DNA from: Pseudomonas sp. P8_229 | GTDB lineage: Bacteria; Pseudomonadota; Gammaproteobacteria; Pseudomonadales; Pseudomonadaceae | Assembly: GCF_034008635.1 (NCBI RefSeq) | Contig: NZ_CP125378.1 | Span: forward strand, 4,092,501-4,156,500 | DNA length: 64,000 nucleotides | Reading direction: 5' to 3' | In this document: positions 1 to 64,000 of the stretch, piece after piece | Layout: the number at the start of each line of letters is the position of its first letter | How positions within the stretch are numbered: the first letter of the stretch is position 1 | The notes under the pieces: model-generated | The model's input: only the letters and a program-made list of their open reading frames with translations | Database searches by the model: none | What the model was told of the DNA's origin: nothing | Made by a program: the position numbers and the translations under genes

Positions 1-538
1 TTATCCCAACGTCGATCTGGTTGGCAGCCTCGGCTACATGGCCACCGGCGGCGGAGCGCTGGAGTTTTTGACTGGCAAGAAGCTCAACTACAACGTTGGC
101 CCGGCGATCTCCTTGCCGATCTTCGACGGTGGGCGTTTGCGCAGCGAGTTGGGTGAAGCGTCCGCCGGGTATGACATCGCTGTGGCGCATTACAACCAGA
201 CGCTGATCAATGCGCTGAAGAACATCTCCGACCAGTTGATTCGCCGCGAGTCGATGGACAAGCAGCAAGCCTTCGCCGCCGAGTCGGTGGCCACCGCGCA
301 GAAGACCTACGACATCGCGATGATCGCTTATCAGCGTGGCCTCACCGATTACCTCAACGTGCTCAATGCGCAGACCTTGCTGTTCAAGCAGCAGCAGGTG
401 CAACAGCAGGTTCAGGCCGCGCGCCTGAGTGCGCATGCCGAATTGGTGACCGCGTTGGGTGGCGGCCTCGGTGCCGGCAATGACGTGCCCACTGTCGAGC
501 AAACCCAAGCCCCGAAAACCCCGGCTCTCCTGCGTTGA
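1..538 (+). CDS. Outer-membrane efflux protein, NodT/TolC type (C-terminal part)
   Basis: The reading frame is already open at base 2, so the start lies before the window and only the last 178 or so residues are present. The visible part has the second half of an outer-membrane efflux (OEP) domain: a beta-strand segment with the family-typical 'PIFDGGRLRSEL' turn, followed by two long Gln/Ala-rich helices that would form the periplasmic alpha-barrel. The next genes encode a FUSC pump, a DUF1656 protein and an HlyD adaptor. It is therefore probably the outer-membrane duct of a four-part exporter like the aromatic-acid or fusaric-acid systems. The substrate cannot be read from the sequence. Confidence 0.9.
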   Translation, partial: YPNVDLVGSLGYMATGGGALEFLTGKKLNYNVGPAISLPIFDGGRLRSELGEASAGYDIAVAHYNQTLINALKNISDQLIRRESMDKQQAFAAESVATAQKTYDIAMIAYQRGLTDYLNVLNAQTLLFKQQQVQQQVQAARLSAHAELVTALGGGLGAGNDVPTVEQTQAPKTPALLR

Positions 539-566
539 ACACACAACCCCTGGCAATTGAATACCG

Positions 567-699
567 GTGGCGAGGGGATTTATCCCCGATGGGCTGCGAA
601 GCTGCCCCAAAACCATCAACCGCATTTTTTCAGGCTTACCGCATTCACCTGTTTTACGGCGGCTGCGCCGCCGGTCGGGGATAAATCGCCTCACCACAG
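567..699. repeat. Inverted-repeat element of the GTGGTGAGGGGAT family, copy 1
   Basis: Outer arms GTGGCGAGGGGATTTATCCCC and, near the other end, GGGGATAAATCGCCTCACCAC are imperfect inverted repeats flanking a GC-rich core that contains GGCGGCTGCGCCGCC. The same arms recur at 48588-48702 and, collapsed to a bare palindrome, at 55168-55201. The frame of the next gene stays open through this element, but the better start at 753 lies beyond it. Confidence 0.7.
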
Positions 700-752
700 A
701 GTTTGTGTTCGCCACAGAAATTATTAAGTCCTCAATCATTGAGCAAGACCAA

Positions 753-2945
753 ATGACTCCCTTGCCCGCACCTCTGCGCTGGCTCTACTCCCTGGAATGG
801 CGCCGGGGCTTCTTTGACTGGGCGCGCAGCGATGGCGTGACCTGGGTTTATATCTTCAAGGTATTGCTCGCCGCGTTCCTCACGCTGTGGCTGGCGATGC
901 GCCTGGAACTGCCGCAGCCGCGCACGGCGATGATCACCGTGTTCATCGTCATGCAGCCGCAGAGCGGTCATGTATTCGCCAAGAGTTTCTATCGCTTCCT
1001 CGGCACCCTGGCCGGGTCGGCAATGATGGTCACGCTGATCGCATTGTTCGCGCAGAACACCGAACTGTTCCTTGGCTCGCTGGCGATCTGGGTCGGCATC
1101 TGCTCGGCCGGTGCGGCGCGTTGCCGTAACTTTCGCGCCTACGGTTTTGTCCTCGCCGGCTACACCGCGGCGATGGTCGGGCTGCCGGCGCTGGCGCATC
1201 CTGACGGTGCGTTCATGGCCGCCGTGTGGCGGGTGCTGGAGATCTCGCTGGGGATTCTTTGTTCGACCGTGGTCAGCGCCGCGATCCTGCCGCAAACCGC
1301 CAGTGCGGCGATGCGCAACGCCCTGTATCAGCGCTTCGGTGTATTTGCCCTGTTTGTCACCGATGGCCTGCGCGGACGCAGCAAGACCGACGCCTTCGAG
1401 ACCAACAACGTACGCTTCATCGCCGAAGCGGTGGGCCTGGAAGGGCTGCGCAGCGTGACCGTGTTCGAAGACCCGCACATGCGTCGGCGCAACGGTCGTC
1501 TCAGTCGCTTGAACAGCGAATTCATGGGCATCACCACCCGGTTCAACGCTTTGCATCAGTTGCTTGAACGCTTGCGCGGCAACGGCGAAGAACACGTGGT
1601 CGCTGCGATCCGGCCGGGGCTGCAGGACCTGGCCGAAGTGCTCGACGGCTTCAGCGGTCGCGCCCTGACCAGCCCGGATGCGGCGCGTCTGGCCACGGCG
1701 TTGGCCGCTTACAAGGAAGGCTTGCCGGCGCGGGTGCGCACCTTGCGCGCGACCTTCCAGGAGACCGGTCCGAGTGAAGCCGAGCAACTGGATTTTCACA
1801 CCGCGTATGAACTGCTCTATCGCTTCGTCGATGACCTGCACAGTTATGCCCAGACTCACGCGTCGCTGGCCGATCACAGTCACGAACGCGAGCGCTGGGA
1901 CGAGCCGTTCACCCCGCAAACCAACTGGTGGGCCGCTGCGGCTTCGGGCATTCGCGCCTCGTTCATCCTGATTGTGCTCGGTAGTTACTGGGTTGCCACC
2001 GCATGGCCAAGTGGCGCGACGATGACCTTGATTGCCGCCGCCACCGTGGGCCTTTCGGCGGCCACGCCGAACCCGAAACGCATGGCGTTCCAGATGGCCT
2101 GCGGTACCTTCCTCGGCGCACTGATCGGCTTCGTCGAAATGTTTTTCATCTTCCCGTGGATCGACGGTTTCCCGCTGCTGTGCGTGATGCTCGCGCCGGT
2201 GATCGTGCTCGGCTCGTTCCTCGCTTCGCGGCCGCAATACGCCGGGGTCGGCCTGGGGCTGCTGATTTTCTTCAGCACAGGTTCCGTGCCGGATAACCTG
2301 ACCATCTACAACCCCTACACCTTCATCAACGACTACATCGCCATGGTCATGGGCATGCTGGTCTGCGCGGCGGCGGGGGCAATCATTCTGCCGCCGAACA
2401 GCCGCTGGTTGTGGAAGCGTCTGGAGCAGGATCTGCGCGGCCAGGTGGTGTACGCGATCAGCGGCAAACTGAAAGGCCTGGCCTCGAGTTTCGAGAGCCG
2501 CACCCGCGACCTGCTGCATCAGGCTTATGGCCTCGCCGCCGGTCAGCCGACCGTGCAAAAGAACCTGTTGCGCTGGATGTTCGTGGTGCTCGAAGTCGGC
2601 CACGCAATCATCGAGTTGCGCAAGGAACAGGCGATTCTCCCGGTGCACCCGGCGTATGCCGAATCACAGCCGTGGCGTCAGGCGATCCGCGTGATGGGCC
2701 GGGCGCTGGTGCGGCTGTTCCTGCAACCGAACACCAGCAATCTCGAGCGCGCACTGGTCGCCGTCGATCACGCAATCAGTCGTGTCGCGGCCACCGACGA
2801 GCCGTTCGCGCCGCACTTCGATACCTCGGCCCTGCGCCGGGTGAAGAGCTACCTGCACTTCATCCGCACCTCACTGCTTGACCCGCAATCACCGCTCGCT
2901 GCCTACGCAATCGCCAAGCCCGAAGGACTTGCCCATGCCTCGTGA
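753..2945 (+). CDS. FUSC-family inner-membrane efflux pump (AaeB-like)
   Basis: This 730-residue integral membrane protein of the fusaric-acid-resistance/aromatic-acid-exporter family extrudes small, usually aromatic, organic acids from the cytoplasm. It has the family's duplicated layout: a cluster of membrane helices near residues 25-180, a soluble helical linker, and a second cluster beginning around residue 395 ('ASGIRASFILIVLGSYW'). The frame is open upstream to 567, but that stretch is translated repeat DNA. The ATG at 753 gives the typical N-terminus, with the sequence MTPLPAPLRWLYSLEW. Its last 11 bases overlap the next gene, so translation is probably coupled. The substrate is unknown. 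Confidence 0.9.
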   Translation: MTPLPAPLRWLYSLEWRRGFFDWARSDGVTWVYIFKVLLAAFLTLWLAMRLELPQPRTAMITVFIVMQPQSGHVFAKSFYRFLGTLAGSAMMVTLIALFAQNTELFLGSLAIWVGICSAGAARCRNFRAYGFVLAGYTAAMVGLPALAHPDGAFMAAVWRVLEISLGILCSTVVSAAILPQTASAAMRNALYQRFGVFALFVTDGLRGRSKTDAFETNNVRFIAEAVGLEGLRSVTVFEDPHMRRRNGRLSRLNSEFMGITTRFNALHQLLERLRGNGEEHVVAAIRPGLQDLAEVLDGFSGRALTSPDAARLATALAAYKEGLPARVRTLRATFQETGPSEAEQLDFHTAYELLYRFVDDLHSYAQTHASLADHSHERERWDEPFTPQTNWWAAAASGIRASFILIVLGSYWVATAWPSGATMTLIAAATVGLSAATPNPKRMAFQMACGTFLGALIGFVEMFFIFPWIDGFPLLCVMLAPVIVLGSFLASRPQYAGVGLGLLIFFSTGSVPDNLTIYNPYTFINDYIAMVMGMLVCAAAGAIILPPNSRWLWKRLEQDLRGQVVYAISGKLKGLASSFESRTRDLLHQAYGLAAGQPTVQKNLLRWMFVVLEVGHAIIELRKEQAILPVHPAYAESQPWRQAIRVMGRALVRLFLQPNTSNLERALVAVDHAISRVAATDEPFAPHFDTSALRRVKSYLHFIRTSLLDPQSPLAAYAIAKPEGLAHAS

Positions 2946-3135
2946 AATCGCTTTCCACGGCGTGTACATGCCGACCATGACCCTGATGTTTTTCGTCGCC
3001 GCGGCACTGGCCTGGGCGGTGGATCGGTTCTTGTCCGGGTTTGATCTGTACCGCTTCTTCTGGCACCCGGCGCTGCTGCGCCTGAGCCTGTTTACCTGTC
3101 TGTTCGGCGCGATGGCGCTGACTGTTTACCGTTGA
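2935..3135 (+). CDS. DUF1656 small inner-membrane protein (AaeX-like)
   Basis: This 66-residue protein has two predicted membrane helices (about residues 9-28 and 44-63) and the family-typical start MPREIAFHGVYMP. DUF1656 proteins are almost always encoded between a FUSC pump and an HlyD adaptor, as here, and are thought to be accessory subunits of that pump. The ATG at 2935 lies inside the end of the pump gene, an 11-base overlap, which suggests coupled translation. No catalytic residues are visible. The molecular role is not established for the family. Confidence 0.88.
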   Translation: MPREIAFHGVYMPTMTLMFFVAAALAWAVDRFLSGFDLYRFFWHPALLRLSLFTCLFGAMALTVYR

Positions 3136-3160
3136 CTCTCTATCTCTGAAGAAGGCCCTG

Positions 3161-4027
3161 ATGAAAAAGTTTTTCAGCCTGCTCGCGACCCTGCTGGTGC
3201 TGGCCCTGGCGCTGTGGATCGGCCGCACGTTGTGGGAGCACTACATGAACACCCCATGGACTCGCGATGGCCGCGTGCGCGCCGATATCATCAACGTCGC
3301 CGCCGACGTCACCGGCGAAGTCATCGACGTGCCGGTGCGCGACAACCAGTTGGTGAAGAAGGGCGATCTGCTGATGCTGATCGACCCGGAGCACTACCGC
3401 ATCGCCGTCAAACAGGCGCAGTCGCTGGTCGCTTCGCGCAAGTCGACCTGGGAGATGCGCAAGGTCAACGCGCACCGCCGCGCCGATCTGGACAACCTGG
3501 TGATCTCCAAGGAAAACCGCGACGACGCCAGCAACATCGCCGATGCCGCGCTGGCCGATTACCAACACGCGCAAGCGCAACTGGAAGCCGCCGAACTCAA
3601 CCTCAAACGCACCGAAGTGCGCGCGGCGGTCGATGGCTACGTGACCAACCTCAACGTGCATCGCGGCGACTACGCGCGCATCGGTGAAGCGAAAATGGCC
3701 GTGGTCGACATGAATTCGTTCTGGGTTTATGGCTTCTTCGAAGAGACCAAGCTGCCGCACGTGCGCGTGGGCGACAAGGCCGACATGCAGTTGATGAGCG
3801 GCGAAGTGTTGAAGGGCCACGTGGAGAGCATTTCGCGCGGCATCTACGACCGCGACAACCCGGAAAGCCGCGAGCTGATCGCCGACGTGAACCCGACGTT
3901 CAACTGGGTTCGCCTGGCGCAGCGGGTGCCGGTGCGCATTCACATCGATGAAGTGCCGCAGGGTGTGTTGTTGGCGGCGGGAATTACCTGCACCGTGGTG
4001 GTGAAGCAGGACGTTGTGGATAACTGA
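3161..4027 (+). CDS. HlyD/EmrA-type periplasmic adaptor (AaeA-like)
   Basis: This 288-residue membrane fusion protein links the inner-membrane FUSC pump to the outer-membrane duct. A single N-terminal membrane anchor (about residues 4-24) is followed by a split biotinyl-lipoyl domain ('INVAADVTGEVIDVPVRDNQLVKKGD' region and later 'VRAAVDGYVTNLNVHRGDYA'), a short coiled-coil hairpin between them, and a beta-barrel domain. The ATG at 3161 is preceded by GAAGAAGG. It is the last gene of the efflux operon, and a REPIN follows directly. The family assignment is firm. The transported compound is not known. Confidence 0.92.
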   Translation: MKKFFSLLATLLVLALALWIGRTLWEHYMNTPWTRDGRVRADIINVAADVTGEVIDVPVRDNQLVKKGDLLMLIDPEHYRIAVKQAQSLVASRKSTWEMRKVNAHRRADLDNLVISKENRDDASNIADAALADYQHAQAQLEAAELNLKRTEVRAAVDGYVTNLNVHRGDYARIGEAKMAVVDMNSFWVYGFFEETKLPHVRVGDKADMQLMSGEVLKGHVESISRGIYDRDNPESRELIADVNPTFNWVRLAQRVPVRIHIDEVPQGVLLAAGITCTVVVKQDVVDN

Positions 4028-4045
4028 CCGACCGCGTCGCTGCCA

Positions 4046-4122
4046 TTCGCGAGCAGGCTCACTCCTACAGGAGATCTCTGCCACACCGAAGATCCCCTGT
4101 AGGAGTGAGCCTGCTCGCGATA
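4046..4122. repeat. REPIN (REP doublet), TAGGAGTGAGCCTGCTCGCGA type
   Basis: Two inverted REP units, TCGCGAGCAGGCTCACTCCT and AGGAGTGAGCCTGCTCGCGA, are separated by a short spacer. It lies between the convergent ends of the HlyD gene and the SnoaL-like gene, a usual REPIN position. Confidence 0.9.
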
Positions 4123-4157
4123 AGGACGACTCGGTATTTCAGGCGAATATCGAGTAA

Positions 4158-4556
4158 TCACTCAGCGCAAAACGTCTCCTGCAAATGCCGCCATAGCACC
4201 CGCCCGGACGGGTCTTTTTCAAACACCACCGTCGAGCGCCGATCCGTATGCAACCCGCTCGCATCCGTCTGCTGTTCGCGATAACTCAGCGTCGCGCCGT
4301 GCGCATGCAGCGCAATCCCGCGCAGCTCACTGAGCTCGATCCTGAAGCCTTTTTTTTTCCCGCCCGCCGCGTGAAACAGCGCACGTAAGGCTTCGACATC
4401 CAGCGCCCGGCCCAGCGGCGTGACCATGGAAAAGTCCGCCGAGAACCGGCTTAGCAGTCGCTCCAGTTCGGCCGAATCCTGCTCCACGGCAAACCAGCGT
4501 TCGATGACCAGGTGGGCCTGGATCGCTTCATCAAAATATTCGTTGTAGTCAGTCAT
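4158..4556 (-). CDS. SnoaL/DUF4440-like small protein
   Basis: This 132-residue protein of the NTF2-like fold has helix-rich start MTDYNEYFDEAIQAHLVIERWFA followed by strands, consistent with DUF4440. Such proteins are small cone-shaped domains that bind ligands or act on small molecules; no function can be assigned here. Its ATG overlaps the TGA of the upstream MFS gene (ATGA at 4553-4556), so the two are translationally coupled and probably co-regulated by the divergent LysR protein. The coding sequence contains a run of nine A residues (T at 4350-4358 on the plus strand) encoding Lys-Lys-Lys, a possible slippage site. Confidence 0.78.
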   Translation of the reverse strand: MTDYNEYFDEAIQAHLVIERWFAVEQDSAELERLLSRFSADFSMVTPLGRALDVEALRALFHAAGGKKKGFRIELSELRGIALHAHGATLSYREQQTDASGLHTDRRSTVVFEKDPSGRVLWRHLQETFCAE

Positions 4557-5923
4557 GTGGATTTTTCCTGAAGGGGAGGTGTGCTCAGCAGGGCGAGCAC
4601 TTTGGAGGTATCGAAACGCAGCACGGCGACCATTGGCAGCAATGTGAGCAAGGCAGCCGCGAGAAAGCAGCATTTAAATCCGTTACCGCCCAGTGCGCCC
4701 AACAGCGAACTGAGCAACGCCGCGCCGAGGCAGAAACCGAGCTGGCGATTGATGTTCCACAGCGCACTGGAGTGGCCCATTTTTTCCGGCGTCATACCGA
4801 CAAACGCCAGGGTCTGCGCGGTGACGCTGCACAGGCTGCCGCCCAGCCCCATCAGGGCGTAGGCGATGATCAGCGGCGCGGCGGCGGGGTGTTCGATGCG
4901 CATCAGCAGGACAATGCCCAGGCATTGCACAAGCATGCCGACGATCAGCAACGGCTTGGGCCCGATGCGGTTGAAACTGCGTTTGCCGAGCATGATCGCC
5001 ACACCCGATGCGGCGGCCCAGGCCAGCATCAGCGCACCGGTCTGCGCCGCGCCGACCCCGAGCTCGTGCAGGTACAGCACGGCAATCATGTTGGTGCCGG
5101 TAAAGACCCCGGGCACGAACAGGTAGATCAGCATCGCCAGACGCAACGACGGGCTCTTGAGCAGTTGCAGGTCGAGGACTGCGTCGGGTTTTCGCCAGCC
5201 ATCGCGCAGGTACAGCCATAAGGTCAAGGCGCCGAGCAGCAGGACTCCGCCGGCGAGGTGACGGGTCGCGGAGGCGCTGGCGAGGCTCACGGCAATCAAC
5301 AGCAGACTCAGGGCTGAGACCGCCAGCAGCAGGCCGCGTACGTCCAGAGTCGGGCGTTGCGTGGTGGGCTGATCCGCTTTCAGCCAGAGCAGGCCCAAGG
5401 CGAACGCCAACAGCGCCAATGGCAGGTTCAGGTAGAAAATCCAGCGCCACGACAAGGCCTCGACGATCAAGCCGCCCGCCGCCGGCGACAGGGCCGGCAC
5501 CATCAGCGCGACCATCAACACCACGCCAGTAAGGTGCGCACGTTGCGCCACCGGGAATTGCCGATACGCCAGGGCCTGACCGATCGGCAGCAACAAACCG
5601 CCACCGAGCCCTTGCAGCAGGCGCCAGCCGATCAGGCTTTCGATCGAGCCGGCCTGGGCCACCAGCGCCGAGGCGATCCCGAACAGCAGCAGCGAACCGA
5701 GGATCAGCCGGCGCTCGCCCAGCCGTGCGGCCAGCCACACGCTCAGCGGAATAATCAGTGTCAGCCCGAGCATGTAGGCGTTGGTGATCCACGCCAGTTG
5801 CGTCACTGATGCCTGTAATTCCCGGGCGATGTCCGGGTAGGCAATGCTCGCGGCGAACATGTTCAGCAGGTCGAGGGCAAACCCGAACAGATACACCAGC
5901 GCGACTTTCGAGCGATAGACCAT
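4553..5923 (-). CDS. MFS transporter, DHA2 (drug:H+ antiporter) type
   Basis: This 456-residue protein appears to have 14 hydrophobic segments. Motif A-like sequence 'WLAARLGERRLILGS' follows helix 2 and a motif C-like 'LSPAAGGLI' lies in helix 5, both hallmarks of drug:proton antiporters. It should export small lipophilic molecules using the proton gradient. The start MVYRSKVALVYLFGF gives a normal first helix. The gene is divergent from a LysR regulator with a perfect palindrome between them, and it overlaps the downstream SnoaL-like gene. The substrate is unknown. Confidence 0.88.
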   Translation of the reverse strand: MVYRSKVALVYLFGFALDLLNMFAASIAYPDIARELQASVTQLAWITNAYMLGLTLIIPLSVWLAARLGERRLILGSLLLFGIASALVAQAGSIESLIGWRLLQGLGGGLLLPIGQALAYRQFPVAQRAHLTGVVLMVALMVPALSPAAGGLIVEALSWRWIFYLNLPLALLAFALGLLWLKADQPTTQRPTLDVRGLLLAVSALSLLLIAVSLASASATRHLAGGVLLLGALTLWLYLRDGWRKPDAVLDLQLLKSPSLRLAMLIYLFVPGVFTGTNMIAVLYLHELGVGAAQTGALMLAWAAASGVAIMLGKRSFNRIGPKPLLIVGMLVQCLGIVLLMRIEHPAAAPLIIAYALMGLGGSLCSVTAQTLAFVGMTPEKMGHSSALWNINRQLGFCLGAALLSSLLGALGGNGFKCCFLAAALLTLLPMVAVLRFDTSKVLALLSTPPLQEKST

Positions 5924-5997
5924 GGCAGCTTCCCTGTGATGAGACGTGCAGGGTAGGGGGCTTCAGGCGTTAGGAAAACGCTGGTTTGCCTGCTAGT

Positions 5998-6018
5998 TTG
6001 TCAAAATTATTTTGACAA
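5998..6018. promoter_or_regulatory. Perfect palindrome, probable LysR operator
   Basis: TTGTCAAAAT, one T, then ATTTTGACAA form a perfect 10-bp inverted repeat between the divergent MFS and LysR genes. It is AT-rich with a T-N11-A core, as expected of LysR-type binding sites. It ends just before the AAGGAG ribosome site of the LysR gene, so autorepression would be easy. Confidence 0.65.
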
Positions 6019-6032
6019 GGAGCGCTTGGGAC

Positions 6033-6914
6033 ATGGTCAGCCTGGACCGTTTTGACACCTTCAAAGCCGTGGTCGAGGCCGGCTCGTTGACCGCGGCCGC
6101 CGATACTCTGGGCCAGACCCGGGCGGTGGTGAGCTTCAATCTCAAGCGATTGGAAGAAGAACTGGGCGTTACCTTGCTCACGCGCAATACCCGGCAACTG
6201 GCCCTGACCGATGCCGGCGAGCGTTTTTATCGACGCTGTCTGCGCACCCTTGACGAAGCGCGACTGGCGATCGAGGACGCCCGCTCCGAGCATTCGCAAC
6301 TCAAGGGCACGTTGCGCATCACCACCACCGTGGAGTTCGCCCTGGCTCAGGTGGTGCCGGCGCTGGAGGTGTTTCGTCAGCAACAGCCGCAATTGAACAT
6401 TCACCTGTCGACGTCCTCGACCCATGCCGATCTGATCTCCGAACGTTTTGACCTGGCGATCCGCCTGGGGCGCATGCACGATTCCAATCTGCGTGCGGTG
6501 CAGTTGTCGACGTTCGAGGTGTTTGCCGTGGCCGCGCCTGCGTTGATCGAGCGTTTTGCGCCGGTTGCCACGCTGGCGACGCTGGAGTCGATGCCGACGC
6601 TCGGCCATGGCCGCGTCCCGGAAATGACCGTGACCGACCCGGTCGGCACCGAGCATGTCTACCAGCCAAAACCGGGGACCACCGCCATCGTCGCCGACAA
6701 CTCGGCAACGCTCAGGGCGTTTGCGTTGACCGGCCAGGGCGTGGCGATTTTGCCGCAATGGCTGATTCAGGACGATCTGGAGGCGGGGCGGTTGGTGCGG
6801 TTGCTGGCCGGTTACCGCTTTGCTCAGCAGGGGGTGTATGCGTTGTATCCGGATACGCGGCATTTGCCGCTGAAGGTGCGGGCGTTCATTGATTTCATGA
6901 AAGGCTGGGGATGA
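6033..6914 (+). CDS. LysR-family transcriptional regulator
   Basis: This 293-residue protein has an N-terminal winged helix-turn-helix (about residues 3-60, 'FKAVVEAGSLTAAADTLGQTRAVVSFNLKRLEEELGVTLL') and a C-terminal substrate-binding domain. The frame is open back to a TTG at 6012, but the ATG at 6033 has AAGGAG ten bases upstream and yields the normal LysR N-terminus MVSLDRFDTFKAV. It is divergent from the MFS-SnoaL pair and probably controls it through the palindrome at 5998-6018. The effector is unknown. Confidence 0.92.
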   Translation: MVSLDRFDTFKAVVEAGSLTAAADTLGQTRAVVSFNLKRLEEELGVTLLTRNTRQLALTDAGERFYRRCLRTLDEARLAIEDARSEHSQLKGTLRITTTVEFALAQVVPALEVFRQQQPQLNIHLSTSSTHADLISERFDLAIRLGRMHDSNLRAVQLSTFEVFAVAAPALIERFAPVATLATLESMPTLGHGRVPEMTVTDPVGTEHVYQPKPGTTAIVADNSATLRAFALTGQGVAILPQWLIQDDLEAGRLVRLLAGYRFAQQGVYALYPDTRHLPLKVRAFIDFMKGWG

Positions 6915-6933
6915 GTGTTGGCTGGCCGGGCCT

Positions 6934-7043
6934 CTTCGCGAGCAAGCCCGCTCCCACATTTGGAATGCATTCCCCTGTTGGAGCAGGCTCGGCCCACATC
7001 TGGAATGCATTCCCCTGTGGGAGCGAGCCTGCTCGCGAAAGCG
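6934..7043. repeat. REP cluster with an internal direct duplication
   Basis: REP units TTCGCGAGCAAGCCCGCTCC and GGAGCGAGCCTGCTCGCGAA bracket the element. Inside, a segment of the form 'ACATnTGGAATGCATTCCCCTGTnGGAGC' occurs twice in direct orientation, with a degenerate REP between. It lies between the convergent LysR and SDR genes. Confidence 0.8.
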
Positions 7044-7054
7044 TCAACTCGGTC

Positions 7055-7879
7055 TCAAAGCTGGCCACGCAACCCGAACCGCTTCATCAACGTCGACTCC
7101 AGCAACCCCTTGGGCAACAACGTCGCCAGCAACGGCAACGCCCGGCTGCCATTACCAATGCGAACCAAGCGCGGCGGCGTGCTCTGCTGCACCGCTTTGA
7201 GCAATTCAGCAGCAAACTCACTGGCCGGCGTCGGCTTGTCCTGCGAAGCCTTGGCCCGCGCCCTGATCCCCTCACGCAACGGAAACCACGGTGACTGCTC
7301 GTTGATCAGTTGCTCGGCTTCGTGCCCGGCATTCTTGGCGAAACTCGATTGAATTGCCCCCGGTTGCACTTCCATCACGCGAATGCCGAACGGCGCCAGC
7401 TCCATGCGCAACGCGTCGCTCAAGGCATGCACCGCGGCTTTCGAGGCGCAATAGGCGCCAGCGAACGGAGTCACCAGCACGCCCGAAACACTGCCGATGT
7501 TCACCACCAGCCCCTTGGTCCGGCGCAGCACTGGAAATAGCGCGCGGGTGACGCCGACAATCGAGAACACGTTGGTTTCGAACTGACGCTGCATCGCAGG
7601 CACGCCGCCGTCGAGCAGCGGGCCCATGGCGCCGTAACCGGCGTTATTGATCAGCACGTCGAGGCCGCCGTGTTGCTGGTTGATGCGCTCAGCGAGTTGT
7701 TCCAGCGCCACGCTGTCATTGACGTCCAGCGCGATCGCGGTGAACCCTGCAGCGGCGAGGGCCGCGACATCATCAGGCTTGCGCGCACTGGCCCAGACCT
7801 CGTAACCGGCGGCTTTGAACGCATCCGCGAGGGCGCGGCCAATACCGCTGGAGCAACCGGTAATCAACGCTACGGGCAT
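7055..7879 (-). CDS. Short-chain dehydrogenase/reductase (SDR), classical type
   Basis: This 274-residue NAD(P)-dependent oxidoreductase carries the nucleotide-binding motif TGCSSGIG at residues 7-14, the structural NNAG at 78-81, a catalytic serine near 130-132 and the YxxxK pair Tyr143/Lys147. The length and C-terminal 'LIN...SPWFPLREGIRARAKAS' resemble Pseudomonas proteins annotated only as SDR oxidoreductases. The ATG at 7879 gives the canonical MPVALITGCSSG start; the frame runs six codons further upstream without a better site. The substrate is not predictable. Confidence 0.9.
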   Translation of the reverse strand: MPVALITGCSSGIGRALADAFKAAGYEVWASARKPDDVAALAAAGFTAIALDVNDSVALEQLAERINQQHGGLDVLINNAGYGAMGPLLDGGVPAMQRQFETNVFSIVGVTRALFPVLRRTKGLVVNIGSVSGVLVTPFAGAYCASKAAVHALSDALRMELAPFGIRVMEVQPGAIQSSFAKNAGHEAEQLINEQSPWFPLREGIRARAKASQDKPTPASEFAAELLKAVQQSTPPRLVRIGNGSRALPLLATLLPKGLLESTLMKRFGLRGQL

Positions 7880-7915
7880 GGCGCATTCCTTGTGCAAAAA
7901 GTGGGGATGGGGGGA

Positions 7916-8380
7916 TCAGTCGGAGAAACTGCCTTGCAAACGCTCGGCGCGAAATTCCAGGGTTTGCGGACGATAACCGGCACGCAGCGGTGGCATCGGC
8001 AGGCAGTCTTCCCAGTCGCCGCCAGCCTGCAACTCACCCGGGCCACGATAGCGTGGGGCGGTGTATTGGTTGTCGGCCAGATTGACCGTATCACCCGGTG
8101 CGTAGGCTGCGATGCGCCAGCGCAGTTCGGTCAGCGGCACGTCGTTGCCGTTTTTCATTTTCAGTTGCAGCGGCCGGTCCGCCGGGCACTGTTCAGGCGC
8201 ATAGACAATGCGCATCTCCAGACGCGCCAGTTGCTTGAGCTCGCGGTTGTCCAGCCACACCACCCAGACCGCGACCAATCCCAGACCAACGGCGGCCGCG
8301 ACGGACACCGGTACAGCCTTGGCCGGATAGCGCAGCAACAGGATCAGCCAGGTGATGACCAGCAAAACGCCGATGAACAT
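7916..8380 (-). CDS. Small membrane protein with two N-terminal helices
   Basis: This 154-residue protein begins with two closely spaced hydrophobic helices (about residues 1-17 and 23-43) and continues with a hydrophilic beta-rich domain that includes 'CPADRPLQLKMKNGNDVPLTELRWRIAAY'. The ATG at 8380 has GAGG nine bases upstream; the TTG three codons earlier is less likely. No catalytic motif was recognised. It starts 36 bases upstream of the SDR stop-to-start region on the same strand order and may be cotranscribed with its neighbours. The function is unknown. Confidence 0.7.
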   Translation of the reverse strand: MFIGVLLVITWLILLLRYPAKAVPVSVAAAVGLGLVAVWVVWLDNRELKQLARLEMRIVYAPEQCPADRPLQLKMKNGNDVPLTELRWRIAAYAPGDTVNLADNQYTAPRYRGPGELQAGGDWEDCLPMPPLRAGYRPQTLEFRAERLQGSFSD

Positions 8381-8472
8381 GTCGCACAACCTCGCAGGGA
8401 TAGAGGGGCATCCTACCTAAGCGTAGGTGAGGTTGGCGATGGGCAGGATTTCTGTGGTGAAGGTGAAGACGC

Positions 8473-8568
8473 CTTCGCGAGCAAGCCCGCTCCCACAGGG
8501 ATGGGGGCTGATCACAAAATCGAGCCATGCCTCGGTCCACTGTGGGAGCGGGCTTGCTCGCGAAGAGG
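8473..8568. repeat. REPIN, GGGAGCGGGCTTGCTCGCGAA type
   Basis: Inverted REP units TTCGCGAGCAAGCCCGCTCC and GGGAGCGGGCTTGCTCGCGA lie between the small membrane protein gene and the algA terminator. Confidence 0.9.
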
Positions 8569-8595
8569 CCAGTACCGACACCGCAGATCCCGGAT

Positions 8596-8656
8596 AAAAA
8601 AACCCCCGCCCAACCCACTGCGGATAGGGGACGCAGCGGGCTGGACGGGGGCTTCT
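8596..8656 (-). terminator. Intrinsic terminator of the alginate operon
   Basis: On the minus strand a long GC-rich hairpin (arms AGCCCCCGTCCAGCCCGCTG and CAGTGGGTTGGGCGGGGGTT, with small mismatches) begins 15 bases after the algA stop and is followed by seven T residues. This marks the 3' end of the operon. Confidence 0.85.
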
Positions 8657-8670
8657 TGCTCTGCAGATCG

Positions 8671-10122
8671 TTACTGCGCGATGGTTTTCACCGACACGCC
8701 GCGTTCGATCGGGGTGGAGCGGCCGTAGATATCTTCGAAACGCTCGATATCGTCTTCGCCCAGGTAGCTGCCCGATTGCACTTCGATGATTTCCAGCGGG
8801 ATCTTGCCCGGGTTGCGCAAGCGGTGCACCGAGGCGATCGGGATGTAGGTCGACTGGTTTTCGCAGAGCAGGAACACGTTTTCATCGCAGGTCACTTCGG
8901 CAGTGCCGCTGACCACGATCCAGTGTTCGGCGCGGTGATGGTGCATCTGCAGCGACAGGCACGCGCCCGGTTTGACCGAGATGTGCTTGACCTGGAAACG
9001 CCCGCCCATGTCCACCGAGTCATAGGAGCCCCACGGACGGTAGACCTCGCAGTGGTTCTGGGTTTCGCTGCGACCCTGTTCGTTGAGCGTGTTGACCATC
9101 TGTTTGACGCCCTGAACCTTGTCCTTGTGGGCGATCATCATCGCGTCCTTGGTTTCGACCACGACGATGTTTTCCAGGCCGATCACCGACACCAGTTTGC
9201 CGTTGCCGTGGATCATGCAGTTCTTGCTGTCCTGAATCACCACGTCGCCTTTGCTGACGTTGCCGTTGGCGTCTTTCTCGTTGACTTCCCACAGCGATGA
9301 CCAGCAACCGACATCGCTCCAGCCGGCGCTCAGCGGCACCACGCAGGCACGCTGGGTTTTTTCCATCACCGAGTAGTCGATGGAGTTGTCCGGGCAGCAG
9401 GCGAAGGTGGCTTCGTCCAGTGTGACGGTGTCGGCGTCCTGCTGGCTGCGCTCCAGAGTCAGCAGACAGGTGTCGTAGATGTCCGGATCATGCTTTTTCA
9501 GCTCTTCGAGGAAGCGGCTGGCGCGGAACAGGAACATGCCGCTGTTCCAGTAGTAGCCGCCGGATTCGACGTACTCGGTAGCACGTTTGACGTCGGGTTT
9601 TTCGACGAAGTGCGAAACGCGGCTGACGCCTTCCGGCAGCAGCGAATCAGCGGTGGACTTGATGTAGCCGTAACCGGTTTCCGGTTTGGTCGCCGGTACG
9701 CCGAACAGCACCATTTCGCCGTTTTCGGCGGCCACGGTGGCCAGGGCGAGGGCGCGTTGCAGGGCTTTCTGGTCTTCCAGCACGTGGTCGGCCGGCAGCA
9801 CCAGCATCAGTTCGTCACGACCTTCGTTGACCAGCATCATCGCAGTCAGCGCCACCGCCGGCGCGGTGTTGCGGCCGAACGGCTCCATCAGGATGCGCTG
9901 GCATTCAAGGTTACGGTTGGCCAACTGCTCGTTGACGATGAAGCGGTGATCCTTGTTGCAGACCACGATCGGCGTGTCCATGCCTTCGAACACCAGGCGC
10001 TCCAGGGTCTGCTGGAACAGTGTGTGTTCACCGGTCAGGGCGAGGAATTGTTTAGGGAATTGCTTACGCGAAAGCGGCCAAAGACGTGAACCGCTACCAC
10101 CTGACAAGATCACCGGAATCAT
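8671..10122 (-). CDS. algA: AlgA, phosphomannose isomerase / GDP-mannose pyrophosphorylase
   Basis: This 483-residue bifunctional cytoplasmic enzyme makes mannose-6-phosphate from fructose-6-phosphate and later GDP-mannose from mannose-1-phosphate and GTP, the first and third steps to alginate. The N-terminal nucleotidyltransferase signature GGSGSRLWPLSRKQFPKQF starts at residue 8 and the sugar-binding FVEKP is at 172-176. The C-terminal type II PMI cupin has the metal-binding cluster QMHHHRAEHW. The ATG at 10122 gives the standard MIPVILSGGSGSRLWP start. It is the last gene of the alg operon. A REPIN separates it from algF, which could alter its relative transcript level. Confidence 0.98.
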   Translation of the reverse strand: MIPVILSGGSGSRLWPLSRKQFPKQFLALTGEHTLFQQTLERLVFEGMDTPIVVCNKDHRFIVNEQLANRNLECQRILMEPFGRNTAPAVALTAMMLVNEGRDELMLVLPADHVLEDQKALQRALALATVAAENGEMVLFGVPATKPETGYGYIKSTADSLLPEGVSRVSHFVEKPDVKRATEYVESGGYYWNSGMFLFRASRFLEELKKHDPDIYDTCLLTLERSQQDADTVTLDEATFACCPDNSIDYSVMEKTQRACVVPLSAGWSDVGCWSSLWEVNEKDANGNVSKGDVVIQDSKNCMIHGNGKLVSVIGLENIVVVETKDAMMIAHKDKVQGVKQMVNTLNEQGRSETQNHCEVYRPWGSYDSVDMGGRFQVKHISVKPGACLSLQMHHHRAEHWIVVSGTAEVTCDENVFLLCENQSTYIPIASVHRLRNPGKIPLEIIEVQSGSYLGEDDIERFEDIYGRSTPIERGVSVKTIAQ

Positions 10123-10216
10123 ATTGTTTACTCCATAAAATCGATTGGTTAGAGGCACGAACGCTGTGTCGTTTCACTCTTGTTTTTGTCTCGTATCCCG
10201 ATGGCGCCGCGATCCC

Positions 10217-10308
10217 TTGTAGGAGTGAGCCTGCTCGCGATGAGTGAGAGTCAGTCGACATCAGTGTTGAATGTCAGACCGCAATCGCGAGCAGGCTCAC
10301 TCCTACAG
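10217..10308. repeat. REPIN inside the alg operon (algF-algA junction)
   Basis: REP units TGTAGGAGTGAGCCTGCTCG and CGAGCAGGCTCACTCCTACA are inverted around a spacer. The hairpin would be transcribed as part of the alg mRNA between algF and algA. Confidence 0.9.
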
Positions 10309-10336
10309 GGGGAGCCGCGTCAGTCAGGAAAAATGA

Positions 10337-10993
10337 TTAGCGAGTCGACACCGGGCGTTTCACCCAGACTGGCGACAGGCTGCTGCCGGAACCGGTGACG
10401 TACAGCACTGCGGCCTCACCGCGCTCCAGGGCGACCGGTTTCACGTCGCCGACTTTCTTGTCGCCTTCGTACAGCGCGAGGCTGACTTTCACCGGGTTGA
10501 TTTCACGTTCGCCACGGCCCTTGGCGGCCACGTTCGGCACCACGTCGGTCTTGCCGTCGGCGGTCTTCAGGGTCAGCGGCTTGTCGCTGAGGTTCTGTAC
10601 CCGCACCAGGGATTTCTGCTTGTTCTTGAACGGCGGCTCTTCGATCAGTTGCGGCGCGCCGGAAGCGTTGTTGACCAGGGTGTAGTAGTGGTCACCGGCG
10701 AGTTTCACCGGCAAGGTCTGGCTGCCGATCCTGGCGCTGTAATCACCGCCCGGCATGAAGCTGAAGTCGCTGCTGGCCAGTGGCGCAACGTCGCTCAGAT
10801 TAGTGCTGCCGACGGTGGCGCTGACTTCGGCGTTGCTGGCGTTGTAGACCCGCACGAAGGTCGAACCTTTCGGTGCGGTCGGGCCGTAGAGCGCAGCATC
10901 GCCACCGGCGAAAGCCTGGACCGACAGCACGCTGAGGCCAGCAACCAGTGCGAAGCTTTTAGCGAGACGACGAGGAGTAGTCGTGAAAGTCAT
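10337..10993 (-). CDS. algF: AlgF, alginate O-acetylation protein
   Basis: This 218-residue periplasmic protein is needed for O-acetylation of mannuronate together with AlgI, AlgJ and AlgX. A signal peptide (about residues 1-29, ending VQAFA) precedes 'GGDAALYGPTAPKGSTFVRVYNAS', the conserved AlgF opening. No catalytic residues are known; the protein is thought to help relay acetyl groups or hold the complex together. It lies 14 bases after algJ, so it is cotranscribed. The length matches the family (about 216). Confidence 0.97.
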   Translation of the reverse strand: MTFTTTPRRLAKSFALVAGLSVLSVQAFAGGDAALYGPTAPKGSTFVRVYNASNAEVSATVGSTNLSDVAPLASSDFSFMPGGDYSARIGSQTLPVKLAGDHYYTLVNNASGAPQLIEEPPFKNKQKSLVRVQNLSDKPLTLKTADGKTDVVPNVAAKGRGEREINPVKVSLALYEGDKKVGDVKPVALERGEAAVLYVTGSGSSLSPVWVKRPVSTR

Positions 10994-11007
10994 GGTGTAC
11001 CTCTCTT

Positions 11008-12183
11008 TCAGTTTTGCGCCCGATCGGGCGTCTCGGATTTAGTGTTGATTGCTACGTTTTGTTGGCGCGCGCCGGCTTGTTTAAGCTCTGCGACCCACTG
11101 CGGGTCGGCGTCGCCGATTTCGTTGTTCACAGGCAGATAACGTTCAGGAAACTCCCAGATCAGCACCTGTGGCGGGCTGTTCTTGAAGTCATCGCTTTTC
11201 AGGTAGCTGAGCATCGGCAGGATCGGGCCGTGGCCGTCTTCGGCGTAGTTCACGACGTCGCTGTGCAGCGCTTGTTTCAGCGCACCGACGAAGTTCCAGT
11301 TGGGGTTGGCGCTGTAGCTGGTGCCGATCAATGCGACCGGTACTTCGCTGTTGGCGAACAGTGCGTCGTCACCGGCAGGCTGCTCGGCGGCGGCCACGGT
11401 GTTGCGCTTTTGCAGCGGCTCTTGCGCCGGCATCAGGTTTTCGAACAGCGGATCGAGCGGCAGGAACAGACGCAGGTCGCCCTTGTGCGTGACCTTCTCC
11501 GCCGGCGTGGTGACGAAGCGCTGCGGCTCGCCACTGAGCGGGAATTTGTCGGCGATGGTTTTCGCCAGGGTGTTGGCTGCGATCTCGGCGCCTTCAGGCG
11601 TCCAGTGCGTGTCGGTGCGCAGGAACACTTGCTGACCGTTCTGCTTGGCCTGTTGCAGCGGGCCGAGCAGGTCCGGGGCGAGGATCTTGTCCGCCGCGAC
11701 ACGAGCATGGAAGTCCTGATAGAGATTGGCGTGGATGCTCGCCGGTTTCACTTCACCCAGGTGTTCCGGGTACAGGCGCACCTTGGCCGGAACGATTGCC
11801 ATCACCAGTTTCACGCCTTTGGCCTTGAGGGTCTGGCGCACGCCTTCGACCAGCGCGTAGTTGCCTTGCAGGTTCAGCTCTTCGTTGACGATCGGGTTGA
11901 ATTCCTCGTCGCTGTACAGCCACTGATCACGACCGAGCACCACGCCCGGACGACCTTCGTTGAACAGTTTGAAATCCAGCGCGGCCCAGAGATTGGTGCC
12001 CAGACGCTTGATCGGGAATTCATCGTCGTAGTGGGTTTCCACGGCTTTGGTCCAGCGGCCGTTGAGCACCGTCGCGTCGGCGTTGGTGCTGAAGCCGAAG
12101 AAGCTGCGCACCGACCACAGACCGAGCACCAGCAAGGTCACCAGAAACAGCGCGATATAGAAGATGCGTAATGAGCGGGTCAT
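11008..12183 (-). CDS. algJ: AlgJ, periplasmic alginate acetyltransferase-like protein
   Basis: This 391-residue SGNH-like protein is anchored by one N-terminal helix (about residues 8-27). The catalytic triad is visible: Asp191 and His193 in DTHWTP and Ser289 in GTSYS. AlgJ takes acetyl groups passed across the membrane by AlgI and transfers them on, with AlgX performing the final step on polymer. Length and motifs match the known family. The algI stop lies 10 bases upstream. Confidence 0.97.
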   Translation of the reverse strand: MTRSLRIFYIALFLVTLLVLGLWSVRSFFGFSTNADATVLNGRWTKAVETHYDDEFPIKRLGTNLWAALDFKLFNEGRPGVVLGRDQWLYSDEEFNPIVNEELNLQGNYALVEGVRQTLKAKGVKLVMAIVPAKVRLYPEHLGEVKPASIHANLYQDFHARVAADKILAPDLLGPLQQAKQNGQQVFLRTDTHWTPEGAEIAANTLAKTIADKFPLSGEPQRFVTTPAEKVTHKGDLRLFLPLDPLFENLMPAQEPLQKRNTVAAAEQPAGDDALFANSEVPVALIGTSYSANPNWNFVGALKQALHSDVVNYAEDGHGPILPMLSYLKSDDFKNSPPQVLIWEFPERYLPVNNEIGDADPQWVAELKQAGARQQNVAINTKSETPDRAQN

Positions 12184-12193
12184 GTCAGATCCC

Positions 12194-13759
12194 TCAGAAC
12201 TGGAAGTAAAGGAACGGCGAGAAGCTTTGCGCCGAGAGTTTGAGAATCGAGGCGATGAACAGCAGCAGGATCAGCCCGCGCATCACGTAGCGTGACCAGT
12301 CCGGGGTCCAGTAGGCCGGTTGCACCTGGGCTTCGACGCCGACGGTGTAGCCAGGCTCATGGATGCTTGCCGGGTTTTCGCCTGGAGCAGCTTTGATCAT
12401 CCCCGGGGTCGCCGTGGCAGGGCCGTTGGCCTCGACATTGACTTCAGGTTTGCTCTTGGCCGGCGGCTGGTTGGTGTACAGATCTCGCAGACCGAAGAAC
12501 GCCAACGTCATGTACGCAACGACAAGGGTCGCCACTTGCAGACCGGTGAGGCTGGCGCGATTGAGTTCCGACAGCGACCAGTCGCCGAAGCTGAACATTG
12601 CGCCGTACATGCGTCCGGCGACGTGCAGGTTCTCGGCGCGGAAGATCACCCAGCCCATCACCACCAGCAGGAAGGTCAGCGCCCAGCGGATCGGGTTGAG
12701 GCTGCGCGGCGAGGTGTTGATGCCGAGCATTTTTTCGATCGCCAGCCACATGCCGTGCCAGGCGCCCCAGACGATGTAGGTGATGTTCGCGCCGTGCCAC
12801 AGACCACCCAGGAGCATGGTCAGGAACAGGTTGCGATAGGTCATCAGCGTGCCTTTGCGGTTACCGCCGAGGGTGATGTACAGGTAGTCACGCAGCCAGG
12901 TCGACAGGCTGATGTGCCAGCGGCGCCAGAACTCGGTGATCGACTGGCTGATGTATGGCTGCTTGAAGTTTTCCATGAAACGGAAACCCATCATCAAGCC
13001 CAGACCGATGGCCATGTCGCTGTAACCGGAGAAGTCGAAATACAGCTGCGCGGTGTAGGCCAGCGCGCCGAGCCAGGCATCACCGGTGGTTGGGTTTTGC
13101 AGGGCGAAGCAATGGTCGGCCACCACCGCGAGGGTGTCAGCAATGAACACCTTCTTGATGAAGCCCTGCATGAACCGCGTGCAGCCCTCGGAGAACTTGT
13201 CGAGGGTGTGCGTGCGGTTGTTGAACTGGTCGGCGAGGTCGCGGAAACGCAGGACCGGGCCGGCAATCAGGTGCGGGAAGATCGCCACGAACGCCGCGAA
13301 GTCGATCAGGTTGCGCGTGGCCGGGGTGTCGCCGCGATACACGTCGATGATGTAGCTGATCGACTCGAAGATGTAGAACGAAATACCGATCGGCAACAGC
13401 ACGTGGGTCAGGATGAACGGCTCCAGACCGAACGAGGTCATGATCGCGTTGATGCTGTCGACACCGAAGTTGGCGTACTTGAAGTAGCCGAGGATGCACA
13501 GGTCGACCGCTACGCCGAGCAGCAGCCAGCGCTGTGCCGGTTTGGTTCTGACGCCGGCGGCACCGACTTTGAGGCCGATCCAGTAGTTCCACAATGTGAC
13601 GGCGGCGAACAGTGCGAGGAAGTCCACCCGCCACCACGCGTAAAACACGTAGCTGGCGATCAGCAGCAGCAGGTTGCGATAGCGTTGCCCGCTCAAGTAG
13701 TACAAGCCGAGAAAGATCGGCAAGAACAGAAACAGGAACACGTTGGATGAAAATACCAT
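12194..13759 (-). CDS. algI: AlgI, MBOAT membrane acetyl-carrier for alginate
   Basis: This 521-residue polytopic MBOAT protein moves acetyl groups from a cytoplasmic donor to the periplasm. About a dozen hydrophobic segments are apparent, with the MBOAT core '[28 protein letters not shown]' and the essential histidine His322 in [10 protein letters not shown]. The start was placed at the ATG at 13759 ([18 protein letters not shown]). An apparent 43-codon upstream extension is translated repeat DNA. The algL-algI gap carries a repeat element and two C-runs. Confidence 0.97.
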
Positions 13760-13837
13760 CCCGATCTCTCCATGTTTGAACCAACAGTCAAGGGCCAAAG
13801 CCCCCCCCAACCCCCCCGTGAAAAACCGGAGGGATGT

Positions 13838-13944
13838 GATCGTTCCCACGCTCTGCGTGGGAATGCCTCTTGTGACGCTCTGCGTCACGCTTTGGGACGC
13901 AGAGCATCCCGTGCTGCATTCCCACGCAGAGCGTGGGAACGATC
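13838..13944. repeat. Inverted repeat CGTTCCCACGCTCTGCGTGG inside the alg operon
   Basis: GATCGTTCCCACGCTCTGCG at one end and CGCAGAGCGTGGGAACGATC at the other are perfect inverted arms; the core has GACGCTCTGCGTCAC, also self-complementary. This type is a known dispersed element of fluorescens-group genomes. It fills the algL-algI junction. Two C-runs (C8-AA-C7, 13801-13817) lie beside it. Confidence 0.85.
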
Positions 13945-13949
13945 AGCGA

Positions 13950-15074
13950 CTAACTGCCCTTGTTGCCCTTTTCATGGGACGGGTCGTAGACCTTGGTCAG
14001 GTCCCCACCCAGGCGGAAGGTCTTGAACGGCTGCATGCCGTGCTTCTTCTCGATCACATCCGGCGCACAGGTGTAGAGCGTGCAGAACGGTTCGAGCCAG
14101 GCGAATTTCATGTCCTCTTTCAGGTCAGTCATGTCCTGTTCTTTACCGTTCTTCTTCTCGAACGCATCCGGGTCTTTCACCCCGGCCAGTACCCGGTCAC
14201 CCAGACGCTTCAGCGCGCTGTTGTTTTCCTGACGCAGATCGACACCGTTGACCTGGGCGAAACTGGCGATCATCGCCAGCGGCGGCAGGGCGTAGTTGTG
14301 ATAGGCGAGGGCGCGTTGCTGGCGCTTGAGTTCGTTCGGCAGGTAGCCGTCGGCGTCGACTTGATTGACCCCGACCTTGTATTCCTTCACCGCCCAGTCG
14401 AACAGGTCGCGGCGGTTGGTCGCAACCGAGGTCGCCATCACCGACCATGCGGCCCAGTACGAGTGGTTGTTGGTTTTATCCAGCGGCAGGTTGTCCCAGT
14501 CGCTGACCACCTGGTCGGCCATTTTGCTGAACCACGCCTCGATCAACTGCGCCTCTTGCTGATGCTCGGCCAGTGGATGCGAGTCGGAGAACTTCAGGCG
14601 AATGTAGGACGAGGCCATGCTGCCCAGCGCCCATTTGCGCATCGACTTGCCGGTGTGGTTGAAGTCCTTGGACATCAACGCATCCGCCTTGGCCCACGCG
14701 GTCAACCAGTTCAGCGTGCAATCGAGCTGCTCCGGGCGACCGTCGCGCATGAACTGCATCACCCGTTTGGCGGTGCCGCGTTCCAGCGTGGTGATGTCTT
14801 TGGTGGTGTCGCGGAAGGCTTTTTCCGACTGCACGTTCAGCGTCGCGCGGGCCTTGTCCGAGCCTTCGTATTTGCTGCGAAATTGCAGCGGTCCGGTGTA
14901 CGGCGCCGGCATCGCGTCGCAGCCTTCGCTTTTGTCGCCGGTCTTGAATTTATCCACCGGTGCGAAGTAGCCCTGCGGTGGGCGCAGTGGCGCAGCGGCC
15001 TGTGTGGCGCCGGCGAACATCGCCAGGCTCAGCAGGGTGGGGGCCAATAAAGATTTCAATTTCGGATTTCGCAT
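13950..15074 (-). CDS. algL: AlgL, periplasmic alginate lyase
   Basis: This 374-residue PL5 lyase cleaves polymannuronate by beta-elimination and clears polymer misplaced in the periplasm. A signal peptide covers about residues 1-27. Catalytic groups are seen as Asn203-His204 in [10 protein letters not shown] and Tyr258 in [13 protein letters not shown]. The ATG at 15074 has GAGG six bases upstream and was preferred. An in-frame ATG at 15086 overlaps the algX stop as ATGA and is an alternative that would add four residues. Family length is about 367-375. Confidence 0.97.
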
Positions 15075-15082
15075 AGCAGACC

Positions 15083-16543
15083 TCATTGCCCGACCTGAGC
15101 GGTTTGTTGCCCAGCGCCCGGGAATACGTTGCGTTTGCAGATTTTCGCTTCGACTTTTTGTGGCGCAGTGCCCGCTTCCGGACCCTGGACTTCGACCGCC
15201 AGCAGGTTTTGCGAGGCCCAGTCTTCGTCGGTGCGCAACTCAAAGGCGAAACGACCGTCGGTGTCGGAGGTTTCCGGTTTCTCGATCTTGATGTCCTCGT
15301 GGCGACCGTTCATGTACCAGAGGGTGGCGTGCAGGGTTTTCACCGAGGTGTCGGCGAAGCGGATGTCGACCTGGTGGCTGCTGTTCTGCAGGTTCAGGTT
15401 TTTGCTGTTGACCAGCAGTTCTTGCCTGGTGCCCGGTTTCAGCGTGGTGCTGCCGGTCATCTGGGCGTCTTTGCCTTCGCAGCCGTTGTCGAGAAGGGAC
15501 ATCATCTGGCGATAGATGGTTTCCTGGTCGAGGCGGTACAGCGGCGAGAATTCCCAGATGAGAATCTTCGGCGGAGTCTTCTGGAATTCGTCGCTGCCCA
15601 GGTACTGCAGCATCGAACCTTCCAGGCCACCGCCAGGAAACGCGACGTTGAGAATATCGGCGCCGATGGCCTCTTCGAGGAAGCCGGCGAAGTTGTAGTT
15701 CTTGCCACTGTGCGAAGTACCGACGAGGGTGATTTGCGGGTTGCCGGAATCACCGAACAGGTCGCCGTCACCGGCCTCGCCTTTTGGCTCGGTGGTGAAT
15801 TGATCCATGTACTGGATCGCGTAACTGGTGCCGCACAGTTGCCCGGCCATGTTGTGCAGGGTGCCGGTCTTGCCCATGCGCCCGGAGCGCTTGGTTTCGA
15901 ATTCACGCTTGGGAATGTCGGCAAAGGCCGGGATCTGCTTGACCTTCTCGGCGACGATTTTCGCCGTACGCTGCGCACCGTATGGCGTCCAGTGCTGGTC
16001 GCCGCGGAAGTAAAAATCGTGAGCGGGCAGAGTGTCCGGCAGCGATTCGTTGGTCAGCGGCGACAGGTCCGGCACCACGTAACCCATCTGCGCGAAACGG
16101 CCGAGCATGGTCTTGTAGTTGCCCAGCGCTTTTTCGTAATCGAATGCGGCTTTTTCCTGCGGGTTGAGCTTGTTGCGGTTCACCAGACCACGGGTCGGCT
16201 GGTAGACGATCACCAGTTCGACGCCTTTGCTCTTGAACGCATCATGCAGCTGTTGCAGGCGTTTGTAGCCGGCCGGGGTGGTGTTGAACTCGGTGCGCAA
16301 ATCTTCCTGCGTGCGGAACAGCCAGTCGCCCTGCGCCTGCACCAGGGTGGTGAAGTTCTGCTGATAACGCGTGGTGTAGTTCTTCGCGTCGTGGGCGGCC
16401 GGGCACAGGTTGCAGCACGGTTCGGCGCTGAATTTTGGCGGCGTGGCAGCGGCGCTTTCATCGGCACGGGCGCCGTTGCTGGCCGCGAGAATGCCCACGG
16501 TCAGGGCCGACAGGCTGAGTAATTTGATCAAGTGTGAGTGCAT
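15083..16543 (-). CDS. algX: AlgX, alginate O-acetyltransferase
   Basis: This 486-residue periplasmic protein has a signal peptide (about residues 1-27), an SGNH hydrolase-like domain and a C-terminal carbohydrate-binding module. Catalytic residues are visible as Asp182/His184 in [10 protein letters not shown] and Ser277 in LVGTSHSG. AlgX places acetyl groups on mannuronate and binds the polymer in the export complex. Paired cysteines near the N-terminus (CCNLC) match the family. Eleven bases separate its start from the algG stop. Confidence 0.97.
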
Positions 16544-16553
16544 AAAATTATCC

Positions 16554-18125
16554 TCAGTCCCGCATTTCGGTCTGGCGTTCGACAGGGTCGATCAGCACGG
16601 CTTTCTGCTGGCGCACCAGCAGGTCGAGAATTTCATCCTGGCGCTCGCCGAGGATGCCGTTGAAACTGATGCCGCTGGATTTGGTCGGCGCCAGCATCGA
16701 TACGCGGTACAGCTCGACGCTCAAGGGCGAATCGATCGACAGCGGGCCGCTGCCGTTGGCCGCCAGTTCACCGCCAACCACGATCAGCGACACCTGGGCG
16801 TCGAACGGGTCGAGCTTGATGTCACGGTCGGTGTCGGTCAGGTCCTTGATGTGGCCGTAGACGCCGGTCAGGCCGTTGGCCATGGCGACGTTTTCGTAGA
16901 GGCGGATGTTCACGCTGTTACGAATGCGGATGCCGTGGCGCTTGTTGCTGATGACCTTGTTGCCCCACAGCAGGTTGTCGGCGGACTCGTAGAGGGTGAT
17001 GCCGTCGGTGTGGTTCTTGTAGATCTCGTTGTAGGCAATGATGTTGTTGACGCTGTTACGGTCGATCACCAGGCCCGAGAGATGGTTGTCGAAGCTCTTG
17101 TTGTTGAAGATGAAGCTGTCGTTGACCTCACGGGAAATAATGATCCCGTGTTTCTTCTTGGTGCCATGCACGGTGTTCTCGGCAATGATCAGGCCGTGGG
17201 AACGGTCGTGCGGGTCGATGCCGTAAACGATGTTGTCTTTGTAGGTGTTGCCCTTGACCACGAAGTCGCGGGTCTCGTAGCAGTAGAAGCCGTACCACAT
17301 GTCGGAGAACTCGGAGCCGACGATCCAGCCAGTCGGTTCAGGACGCTTGAGGACCTTGGCCATGTTCGGCGTGTACTGGGAAATACTCACCCCGTACGAC
17401 TTACTGTTGGCATAGCCGAAGCTGGCCATCTTGCTGTTGACGATGTAGGTCTCGGTACCGCCCCAGGCCAGCAGGAACGGACGGAACTCCTTCGGCGAAC
17501 GGAAGGTGGCCGGGCCGTTGTCCTTCTCGCGCCAGCCGGTGACCTTGGTGTCACGCACGAACAACTGACCGTCGTTGACCAGGAACGAACCGCCCTCTTG
17601 CGACAGGCGCAATTCCTGGGTCTGGCCATCGATTTCGAGAATGCCTTTACGGCCGACGACGATCGGCAACTTCGCCAGGTACACGCCCGGCGAGGTTTCG
17701 CTGAAGTACTGCTTGGGCAGTTTCTTCGCCAGGTCCTTGAGGTTCAGGTAGCCGTCGTCGACGAAGATCGCCTGCGGGATGCCGTGCTGACGCACCACCC
17801 ATTCAGCCATCTTGTTGTCGCCGCCGATGAAGTCCTTCAAGGCGTCTTCCTGCATCATCCGGCGCACGCTGATCTTGCCCGGTTTGCTACGCACGATTTT
17901 CGCGGCGGCAGCCTCGGCGGTGAAGCCGGACAAGTCGGGCAGTTTCGGCTTGGCCAGTTCCAGCGCCTCGGTCGGTGCACTGCTGACGGTGTAGGTCTTG
18001 GCTTGTTGCAGCTCTTTGGCGGTGGTCACAGGCTTGGCCGGTTCCACCGTGGCGAAGGCGCCAGCGGAGGCCAGCAGCATGGCGCCGGCCAACAGGCTGA
18101 GCGAGCCTTTCCTTGCATGGTGCAT
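16554..18125 (-). CDS. algG: AlgG, mannuronan C5-epimerase
   Basis: This 523-residue periplasmic right-handed beta-helix protein converts mannuronate to guluronate in the nascent polymer. A signal peptide covers about residues 1-25. The catalytic DPHDRSH motif is at 304-310 and is followed by repeated parallel-helix turns (about 295-420). The start at 18125 is preceded by GGGAG at eight bases. An upstream in-frame ATG at 18152 overlaps algE and lacks a ribosome site. It also helps protect polymer from AlgL during export. Confidence 0.97.
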   Translation of the reverse strand: MHHARKGSLSLLAGAMLLASAGAFATVEPAKPVTTAKELQQAKTYTVSSAPTEALELAKPKLPDLSGFTAEAAAAKIVRSKPGKISVRRMMQEDALKDFIGGDNKMAEWVVRQHGIPQAIFVDDGYLNLKDLAKKLPKQYFSETSPGVYLAKLPIVVGRKGILEIDGQTQELRLSQEGGSFLVNDGQLFVRDTKVTGWREKDNGPATFRSPKEFRPFLLAWGGTETYIVNSKMASFGYANSKSYGVSISQYTPNMAKVLKRPEPTGWIVGSEFSDMWYGFYCYETRDFVVKGNTYKDNIVYGIDPHDRSHGLIIAENTVHGTKKKHGIIISREVNDSFIFNNKSFDNHLSGLVIDRNSVNNIIAYNEIYKNHTDGITLYESADNLLWGNKVISNKRHGIRIRNSVNIRLYENVAMANGLTGVYGHIKDLTDTDRDIKLDPFDAQVSLIVVGGELAANGSGPLSIDSPLSVELYRVSMLAPTKSSGISFNGILGERQDEILDLLVRQQKAVLIDPVERQTEMRD

Positions 18126-18151
18126 GTCGGGCACTCCCTTGGCGGTTTGCA

Positions 18152-19633
18152 TCAGAAGCGCCAGATCACGTCGATGAACGCGCGGTGCATGTACGAATCA
18201 ACCTGCTTGCCATAGGCATCGCCCGGTTTGAACACGCCGCCACGCAAGCGCACCAGCGCCGACGGTTCATCGATCGACTGGCTCAGCGCCGCCGGCAGCA
18301 GGCCTTGCTTGAAGTACTTGGTGACCACCAGGTCCATCTCCTGACCCAGGTCCTTGTTGCCATCCTGCAGCGGCAGCGAGGTGCTGGAGAGGATCGCGCC
18401 GGTGACGTCGTCGGTGTTGTTTTCCACGGCGTTGATGCCGTTGCTGCCCACCGGCTTGTTGCCGTCCACGCGCCAGAACTTGTGGTAGATCAGGCTGGCG
18501 TCGTACTGGTCGTTGAGCATCCACGAACCGAACAGGGTGGCGGTCTGCATGTTGCTCATTTCGCCACGGAACGCTTCGCCGAAGCGGTGAACGCGTGAGC
18601 GCGTACCGGTGTAGTTGGAGCGGTTGCTCTCCAGACCGTTCTGTTGGTAGTCGGCGCTGGCACGGGCATACGCCGCGCCGACCTGCCACTGCGGATCGAG
18701 GCGCAGACGCACGCCGAGGTCGGTGGCCCAGCCGTTGATGTCGTCGCTGCGCTTGGCTTGTGCCGGGCGCGTACCGTCGGCGTTCAGCGCGTTGACCGTG
18801 TCGCGGTCGCCGCTCATGCCGGTGATGCTGCCCCAGTAGTTGACGGTGTTGGTGTTGCGCCAGTTGTAGGCGTCGCTGTCGGCGGTCAGGCCGAGCCAGC
18901 TGATGTCGCCGTTCTGGGTTTTATCGAGGGTGTCGCGGGGCACACCCGGTTCGGCGTAATCGAGTTTGCCGTCATCGTGGGTGTGGTGGCCGCGAATGCC
19001 GACCCAGTTACCCGGTGCCCACTGGTAGGCGGCATCGGCGTAGGCGTGCAGGCGATCCTTGTCTTTGGGGGCCAGTTCTTTCAGGTCGGTGCGGTATTCG
19101 CTGAAGCGTTCGGCGACGCCGACGTTGGCGCGCAGCAGGGTGGTGTCGAACGTCCAGTTCAGCGCTTCGATGTTGGTGTCGCGCCATTGGCCGTCGTCAT
19201 TGCGCAGGCGCTGGCGACCGAACTTGAGCATTTCGCCCGGGTACGGCGTGAAGCCGCTGTAGCCGACCCAGAACTCGCGCATCGCCAAGTAGTTTTTCTT
19301 GGTCTGGCGGTCACCGCTGTCGGTGGTTGCGGCGCCATCGGATTGCTGCAGGGTGTCGGTCTCGATGATGTCGGTGGAGGTCACGGCCTGGCCCATGGCG
19401 TAGGCGCTCCACGCGCCGCTTTCGCCGTAGATCCACGGACGCAGGTCCAGGCCCACACCGTTGACGTCGCCACCGGGTGCGGTACCGAGGTCGCGGTCGT
19501 CTTCGGACTGGCCGGTGATTTTCACTTCCAGGCCGAAGTTCTTGGTTTCGGTCATCGCGGCCAGAGTCGGGCAAGACCAGATCAGCGCGAACGTGAGGCC
19601 AATACCGGCCTTCACAAAGGGATTCAACTTCAT
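18152..19633 (-). CDS. algE: AlgE, outer-membrane alginate porin
   Basis: This 493-residue beta-barrel exports alginate across the outer membrane. A signal peptide (about residues 1-25, ending TLAA) is followed by alternating amphipathic strands rich in Tyr, Trp, Arg and Asp, including the plug-forming loops typical of AlgE, and an aromatic C-terminal residue (…DVIWRF) needed for barrel assembly. Its ATG overlaps the algK stop (ATGA at 19630-19633), so AlgE and its lipoprotein partner AlgK are made in step. Confidence 0.97.
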
Positions 19634-21141
19634 AGGGATTCCTCGCCGTCTTCTTCTTGCAGGGCGTGCAGTTGCAGCGTGTTCTGGTTCAGGGCGCCAC
19701 GGCTGGCCTGTTCCTGTTGCAGCAGGCGCTGGGCTTCGGCCAGACGCTCGGGCGGCAATTGCGCTGCGAGGGTGGTCGCCAGTTCATCGGCTTGCGGTGT
19801 GTTCTGTGCCTTGGCCAACTGGCTGAACACGTAGGCGTTGAGCGGGTCGGGCTTGGTGCCCTTGCCTTGGGAAAACAGTTGGGCGATGGCGAAATCGGCG
19901 CTGTTCTGGCCGTTGCGCGCAGCGGTCAGCAGATGGTCGAGAGCCTTCTGCGGATAGACCTTGCCCAGATATCCACGGCGATAGATCTGGCCGAGGTAGT
20001 AGTCGGCGGCGACTTCACGGCCGACGGCTTTCTGGAAGTGTGCTTCGGCGACTTTCGCATCGGCCGGGACCATTTTGCCTTCGTAGTAGAGCTTGCCCAG
20101 CAACAGTTCGGCGCGCGGCTGGTCAGCGGCGCGGCCGTTGTCGAGGTACTTCATCATCTGGTCGACGTCGCCCAGTTCCGGGAAATCGTAAAGCAGTTGC
20201 GCGAGGGTCACCCACGACGCCGGGTAGCCCGGGGCGATCGGTTCGAGCAGCGCTTGCGCGGTCTTTTCGTCGGTCTTGCCCAGGGTCGAATCAGCCAGTA
20301 CACGAGCCACGGAATCGATCCGCTGCGCGGTGACGCTGCCACGGCTGTAACCAGCCTGCAGCTGCTTGATCAGCTCGGCCTGTTGCTCCGGCTGGGCACG
20401 TTTCTGATAGACCGTGGCCAGTTCGACGTAGCAGATGTCGGTGGTGTTGAGTGCGGCTTTGCAGATCTTTTCCACGTCATCCAGATGCTGGTCGTAAGTG
20501 CCCTGGGTGCGATACAGCAGCACCTGGGCCAGACCCGCTTCCGGATAGCCGGATTTGCGCCACTGATCGATCTGCTGCTGAGCGTTGATGTTGGGGAAGC
20601 TGTGCGGGTATTGCAGGTACAGCATCGCCAGTGGGATCAACGTGTTGCCTTCGCCATGGGCGGCGGCTTTTTTCAGCAGGCTTTCGGCCTCGTGGTGCTC
20701 GGCTTCGGTGGAACCTGGTTTGGCCACCAGCAGGCGACCGAGACGGGCCTGGGCCCGTGGCGACACGTCGGCGGCGGCGCGGTAGGTCGCTTCGGCCTGT
20801 TTGATCTGCTCGGGATCACGGCTGTCGACCTGAATATCGGCGAGGCCGACTTGCGCCTCGCTGTAACCCAGGTCCGCCAGCGCACGGTAGTTCTGCGCGG
20901 CGGTGGCGGTGTCACCACGCTTGAGTGCTTCGTTGGCCAGACGTTGGTCAGGCAGGCCGGCGCAACCGGCCAGAGAGACTGCTAATGCAACTGCACACAG
21001 AGGACCCATGTGGGAGCGGGCTTGCTCGCGAAAGCGGTGTGTCAGCCCACACTGATTCTGAATGTTGAACCGCATTCGCGAGCAAGCCCGCTCCCACAAG
21101 GGCTGCGGCGTATTCAAGAGAGTTGGAGTAGTCACAGGCAT
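19630..21141 (-). CDS. algK: AlgK, outer-membrane TPR/Sel1 lipoprotein, with REPIN-encoded N-terminal insert
   Basis: AlgK is a lipoprotein scaffold with about nine Sel1/TPR-like helical repeats that guides AlgE to the outer membrane and links it to AlgX. The lipobox SLAGC follows a hydrophobic stretch. Upstream of it a REPIN (21009-21098, 90 bp) is read in frame as 30 codons. The ATG at 21141 lies nine bases after the alg44 stop with GAGG close by and would give 503 residues with the insert before the hydrophobic core. The ATG at 21009, formed at the repeat edge, would give 459 residues but has no ribosome site and no basic residues before the core. I favour 21141, with moderate confidence about the start. 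Confidence 0.93.
21009..21098. repeat. REPIN inserted in frame in the algK signal region
   Basis: REP units TGTGGGAGCGGGCTTGCTCG and CGAGCAAGCCCGCTCCCACA are inverted. The span is 90 bp, exactly 30 codons, so the algK frame from 21141 stays open. On the coding strand it adds several Arg and Cys residues ahead of the lipoprotein signal. Confidence 0.92.
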
Positions 21142-21150
21142 GTCCTCGAC

Positions 21151-22320
21151 TTAAAGACCGGCAGCCATGGCTTTGTCGATCAGCCAGTTCAGGTTCGGAC
21201 CACGGTCGCTGTTCACTTCCACCGGGCGACCGGCGAAGGTGCTGTCCAGCGGCTCGTCCGGCTGGATCTGCACGCGGATGTCGGAGGACAGGTCGGCGCT
21301 CTTCAGGCTGGTGCTGCTGATGATCTTGCCGGTGCGGGTCTGGTCTTCGCCGGCGATCTGGAAGCTCACCCGGGTGCCCGGACGCACGTCGCCGAACTGG
21401 CGATAAGAGAAGCGCGCATCGACGGTGGCCTGGGTGTTGCGCGGTACCAGGGTGAAGATCACGTCGCCCTTGCTCGCGTACTGCCCGTCAGCCACCAGTT
21501 GCTGGGCGACGGTGCAATCGCAAGGGGAGGTCAGGGTGCCGGTCATCTGCTTGCCGAACAGTTCTTCAACCTTGGCCGGTTGCAGTTGGTCTTCGTCCAG
21601 ATGGCCCTTGAGCACGTCGAGCATGCTGGTGCTGAACGTCGCCAGCGGTGCGCCTTTGGCCGCAACACCGTCGGACTTGACCAGGCTCTGCACGGTGCCG
21701 TCGCGCGGCATGGTGATGTTCATCCCCGGCACGCTGACCAGGCCCGCCTGCGCATGGCTGACGAAGTACATGCCGTACACCGACTTGAAGACGAAACCGA
21801 ACGCGACCAGACCGATGGCGAACACCCCGGCGCTGAAGGTCACCGCTTTCAGACGGCCGAACGGGGTCATGCCGTGGCCGCCGTCCTTGACCTTGCGCGC
21901 CTTGGTGAAGTTGTCGCGCTGCAGGGTCGCCAACACTTCACCCATGCTGACGATATCGCCGGCCAGGTGCGAAGTGATCAGGTGACGCAGGGTCGAGATG
22001 TCCTGTGGCTCCAGGTTCTGGAACTGGCAACCGGCGCGGCCGGTCTGGCGGTCGTAGGAACGCACTTGCAGTTCGACATCCATGGCCAGGCCGAGGTTGT
22101 CGATCACGAACTGCAGACGCGCCTTGTACACGTCGCCGGCCTTGAGCGGCAGTTGCCCGGCGTTGAACGCCAGACCTCCGGCGGACAGATCGAGGACCCG
22201 CGCTTCGACTGGCGTCCGGTCTGGGCCGAAGAACCGCAGTTTGGCCGGGATTTTTACCCGGGCGTGCTGGCGCTGAGCTTCAGATTCATGCACTACGTTG
22301 GCGTTGACGGCGGTATTCAT
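21151..22320 (-). CDS. alg44: Alg44, c-di-GMP-binding alginate polymerase subunit
   Basis: This 389-residue inner-membrane protein has an N-terminal cytoplasmic PilZ domain, one membrane helix (about residues 160-182) and a periplasmic HlyD-like domain. The c-di-GMP ligands are present: Arg17 and Arg21 in RQHAR, and the DLSAGG motif at Asp44-Gly49. Binding of c-di-GMP activates polymerisation by Alg8, so this is the post-translational control point for alginate. It lies between alg8 and algK in the usual order. Confidence 0.97.
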   Translation of the reverse strand: MNTAVNANVVHESEAQRQHARVKIPAKLRFFGPDRTPVEARVLDLSAGGLAFNAGQLPLKAGDVYKARLQFVIDNLGLAMDVELQVRSYDRQTGRAGCQFQNLEPQDISTLRHLITSHLAGDIVSMGEVLATLQRDNFTKARKVKDGGHGMTPFGRLKAVTFSAGVFAIGLVAFGFVFKSVYGMYFVSHAQAGLVSVPGMNITMPRDGTVQSLVKSDGVAAKGAPLATFSTSMLDVLKGHLDEDQLQPAKVEELFGKQMTGTLTSPCDCTVAQQLVADGQYASKGDVIFTLVPRNTQATVDARFSYRQFGDVRPGTRVSFQIAGEDQTRTGKIISSTSLKSADLSSDIRVQIQPDEPLDSTFAGRPVEVNSDRGPNLNWLIDKAMAAGL

Positions 22321-22355
22321 AGGGGCGATTTCCTTGTTAATTCAATAGGGGCGGG

Positions 22356-23846
22356 TCAGACCATCATCAGCAGCACGGCGACGAAAATGCTGCCGGCGGA
22401 GAAGGTCATGGTCCGAGACGACCAGGTGTTGAACCAACGTTGAAAGCTGGCGAGATCACGGGTCAGGGAAGTGGGTTGGCGAGTCCAGGATTGTTGGTCG
22501 AGGCGGAAGAACACGTAGATCTTCACCAGCGCACCGACGATCTGGTTGTAATAGAGAATCGCCGGGTAGGCCGGGCCGATCCGGTGACCGGAGCACGACA
22601 GCAGCAGGGTCAGAATCAGGCGGGTGATGCCGATCCACAGCAGGTAGGCGAGGATGAACGCGCCGCCGTACTTGAAGCTGGCGATGATTGCCACGGTCAG
22701 CCCCAGCAGCGAGGTCCACATCGACACGCGCTGATCGAACAGCACCACCGAGGTGAACGCGCCGAGGCGTTTCACACCCAGGCCCAGGGCGCGTGAGTTC
22801 TGGCGCAGGTTGTTGCCGTACCAGCGGAACATCAGTTTGCGGCTGGCCTTGATGAAGCTCTTTTCCGGCGGGTGTTCAACGGTGTTGATCGCCGCATCCG
22901 GCACATAAAAGGTGTCGTAACCCAGGCGCATCAGGCTGAACCAGCTCGACTTGTCGTCGCCGGTGAGAAACTTGAAACGGCCCAGGCGCCAGTGTTGCAG
23001 CGAGTCGCTTTCGACGTCGGCGATGAATTCCGGGTTGGTCACCACCGTGGCGCGGAATACCGACATACGCCCGGTCATGGTCAGTACGCGCTTGGACAGG
23101 GCCATCGAGCACATGTTGATGTGGCGCTGGGCGAAACGCAGCTTGTGCCATTCGCTCATGATGTAGCCGCCGCGCACTTCGCAGAACTCGTTGGTGGTCA
23201 GGCCGCCGACGTTGCCGAACAGCTGGAACCACGGCACGGTCTTGCGCACAGAGCCTTCGCCGAGCACGGTGTCGCCGTCGATCACGGCGACCACGGCGCG
23301 GTCGTCCGGCAGGTGACGGGAGATCGCGCGGAAACCATAGGCCAGGCCATCGCGCTTGCCGGTGCCGGGAATGCGCACGAAGTCGAGTTTGACTCGTGCC
23401 GGCGGATTCATCCGCGCCCAGAGTGCCTTGACCAGCAACTCATCGGACATTTCCACGATCGAGCAGACCACGGTGGTCGGCAGTTCGCAGTCGATGGCTT
23501 CGCGGATCACCGAGCTGTAGACCTGCGCCGTGGTCAGCGCGTCGATACGGAAACTGGTGACCATCAGAAACACATGCGACGGGTCCGCCGCTTTACCCAG
23601 CTTGCGTACTTTGCGACGCAGGTGCGGGTAAACGATGTAGAGAAAAATCATGCCGCGCACAAAGTGCGTTGCACCCATCGAGTAGCGCCAGATACCCACG
23701 GCGCCAATCAGGAAAATGAAGTCCTTCGACTCGGAGTCGAACGTGGACGTGGGCAGCATCAAGGCCAGGCCCATCAGCAGACTGAGATAAAAAAACCAGC
23801 CGGCTGATTGCAGAAAAAAATGTTTGAGCTTGCTCATCAGCGTCAT
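22356..23846 (-). CDS. alg8: Alg8, mannuronan synthase (GT2)
   Basis: This is the catalytic subunit polymerising GDP-mannuronate in the inner membrane. It has two N-terminal helices, a cytoplasmic family 2 glycosyltransferase domain, and C-terminal helices. Donor-binding DGD is near residues 187-189 and the catalytic TGDD near 292-295 when counted from the second ATG. Two starts are possible: 23846 (496 residues) and 23837 (493 residues, [14 protein letters not shown]). Homologues resemble the shorter form. A repeat element occupies the algD-alg8 gap immediately upstream. Confidence 0.97.
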
Positions 23847-23863
23847 CCGAAGGTAAGGGAGGC

Positions 23864-23935
23864 TTCAAGTTGCAAGCGTCAAGCTGCAAGCAAATCGCTT
23901 TGACTTGCAGCTCGAAGCTTGTCGCTTGGCGCTGA
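23864..23935. repeat. Inverted repeat of the TTCAAGCTGCAAGC type between algD and alg8
   Basis: TTCAAGTTGCAAGCGTCAAG and a matching inverted arm (CTTGCAGCTCGAAGCTTGTCG) flank a short loop. The same simple vocabulary (GCTTGCAGCTTGAAGC) is common in fluorescens-group spacers. It forms the whole algD-alg8 junction and would fold in the operon mRNA. Confidence 0.7.
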
Positions 23936-23936
23936 G

Positions 23937-25253
23937 TTACCAGCAAATGCCTTCGGTGCGCGTACCGGCGTCAGTGGCTTTGGCCATGAAGCCGACCAGG
24001 TCGATGACCTGTTTGCCGTGCGGTGCTTGCTGGGCCAGCGAGCGGAACTTCTCGTCGCGGTTGCCGAGGATGATCACGTCGGAGTTGTCGATCACCGAAT
24101 CGAAGTCCGCGTTGAGCAGGGACGACACGTGGGGGATCTTCGACTCGATGTAGTCCTTGTTCGCGCCGTGAACACGGGCGTACTCGACGTTGCTGTCGTA
24201 GATGCTCAGGTCGTAACCCTTGCCGATCAGCATTTCGGCCAGTTCCACCAGCGGACTTTCGCGCAGGTCATCGGTACCGGCCTTGAAGCTCAGGCCGAGC
24301 AGGGCGACTTTGCGTTTGTCGTGGCTTTCAACGATGTCGAAGGCGTTCTGCACTTGCGATTCGTTGCTGCGCATCAGCGAGTTGAGCAGCGGCGCTTCGA
24401 CGTCCAGCGAACCTGCACGGTAGGTCAGGGCGCGCACGTCTTTGGGCAGGCACGAACCGCCGAAGGCGAAGCCCGGGCGCATGTAGTACTGGGACAGGTT
24501 GAGGGTCTTGTCCTGGCAGACCACTTCCATCACTTCACGGCCATCGACGCCAACCGCTTTGGCGATGTTGCCGATCTCGTTGGCGAAGGTCACTTTGGTC
24601 GCGTGCCAGACGTTGCAGGTGTACTTGATCATCTCGGCAACGGCGATGTCCTTGCGGATGATCGGTGCATCGAGTTCTTCGTACAGCGATTGCAGAACGT
24701 CGCCGGATGCTTTGTCGAATTCGCCGATGACGGTCATCGGTGGCAGGTCGTAGTCGGCGATGGCGGTGGATTCACGCAGAAATTCCGGGTTGACCGCGAC
24801 GCCGAAGTCGACGCCGGCCTTCTTGCCCGAGCAGTCCTCGAGAATCGGGATCACCACGTTGGCGACGGTGCCCGGCAGCACGGTGCTGCGGACCACGATG
24901 GTGTGGCGAGTGGATTTTTCACGCAGCACGAAACCGATCTCGCGGCACACGGCCTCGATGTAGTTCAGTTCCAGATCGCCGTTCTTCTTGCTCGGTGTAC
25001 CGACGCAGATCATCGACAGGTCGGTGTCACGAATCGCCTCGGCGAAGTTGGTTGTACCGCGCAGACGACCGGTCTCGATACCCTGAGCCAGAAGTTCGCC
25101 CAGACCTGGTTCAACAATCGGCGACTTGCCGGCGTTGATCATGTCGATCTTGTCTTTGGCAACATCGACGCCAACCACGTCATGGCCCCGTGCAGACAGG
25201 CAACCGGCACACACTGCGCCAACGTAACCCAAACCAAATATGCTGATGCGCAT
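23937..25253 (-). CDS. algD: AlgD, GDP-mannose 6-dehydrogenase
   Basis: This 438-residue cytoplasmic enzyme oxidises GDP-mannose twice with NAD to GDP-mannuronate, the committed step of alginate synthesis. The Rossmann motif GLGYVG is at residues 7-12. The catalytic Cys268 lies in FAFGGSCLPKDVRAL, and the C-terminal UDPG/GDP-binding domain includes 'LLGLSFKAGTDDLRESP'. As first gene of the operon it carries the main promoter (25254-26020). The start and length match the family exactly (about 436-438). Confidence 0.98.
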   Translation of the reverse strand: MRISIFGLGYVGAVCAGCLSARGHDVVGVDVAKDKIDMINAGKSPIVEPGLGELLAQGIETGRLRGTTNFAEAIRDTDLSMICVGTPSKKNGDLELNYIEAVCREIGFVLREKSTRHTIVVRSTVLPGTVANVVIPILEDCSGKKAGVDFGVAVNPEFLRESTAIADYDLPPMTVIGEFDKASGDVLQSLYEELDAPIIRKDIAVAEMIKYTCNVWHATKVTFANEIGNIAKAVGVDGREVMEVVCQDKTLNLSQYYMRPGFAFGGSCLPKDVRALTYRAGSLDVEAPLLNSLMRSNESQVQNAFDIVESHDKRKVALLGLSFKAGTDDLRESPLVELAEMLIGKGYDLSIYDSNVEYARVHGANKDYIESKIPHVSSLLNADFDSVIDNSDVIILGNRDEKFRSLAQQAPHGKQVIDLVGFMAKATDAGTRTEGICW

Positions 25254-25350
25254 CGCAATTACCTCTGTGTTTTATCAAGCCATTAGATGGCCGGAGTTAA
25301 TGGTGTTCAGCGGTCATAGTGCACTCGGAAGTGCGGCATGCAGGCGCCAC

Positions 25351-25378
25351 AATGCCGTGTGCAGGCATACTAAGTTCC
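25351..25378 (-). promoter_or_regulatory. Candidate AlgU (sigma-22) promoter of algD
   Basis: On the minus strand GGAACTT (25378-25372) matches the AlgU -35 element. The -10 position 16 bases on reads GCATT, a poor match to TCTGA, so the call rests on the -35 and location. It would give a leader of roughly 90 bases to the algD ATG. CACTCGGAA/TTCCGAGTG inverted arms (25322-25330 and 25375-25383) surround it, one arm overlapping the -35. Confidence 0.45.
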
Positions 25379-25875
25379 GAGTGTCTAAATAAATGCACTC
25401 AAGATGTGCGCAACTAGGCCTGGTTGTTATGACTTGCCCTGTTATGCAGCCGATCTTCTTGCTGGAAGACTCTTGTGCATGTGTTCCGCCCACCTGATGT
25501 CGGACGTAACGCCCTTAAATCAAGCGGTTGGGTGCTCAGGCGAGCACGTCTACAGGGGCGCAGCCTTGGCCTTGTAGAGGATGTTTATGGTGCGTATCAC
25601 CTATCCATCGTTAGTTGATCAGATGAGTGAGCCATCTAGGCAAGTTGCTGTGACAACTTGGTTACATGGTTCTCCGCTCTGCGTAAGTTATCTCGTACAA
25701 ACTCGGCGAGAATCGTTACCGGTGGTATGAGCTATGCATTTGGACATAGTTCCTACCCGTTCATCGTCGAATCTGAAATTTTTTGAAATATTGCCAAAGA
25801 TGGCACTGGTCTCAATTTGATAGCACTTTCGATTTCGCCCTTTATTAATAGGCGGATAATCGCGTTAGATGTTTT

Positions 25876-25920
25876 TGTGCCACTACCGTGAAAAAATTTA
25901 GGTGCCACTACTGAAAAAAA
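25876..25920. repeat. Tandem GTGCCACTAC...TGAAAAAA direct repeat
   Basis: GTGCCACTACCGTGAAAAAA (25877) recurs as GTGCCACTACTGAAAAAAA (25902), 25 bases apart. It begins with TGT and has the spaced sub-terminal repeats that IS21-family ends tend to show, so it may be a solitary insertion-sequence end. No partner end or transposase was found. Confidence 0.5.
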
Positions 25921-26022
25921 TCGCGGCTGTCGAGTGAAACTAAAATTAGAATTGGGGAGGACGATTTTATGGCGCCAATAAAACGGCGAAATATGGCGAG
26001 GGATTTTTGACGTCGTGCGAGC

Positions 26023-26052
26023 TGCACGACTCTTTATAGAAAGAGTCGTGCA
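26023..26052. terminator. Hairpin downstream of yaaA, possible terminator
   Basis: TGCACGACTCTTT and AAAGAGTCGTGCA are perfect 13-bp arms with a four-base loop, 12 bases after the yaaA stop on the minus strand. There is no T-run after it in that direction, so it may stabilise or attenuate rather than terminate outright. Confidence 0.5.
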
Positions 26053-26063
26053 ATGGGCATGCT

Positions 26064-26843
26064 TTATTCCGGGGCGTGATCGCGCAAAAACACCAGGTTG
26101 TCCGGTTTCGATTGCTCGGCGCTGAAGCGATAGCCCTGCACATCGAACTGTTTGAGGGCAGCCGGATCGTTGATCCGTTCCTGAATCACGAAACGGCTCA
26201 TCAGGCCACGGGCCTTCTTCGCGTAGAAGCTGATGATCTTGTACTGGCCGTTTTTGAAGTCCTTGAACTCGGTGTTGATGATCCGCGCATTCAGCGCGCT
26301 GCGCTTGACCGCCGAGAAGTATTCGTTGGAGGCCAGGTTCAGCAGCACGTCATCGCCTTGTTCGGCGAGCGCTTCGTTGAGCCATTCGCTGATGCGCGTG
26401 CCCCAGAATGCGTACAGATCCTTGCCACGGGCGTTGGCCAGTTTGGTGCCCATTTCCAGACGATACGGTTGCATCAGATCCAGCGGGCGCAGCAGGCCAT
26501 AGAGGCCGGAGAGCATCCGCAGGTGCTTTTGCGCGTAGTCGAACTGGTCTTCGCTGAACGATTGCGCATCGAGACCGGTGTACACGTCACCCTTGAACGC
26601 GAGCAGGGCCTGCTTGGCGTTTGCCGGGGTGAAGGCGGGCGTCCAGCTGCCGAAACGCGCGGCATTCAGGCCGCCGATCTTGTCGGACACGTGCATCAGT
26701 TCGCTGATTTGCGCCGGGCTCAGTTCGCGCAGTTGCTGGATCAGCTCCTGGGAATGGTCGAGGTATTGCGGCTGAGTGAAGCGCTGGGTCGCCGGCGGTG
26801 TTTCATAATCGAGGGTCTTGGCGGGGGAAATCACCATCAGCAT
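26064..26843 (-). CDS. yaaA: YaaA, peroxide stress protein
   Basis: This 259-residue cytoplasmic protein of the DUF328/UPF0246 family limits free iron and DNA damage during peroxide stress in E. coli, where OxyR controls it. The conserved opening [13 protein letters not shown] and the central '[25 protein letters not shown]' signature are present. AAGGAG lies eight bases before the ATG at 26843. It is divergent from a deacetylase-like gene with a REPIN between. No OxyR site was recognised. Confidence 0.95.
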
Positions 26844-26943
26844 GAAGTCGTCTCCTTTAATCGTGGGGGCGATTCTAGGGGGTTGGCGGTGCTGACTCCA
26901 GCTATCAAGCCCATAGGTGATCGACGGCTCACCTCAATTCCCT

Positions 26944-27034
26944 TGTGGGAGGGGGCTTGCTCCCGAAGAGGCCGTGTCAGTCGCTATAGGTGTTGAATGA
27001 CCCACCGCATTCGCGAGCAAGCCCGCTCCCACAG
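26944..27034. repeat. REPIN between yaaA and the deacetylase-like gene
   Basis: Inverted REP units TGTGGGAGGGGGCTTGCTCC (a slightly mutated arm) and GAGCAAGCCCGCTCCCACA. Its translation accounts for the spurious upstream extension of the next gene's frame. Confidence 0.9.
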
Positions 27035-27109
27035 GGGCTAGGTGTTGCTGCAAAGAATCGTGTGAGATCAGCTATAGTGCCGCGCGGGTTTGGTTATGGA
27101 GACACCCCT

Positions 27110-28234
27110 TTGCGCATTGTTCTTTTATTCACCGCGTGGCTGTTGAGCTGCGGTGCCATGGCGGCACCGGGTGACGTGGCGACGCTGGATCGCAGCACCT
27201 GGCCGGAGCAGCTCAGCAACCCGACCCTGTTCGACGTCGCGTCCCGCGCGGAAATCCTCATGTTCGCCCGTGGCCTGCTCGGCACCGAAGCGCTGGACGA
27301 GGCCGCGCTGGCCCAGCGTCTAGGGCTGCGTACGGTCAATCTCGGCGCGATCAACAGCCTGCGTCAGCGGTTGTGGGAACGACTGTTGGCCGGCTACAAC
27401 TTCGCCCAGCAGAGCTGCGATCAGGACGCCTCCTTCTGCTTCCTCGTCGAAGATTTGCCGTCGTTGCGCGAGCAGGCGGCCAAGTTCGTGGTCAGCGACG
27501 ACAGTTATTACACCAAGTGGGCGGAGCCGAGCCGGCTGTTTCATTTGCAGTACCTGGACGAGCTGATGCGCAAGGCCGCGCTGTCGCCGCAAACCAGCAG
27601 CGAAGTCGATCATTTTGGCGACTACGAGCGCAATGGCGACGAGATGCACGATCGGCTGTTTCTGCTGAGTTTCGACAGCGCCGCCAATCTGCTGCCGGAC
27701 AACACCGACTGGATCGCCGACTACCTGCGCAAATCCAATCTGAGCGGCACCTTCTTCCTCCTGGGCAAGGACGTGCAGGCGCGGCTGGCGGATCGCTCGG
27801 TGAGCAACCTGCAATCGGAGTTCTCCAAACAGTGCGTTGGCGTGCAGGGCTGGGAGTTCCGTTCCCACAGCCACTGGCAGGACTGGCAGGACTCGGTGCG
27901 CCGCAGCAGCGATCTGGTGAAGAGCAAGCTTCCGGAAAACTACGTACCGCTGTTCCGTCCGCCGGAGGGGCAGCGCCGCAGTGATGCCGGCAGTTTCTTC
28001 CGCAATCAGGGTCTGCAAGTGGCGCTGTGGGACATCGATGCCCAGGACGGCGCGGGCAAACTCAAGGGCGCGCCGAGTGCGCAGCGGGTGTTGACCCAGA
28101 TGCTGTTGTGGCGCCATGGGGTGATCAATTTCAACATGAAACAGGATGCGGTGAAGACCGCGCTGCCGTGGCTGATTACGCAAACTGCGCAAAGCGGGAT
28201 CGGCTGGGAGGATTGTCAGGACGGGTTTCGCTGA
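27110..28234 (+). CDS. Exported polysaccharide-deacetylase-like protein, degenerate active site
   Basis: This 374-residue protein has a signal peptide (RIVLLFTAWLLSCGAMAA, cleaved near residue 19). Residues 183-350 resemble a NodB deacetylase fold: SFDS (188-190) in place of TFDD, SHSH (252-255) in place of HxxxH, RPPEG (283-287), and WDIDAQD (307-313). The second metal Asp is Ser and the second metal His appears missing, so it may bind but not hydrolyse polysaccharide. The start is a TTG at 27110 with GGAG eight bases before it; the longer frame upstream is translated REPIN. Its role beside the alg region is only suggestive. Confidence 0.75.
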   Translation: MRIVLLFTAWLLSCGAMAAPGDVATLDRSTWPEQLSNPTLFDVASRAEILMFARGLLGTEALDEAALAQRLGLRTVNLGAINSLRQRLWERLLAGYNFAQQSCDQDASFCFLVEDLPSLREQAAKFVVSDDSYYTKWAEPSRLFHLQYLDELMRKAALSPQTSSEVDHFGDYERNGDEMHDRLFLLSFDSAANLLPDNTDWIADYLRKSNLSGTFFLLGKDVQARLADRSVSNLQSEFSKQCVGVQGWEFRSHSHWQDWQDSVRRSSDLVKSKLPENYVPLFRPPEGQRRSDAGSFFRNQGLQVALWDIDAQDGAGKLKGAPSAQRVLTQMLLWRHGVINFNMKQDAVKTALPWLITQTAQSGIGWEDCQDGFR

Positions 28235-28571
28235 CAAACGGCAAAAGCCCGGGAACATTGGGCTTGGGGCGATTTTTATAGAGAATTCGATGCAGGCGGA
28301 CTTCCGACTTTAGCGGTGTCTGGACGGTCCGCCAAGGGCTTTTCGTCACTCTGCAAAATAAACTTAAAAAAACCGTCAAAGTACTTTTTTATGTCATGGG
28401 TTTTGGAGTATTACGAAGACAGACCGCCGAAACCTGCAACACAGGTGGCGTCTTCCAAGACCCGTTTGTTTGCAGTCACTTGAATCTCCGCAGGTGAGGT
28501 TTCGGCAGTCACTTCGAGGCGCAGCACCGCTCAGGTATTGCGTCGAATGGCTCCCACAAAGGTGACCGAGT
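28235..28571. other. 337-bp spacer forming a structured leader before phoH
   Basis: A weak hairpin AAGCCC/GGGCTT (28247-28267) then T-rich sequence may end the deacetylase-like transcript. Downstream two hairpins are seen: 28415-28455 and 28513-28547, described separately. No ORF of note lies here. Confidence 0.6.
28415..28455 (+). ncRNA. Nested hairpin in the phoH leader
   Basis: Three consecutive helices pair in order: GAAGA with TCTTC, CGCC with GGCG, and ACCTG with CAGGT, closing a CAACA loop, with small bulges on the 5' side only. It lies about 120 bases upstream of the PhoH start codon. A second hairpin at 28513-28547 (TTCGA...CGCA with TGCG TCGAA) is closer to the start. This could be a cis-acting leader or a small RNA; neither is proven. 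Confidence 0.4.
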
Positions 28572-29966
28572 ATGGATGATCACGGACGTAGCCCTTCTTC
28601 CAACCAGCCAATCCTTTATGTACTCGATACCAACGTATTGATTCACGATCCAAATGCCCTGCTGAATTTCGAAGAACACCACGTCGCGATCCCGATGACC
28701 GTGCTTGAGGAACTGGACAAGCTCAAGAGCGGCCATCACAGCGTTGCTGCCGAATGCCGTCAGGCTATCCGTCTGATTGACAAGACCCTGGGCGATGCCT
28801 CCCCCGAGGATGTCGAACTGGGCGTGCCGATCCAGCGCGGCAAGGGCGGGCCGAAGGGCTTGCTGTCAATTCTGATGAGCAAACAGGCCGAGTCGAGCCT
28901 GATTCTGCCCGAGCATCTGAACGACAACAAAATCATCAACCAGTTGATCGACCTGCACACCCGCGATCCAAAAAAGCCTGTGGTGCTGGTCACCAAAGAC
29001 ATCAACATGCGCCTCAAGGCGCGCGCCTGCGGCATTGATGCCGAGGATTACAGCACCGACCAACTGGTCGATGACGTGTCCCTGCTGCCCAATGGCTACC
29101 ACAACATGACTGGCTCTTTCTGGGACCGCGTGAGCAAGGTCGATACCCGTCAGGATCACGGCCGCACCTGGCATCAGGTGCAACTGATCGACAACCTGCC
29201 GGCGGTGCATATCAACGAGTTCATCATCGATGAACAGGGCTTTGTCGGCTGGATCAAGGAAATTCAGGAAGATCGGCTGCTGATTCTCGACCTGCACCAG
29301 GAACCGCTGCTGCACCAGGAAGCCTGGGGCCTCAAACCACGCGACATTTATCAGAGTCTGGCGCTATACGCGCTGCTGGATCCGGACATCCATCTGGTCA
29401 ATCTGTCGGGTGCGGCAGGTTCGGGTAAAACCATTCTGGCGCTGGCCGCTGCGATCGAGCAGACCATGGTCAGCAAGCGTTATCGCCGAATCATCGCGAC
29501 CCGCAGCGTGCAGGGCCTGGACCAGGAAATCGGCTTCCTGCCCGGCACCGAAGCGGAAAAAATGGAGCCGTGGCTGGGCGCCATTACCGACAACCTCGAA
29601 GCTTTGCACATGGATGACGAAAACACCCATGGCAGCGTCGATTACATCCTCAGCAAAGTGCCGTTGCAGTTCAAATCGCTCAACTACATTCGCGGTCGCA
29701 GCTTCCAGCAGAGCCTGATCCTGATCGACGAATGCCAGAACCTCACGCCGCACCAGATGAAAACCATCATCACCCGGGCGGGCGCTGGTTCCAAAGTGGT
29801 GTGCCTGGGCAACTTGGCACAGATCGATACCCCTTACCTGTCCGCGACCAGCTCCGGGCTGACCTACCTGACCGAACGCTTCAAGGATTTCCCGAACGGG
29901 GTGCACATCACCCTGCAGGGCGTGCCACGTTCGATTCTGGCCGAATACGCCGAATCGCATTTGTAA
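28572..29966 (+). CDS. PhoH2-type protein: PIN domain fused to PhoH ATPase
   Basis: This 464-residue protein has an N-terminal PIN ribonuclease domain (about residues 14-150) with acidic residues Asp19, Glu47 and Asp143 visible, followed by a PhoH ATPase domain with Walker A GAAGSGKT at 280-287 and Walker B LILIDECQN near 390. PhoH2 proteins are proposed to unwind and cleave RNA using ATP. A strong terminator follows. It is an isolated transcription unit with a structured upstream region. The cellular RNA target is unknown. Confidence 0.93.
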   Translation: MDDHGRSPSSNQPILYVLDTNVLIHDPNALLNFEEHHVAIPMTVLEELDKLKSGHHSVAAECRQAIRLIDKTLGDASPEDVELGVPIQRGKGGPKGLLSILMSKQAESSLILPEHLNDNKIINQLIDLHTRDPKKPVVLVTKDINMRLKARACGIDAEDYSTDQLVDDVSLLPNGYHNMTGSFWDRVSKVDTRQDHGRTWHQVQLIDNLPAVHINEFIIDEQGFVGWIKEIQEDRLLILDLHQEPLLHQEAWGLKPRDIYQSLALYALLDPDIHLVNLSGAAGSGKTILALAAAIEQTMVSKRYRRIIATRSVQGLDQEIGFLPGTEAEKMEPWLGAITDNLEALHMDDENTHGSVDYILSKVPLQFKSLNYIRGRSFQQSLILIDECQNLTPHQMKTIITRAGAGSKVVCLGNLAQIDTPYLSATSSGLTYLTERFKDFPNGVHITLQGVPRSILAEYAESHL

Positions 29967-29980
29967 CCCTTCAACCGAAG

Positions 29981-30010
29981 CCGGGCGGCCCGAAAGCCGC
30001 CCGGTTTTTT
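29981..30010 (+). terminator. Intrinsic terminator after phoH
   Basis: CCGGGCGGC and GCCGCCCGG pair around CCGAAA and are followed by six T residues, 15 bases after the stop. Confidence 0.92.
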
Positions 30011-30030
30011 ATGCCCTACGCAAATCAAAA

Positions 30031-30120
30031 TGCAGGAGTGAGCCTGCTCGCGATAGCGGTCGATCAGTGGACATCAATGTTGAATATCAGACCGCTATCG
30101 CGAGCAGGCTCACTTCTACA
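30031..30120. repeat. REPIN between phoH and moaC
   Basis: Inverted REP units GGAGTGAGCCTGCTCGCGAT and ATCGCGAGCAGGCTCACTTC, span 90 bp. Confidence 0.9.
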
Positions 30121-30204
30121 GGGGATAGTGGTGAACTCGTAATCAGGGATGCAGAAATTTGACTCGCAGGTTTACAATCCACGCTCCTGATCAGGAGTAA
30201 TCCC

Positions 30205-30678
30205 GTGCTGACTCATCTCGATTCCCAAGGTCGCGCCAACATGGTCGACGTCACCGAAAAAGCCGTGACGTTCCGTGAAGCGACGGCCCAGGCGCTGGTG
30301 CGCATGCTCCCCGAAACCCTGCAGATGATCGTCAGTGGCGGCCATCCCAAGGGTGATGTGTTTGCCGTGGCGCGTATCGCCGGCATTCAGGCAGCGAAGA
30401 AAACCAGTGATCTGATTCCCCTGTGCCACCCGCTGATGCTCACCGGCGTCAAAGTCGAGCTCAGTGCTGAAGGCGATGACAGTGTGCGCATCGTCGCGCG
30501 CTGCAAACTGTCCGGGCAGACCGGCGTCGAAATGGAAGCGCTGACCGCCGCCAGCGTCGCCGCCCTGACCCTCTACGACATGTGCAAAGCCGTCGATCGT
30601 GGCATGACCATCGAAAGCGTGCGCCTGCTGGAGAAGGTCGGCGGCAAGAGCGGGCATTTCCAGGCGGAGCAGCCATGA
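30205..30678 (+). CDS. moaC: MoaC, cyclic pyranopterin monophosphate synthase
   Basis: This 157-residue enzyme works with MoaA to build cyclic pyranopterin monophosphate, the first molybdenum-cofactor intermediate, from GTP. The family core '[22 protein letters not shown]' with the active-site lysine is seen, as well as the C-terminal '[22 protein letters not shown]'-like segment. The start is a GTG at 30205 with AGGAG seven bases upstream. The stop overlaps the moaD start (ATGA), indicating a coupled operon. MoaA is encoded elsewhere. Confidence 0.96.
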
Positions 30679-30917
30679 AGCTGACGGTGAAGTTTTTTGC
30701 CCGTTACCGTGAAGCGCTGGGCGTGGATTCGGTGGCGGTCGAAGGTGATTTCGCCACCGTCGATGACGTGCGCGCACTGCTCGTGCAACGTGGCGGTGCC
30801 GAGGTGTTGAGCGAACAGAACCTGATGTGCGCCCGCAACGAAGACCTGTGCCAGCTCGACGAGCCGGTGAGTGACGGCGACGAAGTGGCGTTTTTTCCCA
30901 CCGTGACCGGAGGCTGA
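30675..30917 (+). CDS. moaD: MoaD, small subunit of molybdopterin synthase
   Basis: This 80-residue ubiquitin-like sulfur carrier ends in the required Gly-Gly (…TVTGG), whose thiocarboxylate donates sulfur to make molybdopterin. It begins [16 protein letters not shown], typical for MoaD. The ATG overlaps the moaC stop. Three bases separate its stop from moaE, its large-subunit partner. Confidence 0.94.
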
Positions 30918-30920
30918 GCC

Positions 30921-31373
30921 ATGGCGATTCGTGTGCAGTGCGCGGCGTTCGATCCCGGTGCTGAAGTCAACGCGATGCACGCGGCCAACGTCGGCGTCGG
31001 CGCGGTAGTGAGTTTTGTCGGCTACGTGCGCGACTTCAATGACGGGCTGGACGTGGCCGGGATGTTTCTCGAGCACTACCCGGGCATGACCGAAAAAGCC
31101 CTGGGCAAGATCACCGTTGAGGCCGAACAGCGTTGGCCACTGTTGAAGCTGGAAGTGTTGCACCGCATCGGCGCGCTGGAGCCGGGTGAGCCGATCGTGT
31201 TTGTCGGTGCAGCCAGTGCCCATCGTCAGGCCGCTTTCGATGCCTGCGCCTTTGTCATGGACTACCTGAAAACCCGCGCGCCGTTCTGGAAGAAAGAAAA
31301 CACCAGCGACGGCCCGCGCTGGGTTGAAGGGCGGGACAGTGATCACGCCGCAGCCGATCGCTGGAAGAAATAA
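30921..31373 (+). CDS. moaE: MoaE, large subunit of molybdopterin synthase
   Basis: This 150-residue catalytic subunit inserts two sulfurs from MoaD into cyclic pyranopterin monophosphate. It shows the family segments 'GAVVSFVGYVRDFNDG', 'LEHYPGMTEKAL' and the catalytic lysine region 'APFWKKENTSDGPRWVEG' near the C-terminus. It is the last gene of moaC-moaD-moaE. A REPIN follows 25 bases after the stop. Confidence 0.96.
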   Translation: MAIRVQCAAFDPGAEVNAMHAANVGVGAVVSFVGYVRDFNDGLDVAGMFLEHYPGMTEKALGKITVEAEQRWPLLKLEVLHRIGALEPGEPIVFVGAASAHRQAAFDACAFVMDYLKTRAPFWKKENTSDGPRWVEGRDSDHAAADRWKK

Positions 31374-31397
31374 AACCCGCGTCGTCCTCAAGTCAGT

Positions 31398-31465
31398 CAT
31401 CGCGATCAGGCTCACTCCTGCAGTTGGAATGCGTTCCCCTGTAGGAGTGAGCCTGCTCGCGATGG
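31398..31465. repeat. REP pair after moaE
   Basis: ATCGCGATCAGGCTCACTCC (one changed base) and GGAGTGAGCCTGCTCGCGAT are inverted around a short spacer. Confidence 0.85.
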
Positions 31466-31520
31466 CGTCATTCGCCACACAACAATATCCTGACTCTCTG
31501 CCCAATTGACGGTTTGTACG

Positions 31521-31538
31521 TAAAAGTCCAGTATGGAT
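31521..31538. promoter_or_regulatory. TAAAAGTCCA motif upstream of the binding-protein gene, candidate DauR operator
   Basis: TAAAAGTCCAGTATGGAT is itself a near palindrome (AAAGTCCA, GTA, TGGATTT). It matches 14 of 18 bases of the sequence in front of dauB (35584-35601, minus strand). The shared site suggests one regulator, most simply DauR. Confidence 0.45.
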
Positions 31539-31614
31539 TTACAAGTATAAAAAAGCCGTTCCAGCTCTTTTCTTCTGTCTTGCCAAACCAACAACAACCC
31601 GCGAGAGAACGAAC

Positions 31615-32391
31615 ATGAAGAAACTCCCCCTCATCACCGGTCTGGCCCTGAGCCTGTTGGCGTGCACCAGCGTGTTTGCCGCCGAGAAAACCCTGCGCAT
31701 CGGCATCGAGGCCGCCTATCCGCCATTCGCCTCGAAAACCGACAAGGGTGAAATCGTCGGTTTCGACTACGACATCGGCAATGCCCTGTGCGTGCAGATG
31801 AAGGCCAAGTGTGTGTGGGTCGAGGGTGAGTTCGATGGCCTGATTCCTTCGCTGAAAGTGAAGAAAATCGACATGGCCCTGTCGTCGATGACCATCAACG
31901 AGGATCGCAAGAAGTCGGTGGATTTCACCCACAAGTACTACTTCACCTCATCGCGACTGGTGATGAAGGACGGCGCCACGGTGGATGACCAGTACGCCAG
32001 CCTCAAGGGCAAGAACGTCGGCGTGCAGCGCGCCACCACTACCGATCGTTATGCCACCGAGGTGTTTGAGCCGAAGGGCATTAACGTCAAGCGCTACAGC
32101 AACAACGAAGAGATCTACATGGACCTGGCGGCCGGGCGCCTCGATGCGATTTTCGCCGACACCATTCCGCTGACGGACTTCCTGTCGATGCCGCGTGGCA
32201 AGGGCTATGCGTTTGTCGGGCCTGAGTTGAAGGATCCAAAGTACGTGGGCGAGGGCGCGGGGATTGCGGTGCGCAAGGGCAATACTGAACTGGTCAGCGA
32301 GTTGAACACGGCCATCGACGGGATCCGTGCGAGTGGCGAGTATCAGAAGATCTCCCAGAAGTATTTCAAGTCCGACATCTACGGCGACTGA
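31615..32391 (+). CDS. Periplasmic basic-amino-acid binding protein (ArgT/HisJ family)
   Basis: This 258-residue solute-binding protein has a signal peptide (about residues 1-22, ending VFA). The type 3 SBP fold is recognisable from '[33 protein letters not shown]' and '[29 protein letters not shown]', which match lysine/arginine/ornithine binders. No permease or ATPase is adjacent, so it must share a transporter. In P. aeruginosa a similar gene (PA3865) adjoins dauR, as here, implying D- or L-arginine supply. Its last 43 bases are duplicated downstream at 32456-32498. Confidence 0.9.
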
Positions 32392-32498
32392 TAGCCCGCC
32401 TTCGGGAGCAAGCCCCCTCCCACAGGGGAACGCATTCCAATGTGGGAGACTTCCGAGAAGTATTTCAAGTCTGACATCTACGGCGACTGATGGCCCGC
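32357..32498. repeat. Direct duplication of the binding-protein gene's 3' end
   Basis: Bases 32357-32399 and 32456-32498 match at 41 of 43 positions and are 99 bases apart. Each encodes the C-terminal [10 protein letters not shown] and stop plus the following GCCCGC. A REP-like pair lies between them (32401-32446). Confidence 0.9.
32401..32446. repeat. REP-like remnant pair between the duplicated segments
   Basis: TTCGGGAGCAAGCCCCCTCC and the short facing arm TGTGGGAG are degenerate REP sequences. Confidence 0.65.
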
Positions 32499-32519
32499 TA
32501 TCGTCGGAACGCCGCCCGG

Positions 32520-32582
32520 AGCCGGCTCACTCCTGCATGGGATCGCATTTCAAATGTAGGAGCGAGCCTGCTCGCGATGGGG
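32520..32582. repeat. REP pair before the dauR stop
   Basis: GCCGGCTCACTCCTGCA (degenerate) faces TGTAGGAGCGAGCCTGCTCG across a short spacer. It separates the convergent binding-protein and dauR genes. Confidence 0.8.
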
Positions 32583-32610
32583 CCAGATCAGGTAATACAC
32601 CTGCTGGATC

Positions 32611-33237
32611 CTAGCCCTTCAATTCCTTCAAATGCTTGTACACCGTCGCCCGCCCCATGTTCAGCACGTTGGCCACATAGTTCGAGGCGCTCTTGCCCTT
32701 GAATGCGCCTTCGGCGTGCAGTGCCAGTACCAGCTCACGCTTGTGGTCGCGGGTCAGTAGATTCAGGCTCAGTTGGCGCTCGCGCAGCCAGGCGTGGAGG
32801 AAGGTGTTGATGCGTTCCTGCCAGTCATCGCGAAACAGTGAGTCCGGTTGCGGGATCAGCTTGCTCGGTGACAGGAACAGGTCCAGCGCAGCCTTGGCAT
32901 TCTCGAACAGCGAAATATTCAGGTTGATGCACAGTACCGCCAGCGGCCGCTGTTCGCCGTCGCGCAGTACCGTGCTCAGGCTGCGAATCTTCTGGCCGTC
33001 CCAATTGAGCTTTTCATACGGGCCGATATTGCGGTCGCTGACATCCTCGCTGAGCATGTCTTCAAGTGATGAATCGTCGCCGATCTCGCGTTTGGACAGG
33101 TTGTTGGCGATGTAGTCGACTTTCTGCGTGCGCAAGTCGTGCAGCACCACTTCGGCGTGCGGAAAGAACAGCGTGGCGATGGCGTCGGCGACGGCACGGA
33201 AGTTATCCAGTGCCGGATCGAATTCGGGGGCGGTCAT
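32611..33237 (-). CDS. dauR: DauR-like transcriptional regulator (YheO PAS + HTH)
   Basis: This 208-residue protein has an N-terminal YheO-type PAS-like domain (about residues 10-120, including 'LFFPHAEVVLHDLRTQKVDYIANNLSKREIGDDS') and a C-terminal helix-turn-helix (about 165-208, 'GKSASNYVANVLNMGRATVYKHLKEL'). In P. aeruginosa DauR represses dauBAR and responds to D-arginine metabolism. The ATG at 33237 has GGAG ten bases upstream; the frame extends 27 codons further without support. It is the third gene after dauB and dauA, same order as in P. aeruginosa. Confidence 0.9.
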   Translation of the reverse strand: MTAPEFDPALDNFRAVADAIATLFFPHAEVVLHDLRTQKVDYIANNLSKREIGDDSSLEDMLSEDVSDRNIGPYEKLNWDGQKIRSLSTVLRDGEQRPLAVLCINLNISLFENAKAALDLFLSPSKLIPQPDSLFRDDWQERINTFLHAWLRERQLSLNLLTRDHKRELVLALHAEGAFKGKSASNYVANVLNMGRATVYKHLKELKG

Positions 33238-33330
33238 GATTGTGGAGCTCCAGGCGGCGTCAACGCCCCCGTGAACAGGGGGCGCTGCGAGTGTGCCGCA
33301 ATCCGTTGGGCGCGTCATCCGCGAGGGTGC

Positions 33331-34592
<1,262 letters not shown>

Positions 34593-34605
34593 GGGATATG
34601 TGGTG

Positions 34606-35550
34606 TTAGTGGGTTAAGTGATAAACCGCATTGGCCAGCGCAATGTCTTCCAGGCCCAGGCCTATTGAACGGAAAAACACGTGACGATCGTAACCGGGGC
34701 GCGGCACTTTCTCGCTGAGCAGATCGGCAAGGTCACCGACAATCGCAGCCTTGTCCCAGCCATGCTGTTCAGTGGCGATCAACATCTCACCCGCCGAGCC
34801 TGGCGTGGTCAGACGGTAGTCACAGAACACCTGCATGTCGTTCAGACGCTGCGGCGGCACTTCATGGGCGCGCGGGGCGTTGGTGCTGATCGAGGTGATC
34901 AGCGCCGGTTTGCTCAAGGTGGCCGGGTCGATCACCGGGCCTGCGGACGACGTGCAGAGCATGATCACGTCGGCCCCGGCGAGGGCGGTTTCGCGGCTGT
35001 CGGCAATCTTCAGCCCGGGGAAGATCTGTTTCAACAGCGCTTGGGTTTCAGCGTCTTCAGGCAGGTTCGGCGAATACATGCTGATGCTCTGCCAGTCACG
35101 CAGACCTTTCACATAATGCAGATGCGCCTGAGCGACCTTGCCGCTGCCGATGATCGCCAGTCGTGAAGCCTTCAGCGGAGCGAGGGCATCCACCGCCACC
35201 GCCGTGGTCGCGGCGGTACGCGCGGTAGTCAACTGACCGGCATCGCACAGCAGCAACGGCTGACCGGTTTGCATTGACATCAACAGGGTCCACGCCGTCA
35301 CCAGCGGCCCCTGTTCGCGGACGATGTACGGCGACGTCTTGACCCCGTACACGCCGTCTTCGGCCAGCACGCCCAGGTAATTGATGAAGTCGCCGGCACC
35401 CTGCGGGAATTCCACCAGTTGTTGCGCCGGTTGCACGGCGTGGCCGGCCGCGAGGTCACGAAACAGTTTGCGCAGGATCTGCGGCACATCGATGCGCGTC
35501 AGCAGCTCGCGAGCCTGATGTTGGTCAATCACGTAGGGCGTACTGGGCAT
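34606..35550 (-). CDS. dauB: DauB, NAD(P)H-dependent iminoarginine reductase (ornithine cyclodeaminase family)
   Basis: This 314-residue protein of the ornithine cyclodeaminase/mu-crystallin family reduces iminoarginine from DauA to L-arginine, completing racemisation of D-arginine. A dinucleotide-binding GSGKVAQAH lies near residues 136-144, preceded by [13 protein letters not shown] 'VKTSPYIVREQGPL'. The order dauB-dauA-dauR is conserved with P. aeruginosa. Its promoter region carries a motif shared with the binding-protein gene. Other family members are cyclodeaminases or alanine dehydrogenases; context favours DauB. Confidence 0.9.
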   Translation of the reverse strand: MPSTPYVIDQHQARELLTRIDVPQILRKLFRDLAAGHAVQPAQQLVEFPQGAGDFINYLGVLAEDGVYGVKTSPYIVREQGPLVTAWTLLMSMQTGQPLLLCDAGQLTTARTAATTAVAVDALAPLKASRLAIIGSGKVAQAHLHYVKGLRDWQSISMYSPNLPEDAETQALLKQIFPGLKIADSRETALAGADVIMLCTSSAGPVIDPATLSKPALITSISTNAPRAHEVPPQRLNDMQVFCDYRLTTPGSAGEMLIATEQHGWDKAAIVGDLADLLSEKVPRPGYDRHVFFRSIGLGLEDIALANAVYHLTH

Positions 35551-35565
35551 GTCAGGCTCCGGGGT

Positions 35566-35602
35566 CTAAAAGTAAACTAATTTGTCTATTATGGACTTTT
35601 AG
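35566..35602 (-). promoter_or_regulatory. dauB operator candidate (TAAAAGTCCA motif plus inverted CTAAAAGT arms)
   Basis: On the minus strand TAAAAGTCCATAATAGAC (35601-35584) matches the binding-protein promoter motif. CTAAAAGT at 35566-35573 and ACTTTTAG at 35595-35602 form an 8-bp inverted repeat overlapping it. It sits 16-52 bases upstream of the dauB start. Confidence 0.5.
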
Positions 35603-35636
35603 TTGTCTCTCGCAAGCACCTGATGAAATGCCGGGC

Positions 35637-35676
35637 GAAAAAAAAGCGCAGTCGTTGCCGGCTGCGCTTTTCTTTT
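35637..35676 (-). terminator. Intrinsic terminator of rhlB
   Basis: Arms GCGCAGCCGGCAACG and its partner ending CTGCGC form a hairpin with eight T residues on the minus strand. T/A runs flank both sides, so it could also act on the opposite strand. Confidence 0.88.
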
Positions 35677-35685
35677 AAACGTCGC

Positions 35686-37152
35686 TTACTGCGGACGCTT
35701 GCGCTCAACCGCACGCAACAGGTGCGTCGGTGGCGTTTCGCAGCTGATCTTGCGACCGAGCTTCTCTTCGATGGACGGCAGCTGGTAGGAGTCGTCCTCG
35801 CCGGCGAAGCTGATCGACACGCCGTCAGCGCCTGCACGACCGGTGCGGCCGATGCGGTGCACGTAGTCGTCCGGTACTTCCGGCAGGGTGAAGTTGATCA
35901 CGTGGCTGATGCCGTCGATGTGAATACCGCGACCGGCCACGTCGGTGGCGACCAGTACGCGGATCTTGCCTTCGCGGAAGCCTTCAAGGGTCTTGATGCG
36001 TTTGTGTTGCGGCACGTCGCCGGACAGTTGCGCGGCGTTGATGCCGTCACGCACCAGGCGCTCTTCGATACGGCGTACTTCGTCCTTGCGGTTGGCAAAC
36101 ACGATCACCCGCTCCCAACCGTTGTCGTTGACCAGGTTGAACAGCAGTTTGTATTTGTCGGCAGCGGCCACTGCATAGATGTGCTGCTCGACGTTTTCGT
36201 TGGCCACGTTGGTGACTTCGATTTCGACGATCGCAGGGTCGGTGGTCCACTGCTTGGCCAGGTTCATCACGTCTTCGGTGAAGGTCGCGGAGAACAGCAG
36301 AGTCTGGCGTTCGCTTTTCGGCGGGGTCTGGCGAATGATCTGCCGCACTTGCGGGATGAAGCCCATGTCGAGCATGCGGTCGGCTTCGTCCAGCACCATC
36401 ACTTCGACCATGTCCAGGTGCACGTCGCCACGCTGGTTGAAGTCGAGCAGACGGCCCGGGGTGGCGACAAGAATGTCGCAGTGACGCGCTTCGAGGTGCT
36501 TGAGCTGCTTGTCGAAGTCCATGCCGCCAACGAACGTCATCACGTTGAGGCCGGTGTATTTGGTCAGGTCAGCGGCGTCCTTGGCGATCTGCACCACCAG
36601 CTCGCGGGTCGGCGCGATGATCAGCGCACGGGGTTCGCCCATGTAGCGTTCTTTCGGCGGCGGGGTCTGCAGCAACTGGGTGATGATCGAGATCAGGAAC
36701 GCGGCCGTCTTGCCGGTACCGGTCTGCGCGCGGCCGATGGCGTCTTTGCCGGCGAGGGTGAAACCCAGCACCTGCGCCTGGATCGGCGTGCAGTACGGAA
36801 AGCCCAGGTCCTGAATGGCGTGCATCAGTTCCGGAGCGAGTTTGAAATCGTGGAAGCGGGTCTTGCCTTCCTGGGGGTCGACGACGAAATCTTCGAGTTT
36901 CCAGGGAATGACCGGTGCCTTGGGCTTCGGTTCGCGACGCGGGCGGGCCGGTTTCGGCGCTTCGGCGCTGACAGGTTCGGCGGCGGTAGCGGGTTGCGGC
37001 TCAGGCTTGGGTGTCGCTACCGGAGCCGGATGTTCAGCCTTGGGAGCCTCGCTGCGAGGGCCGGGGGCGTGCGACGGCGCACTGGGGACTGGCGCGAGCT
37101 GCTCAGCCTCGCTTTTACCGAACATTTTCTTGAGTGCTTTGAGCACGGTCAT
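35686..37152 (-). CDS. rhlB: RhlB-type DEAD-box RNA helicase
   Basis: This 488-residue ATP-dependent RNA helicase has a long Pro/Ala/Lys-rich disordered N-terminus (residues 1-85) before the core. Core motifs read [10 protein letters not shown] (Walker A), [22 protein letters not shown] (DEAD), FSATF (SAT) and [10 protein letters not shown]. RhlB unwinds RNA and in many proteobacteria works with RNase E. The gene lies next to dauB in the same way as PA3861 next to PA3862. The start [15 protein letters not shown] is typical for pseudomonad RhlB. Its own terminator follows. Confidence 0.93.
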
Positions 37153-37248
37153 CTCATCAATTGGTTAAGGAATGTACGCCGGCCAGTGTAATGCAAGAAA
37201 CGGGCGCGGCGTAGTGGGATGATCAAAGGGGTCCGCTGAGCGGCCGAA

Positions 37249-38373
<1,125 letters not shown>

Positions 38374-39405
38374 ATGAAGATGTTGAAATCCACTCTGGCG
38401 GTCGTGACTGCAGCAGCAGTACTCGGCGTCAGCGGGTTCGCTCAGGCGGGTGCAACCCTGGATGCCGTGCAGAAGAAAGGTTTCGTGCAGTGTGGCGTGA
38501 GCGACGGTCTGCCGGGCTTCTCGGTACCGGACGCCTCGGGCAAGATCCTCGGGATCGACGCTGACGTCTGCCGCGCTGTAGCCGCTGCCGTATTCGGCGA
38601 CGCCAACAAGGTCAAGTTCAGCCAGTTGAACGCCAAGGAGCGCTTCACCGCGCTGCAGTCCGGCGAAATCGACCTGCTTTCGCGCAACACCACCATGACC
38701 AGCTCGCGTGACGCCGGCATGGGGCTGAAATTCCCGGGCTTCATTACTTACTACGACGGCGTGGGCTTCCTGGCCAACAACAAGCTGGGCGTGAAAAGTG
38801 CCAAGGAACTGGACGGTGCAACCATCTGCATCCAGGCCGGTACCACCACCGAGCTGAACGTCTCCGACTACTTCCGCGCCAACGGCCTGAAGTACACCCC
38901 GATCACCTTCGACACCTCCGATGAAAGCGCCAAGTCGCTGGAATCCGGTCGTTGCGACGTGCTGACCTCCGACAAGTCGCAGTTGTATGCACAGCGCAGC
39001 AAACTGGCCTCGCCAAAAGACTACGTGGTGCTGCCGGAAACCATTTCCAAGGAACCGCTGGGCCCGGTCGTGCGTAACGGCGACGACGAGTGGCTGGCGA
39101 TCGTTCGCTGGGTTGGCTACGCGCTGCTGAACACTGAAGAAGCCGGCGTGACGTCGAAAAACGTGCTGGAAGAAGCCAAGTCCACCAAGAACCCGGATGT
39201 CGCTCGTCTGCTGGGTGCTGACGGTGAATATGGCAAGGACCTGAAACTGCCGAAGGACTGGGTTGTGAAAATCGTTTCGCAGGTCGGTAACTACGGTGAA
39301 ATCTTCGAGAAAAACCTCGGCAAGGGCACTCCGCTGGAAATCGACCGTGGCCTGAACGCGCTGTGGACCAACGGCGGCATTCAGTACGCACCACCAGTGC
39401 GCTAA
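38374..39405 (+). CDS. aapJ: AapJ, general L-amino-acid binding protein
   Basis: This 343-residue periplasmic SBP has a signal peptide (about residues 1-25, ending AQA). It is longer than ArgT-type binders, as the AapJ/BztA group is. Family segments include 'LDAVQKKGFVQCGVSDGLPGFSVPDASGKILGIDADVCRAVAAAVFGD' and 'NTTMTSSRDAGMGLKF'. It binds many L-amino acids and feeds AapQMP. A hairpin follows the gene (39417-39437), a usual means of giving the binding protein more mRNA than the permease genes. Confidence 0.95.
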   Translation: MKMLKSTLAVVTAAAVLGVSGFAQAGATLDAVQKKGFVQCGVSDGLPGFSVPDASGKILGIDADVCRAVAAAVFGDANKVKFSQLNAKERFTALQSGEIDLLSRNTTMTSSRDAGMGLKFPGFITYYDGVGFLANNKLGVKSAKELDGATICIQAGTTTELNVSDYFRANGLKYTPITFDTSDESAKSLESGRCDVLTSDKSQLYAQRSKLASPKDYVVLPETISKEPLGPVVRNGDDEWLAIVRWVGYALLNTEEAGVTSKNVLEEAKSTKNPDVARLLGADGEYGKDLKLPKDWVVKIVSQVGNYGEIFEKNLGKGTPLEIDRGLNALWTNGGIQYAPPVR

Positions 39406-39416
39406 TGGATCTATCG

Positions 39417-39437
39417 CCCGGCGGGCCAACCGCCGGG
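39417..39437 (+). promoter_or_regulatory. Intercistronic hairpin aapJ-aapQ
   Basis: CCCGGCGG and CCGCCGGG pair perfectly around GCCAA, without a T-run. It probably protects the aapJ transcript or attenuates readthrough. Confidence 0.7.
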
Positions 39438-39470
39438 TGATGTTCTGTTCCATTTCTTGCGGGGCACTTC

Positions 39471-40652
39471 ATGCAAAATTCAATCGGCGCACCAAAGCAG
39501 AGGCTCAGCCTCAGCGATCCGCGAGTGCGTGCGTGGCTGTTTCAGATCATCACCGTCGTGGCAGTGGTCGCCATGGGCTGGTATCTGTTCGATAACACCC
39601 AGACCAACCTGCAGCATCGGGGCATCACCTCCGGTTTCAGCTTTCTGGAGCGCAGTGCCGGATTCGGCATCGCTCAGCACCTGATCTCCTACACCGAAGC
39701 GGACAGTTACTCGCGGGTGTTTGTGATCGGTTTGCTCAACACGTTGTTGGTCACCTTCATCGGCGTGATCCTGGCGACCCTGCTCGGCTTCATCGTCGGT
39801 GTGGCGCGGCTGTCGCCGAACTGGATCATCAGCAAACTGGCGACCGTGTATGTGGAAGTATTCCGCAACATTCCGCCGCTGCTGCAGATCCTGTTCTGGT
39901 ACTTCGCGGTGTTCCTGACCATGCCGGGACCGCGCAACAGTCACAACTTCGGCGACACCTTCTTCGTCAGCAGCCGTGGCCTGAACATGCCGGCCGCGCA
40001 AATGGCTGACGGCTTCTGGGCGTTCTTCATCAGCGTGGTGCTGGCCATCGTCGCCATCGTGCTGATGTGCCGCTGGGCCAACAAGCGTTTCGAAGAAACC
40101 GGCGTACCGTTCCACAAGTTCTGGACTGGCCTGGCGATTCTGCTGGTGATCCCGACCTTGTGCGCGCTAATCTTCGGCGCACCGCTGCACTGGGAGATGC
40201 CGCAACTCAAGGGCTTCAACTTTGTCGGTGGCTGGGTACTGATCCCGGAACTGCTGGCGCTGACCCTGGCGTTGACCGTGTACACCGCAGCGTTCATCGC
40301 TGAAATCGTGCGCTCGGGGATCAAGTCGGTCAGCCATGGCCAGACCGAAGCGGCCCGTTCGCTCGGCCTGCGCAACGGCCCGACTCTGCGTAAGGTGATC
40401 ATTCCACAAGCGCTGCGGGTGATCATTCCGCCGCTGACCAGCCAATACCTGAACCTGGCGAAAAACTCCTCGCTGGCCGCCGGTATCGGCTACCCGGAAA
40501 TGGTTTCGCTGTTCGCCGGCACCGTGCTCAACCAGACCGGCCAGGCCATCGAAGTCATTGCCATCACCATGAGCGTGTACCTGGCGATCAGTATCAGCAT
40601 TTCCCTGCTGATGAACTGGTACAACAAGCGCATTGCGCTGATCGAGCGGTGA
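39471..40652 (+). CDS. aapQ: AapQ, amino-acid ABC permease
   Basis: This 393-residue inner-membrane protein has about eight helices and an internal hydrophilic section, longer than HisQ-type permeases, as usual for AapQ/BztB. The EAA loop 'EAARSLGLRNGPTLRKVIIPQALRVIIPPLTSQ' near residue 290 contacts the ATPase AapP. It pairs with AapM. Between it and aapM are ten bases with GAGG. Confidence 0.95.
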   Translation: MQNSIGAPKQRLSLSDPRVRAWLFQIITVVAVVAMGWYLFDNTQTNLQHRGITSGFSFLERSAGFGIAQHLISYTEADSYSRVFVIGLLNTLLVTFIGVILATLLGFIVGVARLSPNWIISKLATVYVEVFRNIPPLLQILFWYFAVFLTMPGPRNSHNFGDTFFVSSRGLNMPAAQMADGFWAFFISVVLAIVAIVLMCRWANKRFEETGVPFHKFWTGLAILLVIPTLCALIFGAPLHWEMPQLKGFNFVGGWVLIPELLALTLALTVYTAAFIAEIVRSGIKSVSHGQTEAARSLGLRNGPTLRKVIIPQALRVIIPPLTSQYLNLAKNSSLAAGIGYPEMVSLFAGTVLNQTGQAIEVIAITMSVYLAISISISLLMNWYNKRIALIER

Positions 40653-40662
40653 GGAAACGCGC

Positions 40663-41760
40663 ATGACAACCCATACTTTCAAACCCGACATGCCCCCACC
40701 GAGCAGCAGCATCGGCGTGGTGGCGTGGATGCGCGCGAACATGTTCTCCAGCTGGCTCAACACCCTGCTGACCCTGTTTGCGTTTTACCTGATCTACCTG
40801 GTGGTACCACCGATCCTCAGCTGGGCGATCTTCGACGCCAACTGGGTCGGCACTACCCGCGCCGACTGCACCAAGGACGGCGCCTGCTGGGTGTTCATTC
40901 AGCAGCGTTTTGGCCAGTTCATGTACGGCTACTACCCGACCGAACTGCGCTGGCGCGTAGACCTCACCGTGTGGCTGGCAGTGCTTGGCGTGGCACCGCT
41001 GTTCATCTCGCGCTTTGCGCGTAAAGCGGTGTACGGCCTGAGCTTCCTGGTGATCTACCCGATCGTTGCGTACTTCCTGTTGCACGGCGGCGTCTTCGGT
41101 CTGACCACCGTGGCGACCAGCCAGTGGGGCGGGCTGATGCTGACCCTGGTGATCGCCACTGTTGGTATCGCTGGCGCCCTGCCGCTGGGGATCATCCTTG
41201 CGCTGGGCCGTCGCTCGAACATGCCGGCGATTCGTGTGGTCTGCGTGACCTTCATCGAATTCTGGCGCGGCGTGCCGTTGATCACCGTGCTGTTCATGTC
41301 GTCGGTGATGCTGCCGCTGTTCCTGCCTGAAGGCATGAACTTCGACAAGTTGCTGCGGGCACTGATCGGCGTGATCCTGTTCCAGTCGGCCTACGTTGCC
41401 GAAGTGGTACGCGGCGGTCTGCAAGCGATCCCCAAAGGTCAGTACGAAGCCGCTGCGGCGATGGGCCTCGGTTACTGGCGCGCCATGGGCCTGGTGATTC
41501 TGCCGCAAGCCCTGAAGCTGGTGATTCCGGGCATCGTCAACACGTTCATTGCGCTGTTCAAGGACACTAGCCTTGTGATCATCATCGGCCTGTTTGACCT
41601 GCTCAACAGCGTCAAGCAAGCCGCTGCCGACCCGAAATGGCTGGGCATGGCCACCGAAGGCTACGTGTTCGCCGCCCTGGTGTTCTGGATTTTCTGTTTT
41701 GGTATGTCGCGCTATTCCATGCATCTGGAACGCAAGCTCGACACTGGCCACAAGCGTTAG
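40663..41760 (+). CDS. aapM: AapM, amino-acid ABC permease
   Basis: This 365-residue second permease subunit includes an N-terminal extracytoplasmic segment with cysteines (about residues 55-75) and the EAA loop 'YEAAAAMGLGYWRAMGLVILPQALKLVIPGI' near 270. It forms the heterodimeric channel with AapQ. GTGAGGAA lies before the ATG, ten bases after aapQ. Confidence 0.95.
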   Translation: MTTHTFKPDMPPPSSSIGVVAWMRANMFSSWLNTLLTLFAFYLIYLVVPPILSWAIFDANWVGTTRADCTKDGACWVFIQQRFGQFMYGYYPTELRWRVDLTVWLAVLGVAPLFISRFARKAVYGLSFLVIYPIVAYFLLHGGVFGLTTVATSQWGGLMLTLVIATVGIAGALPLGIILALGRRSNMPAIRVVCVTFIEFWRGVPLITVLFMSSVMLPLFLPEGMNFDKLLRALIGVILFQSAYVAEVVRGGLQAIPKGQYEAAAAMGLGYWRAMGLVILPQALKLVIPGIVNTFIALFKDTSLVIIIGLFDLLNSVKQAAADPKWLGMATEGYVFAALVFWIFCFGMSRYSMHLERKLDTGHKR

Positions 41761-41773
41761 GAGTTCTCTGTAA

Positions 41774-42538
41774 ATGAGCGAAGCAATCAAAAAGCCTGTG
41801 GGCCCTGAAGGCATTATCCAGATGCAGGGCGTGAACAAGTGGTACGGCCAGTTCCACGTGCTGAAAGACATCAACCTCAACGTCAAACAGGGCGAGCGTA
41901 TCGTGCTGTGCGGCCCGTCGGGTTCCGGCAAGTCGACCACTATCCGTTGCCTCAATCGCCTGGAAGAACACCAGCAGGGCCGCATCGTCGTCGACGGCGT
42001 GGAACTGACCAACGACCTCAAGCAGATCGAAGCGATCCGTCGCGAAGTCGGCATGGTGTTCCAGCACTTCAACCTGTTCCCGCACCTGACCATCCTGCAG
42101 AACTGCACGCTGGCGCCGATGTGGGTACGCAAGATGCCCAAGCGCAAGGCCGAGGAAATCGCCATGCATTACCTGGAACGCGTACGCATTCCGGAGCAGG
42201 CGCACAAATTCCCGGGGCAACTGTCGGGCGGCCAGCAACAGCGTGTGGCGATCGCTCGCGCGCTGTGCATGAAACCGAAAATCATGCTGTTCGACGAACC
42301 GACCTCGGCACTCGACCCGGAGATGGTGAAAGAGGTGCTGGACACCATGATCGGCCTCGCCGAAGACGGTATGACCATGCTCTGCGTGACCCACGAAATG
42401 GGCTTCGCCCGCACCGTGGCCAATCGCGTGATCTTCATGGACAAGGGCGAGATCGTCGAGCAGGCGGCACCGAATGACTTCTTCGACAATCCGCAGAATG
42501 ACCGTACCAAGCTGTTCCTGAGCCAGATTTTGCATTGA
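41774..42538 (+). CDS. aapP: AapP, amino-acid ABC ATPase
   Basis: This 254-residue ATPase has Walker [10 protein letters not shown] (about residues 54-62), the Q-loop, signature [15 protein letters not shown], Walker [15 protein letters not shown] and the H-loop VTHEMGF. It energises AapQM for import of L-amino acids. It is the last gene of aapJQMP. A strong terminator begins 25 bases downstream. Confidence 0.96.
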
Positions 42539-42562
42539 TTGCCTGGAGGCTGGTTTAACAAC

Positions 42563-42596
42563 AAAGCCCCGTCGGATGCCCGGCGGGGCTTTTTTC
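42563..42596 (+). terminator. Intrinsic terminator after aapP
   Basis: AAAGCCCCGTCGG and CCGGCGGGGCTTT pair closely and run into six T residues. A-run on the other side may serve the convergent subtilase gene as well. Confidence 0.92.
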
Positions 42597-42607
42597 ATGG
42601 TCGTGAA

Positions 42608-44233
42608 TCAACCCGCGTTGCCTTTGAGCTCCAGCGCTATGTGCACGGCCCGTAATGCATTGAGGCGCCCGTGTCCGTAGTAGTGACTGTGGCCGTTTGA
42701 ATCGTATTGACCGAGCGGCCCGTCGTCGGCGTGACCGATCTTGTCGCAGCAGTCGGCGAGTATCTGCCGTACGGTCAGGCGATCGAGGTCGGGGTTGACG
42801 CCAAGTACCAGCGCCGCGACGCCCGCAGCGCCCGGGCAGGCGCTGGAGGTGCCGCTGAACGATTCGGTGTAGGCCGGCAACGTTTGGGCGGCGAAACTTG
42901 TGCTCAAATCCGTGGTGCGGATACCACGGGTCTGTGGGATCGAGGTGGCAGGTTTGAACTTCGGATCAGGGTGTTGCTGATCGCCGCTGGGAAAGCAGCA
43001 CCAGAGCACCTTGCCAAAATCGCTGTAGGCGCTGCGCCGGTTCTGGTCGTTGCAGGCACCTACGGCAATTACATGGGGGTGGCTGGAGTAGCCATCGTTA
43101 TCGGCGCATTCGTTACCGTTGCCTGCTCCAAAGAAGATGACGCAGCCTTTGCCGTTGCGGCCTTTGGTGGCGGCGTACTCGATCGCCAGCCGAGTGCTGG
43201 CGGCGAGGGGAAATACCTGGGCGTGACGAGGGTCAGCCGGGTCGGCCCAATGACCTTCCGCCGGTCCCCAACTGCAAGAAATGATGTCGGCGCCCTGATC
43301 GGCGGCCCAGAAAAAAGCGTCGGCCTCAGCACGTGCTCCCAGGGGTTTGGTTAGTTTCAACGGCATCAGGCTGGCCTTGGGCGCGACACCACTGGCACCG
43401 GCCTCGCCATTGGCGCAAGCCACTCCGGCGGCGGCTGTACCATGACGTTCCAGGGTATTTTTCGGCCGTGGACCCTGTTTGGCGTTACGTCGGTCAAAGT
43501 TCTGTGCGCCGACGACTTTGCCGTCTCCGGCGAACTCGGGATGGTCGATATCAAACGCATCGTCGATGACGGCGATCACGACGCCCTCGCCCTGTGCGAG
43601 TTCATGCGCGGCTTCGACATTGGCGCTGGCATCGATTTCGACCTGATAGGTCACAGTGGTTTTCTTCAGGTGCCATTGATTGGCATGGATCGCCCGTCGT
43701 TGCCCCTGTCGCAGCAGTTCCGGATGACAGTACTGAATCTCGTCGCGTTTCAGCCATTCACCGGTGAGGGTAAAAATGTCGGTGCCGCAGGCGTCGGAAT
43801 GCTCTACGAAAAAAGCATTCGATGCGTAAGGCACCTCTTGTTTTATGGTCAGGCCCAGCTCTTGGAGTATGGCCATGCAATCGGGCGCTTTCAGCGAATC
43901 GGTAAACTTCAAAAAGATATTCTCGGTGTAGAGCACGGCCTCCTGAGTAGTCGGGTCCACCAGCACGCTGCCCGCGAAACGCACGTCCGGCAACTCTCGA
44001 AGCAAGGCCTTGCGTTGCGATGGGTCCGAGTTTCGAGGCAGTTTGTAGACGTGTACATCCGCGTCCTCGACATGCAGCACTAGCTCGCAGTCTTCCAGTG
44101 CAGCGTCGGCGGATTCGCAGCAAAGCGCGTGCGCCAGAGTTGTTCCCGCGTGGCTGCGTACGGCCAGCAGTTGACGGTTTTTCTCCAAGGCAAAAGGGCG
44201 GCTGTGCTGCATACCGAAATTGATTTCTACCAT
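42608..44233 (-). CDS. S8 subtilisin-like serine peptidase with N-terminal extra region
   Basis: This 541-residue protein lacks an obvious export signal. Residues 1-190 are an uncharacterised N-terminal region with 'IFLKFTDSLKAPDCMAILQELGLTIKQEVPYASNAFFVEH', a fold reminiscent of subtilase prodomains. The S8 domain follows with Asp224 in AVIDDAFDID, His264 in LERHGTAAAGV, the oxyanion Asn near 372 (GAGNGN), and Ser463 in FSGTSSACPGAA. Start at 44233; the upstream frame to 44344 is AT-rich and lacks support. No maturation or partner genes are adjacent. The role is unknown. Confidence 0.87.
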   Translation of the reverse strand: MVEINFGMQHSRPFALEKNRQLLAVRSHAGTTLAHALCCESADAALEDCELVLHVEDADVHVYKLPRNSDPSQRKALLRELPDVRFAGSVLVDPTTQEAVLYTENIFLKFTDSLKAPDCMAILQELGLTIKQEVPYASNAFFVEHSDACGTDIFTLTGEWLKRDEIQYCHPELLRQGQRRAIHANQWHLKKTTVTYQVEIDASANVEAAHELAQGEGVVIAVIDDAFDIDHPEFAGDGKVVGAQNFDRRNAKQGPRPKNTLERHGTAAAGVACANGEAGASGVAPKASLMPLKLTKPLGARAEADAFFWAADQGADIISCSWGPAEGHWADPADPRHAQVFPLAASTRLAIEYAATKGRNGKGCVIFFGAGNGNECADNDGYSSHPHVIAVGACNDQNRRSAYSDFGKVLWCCFPSGDQQHPDPKFKPATSIPQTRGIRTTDLSTSFAAQTLPAYTESFSGTSSACPGAAGVAALVLGVNPDLDRLTVRQILADCCDKIGHADDGPLGQYDSNGHSHYYGHGRLNALRAVHIALELKGNAG

Positions 44234-44539
44234 GAGTTTTTCATTCTTCCTTTGAACTAAATGACGGACGAAATCGCCGCGGATTAATTTCCAAAGTCTG
44301 AAGTCCGATGGCTGTGAGTGATGTCGGCAAATATTCCTCTGCAATGTGGGAAATCACTTCGCAGTTGAATGATTTTTCTACTCGGCGAGTAGGACCAACG
44401 TCTTCGACACTCCGAAAAAAAAGATCGGGAGCAAAGGGTTCCTGAAGCTTCCTCCTGACCGTAGGTGGTTGCCGTCCTGCACACAGCTGACTACCATGTC
44501 AGAAAATTCATCCTATGATTGGATGAAAGGGCGAATCCT
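44234..44539. other. 306-bp spacer between subtilase and GntR gene
   Basis: No coding sequence was seen. It is richer in A and T than its surroundings. The final 30 bases carry the palindrome described at 44507-44527. Nothing else was recognised. Confidence 0.55.
44507..44527. promoter_or_regulatory. Palindrome TTCATCC-N7-GGATGAA, probable GntR operator
   Basis: Seven-base perfect inverted arms end 12 bases before the GntR ATG, in a location suited to autoregulation. The seven-base spacer is TATGATT. Confidence 0.55.
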
Positions 44540-45199
44540 ATGTCAGACATTTCACCTTTGATTAAGCGATCCCTGGTCGACCAGGCTCTGGATCAATTAC
44601 GTCAACGCATCACCGATGGCGTATGGCAGGTCGGCGAGCGTCTGCCGACTGAGCCTGAGTTGTGTGCCGAACTCGGCATCAGCCGCAACACCGTGCGTGA
44701 AGCCATGCGCGTGCTGGCGTTTTCCGGGTTGATCGAAATCCGCCAGGGTGACGGCAGTTATTTGCGGGCAGTGGTCGATCCGATGGACACGCTCAAGGCG
44801 TTGTCCCGCTGTTCACTGGAACAGGCGCGCGAGACCCGGCATATCCTCGAAGTCGAGGCGATCGGCCTGGCCGCATTGCGTCGCACCGATGAAGATCTGG
44901 CCGCGCTGCGTGAAGCGCTCGGCACCAGCGGCAGCCATTACCACGGCGATCTTGATACCTACATTGCTTGCGATCTGGTGTTCCACCGTCGACTGGTGGA
45001 TGCCGCGCACAATCCAACCCTCAGCGAGCTGTATCGCTATTTCTCCAGCATCGTCGGCGCGCAATTGCGCCAGACGCTGAACATCGTCCCGCGCCGTCAG
45101 GAAGTGTTCGACCTGCACATCGAGTTGCTCGATGCCGTCGAACAACGCGACCCGGAACGGGCCAAAGCCATATCGAGGCAGTTGATCAATGAACCTTGA
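44540..45199 (+). CDS. GntR-family regulator, FadR subfamily
   Basis: This 219-residue protein has an N-terminal winged helix (about residues 10-72, 'RLPTEPELCAELGISRNTVREAMRVLAFSGLIEIRQGDGSYL') and a C-terminal FCD ligand-binding domain with candidate metal-ligand residues (Asp, His in 'CDLVFHRRLVDAAHN', His in 'DLHIELLDAV'). The ATG at 44540 follows AAAGGG by eight bases; a TTG at 44519 is within the palindrome and is unlikely. It overlaps the following MFS gene by 11 bases, so it probably controls it. The ligand is unknown. Confidence 0.9.
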   Translation: MSDISPLIKRSLVDQALDQLRQRITDGVWQVGERLPTEPELCAELGISRNTVREAMRVLAFSGLIEIRQGDGSYLRAVVDPMDTLKALSRCSLEQARETRHILEVEAIGLAALRRTDEDLAALREALGTSGSHYHGDLDTYIACDLVFHRRLVDAAHNPTLSELYRYFSSIVGAQLRQTLNIVPRRQEVFDLHIELLDAVEQRDPERAKAISRQLINEP

Positions 45200-46493
45200 A
45201 GCCGAGAAATCCATGTCCCGCAGTGAGATATCCACAACCCCGAAACGTACGGCGGAACTTGAAGAGCTGCTGATCGACGCCGAGGCTGACGACGAGCAAG
45301 TGCAGCAAAGCCATCCGCTGGTGCGCCGGCCGTGGCTGTTGCTGTTGGGGCTGATTCTGGTGGCACTGAACCTGCGTCCGGCGCTGTCGAGCATGGCGCC
45401 GCTGCTCAGCGACGTGTCGAAAAGCCTTGGCTTGTCGGCAGCTCAAGCCGGTTTGCTGACCACATTGCCGGTGCTCTGCCTCGGCTTGTTCGCACCGCTG
45501 GCGCCTATTCTCGCGCGGCGTTTTGGCGCTGAGCGGGTGGTGCTGGGGATTCTGTTGGCGTTGGCCGGCGGTATCATTTTGCGCAGCAACTTCGGTGAAA
45601 TCGGCCTGTTCGCCGGCAGTGTGCTGGGCGGTGCGAGCATCGGCATTATCGGCGTGCTGCTGCCGGGCATCGTCAAACGCGACTTTGCCAAACATGCCGG
45701 GACCATGACCGGCGTCTACACCATGGCCCTGTGCCTGGGCGCGGCGATGGCGGCGGGTTCAACCGTGCCGTTGAGCGAGCACTTCGATAACAGCTGGGCG
45801 CTGGGGCTGGGGTTCTGGGTGATTCCGGCACTGGTGGCTGCGGTGTTCTGGTTGCCGCAAGTCGGACAGAGACACGGCGCGCACAACGTTGCCTATCGGG
45901 TGCGCGGGCTGTTGCGTGATCCGCTGGCCTGGCAGGTAACCTTGTACATGGGCCTGCAATCGTCGCTGGCGTACATTGTGTTTGGCTGGTTGCCGTCGAT
46001 CCTGATCGGTCGCGGACTGACCCCGACCCAGGCCGGTCTGGTGCTCTCCGGTTCGGTGATCATCCAGCTCGCCAGTTCCCTCGCGGCGCCGTGGCTGGCG
46101 ACCCGTGGCAAGGATCAGCGCCTGGCGATCGTGGTGGTGATGGCGCTGACCCTCGGTGGTTTGTTCGGTTGCCTGTATGCGCCGATCGACGGTCTGTGGG
46201 GCTGGGCGATTCTTCTGGGTCTGGGGCAGGGCGGTACGTTCAGTCTGGCGCTGACCCTGATCGTGCTGCGCTCACGGGATTCGCATGTTGCGGCGAACCT
46301 GTCGAGCATGTCCCAGGGCTTCGGTTACACCCTGGCCTCGATGGGCCCGTTCGCGGTCGGCGTGGTGCATGACTGGACCGGCGGCTGGAACGCGGTGGGC
46401 TGGATCTTCGGCATCATTGGCACCGGCGCGATCATCGCCGGCCTTGGTGCGGGCCGGGCTTTGTACGTGCAAGTACAAAGCGAAAAAATCTGA
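45189..46493 (+). CDS. MFS transporter, CynX/NimT family
   Basis: This 434-residue carrier has a hydrophilic acidic N-terminus of about 48 residues and then 12 hydrophobic segments beginning 'RPWLLLLGLILVALNLRPALSSMAPLL', the CynX-type helix 1 with the LNLRPA signature. Known relatives carry cyanate or 2-nitroimidazole, but substrate is uncertain. The ATG at 45189 overlaps the GntR gene; a second ATG at 45213 would give a shorter tail. It is co-expressed with the regulator. Confidence 0.88.
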   Translation: MNLEAEKSMSRSEISTTPKRTAELEELLIDAEADDEQVQQSHPLVRRPWLLLLGLILVALNLRPALSSMAPLLSDVSKSLGLSAAQAGLLTTLPVLCLGLFAPLAPILARRFGAERVVLGILLALAGGIILRSNFGEIGLFAGSVLGGASIGIIGVLLPGIVKRDFAKHAGTMTGVYTMALCLGAAMAAGSTVPLSEHFDNSWALGLGFWVIPALVAAVFWLPQVGQRHGAHNVAYRVRGLLRDPLAWQVTLYMGLQSSLAYIVFGWLPSILIGRGLTPTQAGLVLSGSVIIQLASSLAAPWLATRGKDQRLAIVVVMALTLGGLFGCLYAPIDGLWGWAILLGLGQGGTFSLALTLIVLRSRDSHVAANLSSMSQGFGYTLASMGPFAVGVVHDWTGGWNAVGWIFGIIGTGAIIAGLGAGRALYVQVQSEKI

Positions 46494-46510
46494 ATGCACT
46501 GATTTTCAGA

Positions 46511-46599
46511 TGTGTGCGGGCTTGCTCGCGAATGCGGTGTATCAGCCAACATTGATGGTGACTGATACACCGCATTCGCGAGCAAGCCCGCTCCCACAG
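46511..46599. repeat. REPIN after the CynX-type gene
   Basis: TGTGCGGGCTTGCTCGCGAA (arm slightly deleted) and TTCGCGAGCAAGCCCGCTCC are inverted. Confidence 0.88.
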
Positions 46600-46715
46600 A
46601 GGGATTTGTGTTTTTCTGTGGCCTGTTGCTGGTATTCGGCATGCGAATGCCGATAGTGTTTCTTCGATTTGCAGCTTATCGTGCTGGCAATCTGTCCATT
46701 CCCTGGAGTTTGCCC

Positions 46716-47186
46716 ATGAGCGAAGCCCACGCCGCCCTGATCAACCGCTTCTATCAGGCCTTCCAGCGTCTCGACGCCGAAGCCATGGCCGCCTGCTACA
46801 CCGATGACGTGGTGTTCAGCGATCCGGCGTTCGGCGAGTTGCGCGGGAGCGATGCCGGCGACATGTGGCGCATGCTGATCACCCGGGCCAAGGATTTCTC
46901 CCTGACCTTCGACAATGTCCGCGCCGACGAGCGCAGTGGCGGAGCGCACTGGGTGGCGACGTATCTGTTCAGCCAGACCGGCAACGTGGTGATCAACGAT
47001 ATCCAGGCGCGTTTCGTCTTCCGTGACGGCAAGATCTGCGAGCACCACGACCACTTCGACCTGTGGCGCTGGTCGCGTCAGGCCCTGGGTTTCAAGGGCT
47101 TGCTGTTGGGCTGGACGCCGCTGGTGCGCAACGCCGTGCGTGCGCAGGCGCTGAAGGGACTGAAGGCATTTCAGGCGAGTCGCTGA
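46716..47186 (+). CDS. NTF2-like (SnoaL) protein
   Basis: This 156-residue protein of the nuclear-transport-factor-2-like superfamily has the family pattern 'NRFYQAFQRLDAEAMAACYTDDVVFSDPAFGELRG' and a cone-shaped beta sheet later with 'HDHFDLWRWSRQALG'. GGAG lies eight bases before the ATG at 46716. It may be an enzyme or ligand binder; no catalytic set can be assigned. It lies 39 bases before the GIY-YIG gene. Confidence 0.83.
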   Translation: MSEAHAALINRFYQAFQRLDAEAMAACYTDDVVFSDPAFGELRGSDAGDMWRMLITRAKDFSLTFDNVRADERSGGAHWVATYLFSQTGNVVINDIQARFVFRDGKICEHHDHFDLWRWSRQALGFKGLLLGWTPLVRNAVRAQALKGLKAFQASR

Positions 47187-47225
47187 TAAGATCGCGACCT
47201 GTTTCCTGCACACCTTGATCCCGAA

Positions 47226-47528
47226 ATGACCAGCCTTAGCGAAAAATCTGTCGATGTTGCCGAGCCAGTGAGCAAATCCTGGTTCGTCTATCTCGTGCGC
47301 GCGGCCAACGGCTCGTTGTATTGCGGGATCAGCGACGACCCGGTGCGCCGTTTCGCCAAGCATCAGAGCGGCAAGGGCGCACGCTTCTTTCTGTCCAGCC
47401 CGGCGATGGCGCTGGTCTACACCGAGCGCTGCCGTGACAAGAGCGATGCCTTGCGTCAGGAACGCTTGATCAAGAAGCTGCGCAAAAGTGCCAAGGAATG
47501 CCTGGTCGCGTCTTATCAATCTGATTGA
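47226..47528 (+). CDS. GIY-YIG nuclease-superfamily protein (UPF0213)
   Basis: This 100-residue single-domain GIY-YIG protein reads '[37 protein letters not shown]', with Tyr-Leu-Val and Tyr-Cys-Gly-Ile in place of the two motif triplets, plus the later arginine and 'LIKKLRK' tail. Relatives such as YhbQ have nuclease activity on DNA in vitro and are linked with DNA repair, but the biological role is unsettled. It begins 39 bases after the NTF2-like gene. Confidence 0.87.
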
Positions 47529-47612
47529 TCGGCTCCCATCAGGCAGATCTGTAGGCTGCCAAGCCAATGCACGCTAAGCTGCCGGCTCACTAACTGTGCG
47601 GCGGAGCCGAGC

Positions 47613-48548
47613 ATGTCCGAGTTGATTCTGCATCATTACCCGACCTCTCCATTTGCCGAAAAGGCCCGCCTGCTCCTGGGTTTCAAAGGTTTGTCCTGGC
47701 GCTCGGTGCACATCTCGCCGGTGATGCCCAAGCCGGACCTGACTGCGCTGACTGGCGGTTATCGTAAAACGCCGGTGCTGCAAATCGGTGCCGACATCTA
47801 CTGCGACACCTCGTTGATCGCCCGTCGTCTGGAGCAGGAAAAGGCCTTGCCGGCGTTTTTCCCCGAAGGTCAGGAAATGACCAGTGCCAGCTTCGCCGCG
47901 TGGGCCGATTCGGTGGTGTTCCAGCATGCGGTCAGTCTGGTGTTCCAGCCGGAATCGGTCGCGGTGCGTTTTGGCAAGTTGCCGCCGGAAGCGATCAAGG
48001 CGTTCCTCGCCGACCGTGCCGGTTTGTTCAGCGGCGGCAGCGCCACCCGGCTGTCGGCCGAGCAGGCCAGGCATCAATGGCCAACGATCATGGCGCGCCT
48101 GGAGCAGCAGTTGCAGCGCGAGCAGGGTGACTTCCTGTTCGGTGAGCCGTCGATTGCCGACTTCGCCCTGGCGCATCCGCTGTGGTTCCTCAAGGCGACG
48201 CACGTCACTGCGCCGCTGGTCGATGAGTATCCGGCTGTCACGGCGTGGCTGGGGCGTGTGCTGGGCTTTGGTCATGGCGCGGCGAGCGCGATGACTGCCG
48301 AGGAAGCCCTCGAGGTGGCGCGCAACGCGACCCCGGCGGATTTGCCGAATGAGCAGTTTGTTGACCCGAACGGCTTCAAGGCGGGTCAGCAGGTATCAAT
48401 TGCCGCGACGGACTACGGAGTTGATCCGGTGGTGGGTGAGTTGCTGTTTGCCGGTAGCGAGGAGCTGATCATTCGCCGCGAGGACGAACGGGGCGGCGTG
48501 GTGCATGTGCACTTCCCGCGCTTTGGTTTTCGTATCGAAGCTCGCTGA
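47613..48548 (+). CDS. Glutathione S-transferase-like protein with C-terminal extension
   Basis: This 311-residue protein begins with a thioredoxin-fold GST N domain (residues 1-80: 'LILHHYPTSPFAEKARLLLGFKGLSW' and the glutathione-binding 'KTPVLQIGADIYCDTSLIARRLE'), followed by an all-helical GST C domain to about 225. The last 85 residues are additional, with beta-rich 'FKAGQQVSIAATDYGVDPVVGELLFAGSEELIIRRED', perhaps a substrate-binding tail. Usual GSTs are about 200-230 residues. Substrate is unknown. Confidence 0.88.
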   Translation: MSELILHHYPTSPFAEKARLLLGFKGLSWRSVHISPVMPKPDLTALTGGYRKTPVLQIGADIYCDTSLIARRLEQEKALPAFFPEGQEMTSASFAAWADSVVFQHAVSLVFQPESVAVRFGKLPPEAIKAFLADRAGLFSGGSATRLSAEQARHQWPTIMARLEQQLQREQGDFLFGEPSIADFALAHPLWFLKATHVTAPLVDEYPAVTAWLGRVLGFGHGAASAMTAEEALEVARNATPADLPNEQFVDPNGFKAGQQVSIAATDYGVDPVVGELLFAGSEELIIRREDERGGVVHVHFPRFGFRIEAR

Positions 48549-48587
48549 TCAGCAAGTAGCCTCTGCTTGATGGGGAGAGGGGCATTT

Positions 48588-48702
48588 GTGGTGAGGGGAT
48601 TTATCCCCGATCGGCGGCGAAGCCGTCGCAACATCTGGCAGTTGGATATTGCAGGTTTCAGGTGCGCTTCGCGCCCCATCGGGGATAAATCCCCTCACCA
48701 CA
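48588..48702. repeat. Inverted-repeat element of the GTGGTGAGGGGAT family, copy 2
   Basis: Arms GTGGTGAGGGGATTTATCCC and GGGATAAATCCCCTCACCAC are inverted, with inner hairpins (GGCGGCGAAGCCGTCGC and GGTGCGCTTCGCGCC). It is located between the convergent GST and glutaredoxin genes. Confidence 0.85.
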
Positions 48703-48713
48703 GAGGAGCAGGG

Positions 48714-49064
48714 TTACTTCAGGGCAGCGAGGATCTCGTCCGGGCTGAATCCGCGAATCAATGTGCCATTCACATCAATCAACGGAATCCCGCGCCCGCC
48801 CAGTGCCTCATACGCCTTGCGCGCCTCGGCATCCTTCTCGATGTCGAATTCCTTGAACGCAATCCCCTTGCTGTCGAGAAAGCGTTTGGTCTGCTTGCAG
48901 TAGCCGCACCAGTCGGTGGCATAGAGCACAACATGGGCCTGCGCCCGCGTCTGCTCCGAGACCATTTGCGACGGGTTGAACACCCGCTCGATCTTGCCCC
49001 AGTTCTGATAGACCACGACCACCAGCAGAACCAGCGCAACTTTCTTCAGCACATTGCCGAGCAT
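48714..49064 (-). CDS. Membrane-anchored glutaredoxin-family protein
   Basis: This 116-residue protein has one N-terminal membrane segment (about residues 5-20) and a glutaredoxin domain with the dithiol motif CGYC at Cys53-Cys56 and the cis-proline region 'GGRGIPLIDVNGTLIRGFSP'. It would reduce disulfides at the inner membrane; orientation is unclear. The start overlaps the stop of the upstream yejK/ndpA gene by one base (TGATG). Confidence 0.9.
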   Translation of the reverse strand: MLGNVLKKVALVLLVVVVYQNWGKIERVFNPSQMVSEQTRAQAHVVLYATDWCGYCKQTKRFLDSKGIAFKEFDIEKDAEARKAYEALGGRGIPLIDVNGTLIRGFSPDEILAALK

Positions 49065-50068
49065 CAGTTGCGGCGCTTGAGCTGATCGGTGAGCGAGGTC
49101 GGCAGGCCCTTGATGACCAGAGTGCCGGCTTCTTCGTCGTACTCGATCTTGGAGCCCAGCAAGTGTGCCTCAAAGCTGATGGACAGGCCTTCGGCGCGGC
49201 CGGTGAAGCGACGGAACTGGTTGAGGGTGCGTTTGTCCGCCGGTATCTCCGGCGACAGGCCGTAATCCTTGTTGCGGATGTGGTCGTAGAAGGCTTTCGG
49301 GCGCTCCTCGTCGATCAGCTCCGACAGTTCTTCCAGGCCCATCGGCTCGCCAAGCTTGGCCTGGCTGCTGGCGTAATCGACCAAGGTCTTGGTCTTCTCG
49401 CGGGCAGACTCTTCCGGCAGGTCTTCGCTTTCAACGAAATCACTGAACGCCTTGAGCAGGGTGCGCGTCTCGCCCGGGCCGTCGACGCCTTCCTGGCAGC
49501 CGATGAAGTCGCGGAAGTATTCCGAGACCTTCTTGCCGTTCTTGCCCTTGATGAACGAGATGTACTGCTTGGACTGCTTGTTGTTCTGCCACTCGGACAC
49601 GTTGATCCGCGCAGCCAGATGCAGTTGACCGAGGTCGAGGTGGCGCGACGGGGTCACGTCCAGCTCATCGGTCACCGCCACGCCTTCGCTGTGGTGCAGC
49701 AGGGCGATCGCCAGATAATCGGTCATGCCTTGCTGGTAGTGGGCGAACAGCACGTGGCCGCCGACCGACAGGTTCGATTCTTCCATCAGCTTCTGCAGAT
49801 GCTCGACCGCGACTTTGCTGAACGCGGTGAAGTCCTTGCCGCCCTCCATGTATTCCTTCAGCCAGCCGCTGAACGGGAATGCGCCGGATTCCGGATGGAA
49901 CAGACCCCAGGCTTTGCCCTGTTTGGCGTTATAGCTCTCGTTGAGGTCGGCGAGCATGTTCTCGATGGCCGCGGATTCAGCGAGTTCTGTGTCACGGGCG
50001 TGCAGAACTGCGGGCGTGCCGTCGGGTTTTTTGTCGATCAGGTGGACGATGCAATGACGGATCGGCAT
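49064..50068 (-). CDS. yejK: Nucleoid-associated protein YejK/NdpA
   Basis: This 334-residue cytoplasmic nucleoid-associated protein starts [20 protein letters not shown] and contains '[19 protein letters not shown]' and the C-terminal '[24 protein letters not shown]', all typical of NdpA. Its function is in chromosome organisation but remains vague. The ATG at 50068 was chosen by homology; the frame continues 23 codons. It is coupled to the glutaredoxin gene. Confidence 0.94.
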
Positions 50069-50463
50069 GGGCTTCTCGGCTGTTGGAAGGGAGGAGGGCA
50101 GGCTCCCCCGAAAAAGCGCCCAGTGTACCGCAACCACTGGTTTTGGCGCGGGGTGAAGGGCAAATCCGGGGCGGGTGGCGGCCCTTATGCAGTTTTTTAC
50201 CGATTTAGAGCAATAAAGCTGACCAAATGGGTAGCTAGAGGCGGATATTTCCCCGTCTCTGTGCTAGTTTTGCCCGGTCTTACGCGAAGTCACTGCGTTA
50301 AGCGTGCAATCAGCATTTGTCAGGTCGAACCAAACCCTGATTTCGGTATCTATAACCCGACTCGTCGTGGTTATCGCCGAGGGTGCCAGATCCAGAAGAT
50401 CGGGCTCGATGGCTGACACTGCACTCTGCAATCCATATGAATTTGATAGGGAAGGAACACTAC
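50069..50463. other. 395-bp divergent spacer yejK/hupN
   Basis: No gene. It holds the promoters of both flanking genes, but no -10/-35 pair could be picked with assurance. A TTGTCA at 50317 is the nearest -35 candidate for the HU gene, lacking a well-spaced -10. Confidence 0.5.
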
Positions 50464-50745
50464 ATGGCTCTTACTAAAGACCAACTGATCGCCGACATCG
50501 CTGAAGCTATCGACGCGCCGAAAACCACCGCGCGTAACGCTCTGGACCAACTGGGCCAAATCGTTGCCGATCAGCTGGAAAACGGCGGCGAAATCACCTT
50601 GCCAGGTATCGGCAAGCTGAAAGTGACCGAGCGTCCTGCCCGCACTGGCCGTAACCCTTCGACTGGCGCTGCCATCGAAATCCCTGCCAAGAAAGTGATC
50701 AAGCTGGTTGTGGCCAAAGGCCTGACCGACGCTGTGAACAAGTAA
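50464..50745 (+). CDS. hupN: HU-family DNA-binding protein (HupN-like)
   Basis: This 93-residue HU protein binds and bends DNA without strong sequence preference. The domain 'TLPGIGKLKVTERPARTGRNPSTGAAIEIPAKKVIKLV' contains the beta-arm with its Pro tip. It starts MALTKDQLIADIAEAID, unlike typical HupA/HupB, so is more likely the third pseudomonad paralogue HupN. GGGAAGGAA is found before the ATG at 50464. A tight terminator follows. Confidence 0.9.
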   Translation: MALTKDQLIADIAEAIDAPKTTARNALDQLGQIVADQLENGGEITLPGIGKLKVTERPARTGRNPSTGAAIEIPAKKVIKLVVAKGLTDAVNK

Positions 50746-50756
50746 GACGCAGCGAT

Positions 50757-50797
50757 AAAAAAACCGTGCACCGGAGCGATCCGGGCACGGTTTTTTT
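50757..50797 (+). terminator. Intrinsic terminator after hupN
   Basis: ACCGTGCACCGG and CCGGGCACGGT form a hairpin followed by seven T residues; seven A residues precede it. Confidence 0.93.
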
Positions 50798-50832
50798 GTG
50801 TCTGCGATTTGCTGACTGAATCACTGGGCCAA

Positions 50833-50922
50833 TATGGGAGCGGGCTTGCTCGCGAAAGCGGTGTGTCAGTCAACTAAAATGTTGGCTGATCTACCGCATT
50901 CGCGAGCAAGCCCGCTCCCACA
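50833..50922. repeat. REPIN between hupN and rlmF
   Basis: ATGGGAGCGGGCTTGCTCGC and GCGAGCAAGCCCGCTCCCAC inverted, 90 bp. Confidence 0.92.
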
Positions 50923-50953
50923 ATTTGAACCTGCGCCGGTCAATAACTTCGGG

Positions 50954-51973
50954 TTAGCGCGTCCAGCGCTCGCGACGCCAGATCTGCTGCTCGGACTTGG
51001 TCTGGAAGGTCCAGGCGACGAAACGGCTCTGTTTCTGTCCTTGCGACATCTCCACCACCTGGCTTTCCAGCACGCCGGCTTTCTTCAGCGCGGTTTCGAT
51101 GGCTGGCAGGTTCGAGGCTTTCGACACCAGTGTGCTGAACCACAGCACCTTGTGCTGGAAGTTCGCGCTCTCGGCGATCAGTTGCGTCACGAAACGTGCT
51201 TCGCCACCTTCACACCACAGCTCGGCTGATTGGCCGCCGAAGTTCAGTACCGGCAGCTTGCGCTTCGGGTCGGCCTTGCCCAATGCGCGCCATTTACGCT
51301 CGCTGCCCTTGGTCGCTTCATCCATCGAGGCATGGAACGGCGGATTGCACATGGTCAGGTCAAAGCGCTCACCCGGTTCCAGCAATCCGATCAGGATGTG
51401 CTTGCGGTTTTCCTGCTGGCGCAGCTGGATAACCTTGTTCAGATCGTTGGACTGGACGATGGCTCTGGCAGCAGCCACGGCCGTCGGATCGATCTCCGAG
51501 CCGAGGAAGTGCCAGCGGTATTCGCTGTTGCCGATCAGCGGATACACGCAGTTGGCGCCCATGCCGATGTCCAGCACGTTGACGATCGCGCCGCGTGGGA
51601 CCTTGCCGTCGTTCATGCTCGCCAGCAAATCCGCGAGGAAGTGCACGTAATCGGCACGGCCCGGGACCGGTGGGCAGAGGTAATCCGCCGGGATGTCCCA
51701 ATGCTGGATGCCATAAAACGATTTGAGCAGCGCCCGGTTGAACACGCGCACTGCATCGGGACTGGCGAAGTCGATGCTTTCCTTGCCATACGGGTTGGTG
51801 ATCACGAATTTCGCCAGTTCCGGCGTGGTCTTGATCAGTGCCGGGAAGTCGTAACGACCCTGGTGGCGATTGCGCGGGTGCAGGCTGGCCTTTTCACGCG
51901 GCTCGACGGCTTTGGCCGGGGTCGCGGAGTCGGGCTTCTTGCGCGCAGGTTTGGGTGTGCGGGGGGCGTTCAT
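50954..51973 (-). CDS. rlmF: RlmF, 23S rRNA m6A1618 methyltransferase
   Basis: This 339-residue S-adenosylmethionine-dependent enzyme methylates adenine 1618 of 23S rRNA. A Lys/Pro/Ala-rich N-terminal tail (1-35) precedes the SAM-binding '[17 protein letters not shown]' and the N6-adenine methylase catalytic motif NPPFH. '[16 protein letters not shown]' is family-typical. The ATG at 51973 is preferred by family start, although no clear ribosome site is seen; a GTG at 52021 also lies in frame. Confidence 0.94.
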
Positions 51974-52044
51974 GGGTGTGATCGATTCGGGTATGGCTGA
52001 AAGTGGCGGGTATTGTCCCACATCTCAAGGCAACACCGACCAAT

Positions 52045-52134
52045 TGTAGGAGTGAGCCTGCTCGCGATAGCGGTGTATCAGTCACTATCGGAGTTATCTG
52101 GACTACCGCTATCGCGAGCAGGCTCACTCCTACA
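52045..52134. repeat. REPIN between valS and rlmF
   Basis: TGTAGGAGTGAGCCTGCTCG and CGAGCAGGCTCACTCCTACA inverted, 90 bp. Confidence 0.92.
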
Positions 52135-52156
52135 TGGGGTTTGTGGTGGCTGAAGG

Positions 52157-52194
52157 AATAAAAAAGGGAGGCCACCAGGGCCTCCCTTTTTTAT
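52157..52194 (-). terminator. Intrinsic terminator of valS
   Basis: AAAAAAGGGAGGC and GCCTCCCTTTTTT surround a short loop; works on either strand and lies 13 bases after the valS stop. Confidence 0.93.
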
Positions 52195-52206
52195 TGCGAT
52201 TTGCCG

Positions 52207-55053
52207 TTACAGGCTGGCAATCCGCGCGTGTTGCTCGGCCAGTTTGCCCAGGGCCTGTTCTGCCTCGGCCAGTTTGGCGCGTTCTTTCTCGATGACTTCG
52301 GCCGGGGCCTTGTCAACGAAACCGGCGTTCGACAGCTTGCCGCCAACCCGCTGGACTTCGCCCTGCAGACGCAGGATTTCCTTGTCCAGACGCGCGAGCT
52401 CGGCACCCTTGTCGATCAGACCGGCCATCGGCACCAGCACTTCCATCTCGCCAACCAGTGCGGTAGCGGACAGCGGCGCTTCTTCGCCGGCCTGCAGAAC
52501 GGTGATCGATTCCAGACGCGCCAGCTTCTTCAGCAGTGCTTCGTTCTCGGTCAGACGGCGCTGGTCTTCAGCGCTGACGTTCTTCAGGTAGATCGGCAAT
52601 GGCTTGCCCGGGCCGATGTTCATTTCGCCACGGATGTTACGCGTGCCGAGCATCAGCTCCTTCAGCCATTCGATGTCGTCTTCGGCCGCCGGATCGATGC
52701 GCTCTTCGTTGGCCACTGGCCACGCTTGCAGCATGATCGTCTTGCCCTGAACGCCGGCCAGCGGCGCGATGCGCTGCCAGATTTCTTCAGTGATGAACGG
52801 CATGAACGGATGGGCCAGACGCAATGCCACTTCCAGTACGCGAACCAGCGTACGGCGGGTGCCGCGCTGACGCTCGACCGGCGCGTTCTCGTCCCACAGC
52901 ACTGGCTTGGACAGCTCCAGGTACCAGTCGCAGTACTGGTTCCAGATGAACTCGTACAGCGCTTGTGCAGCGAGGTCGAAACGGAACTGATCCAGCTGAC
53001 GGGTCACTTCGGCTTCGGTGCGTTGCAGCTGCGAGATGATCCAGCGATCCGCCAGCGACAGCTCGTAGGCTTCGCCGTTCTGGCCGCAATCTTCGCCCTT
53101 GTCCAGAACATAACGCGCGGCGTTCCAGATCTTGTTGCAGAAGTTGCGATAGCCTTCAACGCGGCCCATGTCGAACTTGATGTCACGACCGGTCGAAGCC
53201 AGCGAGCAGAAGGTGAAGCGCAGGGCGTCGGTGCCATAGCTGGCGATACCGTCGGCGAACTCGTCGCGGGTCTGCTTCTCGATTTTCTTCGCCAGTTTCG
53301 GCTGCATCAGGCCGGAGGTGCGCTTTTGCACCAGTTCTTCCAGCTCGATACCGTCGATGATGTCCAGCGGGTCAAGGACGTTGCCCTTGGACTTGGACAT
53401 TTTCTGGCCCTGACCATCACGCACCAGACCGTGTACATAAACGGTCTTGAACGGAACCTGCGGCGTGCCGTCCTCGTTCTTCATAAGGTGCATGGTCATC
53501 ATGATCATCCGGGCAACCCAGAAGAAAATGATGTCGAAACCCGTCACCAGTACGTCGGTGGAGTGGAATTTCTTCAGGAACTCGGTCTGCTCAGGCCAGC
53601 CCAGGGTGGAGAACGTCCACAGGCCCGAACTGAACCAGGTGTCGAGTACGTCGTTGTCCTGTTGCAGCGCCACGTCCGGGCCGAGGTTGTGCTTGGCGCG
53701 CACTTCGGCTTCGTCGCGACCGACGTAGACTTTGCCCGACTCGTCGTACCAGGCCGGAATCCGGTGGCCCCACCACAGCTGACGGCTGATGCACCAGTCC
53801 TGGATGTCGCGCATCCACGAGAAGTACATGTTTTCGTACTGCTTGGGCACGAACTGGATGCGACCGTCTTCAACGGCAGCAATCGCAGGCTCGGCCAGCG
53901 GTTTGGTCGACACGTACCACTGGTCGGTCAGCCACGGCTCGATGATGGTGCCGGAGCGGTCGCCTTTCGGCACTTTCAGGGCGTGGTCGTTGACGCTGAC
54001 CAACAGGCCGGCGGCGTCGAACGCGGCAACGATCTGCTTGCGCGCTTCGAAACGCTCAAGACCGGCGTACTCGGCCGGAATCTTGCCGTCGATGCTGTCG
54101 TTCAGCGTGCCGTCGAGATTGAACACCTGGGCTGCCGGCAGTACGTTGGCGTTCTTGTCGAAGATGTTCAGCAGCGGCAGGTTGTGGCGCTTGCCGACTT
54201 CGTAGTCGTTGAAATCGTGGGCCGGGGTGATTTTCACGCAGCCGGTGCCGAATTCAGGATCGCAGTAATCGTCGGCGATGATCGGGATGCGGCGGCCAAC
54301 CAGTGGCAGCTCGACAAATTTGCCGATCAGGGCTTTGTAGCGCTCATCGTTCGGGTTAACGGCCACGGCGGAGTCGCCGAGCATGGTTTCCGGACGGGTG
54401 GTCGCGACGATCAGGAAATCGTTGCCTTCAGCAGTTTTCGCGCCGTCAGCCAGTGGGTATTTCAGGTTCCACAGGAAACCTTTCTCGTCGTGGTTCTCCA
54501 CTTCGAGGTCGGAAATCGCCGTGTGCAGTTTGGTGTCCCAGTTGACCAGACGCTTGCCACGGTAGATCAGGCCGTCTTCGTGCAGGCGCACGAAGGCTTC
54601 CTTGACCGCTTCCGAGAGACCGTCGTCCATGGTGAAGCGCTCGCGGCTCCAGTCGACGGACGAGCCGAGACGGCGGATCTGACGGCTGATGTTGCCGCCG
54701 GACTGATCTTTCCACTCCCAGACTTTCTCGAGGAATTTCTCGCGGCCCAGGTCATGACGGTTCTGGCCGGTGGCTTCCAGTTGACGTTCCACCAGCATCT
54801 GCGTGGCGATACCAGCGTGGTCGGTGCCCGGCTGCCACAGGGTGTTGCGACCCTGCATGCGGCGGAAACGGATCAGGGCGTCCATGATCGCGTTGTTGAA
54901 ACCGTGACCCATGTGCAGGCTGCCGGTGACGTTCGGCGGCGGGATCATGATGGTGTAGGAGTCGCCCGCGCCTTGCGGGGCGAAGTAGTTCTCGGACTCC
55001 CAGGTGTTGTACCAGGAAGTTTCAATGGCGTGCGGCTGGTAGGTCTTATCCAT
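52207..55053 (-). CDS. valS: Valyl-tRNA synthetase
   Basis: This 948-residue class I aminoacyl-tRNA synthetase charges tRNA-Val. The HIGH signature is HMGH at residues 47-50 in '[15 protein letters not shown]', KMSKS is near residue 551 in '[14 protein letters not shown]', the CP1 editing domain lies between, and a C-terminal coiled-coil arm ('[21 protein letters not shown]') ends the protein. Length and start fit the family. An antisense frame of nearly 1000 codons lies opposite and is a shadow. Confidence 0.98.
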
Positions 55054-55167
55054 GCGCGGCGGGACCCTATTGGCATTAATTCAGGAAAAGCCGACGAGTA
55101 TAGCGGGGCATGGGGCCGAGGGCGAGCGGGGGGAGGCCGGGCGGACACTAATGTTGGGGGGTGAACC

Positions 55168-55201
55168 TTTGTGGTGAGGGGATAAATCCCCTCACCACAA
55201 A
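55168..55201. repeat. Perfect palindrome, minimal form of the GTGGTGAGGGGAT element
   Basis: TTTGTGGTGAGGGGAT, AA, and ATCCCCTCACCACAAA form perfect 16-bp arms. These are the outer ends of the elements at 567-699 and 48588-48702 without any core. It lies 14 bases after a hypothetical gene's stop and before valS. Confidence 0.9.
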
Positions 55202-55214
55202 GGGATCCGCGGGG

Positions 55215-55613
55215 TTATTCGTACTGACTGAGCAGCCGTTCCATCCGCGCATCCAGACGGCGTTTGATTTCGGTTTCGATGTGCGGCGCGAAGTCGTCGA
55301 TCACATCTTGCATGATCAATTGCGCGGCAGCGCGCAGTTCGCTGTCCAGATGCAGCAGAGCGTCCGGGCCTTTATCCACAGGTGCAGCTGCCGGTTGTGC
55401 CGCAGGTGCCGGGGCCGGCGCGGGTGGCGGTTCGATGGCGGGCGGCGTAGTGTCGACGGCCTCGAACAGCATCGGAATCTGTTCCTGTTCGCCCTCATCG
55501 ACCGTGTCGGTCAGCAGTGGCGGTTGCAGGTTGTCATCGCCGAGCAACTGGCGGATCGATTCGAGATCGTCCAGCAGGTGAGCAGGCTTTTGCAGCGGTT
55601 TTGGAGTGTCCAT
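55215..55613 (-). CDS. Conserved hypothetical protein between holC and valS
   Basis: This 132-residue protein has a Pro/Ala-rich disordered middle (about residues 58-80) and an acidic N-terminal helix; the C-terminal helix 'HLDSELRAAAQLIMQDVIDDFAPHIETEIKRRLDARMERLL' is the most conserved-looking. Similar proteins lie between holC and valS in pseudomonads. Starts eight bases after holC and is likely co-transcribed. Function unknown; a scaffold or binding role is possible. Confidence 0.78.
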   Translation of the reverse strand: MDTPKPLQKPAHLLDDLESIRQLLGDDNLQPPLLTDTVDEGEQEQIPMLFEAVDTTPPAIEPPPAPAPAPAAQPAAAPVDKGPDALLHLDSELRAAAQLIMQDVIDDFAPHIETEIKRRLDARMERLLSQYE

Positions 55614-55621
55614 CGGCGTAC

Positions 55622-56050
55622 TCAGAGTCGCTGTAAACGGTGATCTTGCAGAGGATAGCCCTGTTCGCGGTAGAAACGGAAACTCTCCCGTGCCGCCGCG
55701 CGAATCGTCGGGTCTTCCACCACCACTTCCGCCACGCGGGCGAACTGGCTGGCGAAGGCCGGGACTTTCAGGTCGAGGTTGACCAGCAGATCCTGGTGCG
55801 CGCCGCAGTCAGCGCCCACCCCCAGCACAATCAAACCATCTGGTTCACTGTCGGCAGGGCCGTGAGGTACGAAGGTTTCGCCCTTGAACGCCCACAGGCG
55901 CGCATCGAGGTCGTCACGCTGGGCAGCATCGCTGCAATGCAGGTAGATGCGGTGGCCCATGCGCCAGGCTTTCTCGGTGAGCTTGCAGGCAAAGTCCAGG
56001 CGAGCCGAAGGATCGGCGCTGGGCAGGATATAAAAGTCGACTTTGGTCAT
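55622..56050 (-). CDS. holC: HolC, DNA polymerase III chi subunit
   Basis: This 142-residue subunit links the clamp loader (via psi) to single-stranded binding protein. 'KVDFYILPSADPSARLDFACKLTEKAWRMGHRIYLHCSD' and 'LWAFKGETFVPHG' are classic. The protein lies downstream of pepA (60 bases) in the arrangement pepA-holC-hyp-valS known from many pseudomonads. Confidence 0.95.
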   Translation of the reverse strand: MTKVDFYILPSADPSARLDFACKLTEKAWRMGHRIYLHCSDAAQRDDLDARLWAFKGETFVPHGPADSEPDGLIVLGVGADCGAHQDLLVNLDLKVPAFASQFARVAEVVVEDPTIRAAARESFRFYREQGYPLQDHRLQRL

Positions 56051-56110
56051 TGCGGTTCCAGAACTGCGAACGGCGTCACCGCAGGGTGACGCCGTTGCAA
56101 GTCATCGGTT

Positions 56111-57909
<1,799 letters not shown>

Positions 57910-59031
57910 TTGATCGTCTTCCGTTATCTGTCCCGTGAAGTGATGTTGACCCTGAGCGCCGTCAGCGCCGTGCTGCTGGTCATCATCATGAGCGGTCGCT
58001 TCATCAAATACCTTGCCCAGGCCGCTGCGGGCCAGCTCGATCCGGGATCGCTGTTCCTGATCATGGGTTACCGTCTGCCGGGGTTCATGCAACTGATCCT
58101 GCCGCTGGGCCTGTTTCTCGGGATCCTGCTGGCTTACGGCCGGTTGTACCTCGAAAGCGAAATGACCGTGCTCTCGGCCACCGGCATGAGTCAGCAGCGT
58201 CTGCTGCGCATGACCTTGTTTCCGGCGACGCTGGTTGCACTGGTGGTGGCGTGGTTGAGCCTGAGCCTGGCCCCGCAGGGTGCCAATCAGTTTCAGCTGC
58301 TGCTGAACAAGCAGGACGCCCTGACCGAATTCGATACCCTCGAGCCCGGCCGTTTCCAGGCATTGCGTGACGGCACCCGGGTGACCTACACCGAAACCCT
58401 GACCGACGATCGCGTCAACCTCAGCGGTGTATTCATCTCGCAGAAGAACCTGGGGGCCAATCAGAAGGATCGCGGGATTTCCGTGCTGGTGGCCGAGAAG
58501 GGCCGTCAGGAAATCCACTCGGACGGCAATCGCTACCTGATCCTGCACAATGGCTATCGTTATGACGGCAGCCCGGGCCAGGCCGATTACCGCGCGATCA
58601 AATACGACACCTACGGCGTATTGCTGCCCAAACCCGATGCCAGCGACGAGGTCACCGACCGTGACGCGATGCCGACATCGACCTTGCTGAGCAACAACGA
58701 CGAGCGCTCCAAGGCTGAACTGCAATGGCGTATTTCGTTGCCGTTGCTGGTATTCATCGTGACTCTGATGGCGGTGCCGCTGTCGCGGGTCAATCCGCGT
58801 CAGGGCCGTTTCCTGAAGCTGCTGCCGGCGATTCTTCTTTATATGGCTTACCTGACCATCCTGATTGCCGCCCGCGGCGCCCTCGAAAAAGGCAAGATTC
58901 CACCCGCCCTTGGCCTGTGGTGGGTGCACGGGATCTTCCTGGTCATCGGCCTCGGCCTGCTGTACTGGGAGCCTTTGCGCCTGAAACTGGCCAGCCGTCG
59001 CAGCGCTGCGCTGGAGGTGGCTCGTGGTTAA
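57910..59031 (+). CDS. lptF: LptF, LPS export permease
   Basis: This 373-residue inner-membrane permease, with LptG and LptB ATPase (elsewhere), extracts LPS from the membrane and loads it onto the LptC-A bridge. Three helices (about residues 10-32, 48-78, 96-118), a periplasmic beta-jellyroll and three more helices (275 on) match the family. The start appears to be a TTG at 57910 with GGAG eight bases before; a GTG at 57901 overlaps that site. Ends by overlapping lptG by eight bases. Confidence 0.95.
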   Translation: MIVFRYLSREVMLTLSAVSAVLLVIIMSGRFIKYLAQAAAGQLDPGSLFLIMGYRLPGFMQLILPLGLFLGILLAYGRLYLESEMTVLSATGMSQQRLLRMTLFPATLVALVVAWLSLSLAPQGANQFQLLLNKQDALTEFDTLEPGRFQALRDGTRVTYTETLTDDRVNLSGVFISQKNLGANQKDRGISVLVAEKGRQEIHSDGNRYLILHNGYRYDGSPGQADYRAIKYDTYGVLLPKPDASDEVTDRDAMPTSTLLSNNDERSKAELQWRISLPLLVFIVTLMAVPLSRVNPRQGRFLKLLPAILLYMAYLTILIAARGALEKGKIPPALGLWWVHGIFLVIGLGLLYWEPLRLKLASRRSAALEVARG

Positions 59032-60085
59032 ACTCGACCGCTATATCGGCAGCAGCGTATTCGTGGCGATTATCGCCGTGCTGGCGATCATCCTGGGTCT
59101 GGCGACCCTGTTTGCCTTCATCGACGAGATGAGCGACGTCAGCGATACCTACACGCTGACCGACGTTCTGAGCTTCGTCATCCTCACCGCACCACGTCGC
59201 CTCTATGAAATGCTGCCGATGGCCGCACTGATCGGCTGCCTGATCGGCCTTGGCAGTCTGGCCAGCAGCAGCGAGCTGACGGTCATGCGGGCCGCTGGCG
59301 TGTCCATCGGGCGTATCGTCTGGGCGGTCATGAAGCCGATGCTGGTGTTGATGCTGGCCGGTGTGCTGATCGGTGAATACGTGGCCCCGGCCACCGAAAG
59401 CATGGCTCAGGCCAATCGTTCGCTGGCGCAAGGCAGCGGCGACGCGCAGAGTGCCAAGCACGGCATGTGGCACCGTCAGGGCGAGGAGTTCATTCATATC
59501 AACGCCGTGCAACCCGATGGCCTGTTGTATGGCGTGACCCGCTATCACTTCGACAAGGAGCGCCACCTGCTGAGCTCCAGCTTCGCCAAGCGTGCGGAAT
59601 TCGACGGCAACCGCTGGCAGCTCACCGACGTGACCACCACGGTGTTCCATGAGCGCAACACTGAAGTACTGAACGCCCCGAGCGAACAGTGGGACGTGTC
59701 GCTGAGCCCGCAATTGCTCAACACGGTGGTGATGGCGCCTGAGGCGCTGTCCATTTCCGGTCTGTGGGGTTACATCCACTATCTGGCGGAGCAGGGCCTG
59801 AGCAACGGCCGCTACTGGCTGGCATTTTGGGTCAAGGTGTTGCAGCCGCTGGTCACCGCCGCGCTGGTACTGATGGCTATCTCCTTCATCTTCGGCCCTT
59901 TGCGCTCGGTAACCCTCGGTCAGCGGGTGTTCACCGGTGTGTTGGTAGGCTTTACCTTCCGCATCGTCCAGGATTTGCTCGGCCCATCGAGCCTGGTGTT
60001 CGGCTTCTCGCCGCTGTTCGCGGTGCTTGTGCCCGCCGCGGTCTGTGCGCTGGCAGGGGTCTGGTTGCTGCGACGGGCCGGTTGA
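59024..60085 (+). CDS. lptG: LptG, LPS export permease
   Basis: This 353-residue partner of LptF has the same six-helix plus jellyroll layout: 'YIGSSVFVAIIAVLAIILGLATLFAFIDEM' is helix 1 and 'VLMAISFIFGPLRSVTLGQRVFTGV' lies in the second half. The start is a GTG at 59024 overlapping lptF. Translational coupling ensures equal amounts. A hairpin terminator follows before lepA. Confidence 0.95.
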   Translation: MVKLDRYIGSSVFVAIIAVLAIILGLATLFAFIDEMSDVSDTYTLTDVLSFVILTAPRRLYEMLPMAALIGCLIGLGSLASSSELTVMRAAGVSIGRIVWAVMKPMLVLMLAGVLIGEYVAPATESMAQANRSLAQGSGDAQSAKHGMWHRQGEEFIHINAVQPDGLLYGVTRYHFDKERHLLSSSFAKRAEFDGNRWQLTDVTTTVFHERNTEVLNAPSEQWDVSLSPQLLNTVVMAPEALSISGLWGYIHYLAEQGLSNGRYWLAFWVKVLQPLVTAALVLMAISFIFGPLRSVTLGQRVFTGVLVGFTFRIVQDLLGPSSLVFGFSPLFAVLVPAAVCALAGVWLLRRAG

Positions 60086-60114
60086 TGGCCGTGTTGTTAC
60101 CAACGCTTTAACCT

Positions 60115-60150
60115 CGAAAACGCCTCGGTCGACAGATCGGGGCGTTTTCG
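60115..60150 (+). terminator. Terminator between lptG and lepA
   Basis: CGAAAACGCCTCGGTCGAC faces a partner ending GGGGCGTTTTCG. The T-run is short (four), partly inside the stem. Confidence 0.75.
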
Positions 60151-60175
60151 TATGCAATCCGGGTGACAGGCGAAC

Positions 60176-60205
60176 GTGACGCTTGCGCCGTGTATCAGGT
60201 ACAAT
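60176..60205 (+). promoter_or_regulatory. Sigma-70 promoter candidate for lepA
   Basis: GTGACG, 18 bases, TACAAT, 53 bases before the lepA start. Spacing is one over ideal. Confidence 0.5.
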
Positions 60206-60257
60206 TCCCGGCTATTTTTCGGCGGGCCAAGCCTGCAGCCTTTTTGAGTGTTGATCC

Positions 60258-62057
60258 GTGAGTGATTTGAGTCATATCCGCAATTTCTCCATCATCGCCC
60301 ACATTGACCATGGCAAGTCGACGCTGGCTGACCGTTTCATCCAGATGTGCGGTGGCCTGGCCGAGCGTGAAATGGAAGCCCAGGTACTGGATTCCATGGA
60401 TCTGGAGCGCGAACGCGGGATCACCATCAAGGCCCACAGCGTTACCCTTTATTACACTGCCAAAGACGGCATCAAATATCAGCTGAACTTCATTGACACC
60501 CCGGGCCACGTCGACTTCACCTACGAAGTCAGCCGCTCTCTGGCCGCGTGTGAAGGTGCCTTGCTGGTGGTCGACGCCGGTCAGGGCGTTGAGGCCCAGT
60601 CCGTGGCCAACTGCTACACCGCGATCGAGCAAGGCCTCGAAGTCATGCCGGTGCTGAACAAGATCGACCTGCCACAGGCTGATCCTGATCGCGTCAAGGA
60701 CGAGATCGAAAAGATCATCGGTATCGACGCCACCGACGCCGTCACTTGCAGCGCCAAGACTGGCCTGGGTGTCGACGAGGTGCTCGAGCGCCTGGTGCAT
60801 ACCATTCCTGCGCCGACCGGCAACATCGAAGATCCGCTGCAAGCGTTGATCATCGATTCCTGGTTCGACAACTACCTGGGCGTTGTCTCCCTGGTGCGCG
60901 TGCGTCATGGTCGCGTGAAGAAGGGCGACAAGATCCTCGTCAAGTCCACTGGCAAGATCCATCTGGTTGACAGCGTTGGCGTGTTCAACCCGAAACACAC
61001 CGCCACGTCTGACCTGAAGGCCGGCGAAGTGGGCTTCATCATCGCCAGCATCAAGGACATTCACGGCGCGCCGGTGGGTGACACCCTGACCCTGAGTTCG
61101 ACCCCGGACGTTGAGGTGCTGCCAGGCTTCAAACGCATCCAGCCGCAGGTTTACGCCGGTCTGTTCCCGGTCAGCTCCGACGACTTCGAAGATTTCCGCG
61201 AAGCGCTGCAGAAACTGACCCTGAACGACTCGTCGCTGCAGTACACCCCGGAAAGCTCCGACGCACTGGGCTTCGGCTTCCGTTGCGGGTTCCTCGGCAT
61301 GCTGCACATGGAGATCATCCAGGAGCGCCTGGAGCGCGAGTACGACCTGGACCTGATCACCACCGCGCCAACGGTAATCTTTGAGCTGGTGCTGAAAACC
61401 GGTGAAACGATTTACGTCGACAACCCATCCAAGCTTCCGGATGTGTCGTCGATCGAAGACATGCGCGAGCCGATCGTGCGGGCCAACATCCTGGTTCCGC
61501 AGGAACACTTGGGCAACGTCATCACCCTGTGCATCGAGAAACGTGGCGTTCAAGTCGACATGCTGTTCCTCGGCAATCAGGTGCAGGTCACTTACGACCT
61601 GCCGATGAACGAAGTGGTCCTGGACTTCTTCGACCGTCTCAAATCCACCAGCCGCGGCTATGCTTCGCTGGATTACCATTTCGATCGTTACCAATCGGCT
61701 AATCTGGTGAAACTGGACGTGCTGATCAACGGCGACAAGGTCGACGCTCTGGCGTTGATCGTGCACCGTGACAACTCGCACTACAAAGGTCGCCAGTTGA
61801 CCGAGAAGATGAAAGAACTGATTCCTCGTCAGATGTTTGACGTAGCCATTCAGGCTGCCATTGGCGGTCAGATCGTTGCACGGACAACCGTCAAGGCACT
61901 CAGAAAGAACGTATTGGCCAAATGCTACGGTGGTGACGTCAGCCGTAAGAAGAAACTGCTCGAGAAGCAAAAGGCCGGTAAAAAACGCATGAAGCAGGTC
62001 GGTAACGTGGAAATTCCACAAGAAGCCTTCCTTGCAGTGCTCAGGTTGGATAGTTAG
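60258..62057 (+). CDS. lepA: LepA (EF4), translational GTPase
   Basis: This 599-residue ribosome-associated GTPase is related to EF-G and helps ribosome biogenesis or back-translocation. G1 is AHIDHGKST near residues 14-22, G3 DTPGHVDF and G4 NKIDLP. The C-terminal domain '[63 protein letters not shown]' is unique to LepA. A GTG start at 60258. lepB follows after five bases. Confidence 0.98.
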
Positions 62058-62062
62058 GTCCT

Positions 62063-62917
62063 ATGTCACTAAATTTCCCGCTGTTGCTGGTCATCGCCGT
62101 GTTCGTCTGCGGCCTGTTGGCGTTGCTTGATCTGTTGATCCTGGCACCGCGTCGGCGTGCTGCCATTGCCTCTTATCAAGGCAGCGTCAGCCAGCCAGAT
62201 GTGGTGGTCGTTGAAAAACTGAACAAAGAGCCGCTGCTGGTCGAATACGGCAAGTCGTTCTTTCCGGTGCTGTTCATCGTGCTGGTGCTGCGTTCGTTCC
62301 TGGTGGAACCGTTCCAGATCCCGTCCGGCTCGATGAAACCGACCCTGGATGTTGGCGACTTCATTCTGGTGAACAAGTTTTCTTACGGGATCCGCTTGCC
62401 GGTGATCGACAAGAAAGTCATCGAAGTCGGTGATCCACAGCGTGGCGATGTGATGGTGTTCCGCTACCCGAGCGACCCGAACGTCAACTACATCAAGCGT
62501 GTAGTCGGCCTGCCGGGCGACACGGTGCGTTACACCGCTGACAAGCGCCTGCTCGTCAATGGCGAGTCGATTGCCGAGCAACTGGTCGGCTCCGAGCCGG
62601 GCACGCTGGGCAGTGCCGAGCTCTACAAGGAAAAACTCGGCGCGGCCGAGCACCTGATCCGCAAGGAAATGAGCCGCTACCGTGCTACCCCGGACCATAC
62701 CTGGACCGTGCCGGCCGGCCATTACTTCATGATGGGCGACAACCGCGACAACTCCAACGACAGTCGCTATTGGGATGACCCGAACATTCCCAAGGATCTG
62801 CTGGGCATGGTTCCCGACCAGAATATCGTCGGCAAAGCCTTCGCTGTCTGGATGAGCTGGCCGGAACCGAAACTCAGCCACCTGCCGAATTTCTCGCGGG
62901 TTGGCCTGATCAAGTAA
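62063..62917 (+). CDS. lepB: LepB, signal peptidase I
   Basis: This 284-residue inner-membrane protease cleaves Sec and Tat signal peptides. Two N-terminal helices, then the catalytic Ser90 in IPSGSMKPT and Lys145 in YIKRVVGLPGD, both at positions the same as in the E. coli enzyme. 'GDNRDNSNDSRYWG'-like box E is seen (GDNRDNSNDSRYW). It is co-transcribed with lepA. Confidence 0.97.
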   Translation: MSLNFPLLLVIAVFVCGLLALLDLLILAPRRRAAIASYQGSVSQPDVVVVEKLNKEPLLVEYGKSFFPVLFIVLVLRSFLVEPFQIPSGSMKPTLDVGDFILVNKFSYGIRLPVIDKKVIEVGDPQRGDVMVFRYPSDPNVNYIKRVVGLPGDTVRYTADKRLLVNGESIAEQLVGSEPGTLGSAELYKEKLGAAEHLIRKEMSRYRATPDHTWTVPAGHYFMMGDNRDNSNDSRYWDDPNIPKDLLGMVPDQNIVGKAFAVWMSWPEPKLSHLPNFSRVGLIK

Positions 62918-62924
62918 TCAATCA

Positions 62925-62947
62925 CGGCGCTGTTGACCACAGCGCCG
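62925..62947 (+). other. Hairpin after lepB
   Basis: CGGCGCTGT and ACAGCGCCG pair around TGACC, seven bases after the lepB stop, with no T-run. Possibly an mRNA-stabilising or processing structure. Confidence 0.55.
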
Positions 62948-62948
62948 A

Positions 62949-63104
62949 ATGCATTTCTGGAGTCGACACAAATCGGCGCCAGGGCATGAAGCCACGATAT
63001 TCAGGACGTCATTTTTGAACACAGCGTTAATTGTCCCAGGCCTGCGCCGTACCCCGGCGATGGCGGTGGAATTCAGCCACGAACTCAGCGTGGGTAAACC
63101 GTGA
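62949..63104 (+). CDS. Short ORF (51 codons) overlapping rnc, possible DUF4845 remnant
   Basis: The ORF starts at ATG 62949 and ends in a TGA that overlaps the rnc GTG start (GTGA), as expected for a gene normally coupled to rnc. Pseudomonads usually have a DUF4845 membrane protein of about 120 residues at this spot. Only the tail [12 protein letters not shown] recalls, from memory, the end of such proteins; the first 35 residues do not and no membrane helix is present. No ribosome site was seen. It may be a remnant after deletion or not a gene. Confidence 0.35.
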
Positions 63105-63790
63105 GCGTTTCTCTAAGCCGTCTCGAGCGCCAGCTCGGTTACACCTTCAAGGATCAGGAGCTGATGCTGCTGGCCCTTACGCACCGCAGCTTTGCCGGGC
63201 GTAACAACGAACGCCTGGAATTTCTCGGCGATGCCATCCTCAACTTCGTGGCCGGCGAGGCGCTGTTCGATCGCTTTCCGCTAGCCCGCGAAGGCCAGTT
63301 GTCGCGTTTGCGCGCACGCCTGGTCAAGGGTGAGACACTGGCCGTGCTGGCCCGTGGCTTCGACCTGGGTGATTACCTGCGTCTGGGCTCGGGCGAGCTG
63401 AAAAGCGGCGGCTTCCGTCGCGAATCGATTCTGGCCGATGCCCTCGAGGCGTTGATCGGTGCGATCTACCTTGATGCCGGCATGGACATGGCGCGCGAGC
63501 GCGTATTGGCCTGGCTGGCCGGTGAGTTCGAAGGCCTGACGCTGGTCGACACCAACAAGGATCCCAAGACTCGTCTGCAGGAACACCTGCAATCGCGCGG
63601 TTGCGATCTGCCACGCTACGAAGTGGTGGATATCCAGGGTGAACCGCACTGCCGTACCTTCTTCGTCGAGTGCGAAGTGGTCTTATTGAATGAAAAAAGC
63701 CGAGGTCAGGGTGTGAGTCGTCGTATTGCCGAACAGGTAGCGGCCGCCGCAGCACTGATTGCCCTGGGCGTGGAGAATGGCAATGACTGA
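63101..63790 (+). CDS. rnc: Ribonuclease III
   Basis: This 229-residue double-strand-specific ribonuclease processes rRNA precursors and some mRNAs. The catalytic signature [11 protein letters not shown] is at residues 37-47 with Glu40 and Asp44; the second site is '[15 protein letters not shown]'. The C-terminal dsRNA-binding domain starts near 150 ('[14 protein letters not shown]'). A GTG start at 63101 overlaps the short upstream ORF. Ends within the era start. Confidence 0.97.
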
Positions 63791-64000
63791 TACAAACGCA
63801 ACTCGCTGTGGCTACGTTGCCATCGTCGGCCGTCCCAACGTGGGCAAGTCCACGCTGCTGAACCACATTCTGGGGCAGAAGCTGGCGATCACCTCGCGCA
63901 AGCCGCAGACCACCCGTCACAACATGCTCGGGATCAAGACCGAGGGTGACGTGCAGGCGATCTACGTCGACACCCCTGGCATGCACAAGGGTGGCGAAAA
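63783..64000 (+). CDS. era: Era GTPase (N-terminal part, cut by window end)
   Basis: Only the first 72 or so codons are present: [20 protein letters not shown], then the G1 loop GRPNVGKST and switch '[15 protein letters not shown]' and DTPGMHKGG (G3). Era binds 16S rRNA and is needed for 30S assembly. It overlaps rnc by eight bases (ATG at 63783), the classic rnc-era coupling. Confidence 0.97.

Follow-up and report, generated by a model that had tools for sequence, protein, structure and literature searches.

An in-frame REPIN in the algK leader of Pseudomonas, probably translated as part of the signal peptide

The algK locus and its repeat

In the window (the whole stretch of 64,000 nucleotides analysed, from Pseudomonas sp. 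P8_229), algK lies on the minus strand between alg44 and algE (Table 1). Along that strand, the alg44 stop is followed by GTCGAGGAC, by ATG (21141) CCT GTG (21135), by a leader that carries a REPIN, by a hydrophobic core, and by mature AlgK. Because alg44 and algK almost abut, there is no intergenic space for an insert. The ORF 21141..19630 is open across the REPIN and comprises 503 codons when counted from the ATG. The mature protein is conserved, as judged by phmmer comparison with PDB structures, where it matched 3e4b (AlgK) with E 3.7e-254 and also chain B of 7ula. The lipobox reads LAGC and is directly preceded by LCAVALAVS. Bacterial lipoprotein signal peptides consist of a basic n-region, a hydrophobic core and a lipobox ending in Cys, and on motif inspection the AlgK leader appears to be built in the same way.

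Table 1. Positions of the features of the algK region in the window
Feature	Position	Strand	Basis or remark
alg44	21151..22320	(-)	end lies 9 nt ahead of the algK ATG
Shine-Dalgarno-like GAGG, 5' of algK	21144..21147	(-)	8 nt ahead of GTG in 181/184 haplotypes; only 2 nt ahead of ATG 21141
ATG, start according to the ORF list	21139..21141	(-)	both start choices present in databases
GTG codon, most likely the true algK start	21133..21135	(-)	Shine-Dalgarno spacing and haplotype comparison
REPIN, two inverted REP arms of the GTGGGAGC class, in frame within the predicted AlgK signal peptide	21009..21098	(-)	fold, copy number, frame conservation, substitution pattern
Predicted signal-peptide hydrophobic core and lipobox (Cys codon 20964-20962)	20962..21006	(-)	sequence; similar cores in translated relatives
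Mature AlgK, alginate export TPR/Sel1 lipoprotein	19630..20964	(-)	phmmer to PDB
algE, leader without insert in the window; in-frame palindromic inserts at four other loci	18152..19633	(-)	ORF list; leader comparison

The insert (minus-strand sequence TGTGGGAGCGGGCTTGCTCGCGA ... TCGCGAGCAAGCCCGCTCCCACA) is 90 nt, or 30 codons, long and consists of two inverted, hairpin-forming REP arms, with a 24-bp outer stem and a folding energy of -65.2 kcal/mol (z -10.6 compared to shuffled sequences). It is a dispersed repeat of high copy number, with at least 92 two-strand matches in the P8_229 genome at E <= 0.001 (40 of the 601 first-look candidates scored) and at least 150 translated matches (150 of 1016 candidates scored). 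Two genes in this genome match PF01797 (Y1 transposase) over the cut-off and REPs adjoin both: one (L290) is flanked on either side by GTGGGAGC-class arms, together with the other class, and the second (L291) has the other class only, so that a putative cognate RAYT gene flanked by matching REPs is present. In all these respects the element is a REPIN; its location, apparently inside the coding sequence of algK, is not the extragenic one typical of REPINs. These results bear out the first-pass annotation, which had described a complete 90-bp REPIN in frame in the algK leader, and whose 30-codon arithmetic, stop-free frame and 14-residue N-terminus were correct. Elsewhere in the window, a REPIN of the other class (TGTAGGAGTGAGCC) occupies positions 10214-10311, in the gap between an algF-like ORF (10337-10993) and an algA-like ORF (from 10158 down), both names being assigned from sequence.

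Taken alone, a single in-frame case is unremarkable, because 9 of 36 other REPIN units of the same genome, found by pattern at sampled loci, would pass in the algK frame by length and freedom from stops (8 of 34 if two units that look like joined or overlapping matches, one of them within the nine, are set aside); it is the comparison of relatives that is remarkable. Among the 150 translated matches that were scored, 15 have a stop-free open frame of at least 200 aa, algK included, and 11 of the remaining 14 were fetched for inspection. Three of these were rejected as coding REPINs because the Pfam domain (LytB/IspH, acyltransferase and permease, respectively) starts 3' of the repeat, and by eye each has its own Met between repeat and domain. 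Seven more (L281-L283, L285-L288) were discarded as antisense-like by eye, and the open frame across the REPIN at L280 gave no Pfam match on scanning. Mechanical frames spanning sampled REPINs are numerous among the P8_229 loci; in four that reach gene-like sequence (L253, L258, L266, L267), the gene probably begins 3' of the repeat, judging by eye. The open frame at L253 runs into another lipoprotein-like signal (VNLRALSVAALLLLAGC). We claim no second coding REPIN among the matches examined in this genome.

Reading frame, start codon and substitutions in relatives

When the DNA of 57 relatives was searched for the algK junction, 14 gave a match over practically its whole length, REPIN included. 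The 240 loci examined comprise 30 from this search, 80 from named species (the best 80 of 246 relatives found), and 30 and 100 from a genus-wide search covering 298 genomes, 269 of them with AlgK. These loci represent the nearer part of the genus, that is, the relatives closest to the P8_229 algK, and the haplotypes are therefore not independent. They collapse to 202 haplotypes with 200 distinct leader sequences. Two haplotypes were excluded from the tree and the REP-arm counts, hence the 200 scored: L117, which contains an N and was counted in the frame tally as the sole out-of-frame row, and L010, for which the automatic anchor failed and the leader is in frame by eye. In L010 (genome G034), algK falls into two matches, indicating a frameshift or an assembly error downstream of an intact leader.

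A REP-type arm is present in the leader of 168 of the 200 scored haplotypes under a simple pattern that misses a few, among them L189 as well as L211 and L229, which carry the other REP family. The altered leader is thus not peculiar to the P8_229 AlgK, as the first-pass annotation had supposed: relatives have the same repeat together with a conserved upstream start, precisely the observation that it had named beforehand as speaking against its reading, and the idea of a strain-specific disruption of algK was dropped because relatives share the insert. Of the 32 haplotypes in which no REP-like arm was scored, about 25 just have a short leader, and so the insert is dispensable.

The conserved upstream GTG motif was found in 184 haplotypes, and in 183 of these the leader is in frame to the lipobox and free of stops. 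These 184 leaders come in 26 different lengths, 25 of which are in frame, the exception being L117 with its N; outside this set, 17 haplotypes with different leaders were read by eye, and L010 completes the 202. The substitutions within the REPIN, compared in 47 disjoint pairs of similar leaders to a simulated null without pairing between the arms, are of the coding type. Third positions account for 76 of the 164 changes, compared to 55.5 +/- 5.8 in the simulations (0 of 300 as high), and synonymous codons number 58, compared to 42 +/- 5.4 (2 of 300 as high). Conversely, there are 83 non-synonymous codons as against 108 simulated, and no stop was created, as against 7.4 +/- 2.6 simulated. Of 687 changes in the 150 nt that open the algK core, 614 fall at third positions, and hence the constraint on the REPIN peptide is much weaker than that on the mature protein, as expected for an n-region.

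The position of the start codon was assessed across the same haplotypes. A spacing of 8 nt separates the GAGG motif from the downstream GTG in 181 of the 184. The ATG position, two codons 5' of the GTG, is occupied by TTG in three haplotypes and by none of ATG, GTG and TTG in five (of which L189 has another layout), a one-sided comparison because the motif search demanded GTG and the reverse loss was uncountable. The better Shine-Dalgarno spacing of GTG 21135, and its retention in some haplotypes that lack the ATG, tell against ATG 21141, which had been taken as a start. In the region downstream of the repeat, 14 of the 167 REP-bearing haplotypes have no in-frame ATG, GTG or TTG at all. At a distance of 12 or more residues from the Cys, 32 lack a start, 91 carry an ATG, and 10 have a start with any Lys or Arg after it. 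On these numbers, initiation at ATG 21009, the other start considered initially, was rejected as the rule. Judging from these sequence comparisons, the start is probably GTG 21135 rather than either ATG. Database records use both upstream starts, for example, P0010 (ATG) and P0016 (GTG), both named Irchel 3A7, and AlgK proteins with the REPIN peptide are already present in databases as ordinary annotations.

Because the frame is kept, the changes are of the coding type without stops, and the downstream stretch lacks a start in some haplotypes, ribosomes most likely read through the REPIN. The proposal that the repeat is translated, made from the P8_229 sequence, is thus well supported by the relatives. 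The long basic n-region envisaged ahead of the lipobox is supported as well: the net charge of the n-region averages +3.2 over the long leaders (n = 165) and +1.2 over the short ones (n = 18), it is not positive in only two of the long leaders, and the last Lys or Arg lies 13-23 residues ahead of the Cys in 163 of the 165. Our best inference is that the REPIN now provides much of the positive charge of the n-region.

Turnover of inserts in the algK and algE leaders

The content of the algK leader varies extensively among the relatives. We observed swaps of one REPIN type for another (LWELACQR...[14 protein letters not shown]...EQARSH and mixtures), elements nested in another frame (L093, L107, L115, L194, L243, L245), decayed or partly deleted elements (L204, L216, L217, L237), REPIN-free leaders (e.g. 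L053, L065), and REP pairs in the opposite arrangement (L027, L028, L032, L197, L248), the last kind also being found in P0066 (named P. protegens). In genome G082, the algK leader contains a different REP family, with both arms exact matches to a 19-mer that occurs at 237 places in that genome at up to 2 mismatches, compared to 2 for the reversed control; in G094, there are 93 such places compared to 1 for the control, and the leader holds a diverged copy by eye. This second family may be REPb, reported from P. chlororaphis and Pf-5 (PMC3390384). At all these loci, an open frame leads from an upstream ATG or GTG to the lipobox.

Leaders also differ between otherwise near-identical loci: in 24 same-length pairs with at least 97% flank identity, the median leader identity is 0.84 and the 10th percentile is 0.39. 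Across 123 leaders, many different pairings of left with right arm type were seen. Fitch counts, which rest on a 450-nt tree, ignore recombination and are indicative only, gave 94 length changes and 19 presence changes. Five loci from several species (L023, L055, L063, L065, L066) share a REPIN-free leader peptide (MPVTSPIRILPVPLTLAMAIALAGC), with an algK core 96-98% like that in the window, which suggests that recombination replaced the leader. A short GAGTGC..GCACTCG palindrome lies ahead of the REP in L027, L028, L197 and L248, and occurs without a REP in L175; it is perhaps the remnant of an older element.

Across the named loci (80 loci, 588,938 bases), 71 algK leaders match the arm pattern, 59 with both arms and 12 with one, and nine do not; elsewhere the pattern is found only in the first 146 bases of 10 loci. 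Exact 15-mer inverted-repeat clusters in the same loci (~7.4 kb each) mark 47 algK leaders, one algE leader (L082) and 26 upstream edges, the latter taken to be the spacer before alg8, and nowhere else, in a scan that misses imperfect palindromes such as those of L102 and L107. The algE leader has the common short form in 120 of 127 loci (a redundant set), a slightly longer form in two, and a 42-residue form in L293; in-frame palindromic inserts are present in L082, L102, L107 and L292. The insert of L292, from G082, belongs to the REP family that is also found in the algK leader of that genome, and the palindrome of L082 is different.

Interpretation and comparison with known systems

Taken together, these results suggest the following scenario. 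Presumably mobilized by a RAYT transposase, a REPIN would have entered the segment encoding the algK n-region in an ancestor of many species of the P. fluorescens complex, and insertions that kept the frame would have survived. Since then, the ribosome would translate the REPIN as an Arg-rich n-region of ~40-55 residues, most likely from GTG 21135. Selection would guard the open frame and, as a rule, a positive charge, while the leader sequence would go on changing through recombination with other REPINs, through nested insertions and through deletions. The n-region would be disposable because it is removed together with the signal peptide. We assign a probability of about 0.8 to this reading, that is, a REPIN inserted into the n-region, kept in frame, translated, and tolerated since the leader is discarded. 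The comparison of relatives supports in-frame conservation, coding-type changes, the absence of downstream starts in some lineages, and the occupation of this site by two or more REP families; we infer transposition and its age, cleavage of the signal peptide, and that the insert persists because it is tolerated, not because it is beneficial. Individual leader variants may stem from transposition or from recombination.

The alternative that the REPIN is extragenic, with algK beginning after the repeat (at ATG 21009 in P8_229) and the upstream starts misannotated, appears highly improbable. It would accord with the ATG at the repeat edge, with the 91 haplotypes that have a suitably placed ATG after the repeat, and with the general suggestion of misannotation for many N-terminal REPs in PMC3733652. 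However, it leaves unexplained the preserved frame, the coding-type substitutions without stops, the lack of any downstream start in 14 haplotypes and the rarity of one followed by a basic residue, as well as the conserved GAGG and GTG 5' of the repeat, which also precede REPIN-free leaders; moreover, the sequence immediately upstream of 21009 sits in the stem.

Two other explanations attribute the persistence of the REPIN to benefit, from the hairpin or from recombination, which is possible. The 24-bp stem, ~12 codons past the start, could slow ribosomes or stabilize or process the alg mRNA and so set the amount or targeting of AlgK, an idea that draws on the great stability of the stem and on the predominance of two-armed elements in the named loci (59 of 80, with one arm in 12). 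Nevertheless, the stem is no evidence of selection in algK because REPINs form hairpins wherever they are located; given also the nine loci that match no arm and the decayed or shortened forms (e.g. L204, L216, L217, L220, L221, L237), we consider this explanation improbable. Somewhat less doubtful, albeit still unlikely, is a role of the REPIN as a recombination module whose shared arms allow exchange of leader alleles within and between genomes. The strong leader differences between near-identical flanks and the many arm combinations are consistent with such exchange, but it follows from the repeats themselves and requires no selection, and the comparison of leaders was ungapped, such that some of the low identities are alignment shifts.

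The best reading of the data, then, is that REPINs find a safe harbor in the cleaved n-region of an operon whose genes are tightly packed. This points to signal-peptide leaders as places where mobile repeats of this kind can land safely. A broader version, which we advance tentatively and consider somewhat short of an even chance, is that n-regions are a general safe harbor in gene-dense operons, and that several unrelated REP families have repeatedly settled in frame in the leaders of algK and algE and become domesticated, with the element contributing export charge and perhaps a translational pause. Thus, algK offers a well-sampled bacterial case of a mobile palindrome as coding sequence over many species, with a suggested reason for its persistence, namely, that the encoded peptide is discarded, and makes the question of tolerance versus exploitation of such inserts by leaders testable. 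It also serves as a warning that N-terminal REPs are not to be called misannotation without a test of the frame. A literature search, with most subscription papers and preprints outside its reach, returned no recognized description of a REPIN in algK; the one paper that contains both 'repetitive extragenic palindromic' and 'algK' has floc formation in Shinella as its subject (PMC9012009).

Several known systems share features with the AlgK leader. The extended signal peptide regions of autotransporters have an unusually long basic n-region ahead of an ordinary hydrophobic core, an organization that the AlgK leader resembles; to our knowledge, these regions are not derived from mobile elements. 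Like the REPINs of P. fluorescens described with their RAYTs in PMC3116915, the algK element consists of two inverted REPs, forms a hairpin and is present in many copies in a genome with RAYT-like genes, and its arm GTGGGAGCGGGCTTGC is one base off the SBW25 group I 16-mer. However, the abundant REP 16-mers reported there for SBW25 are mainly extragenic, with only 14 of 1,067 occurrences overlapping genes, whereas the algK element appears to be coding and in frame across many species.

Intragenic GTAG REPs have been described in several species, with dimers or grouped repeats encoding 20-30 residues (PMC3733652), and algK similarly presents REPs and REP dimers inside an ORF. In contrast to the N-terminal REPs suspected there of being misannotated, the algK frame was tested over ~200 haplotypes, and compared to the cases described in that study, the site is probably a cleaved leader and is used by more than one REP family. 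The palindromic elements of Rickettsia (RPEs) likewise enter protein genes in frame (PMC10969869, a review); the algK REPIN parallels them as a mobile-type palindrome in frame inside a protein gene, by analogy only. Unlike RPEs, which according to this review hit many unrelated genes, REPINs here repeatedly use one leader, plus that of algE in some genomes, and the peptide encoded in algK should leave with the signal peptide. In-frame intragenic REPs and Rickettsia RPEs are therefore already known, and what is new is the recurrent docking of such elements in a signal peptide across many species.
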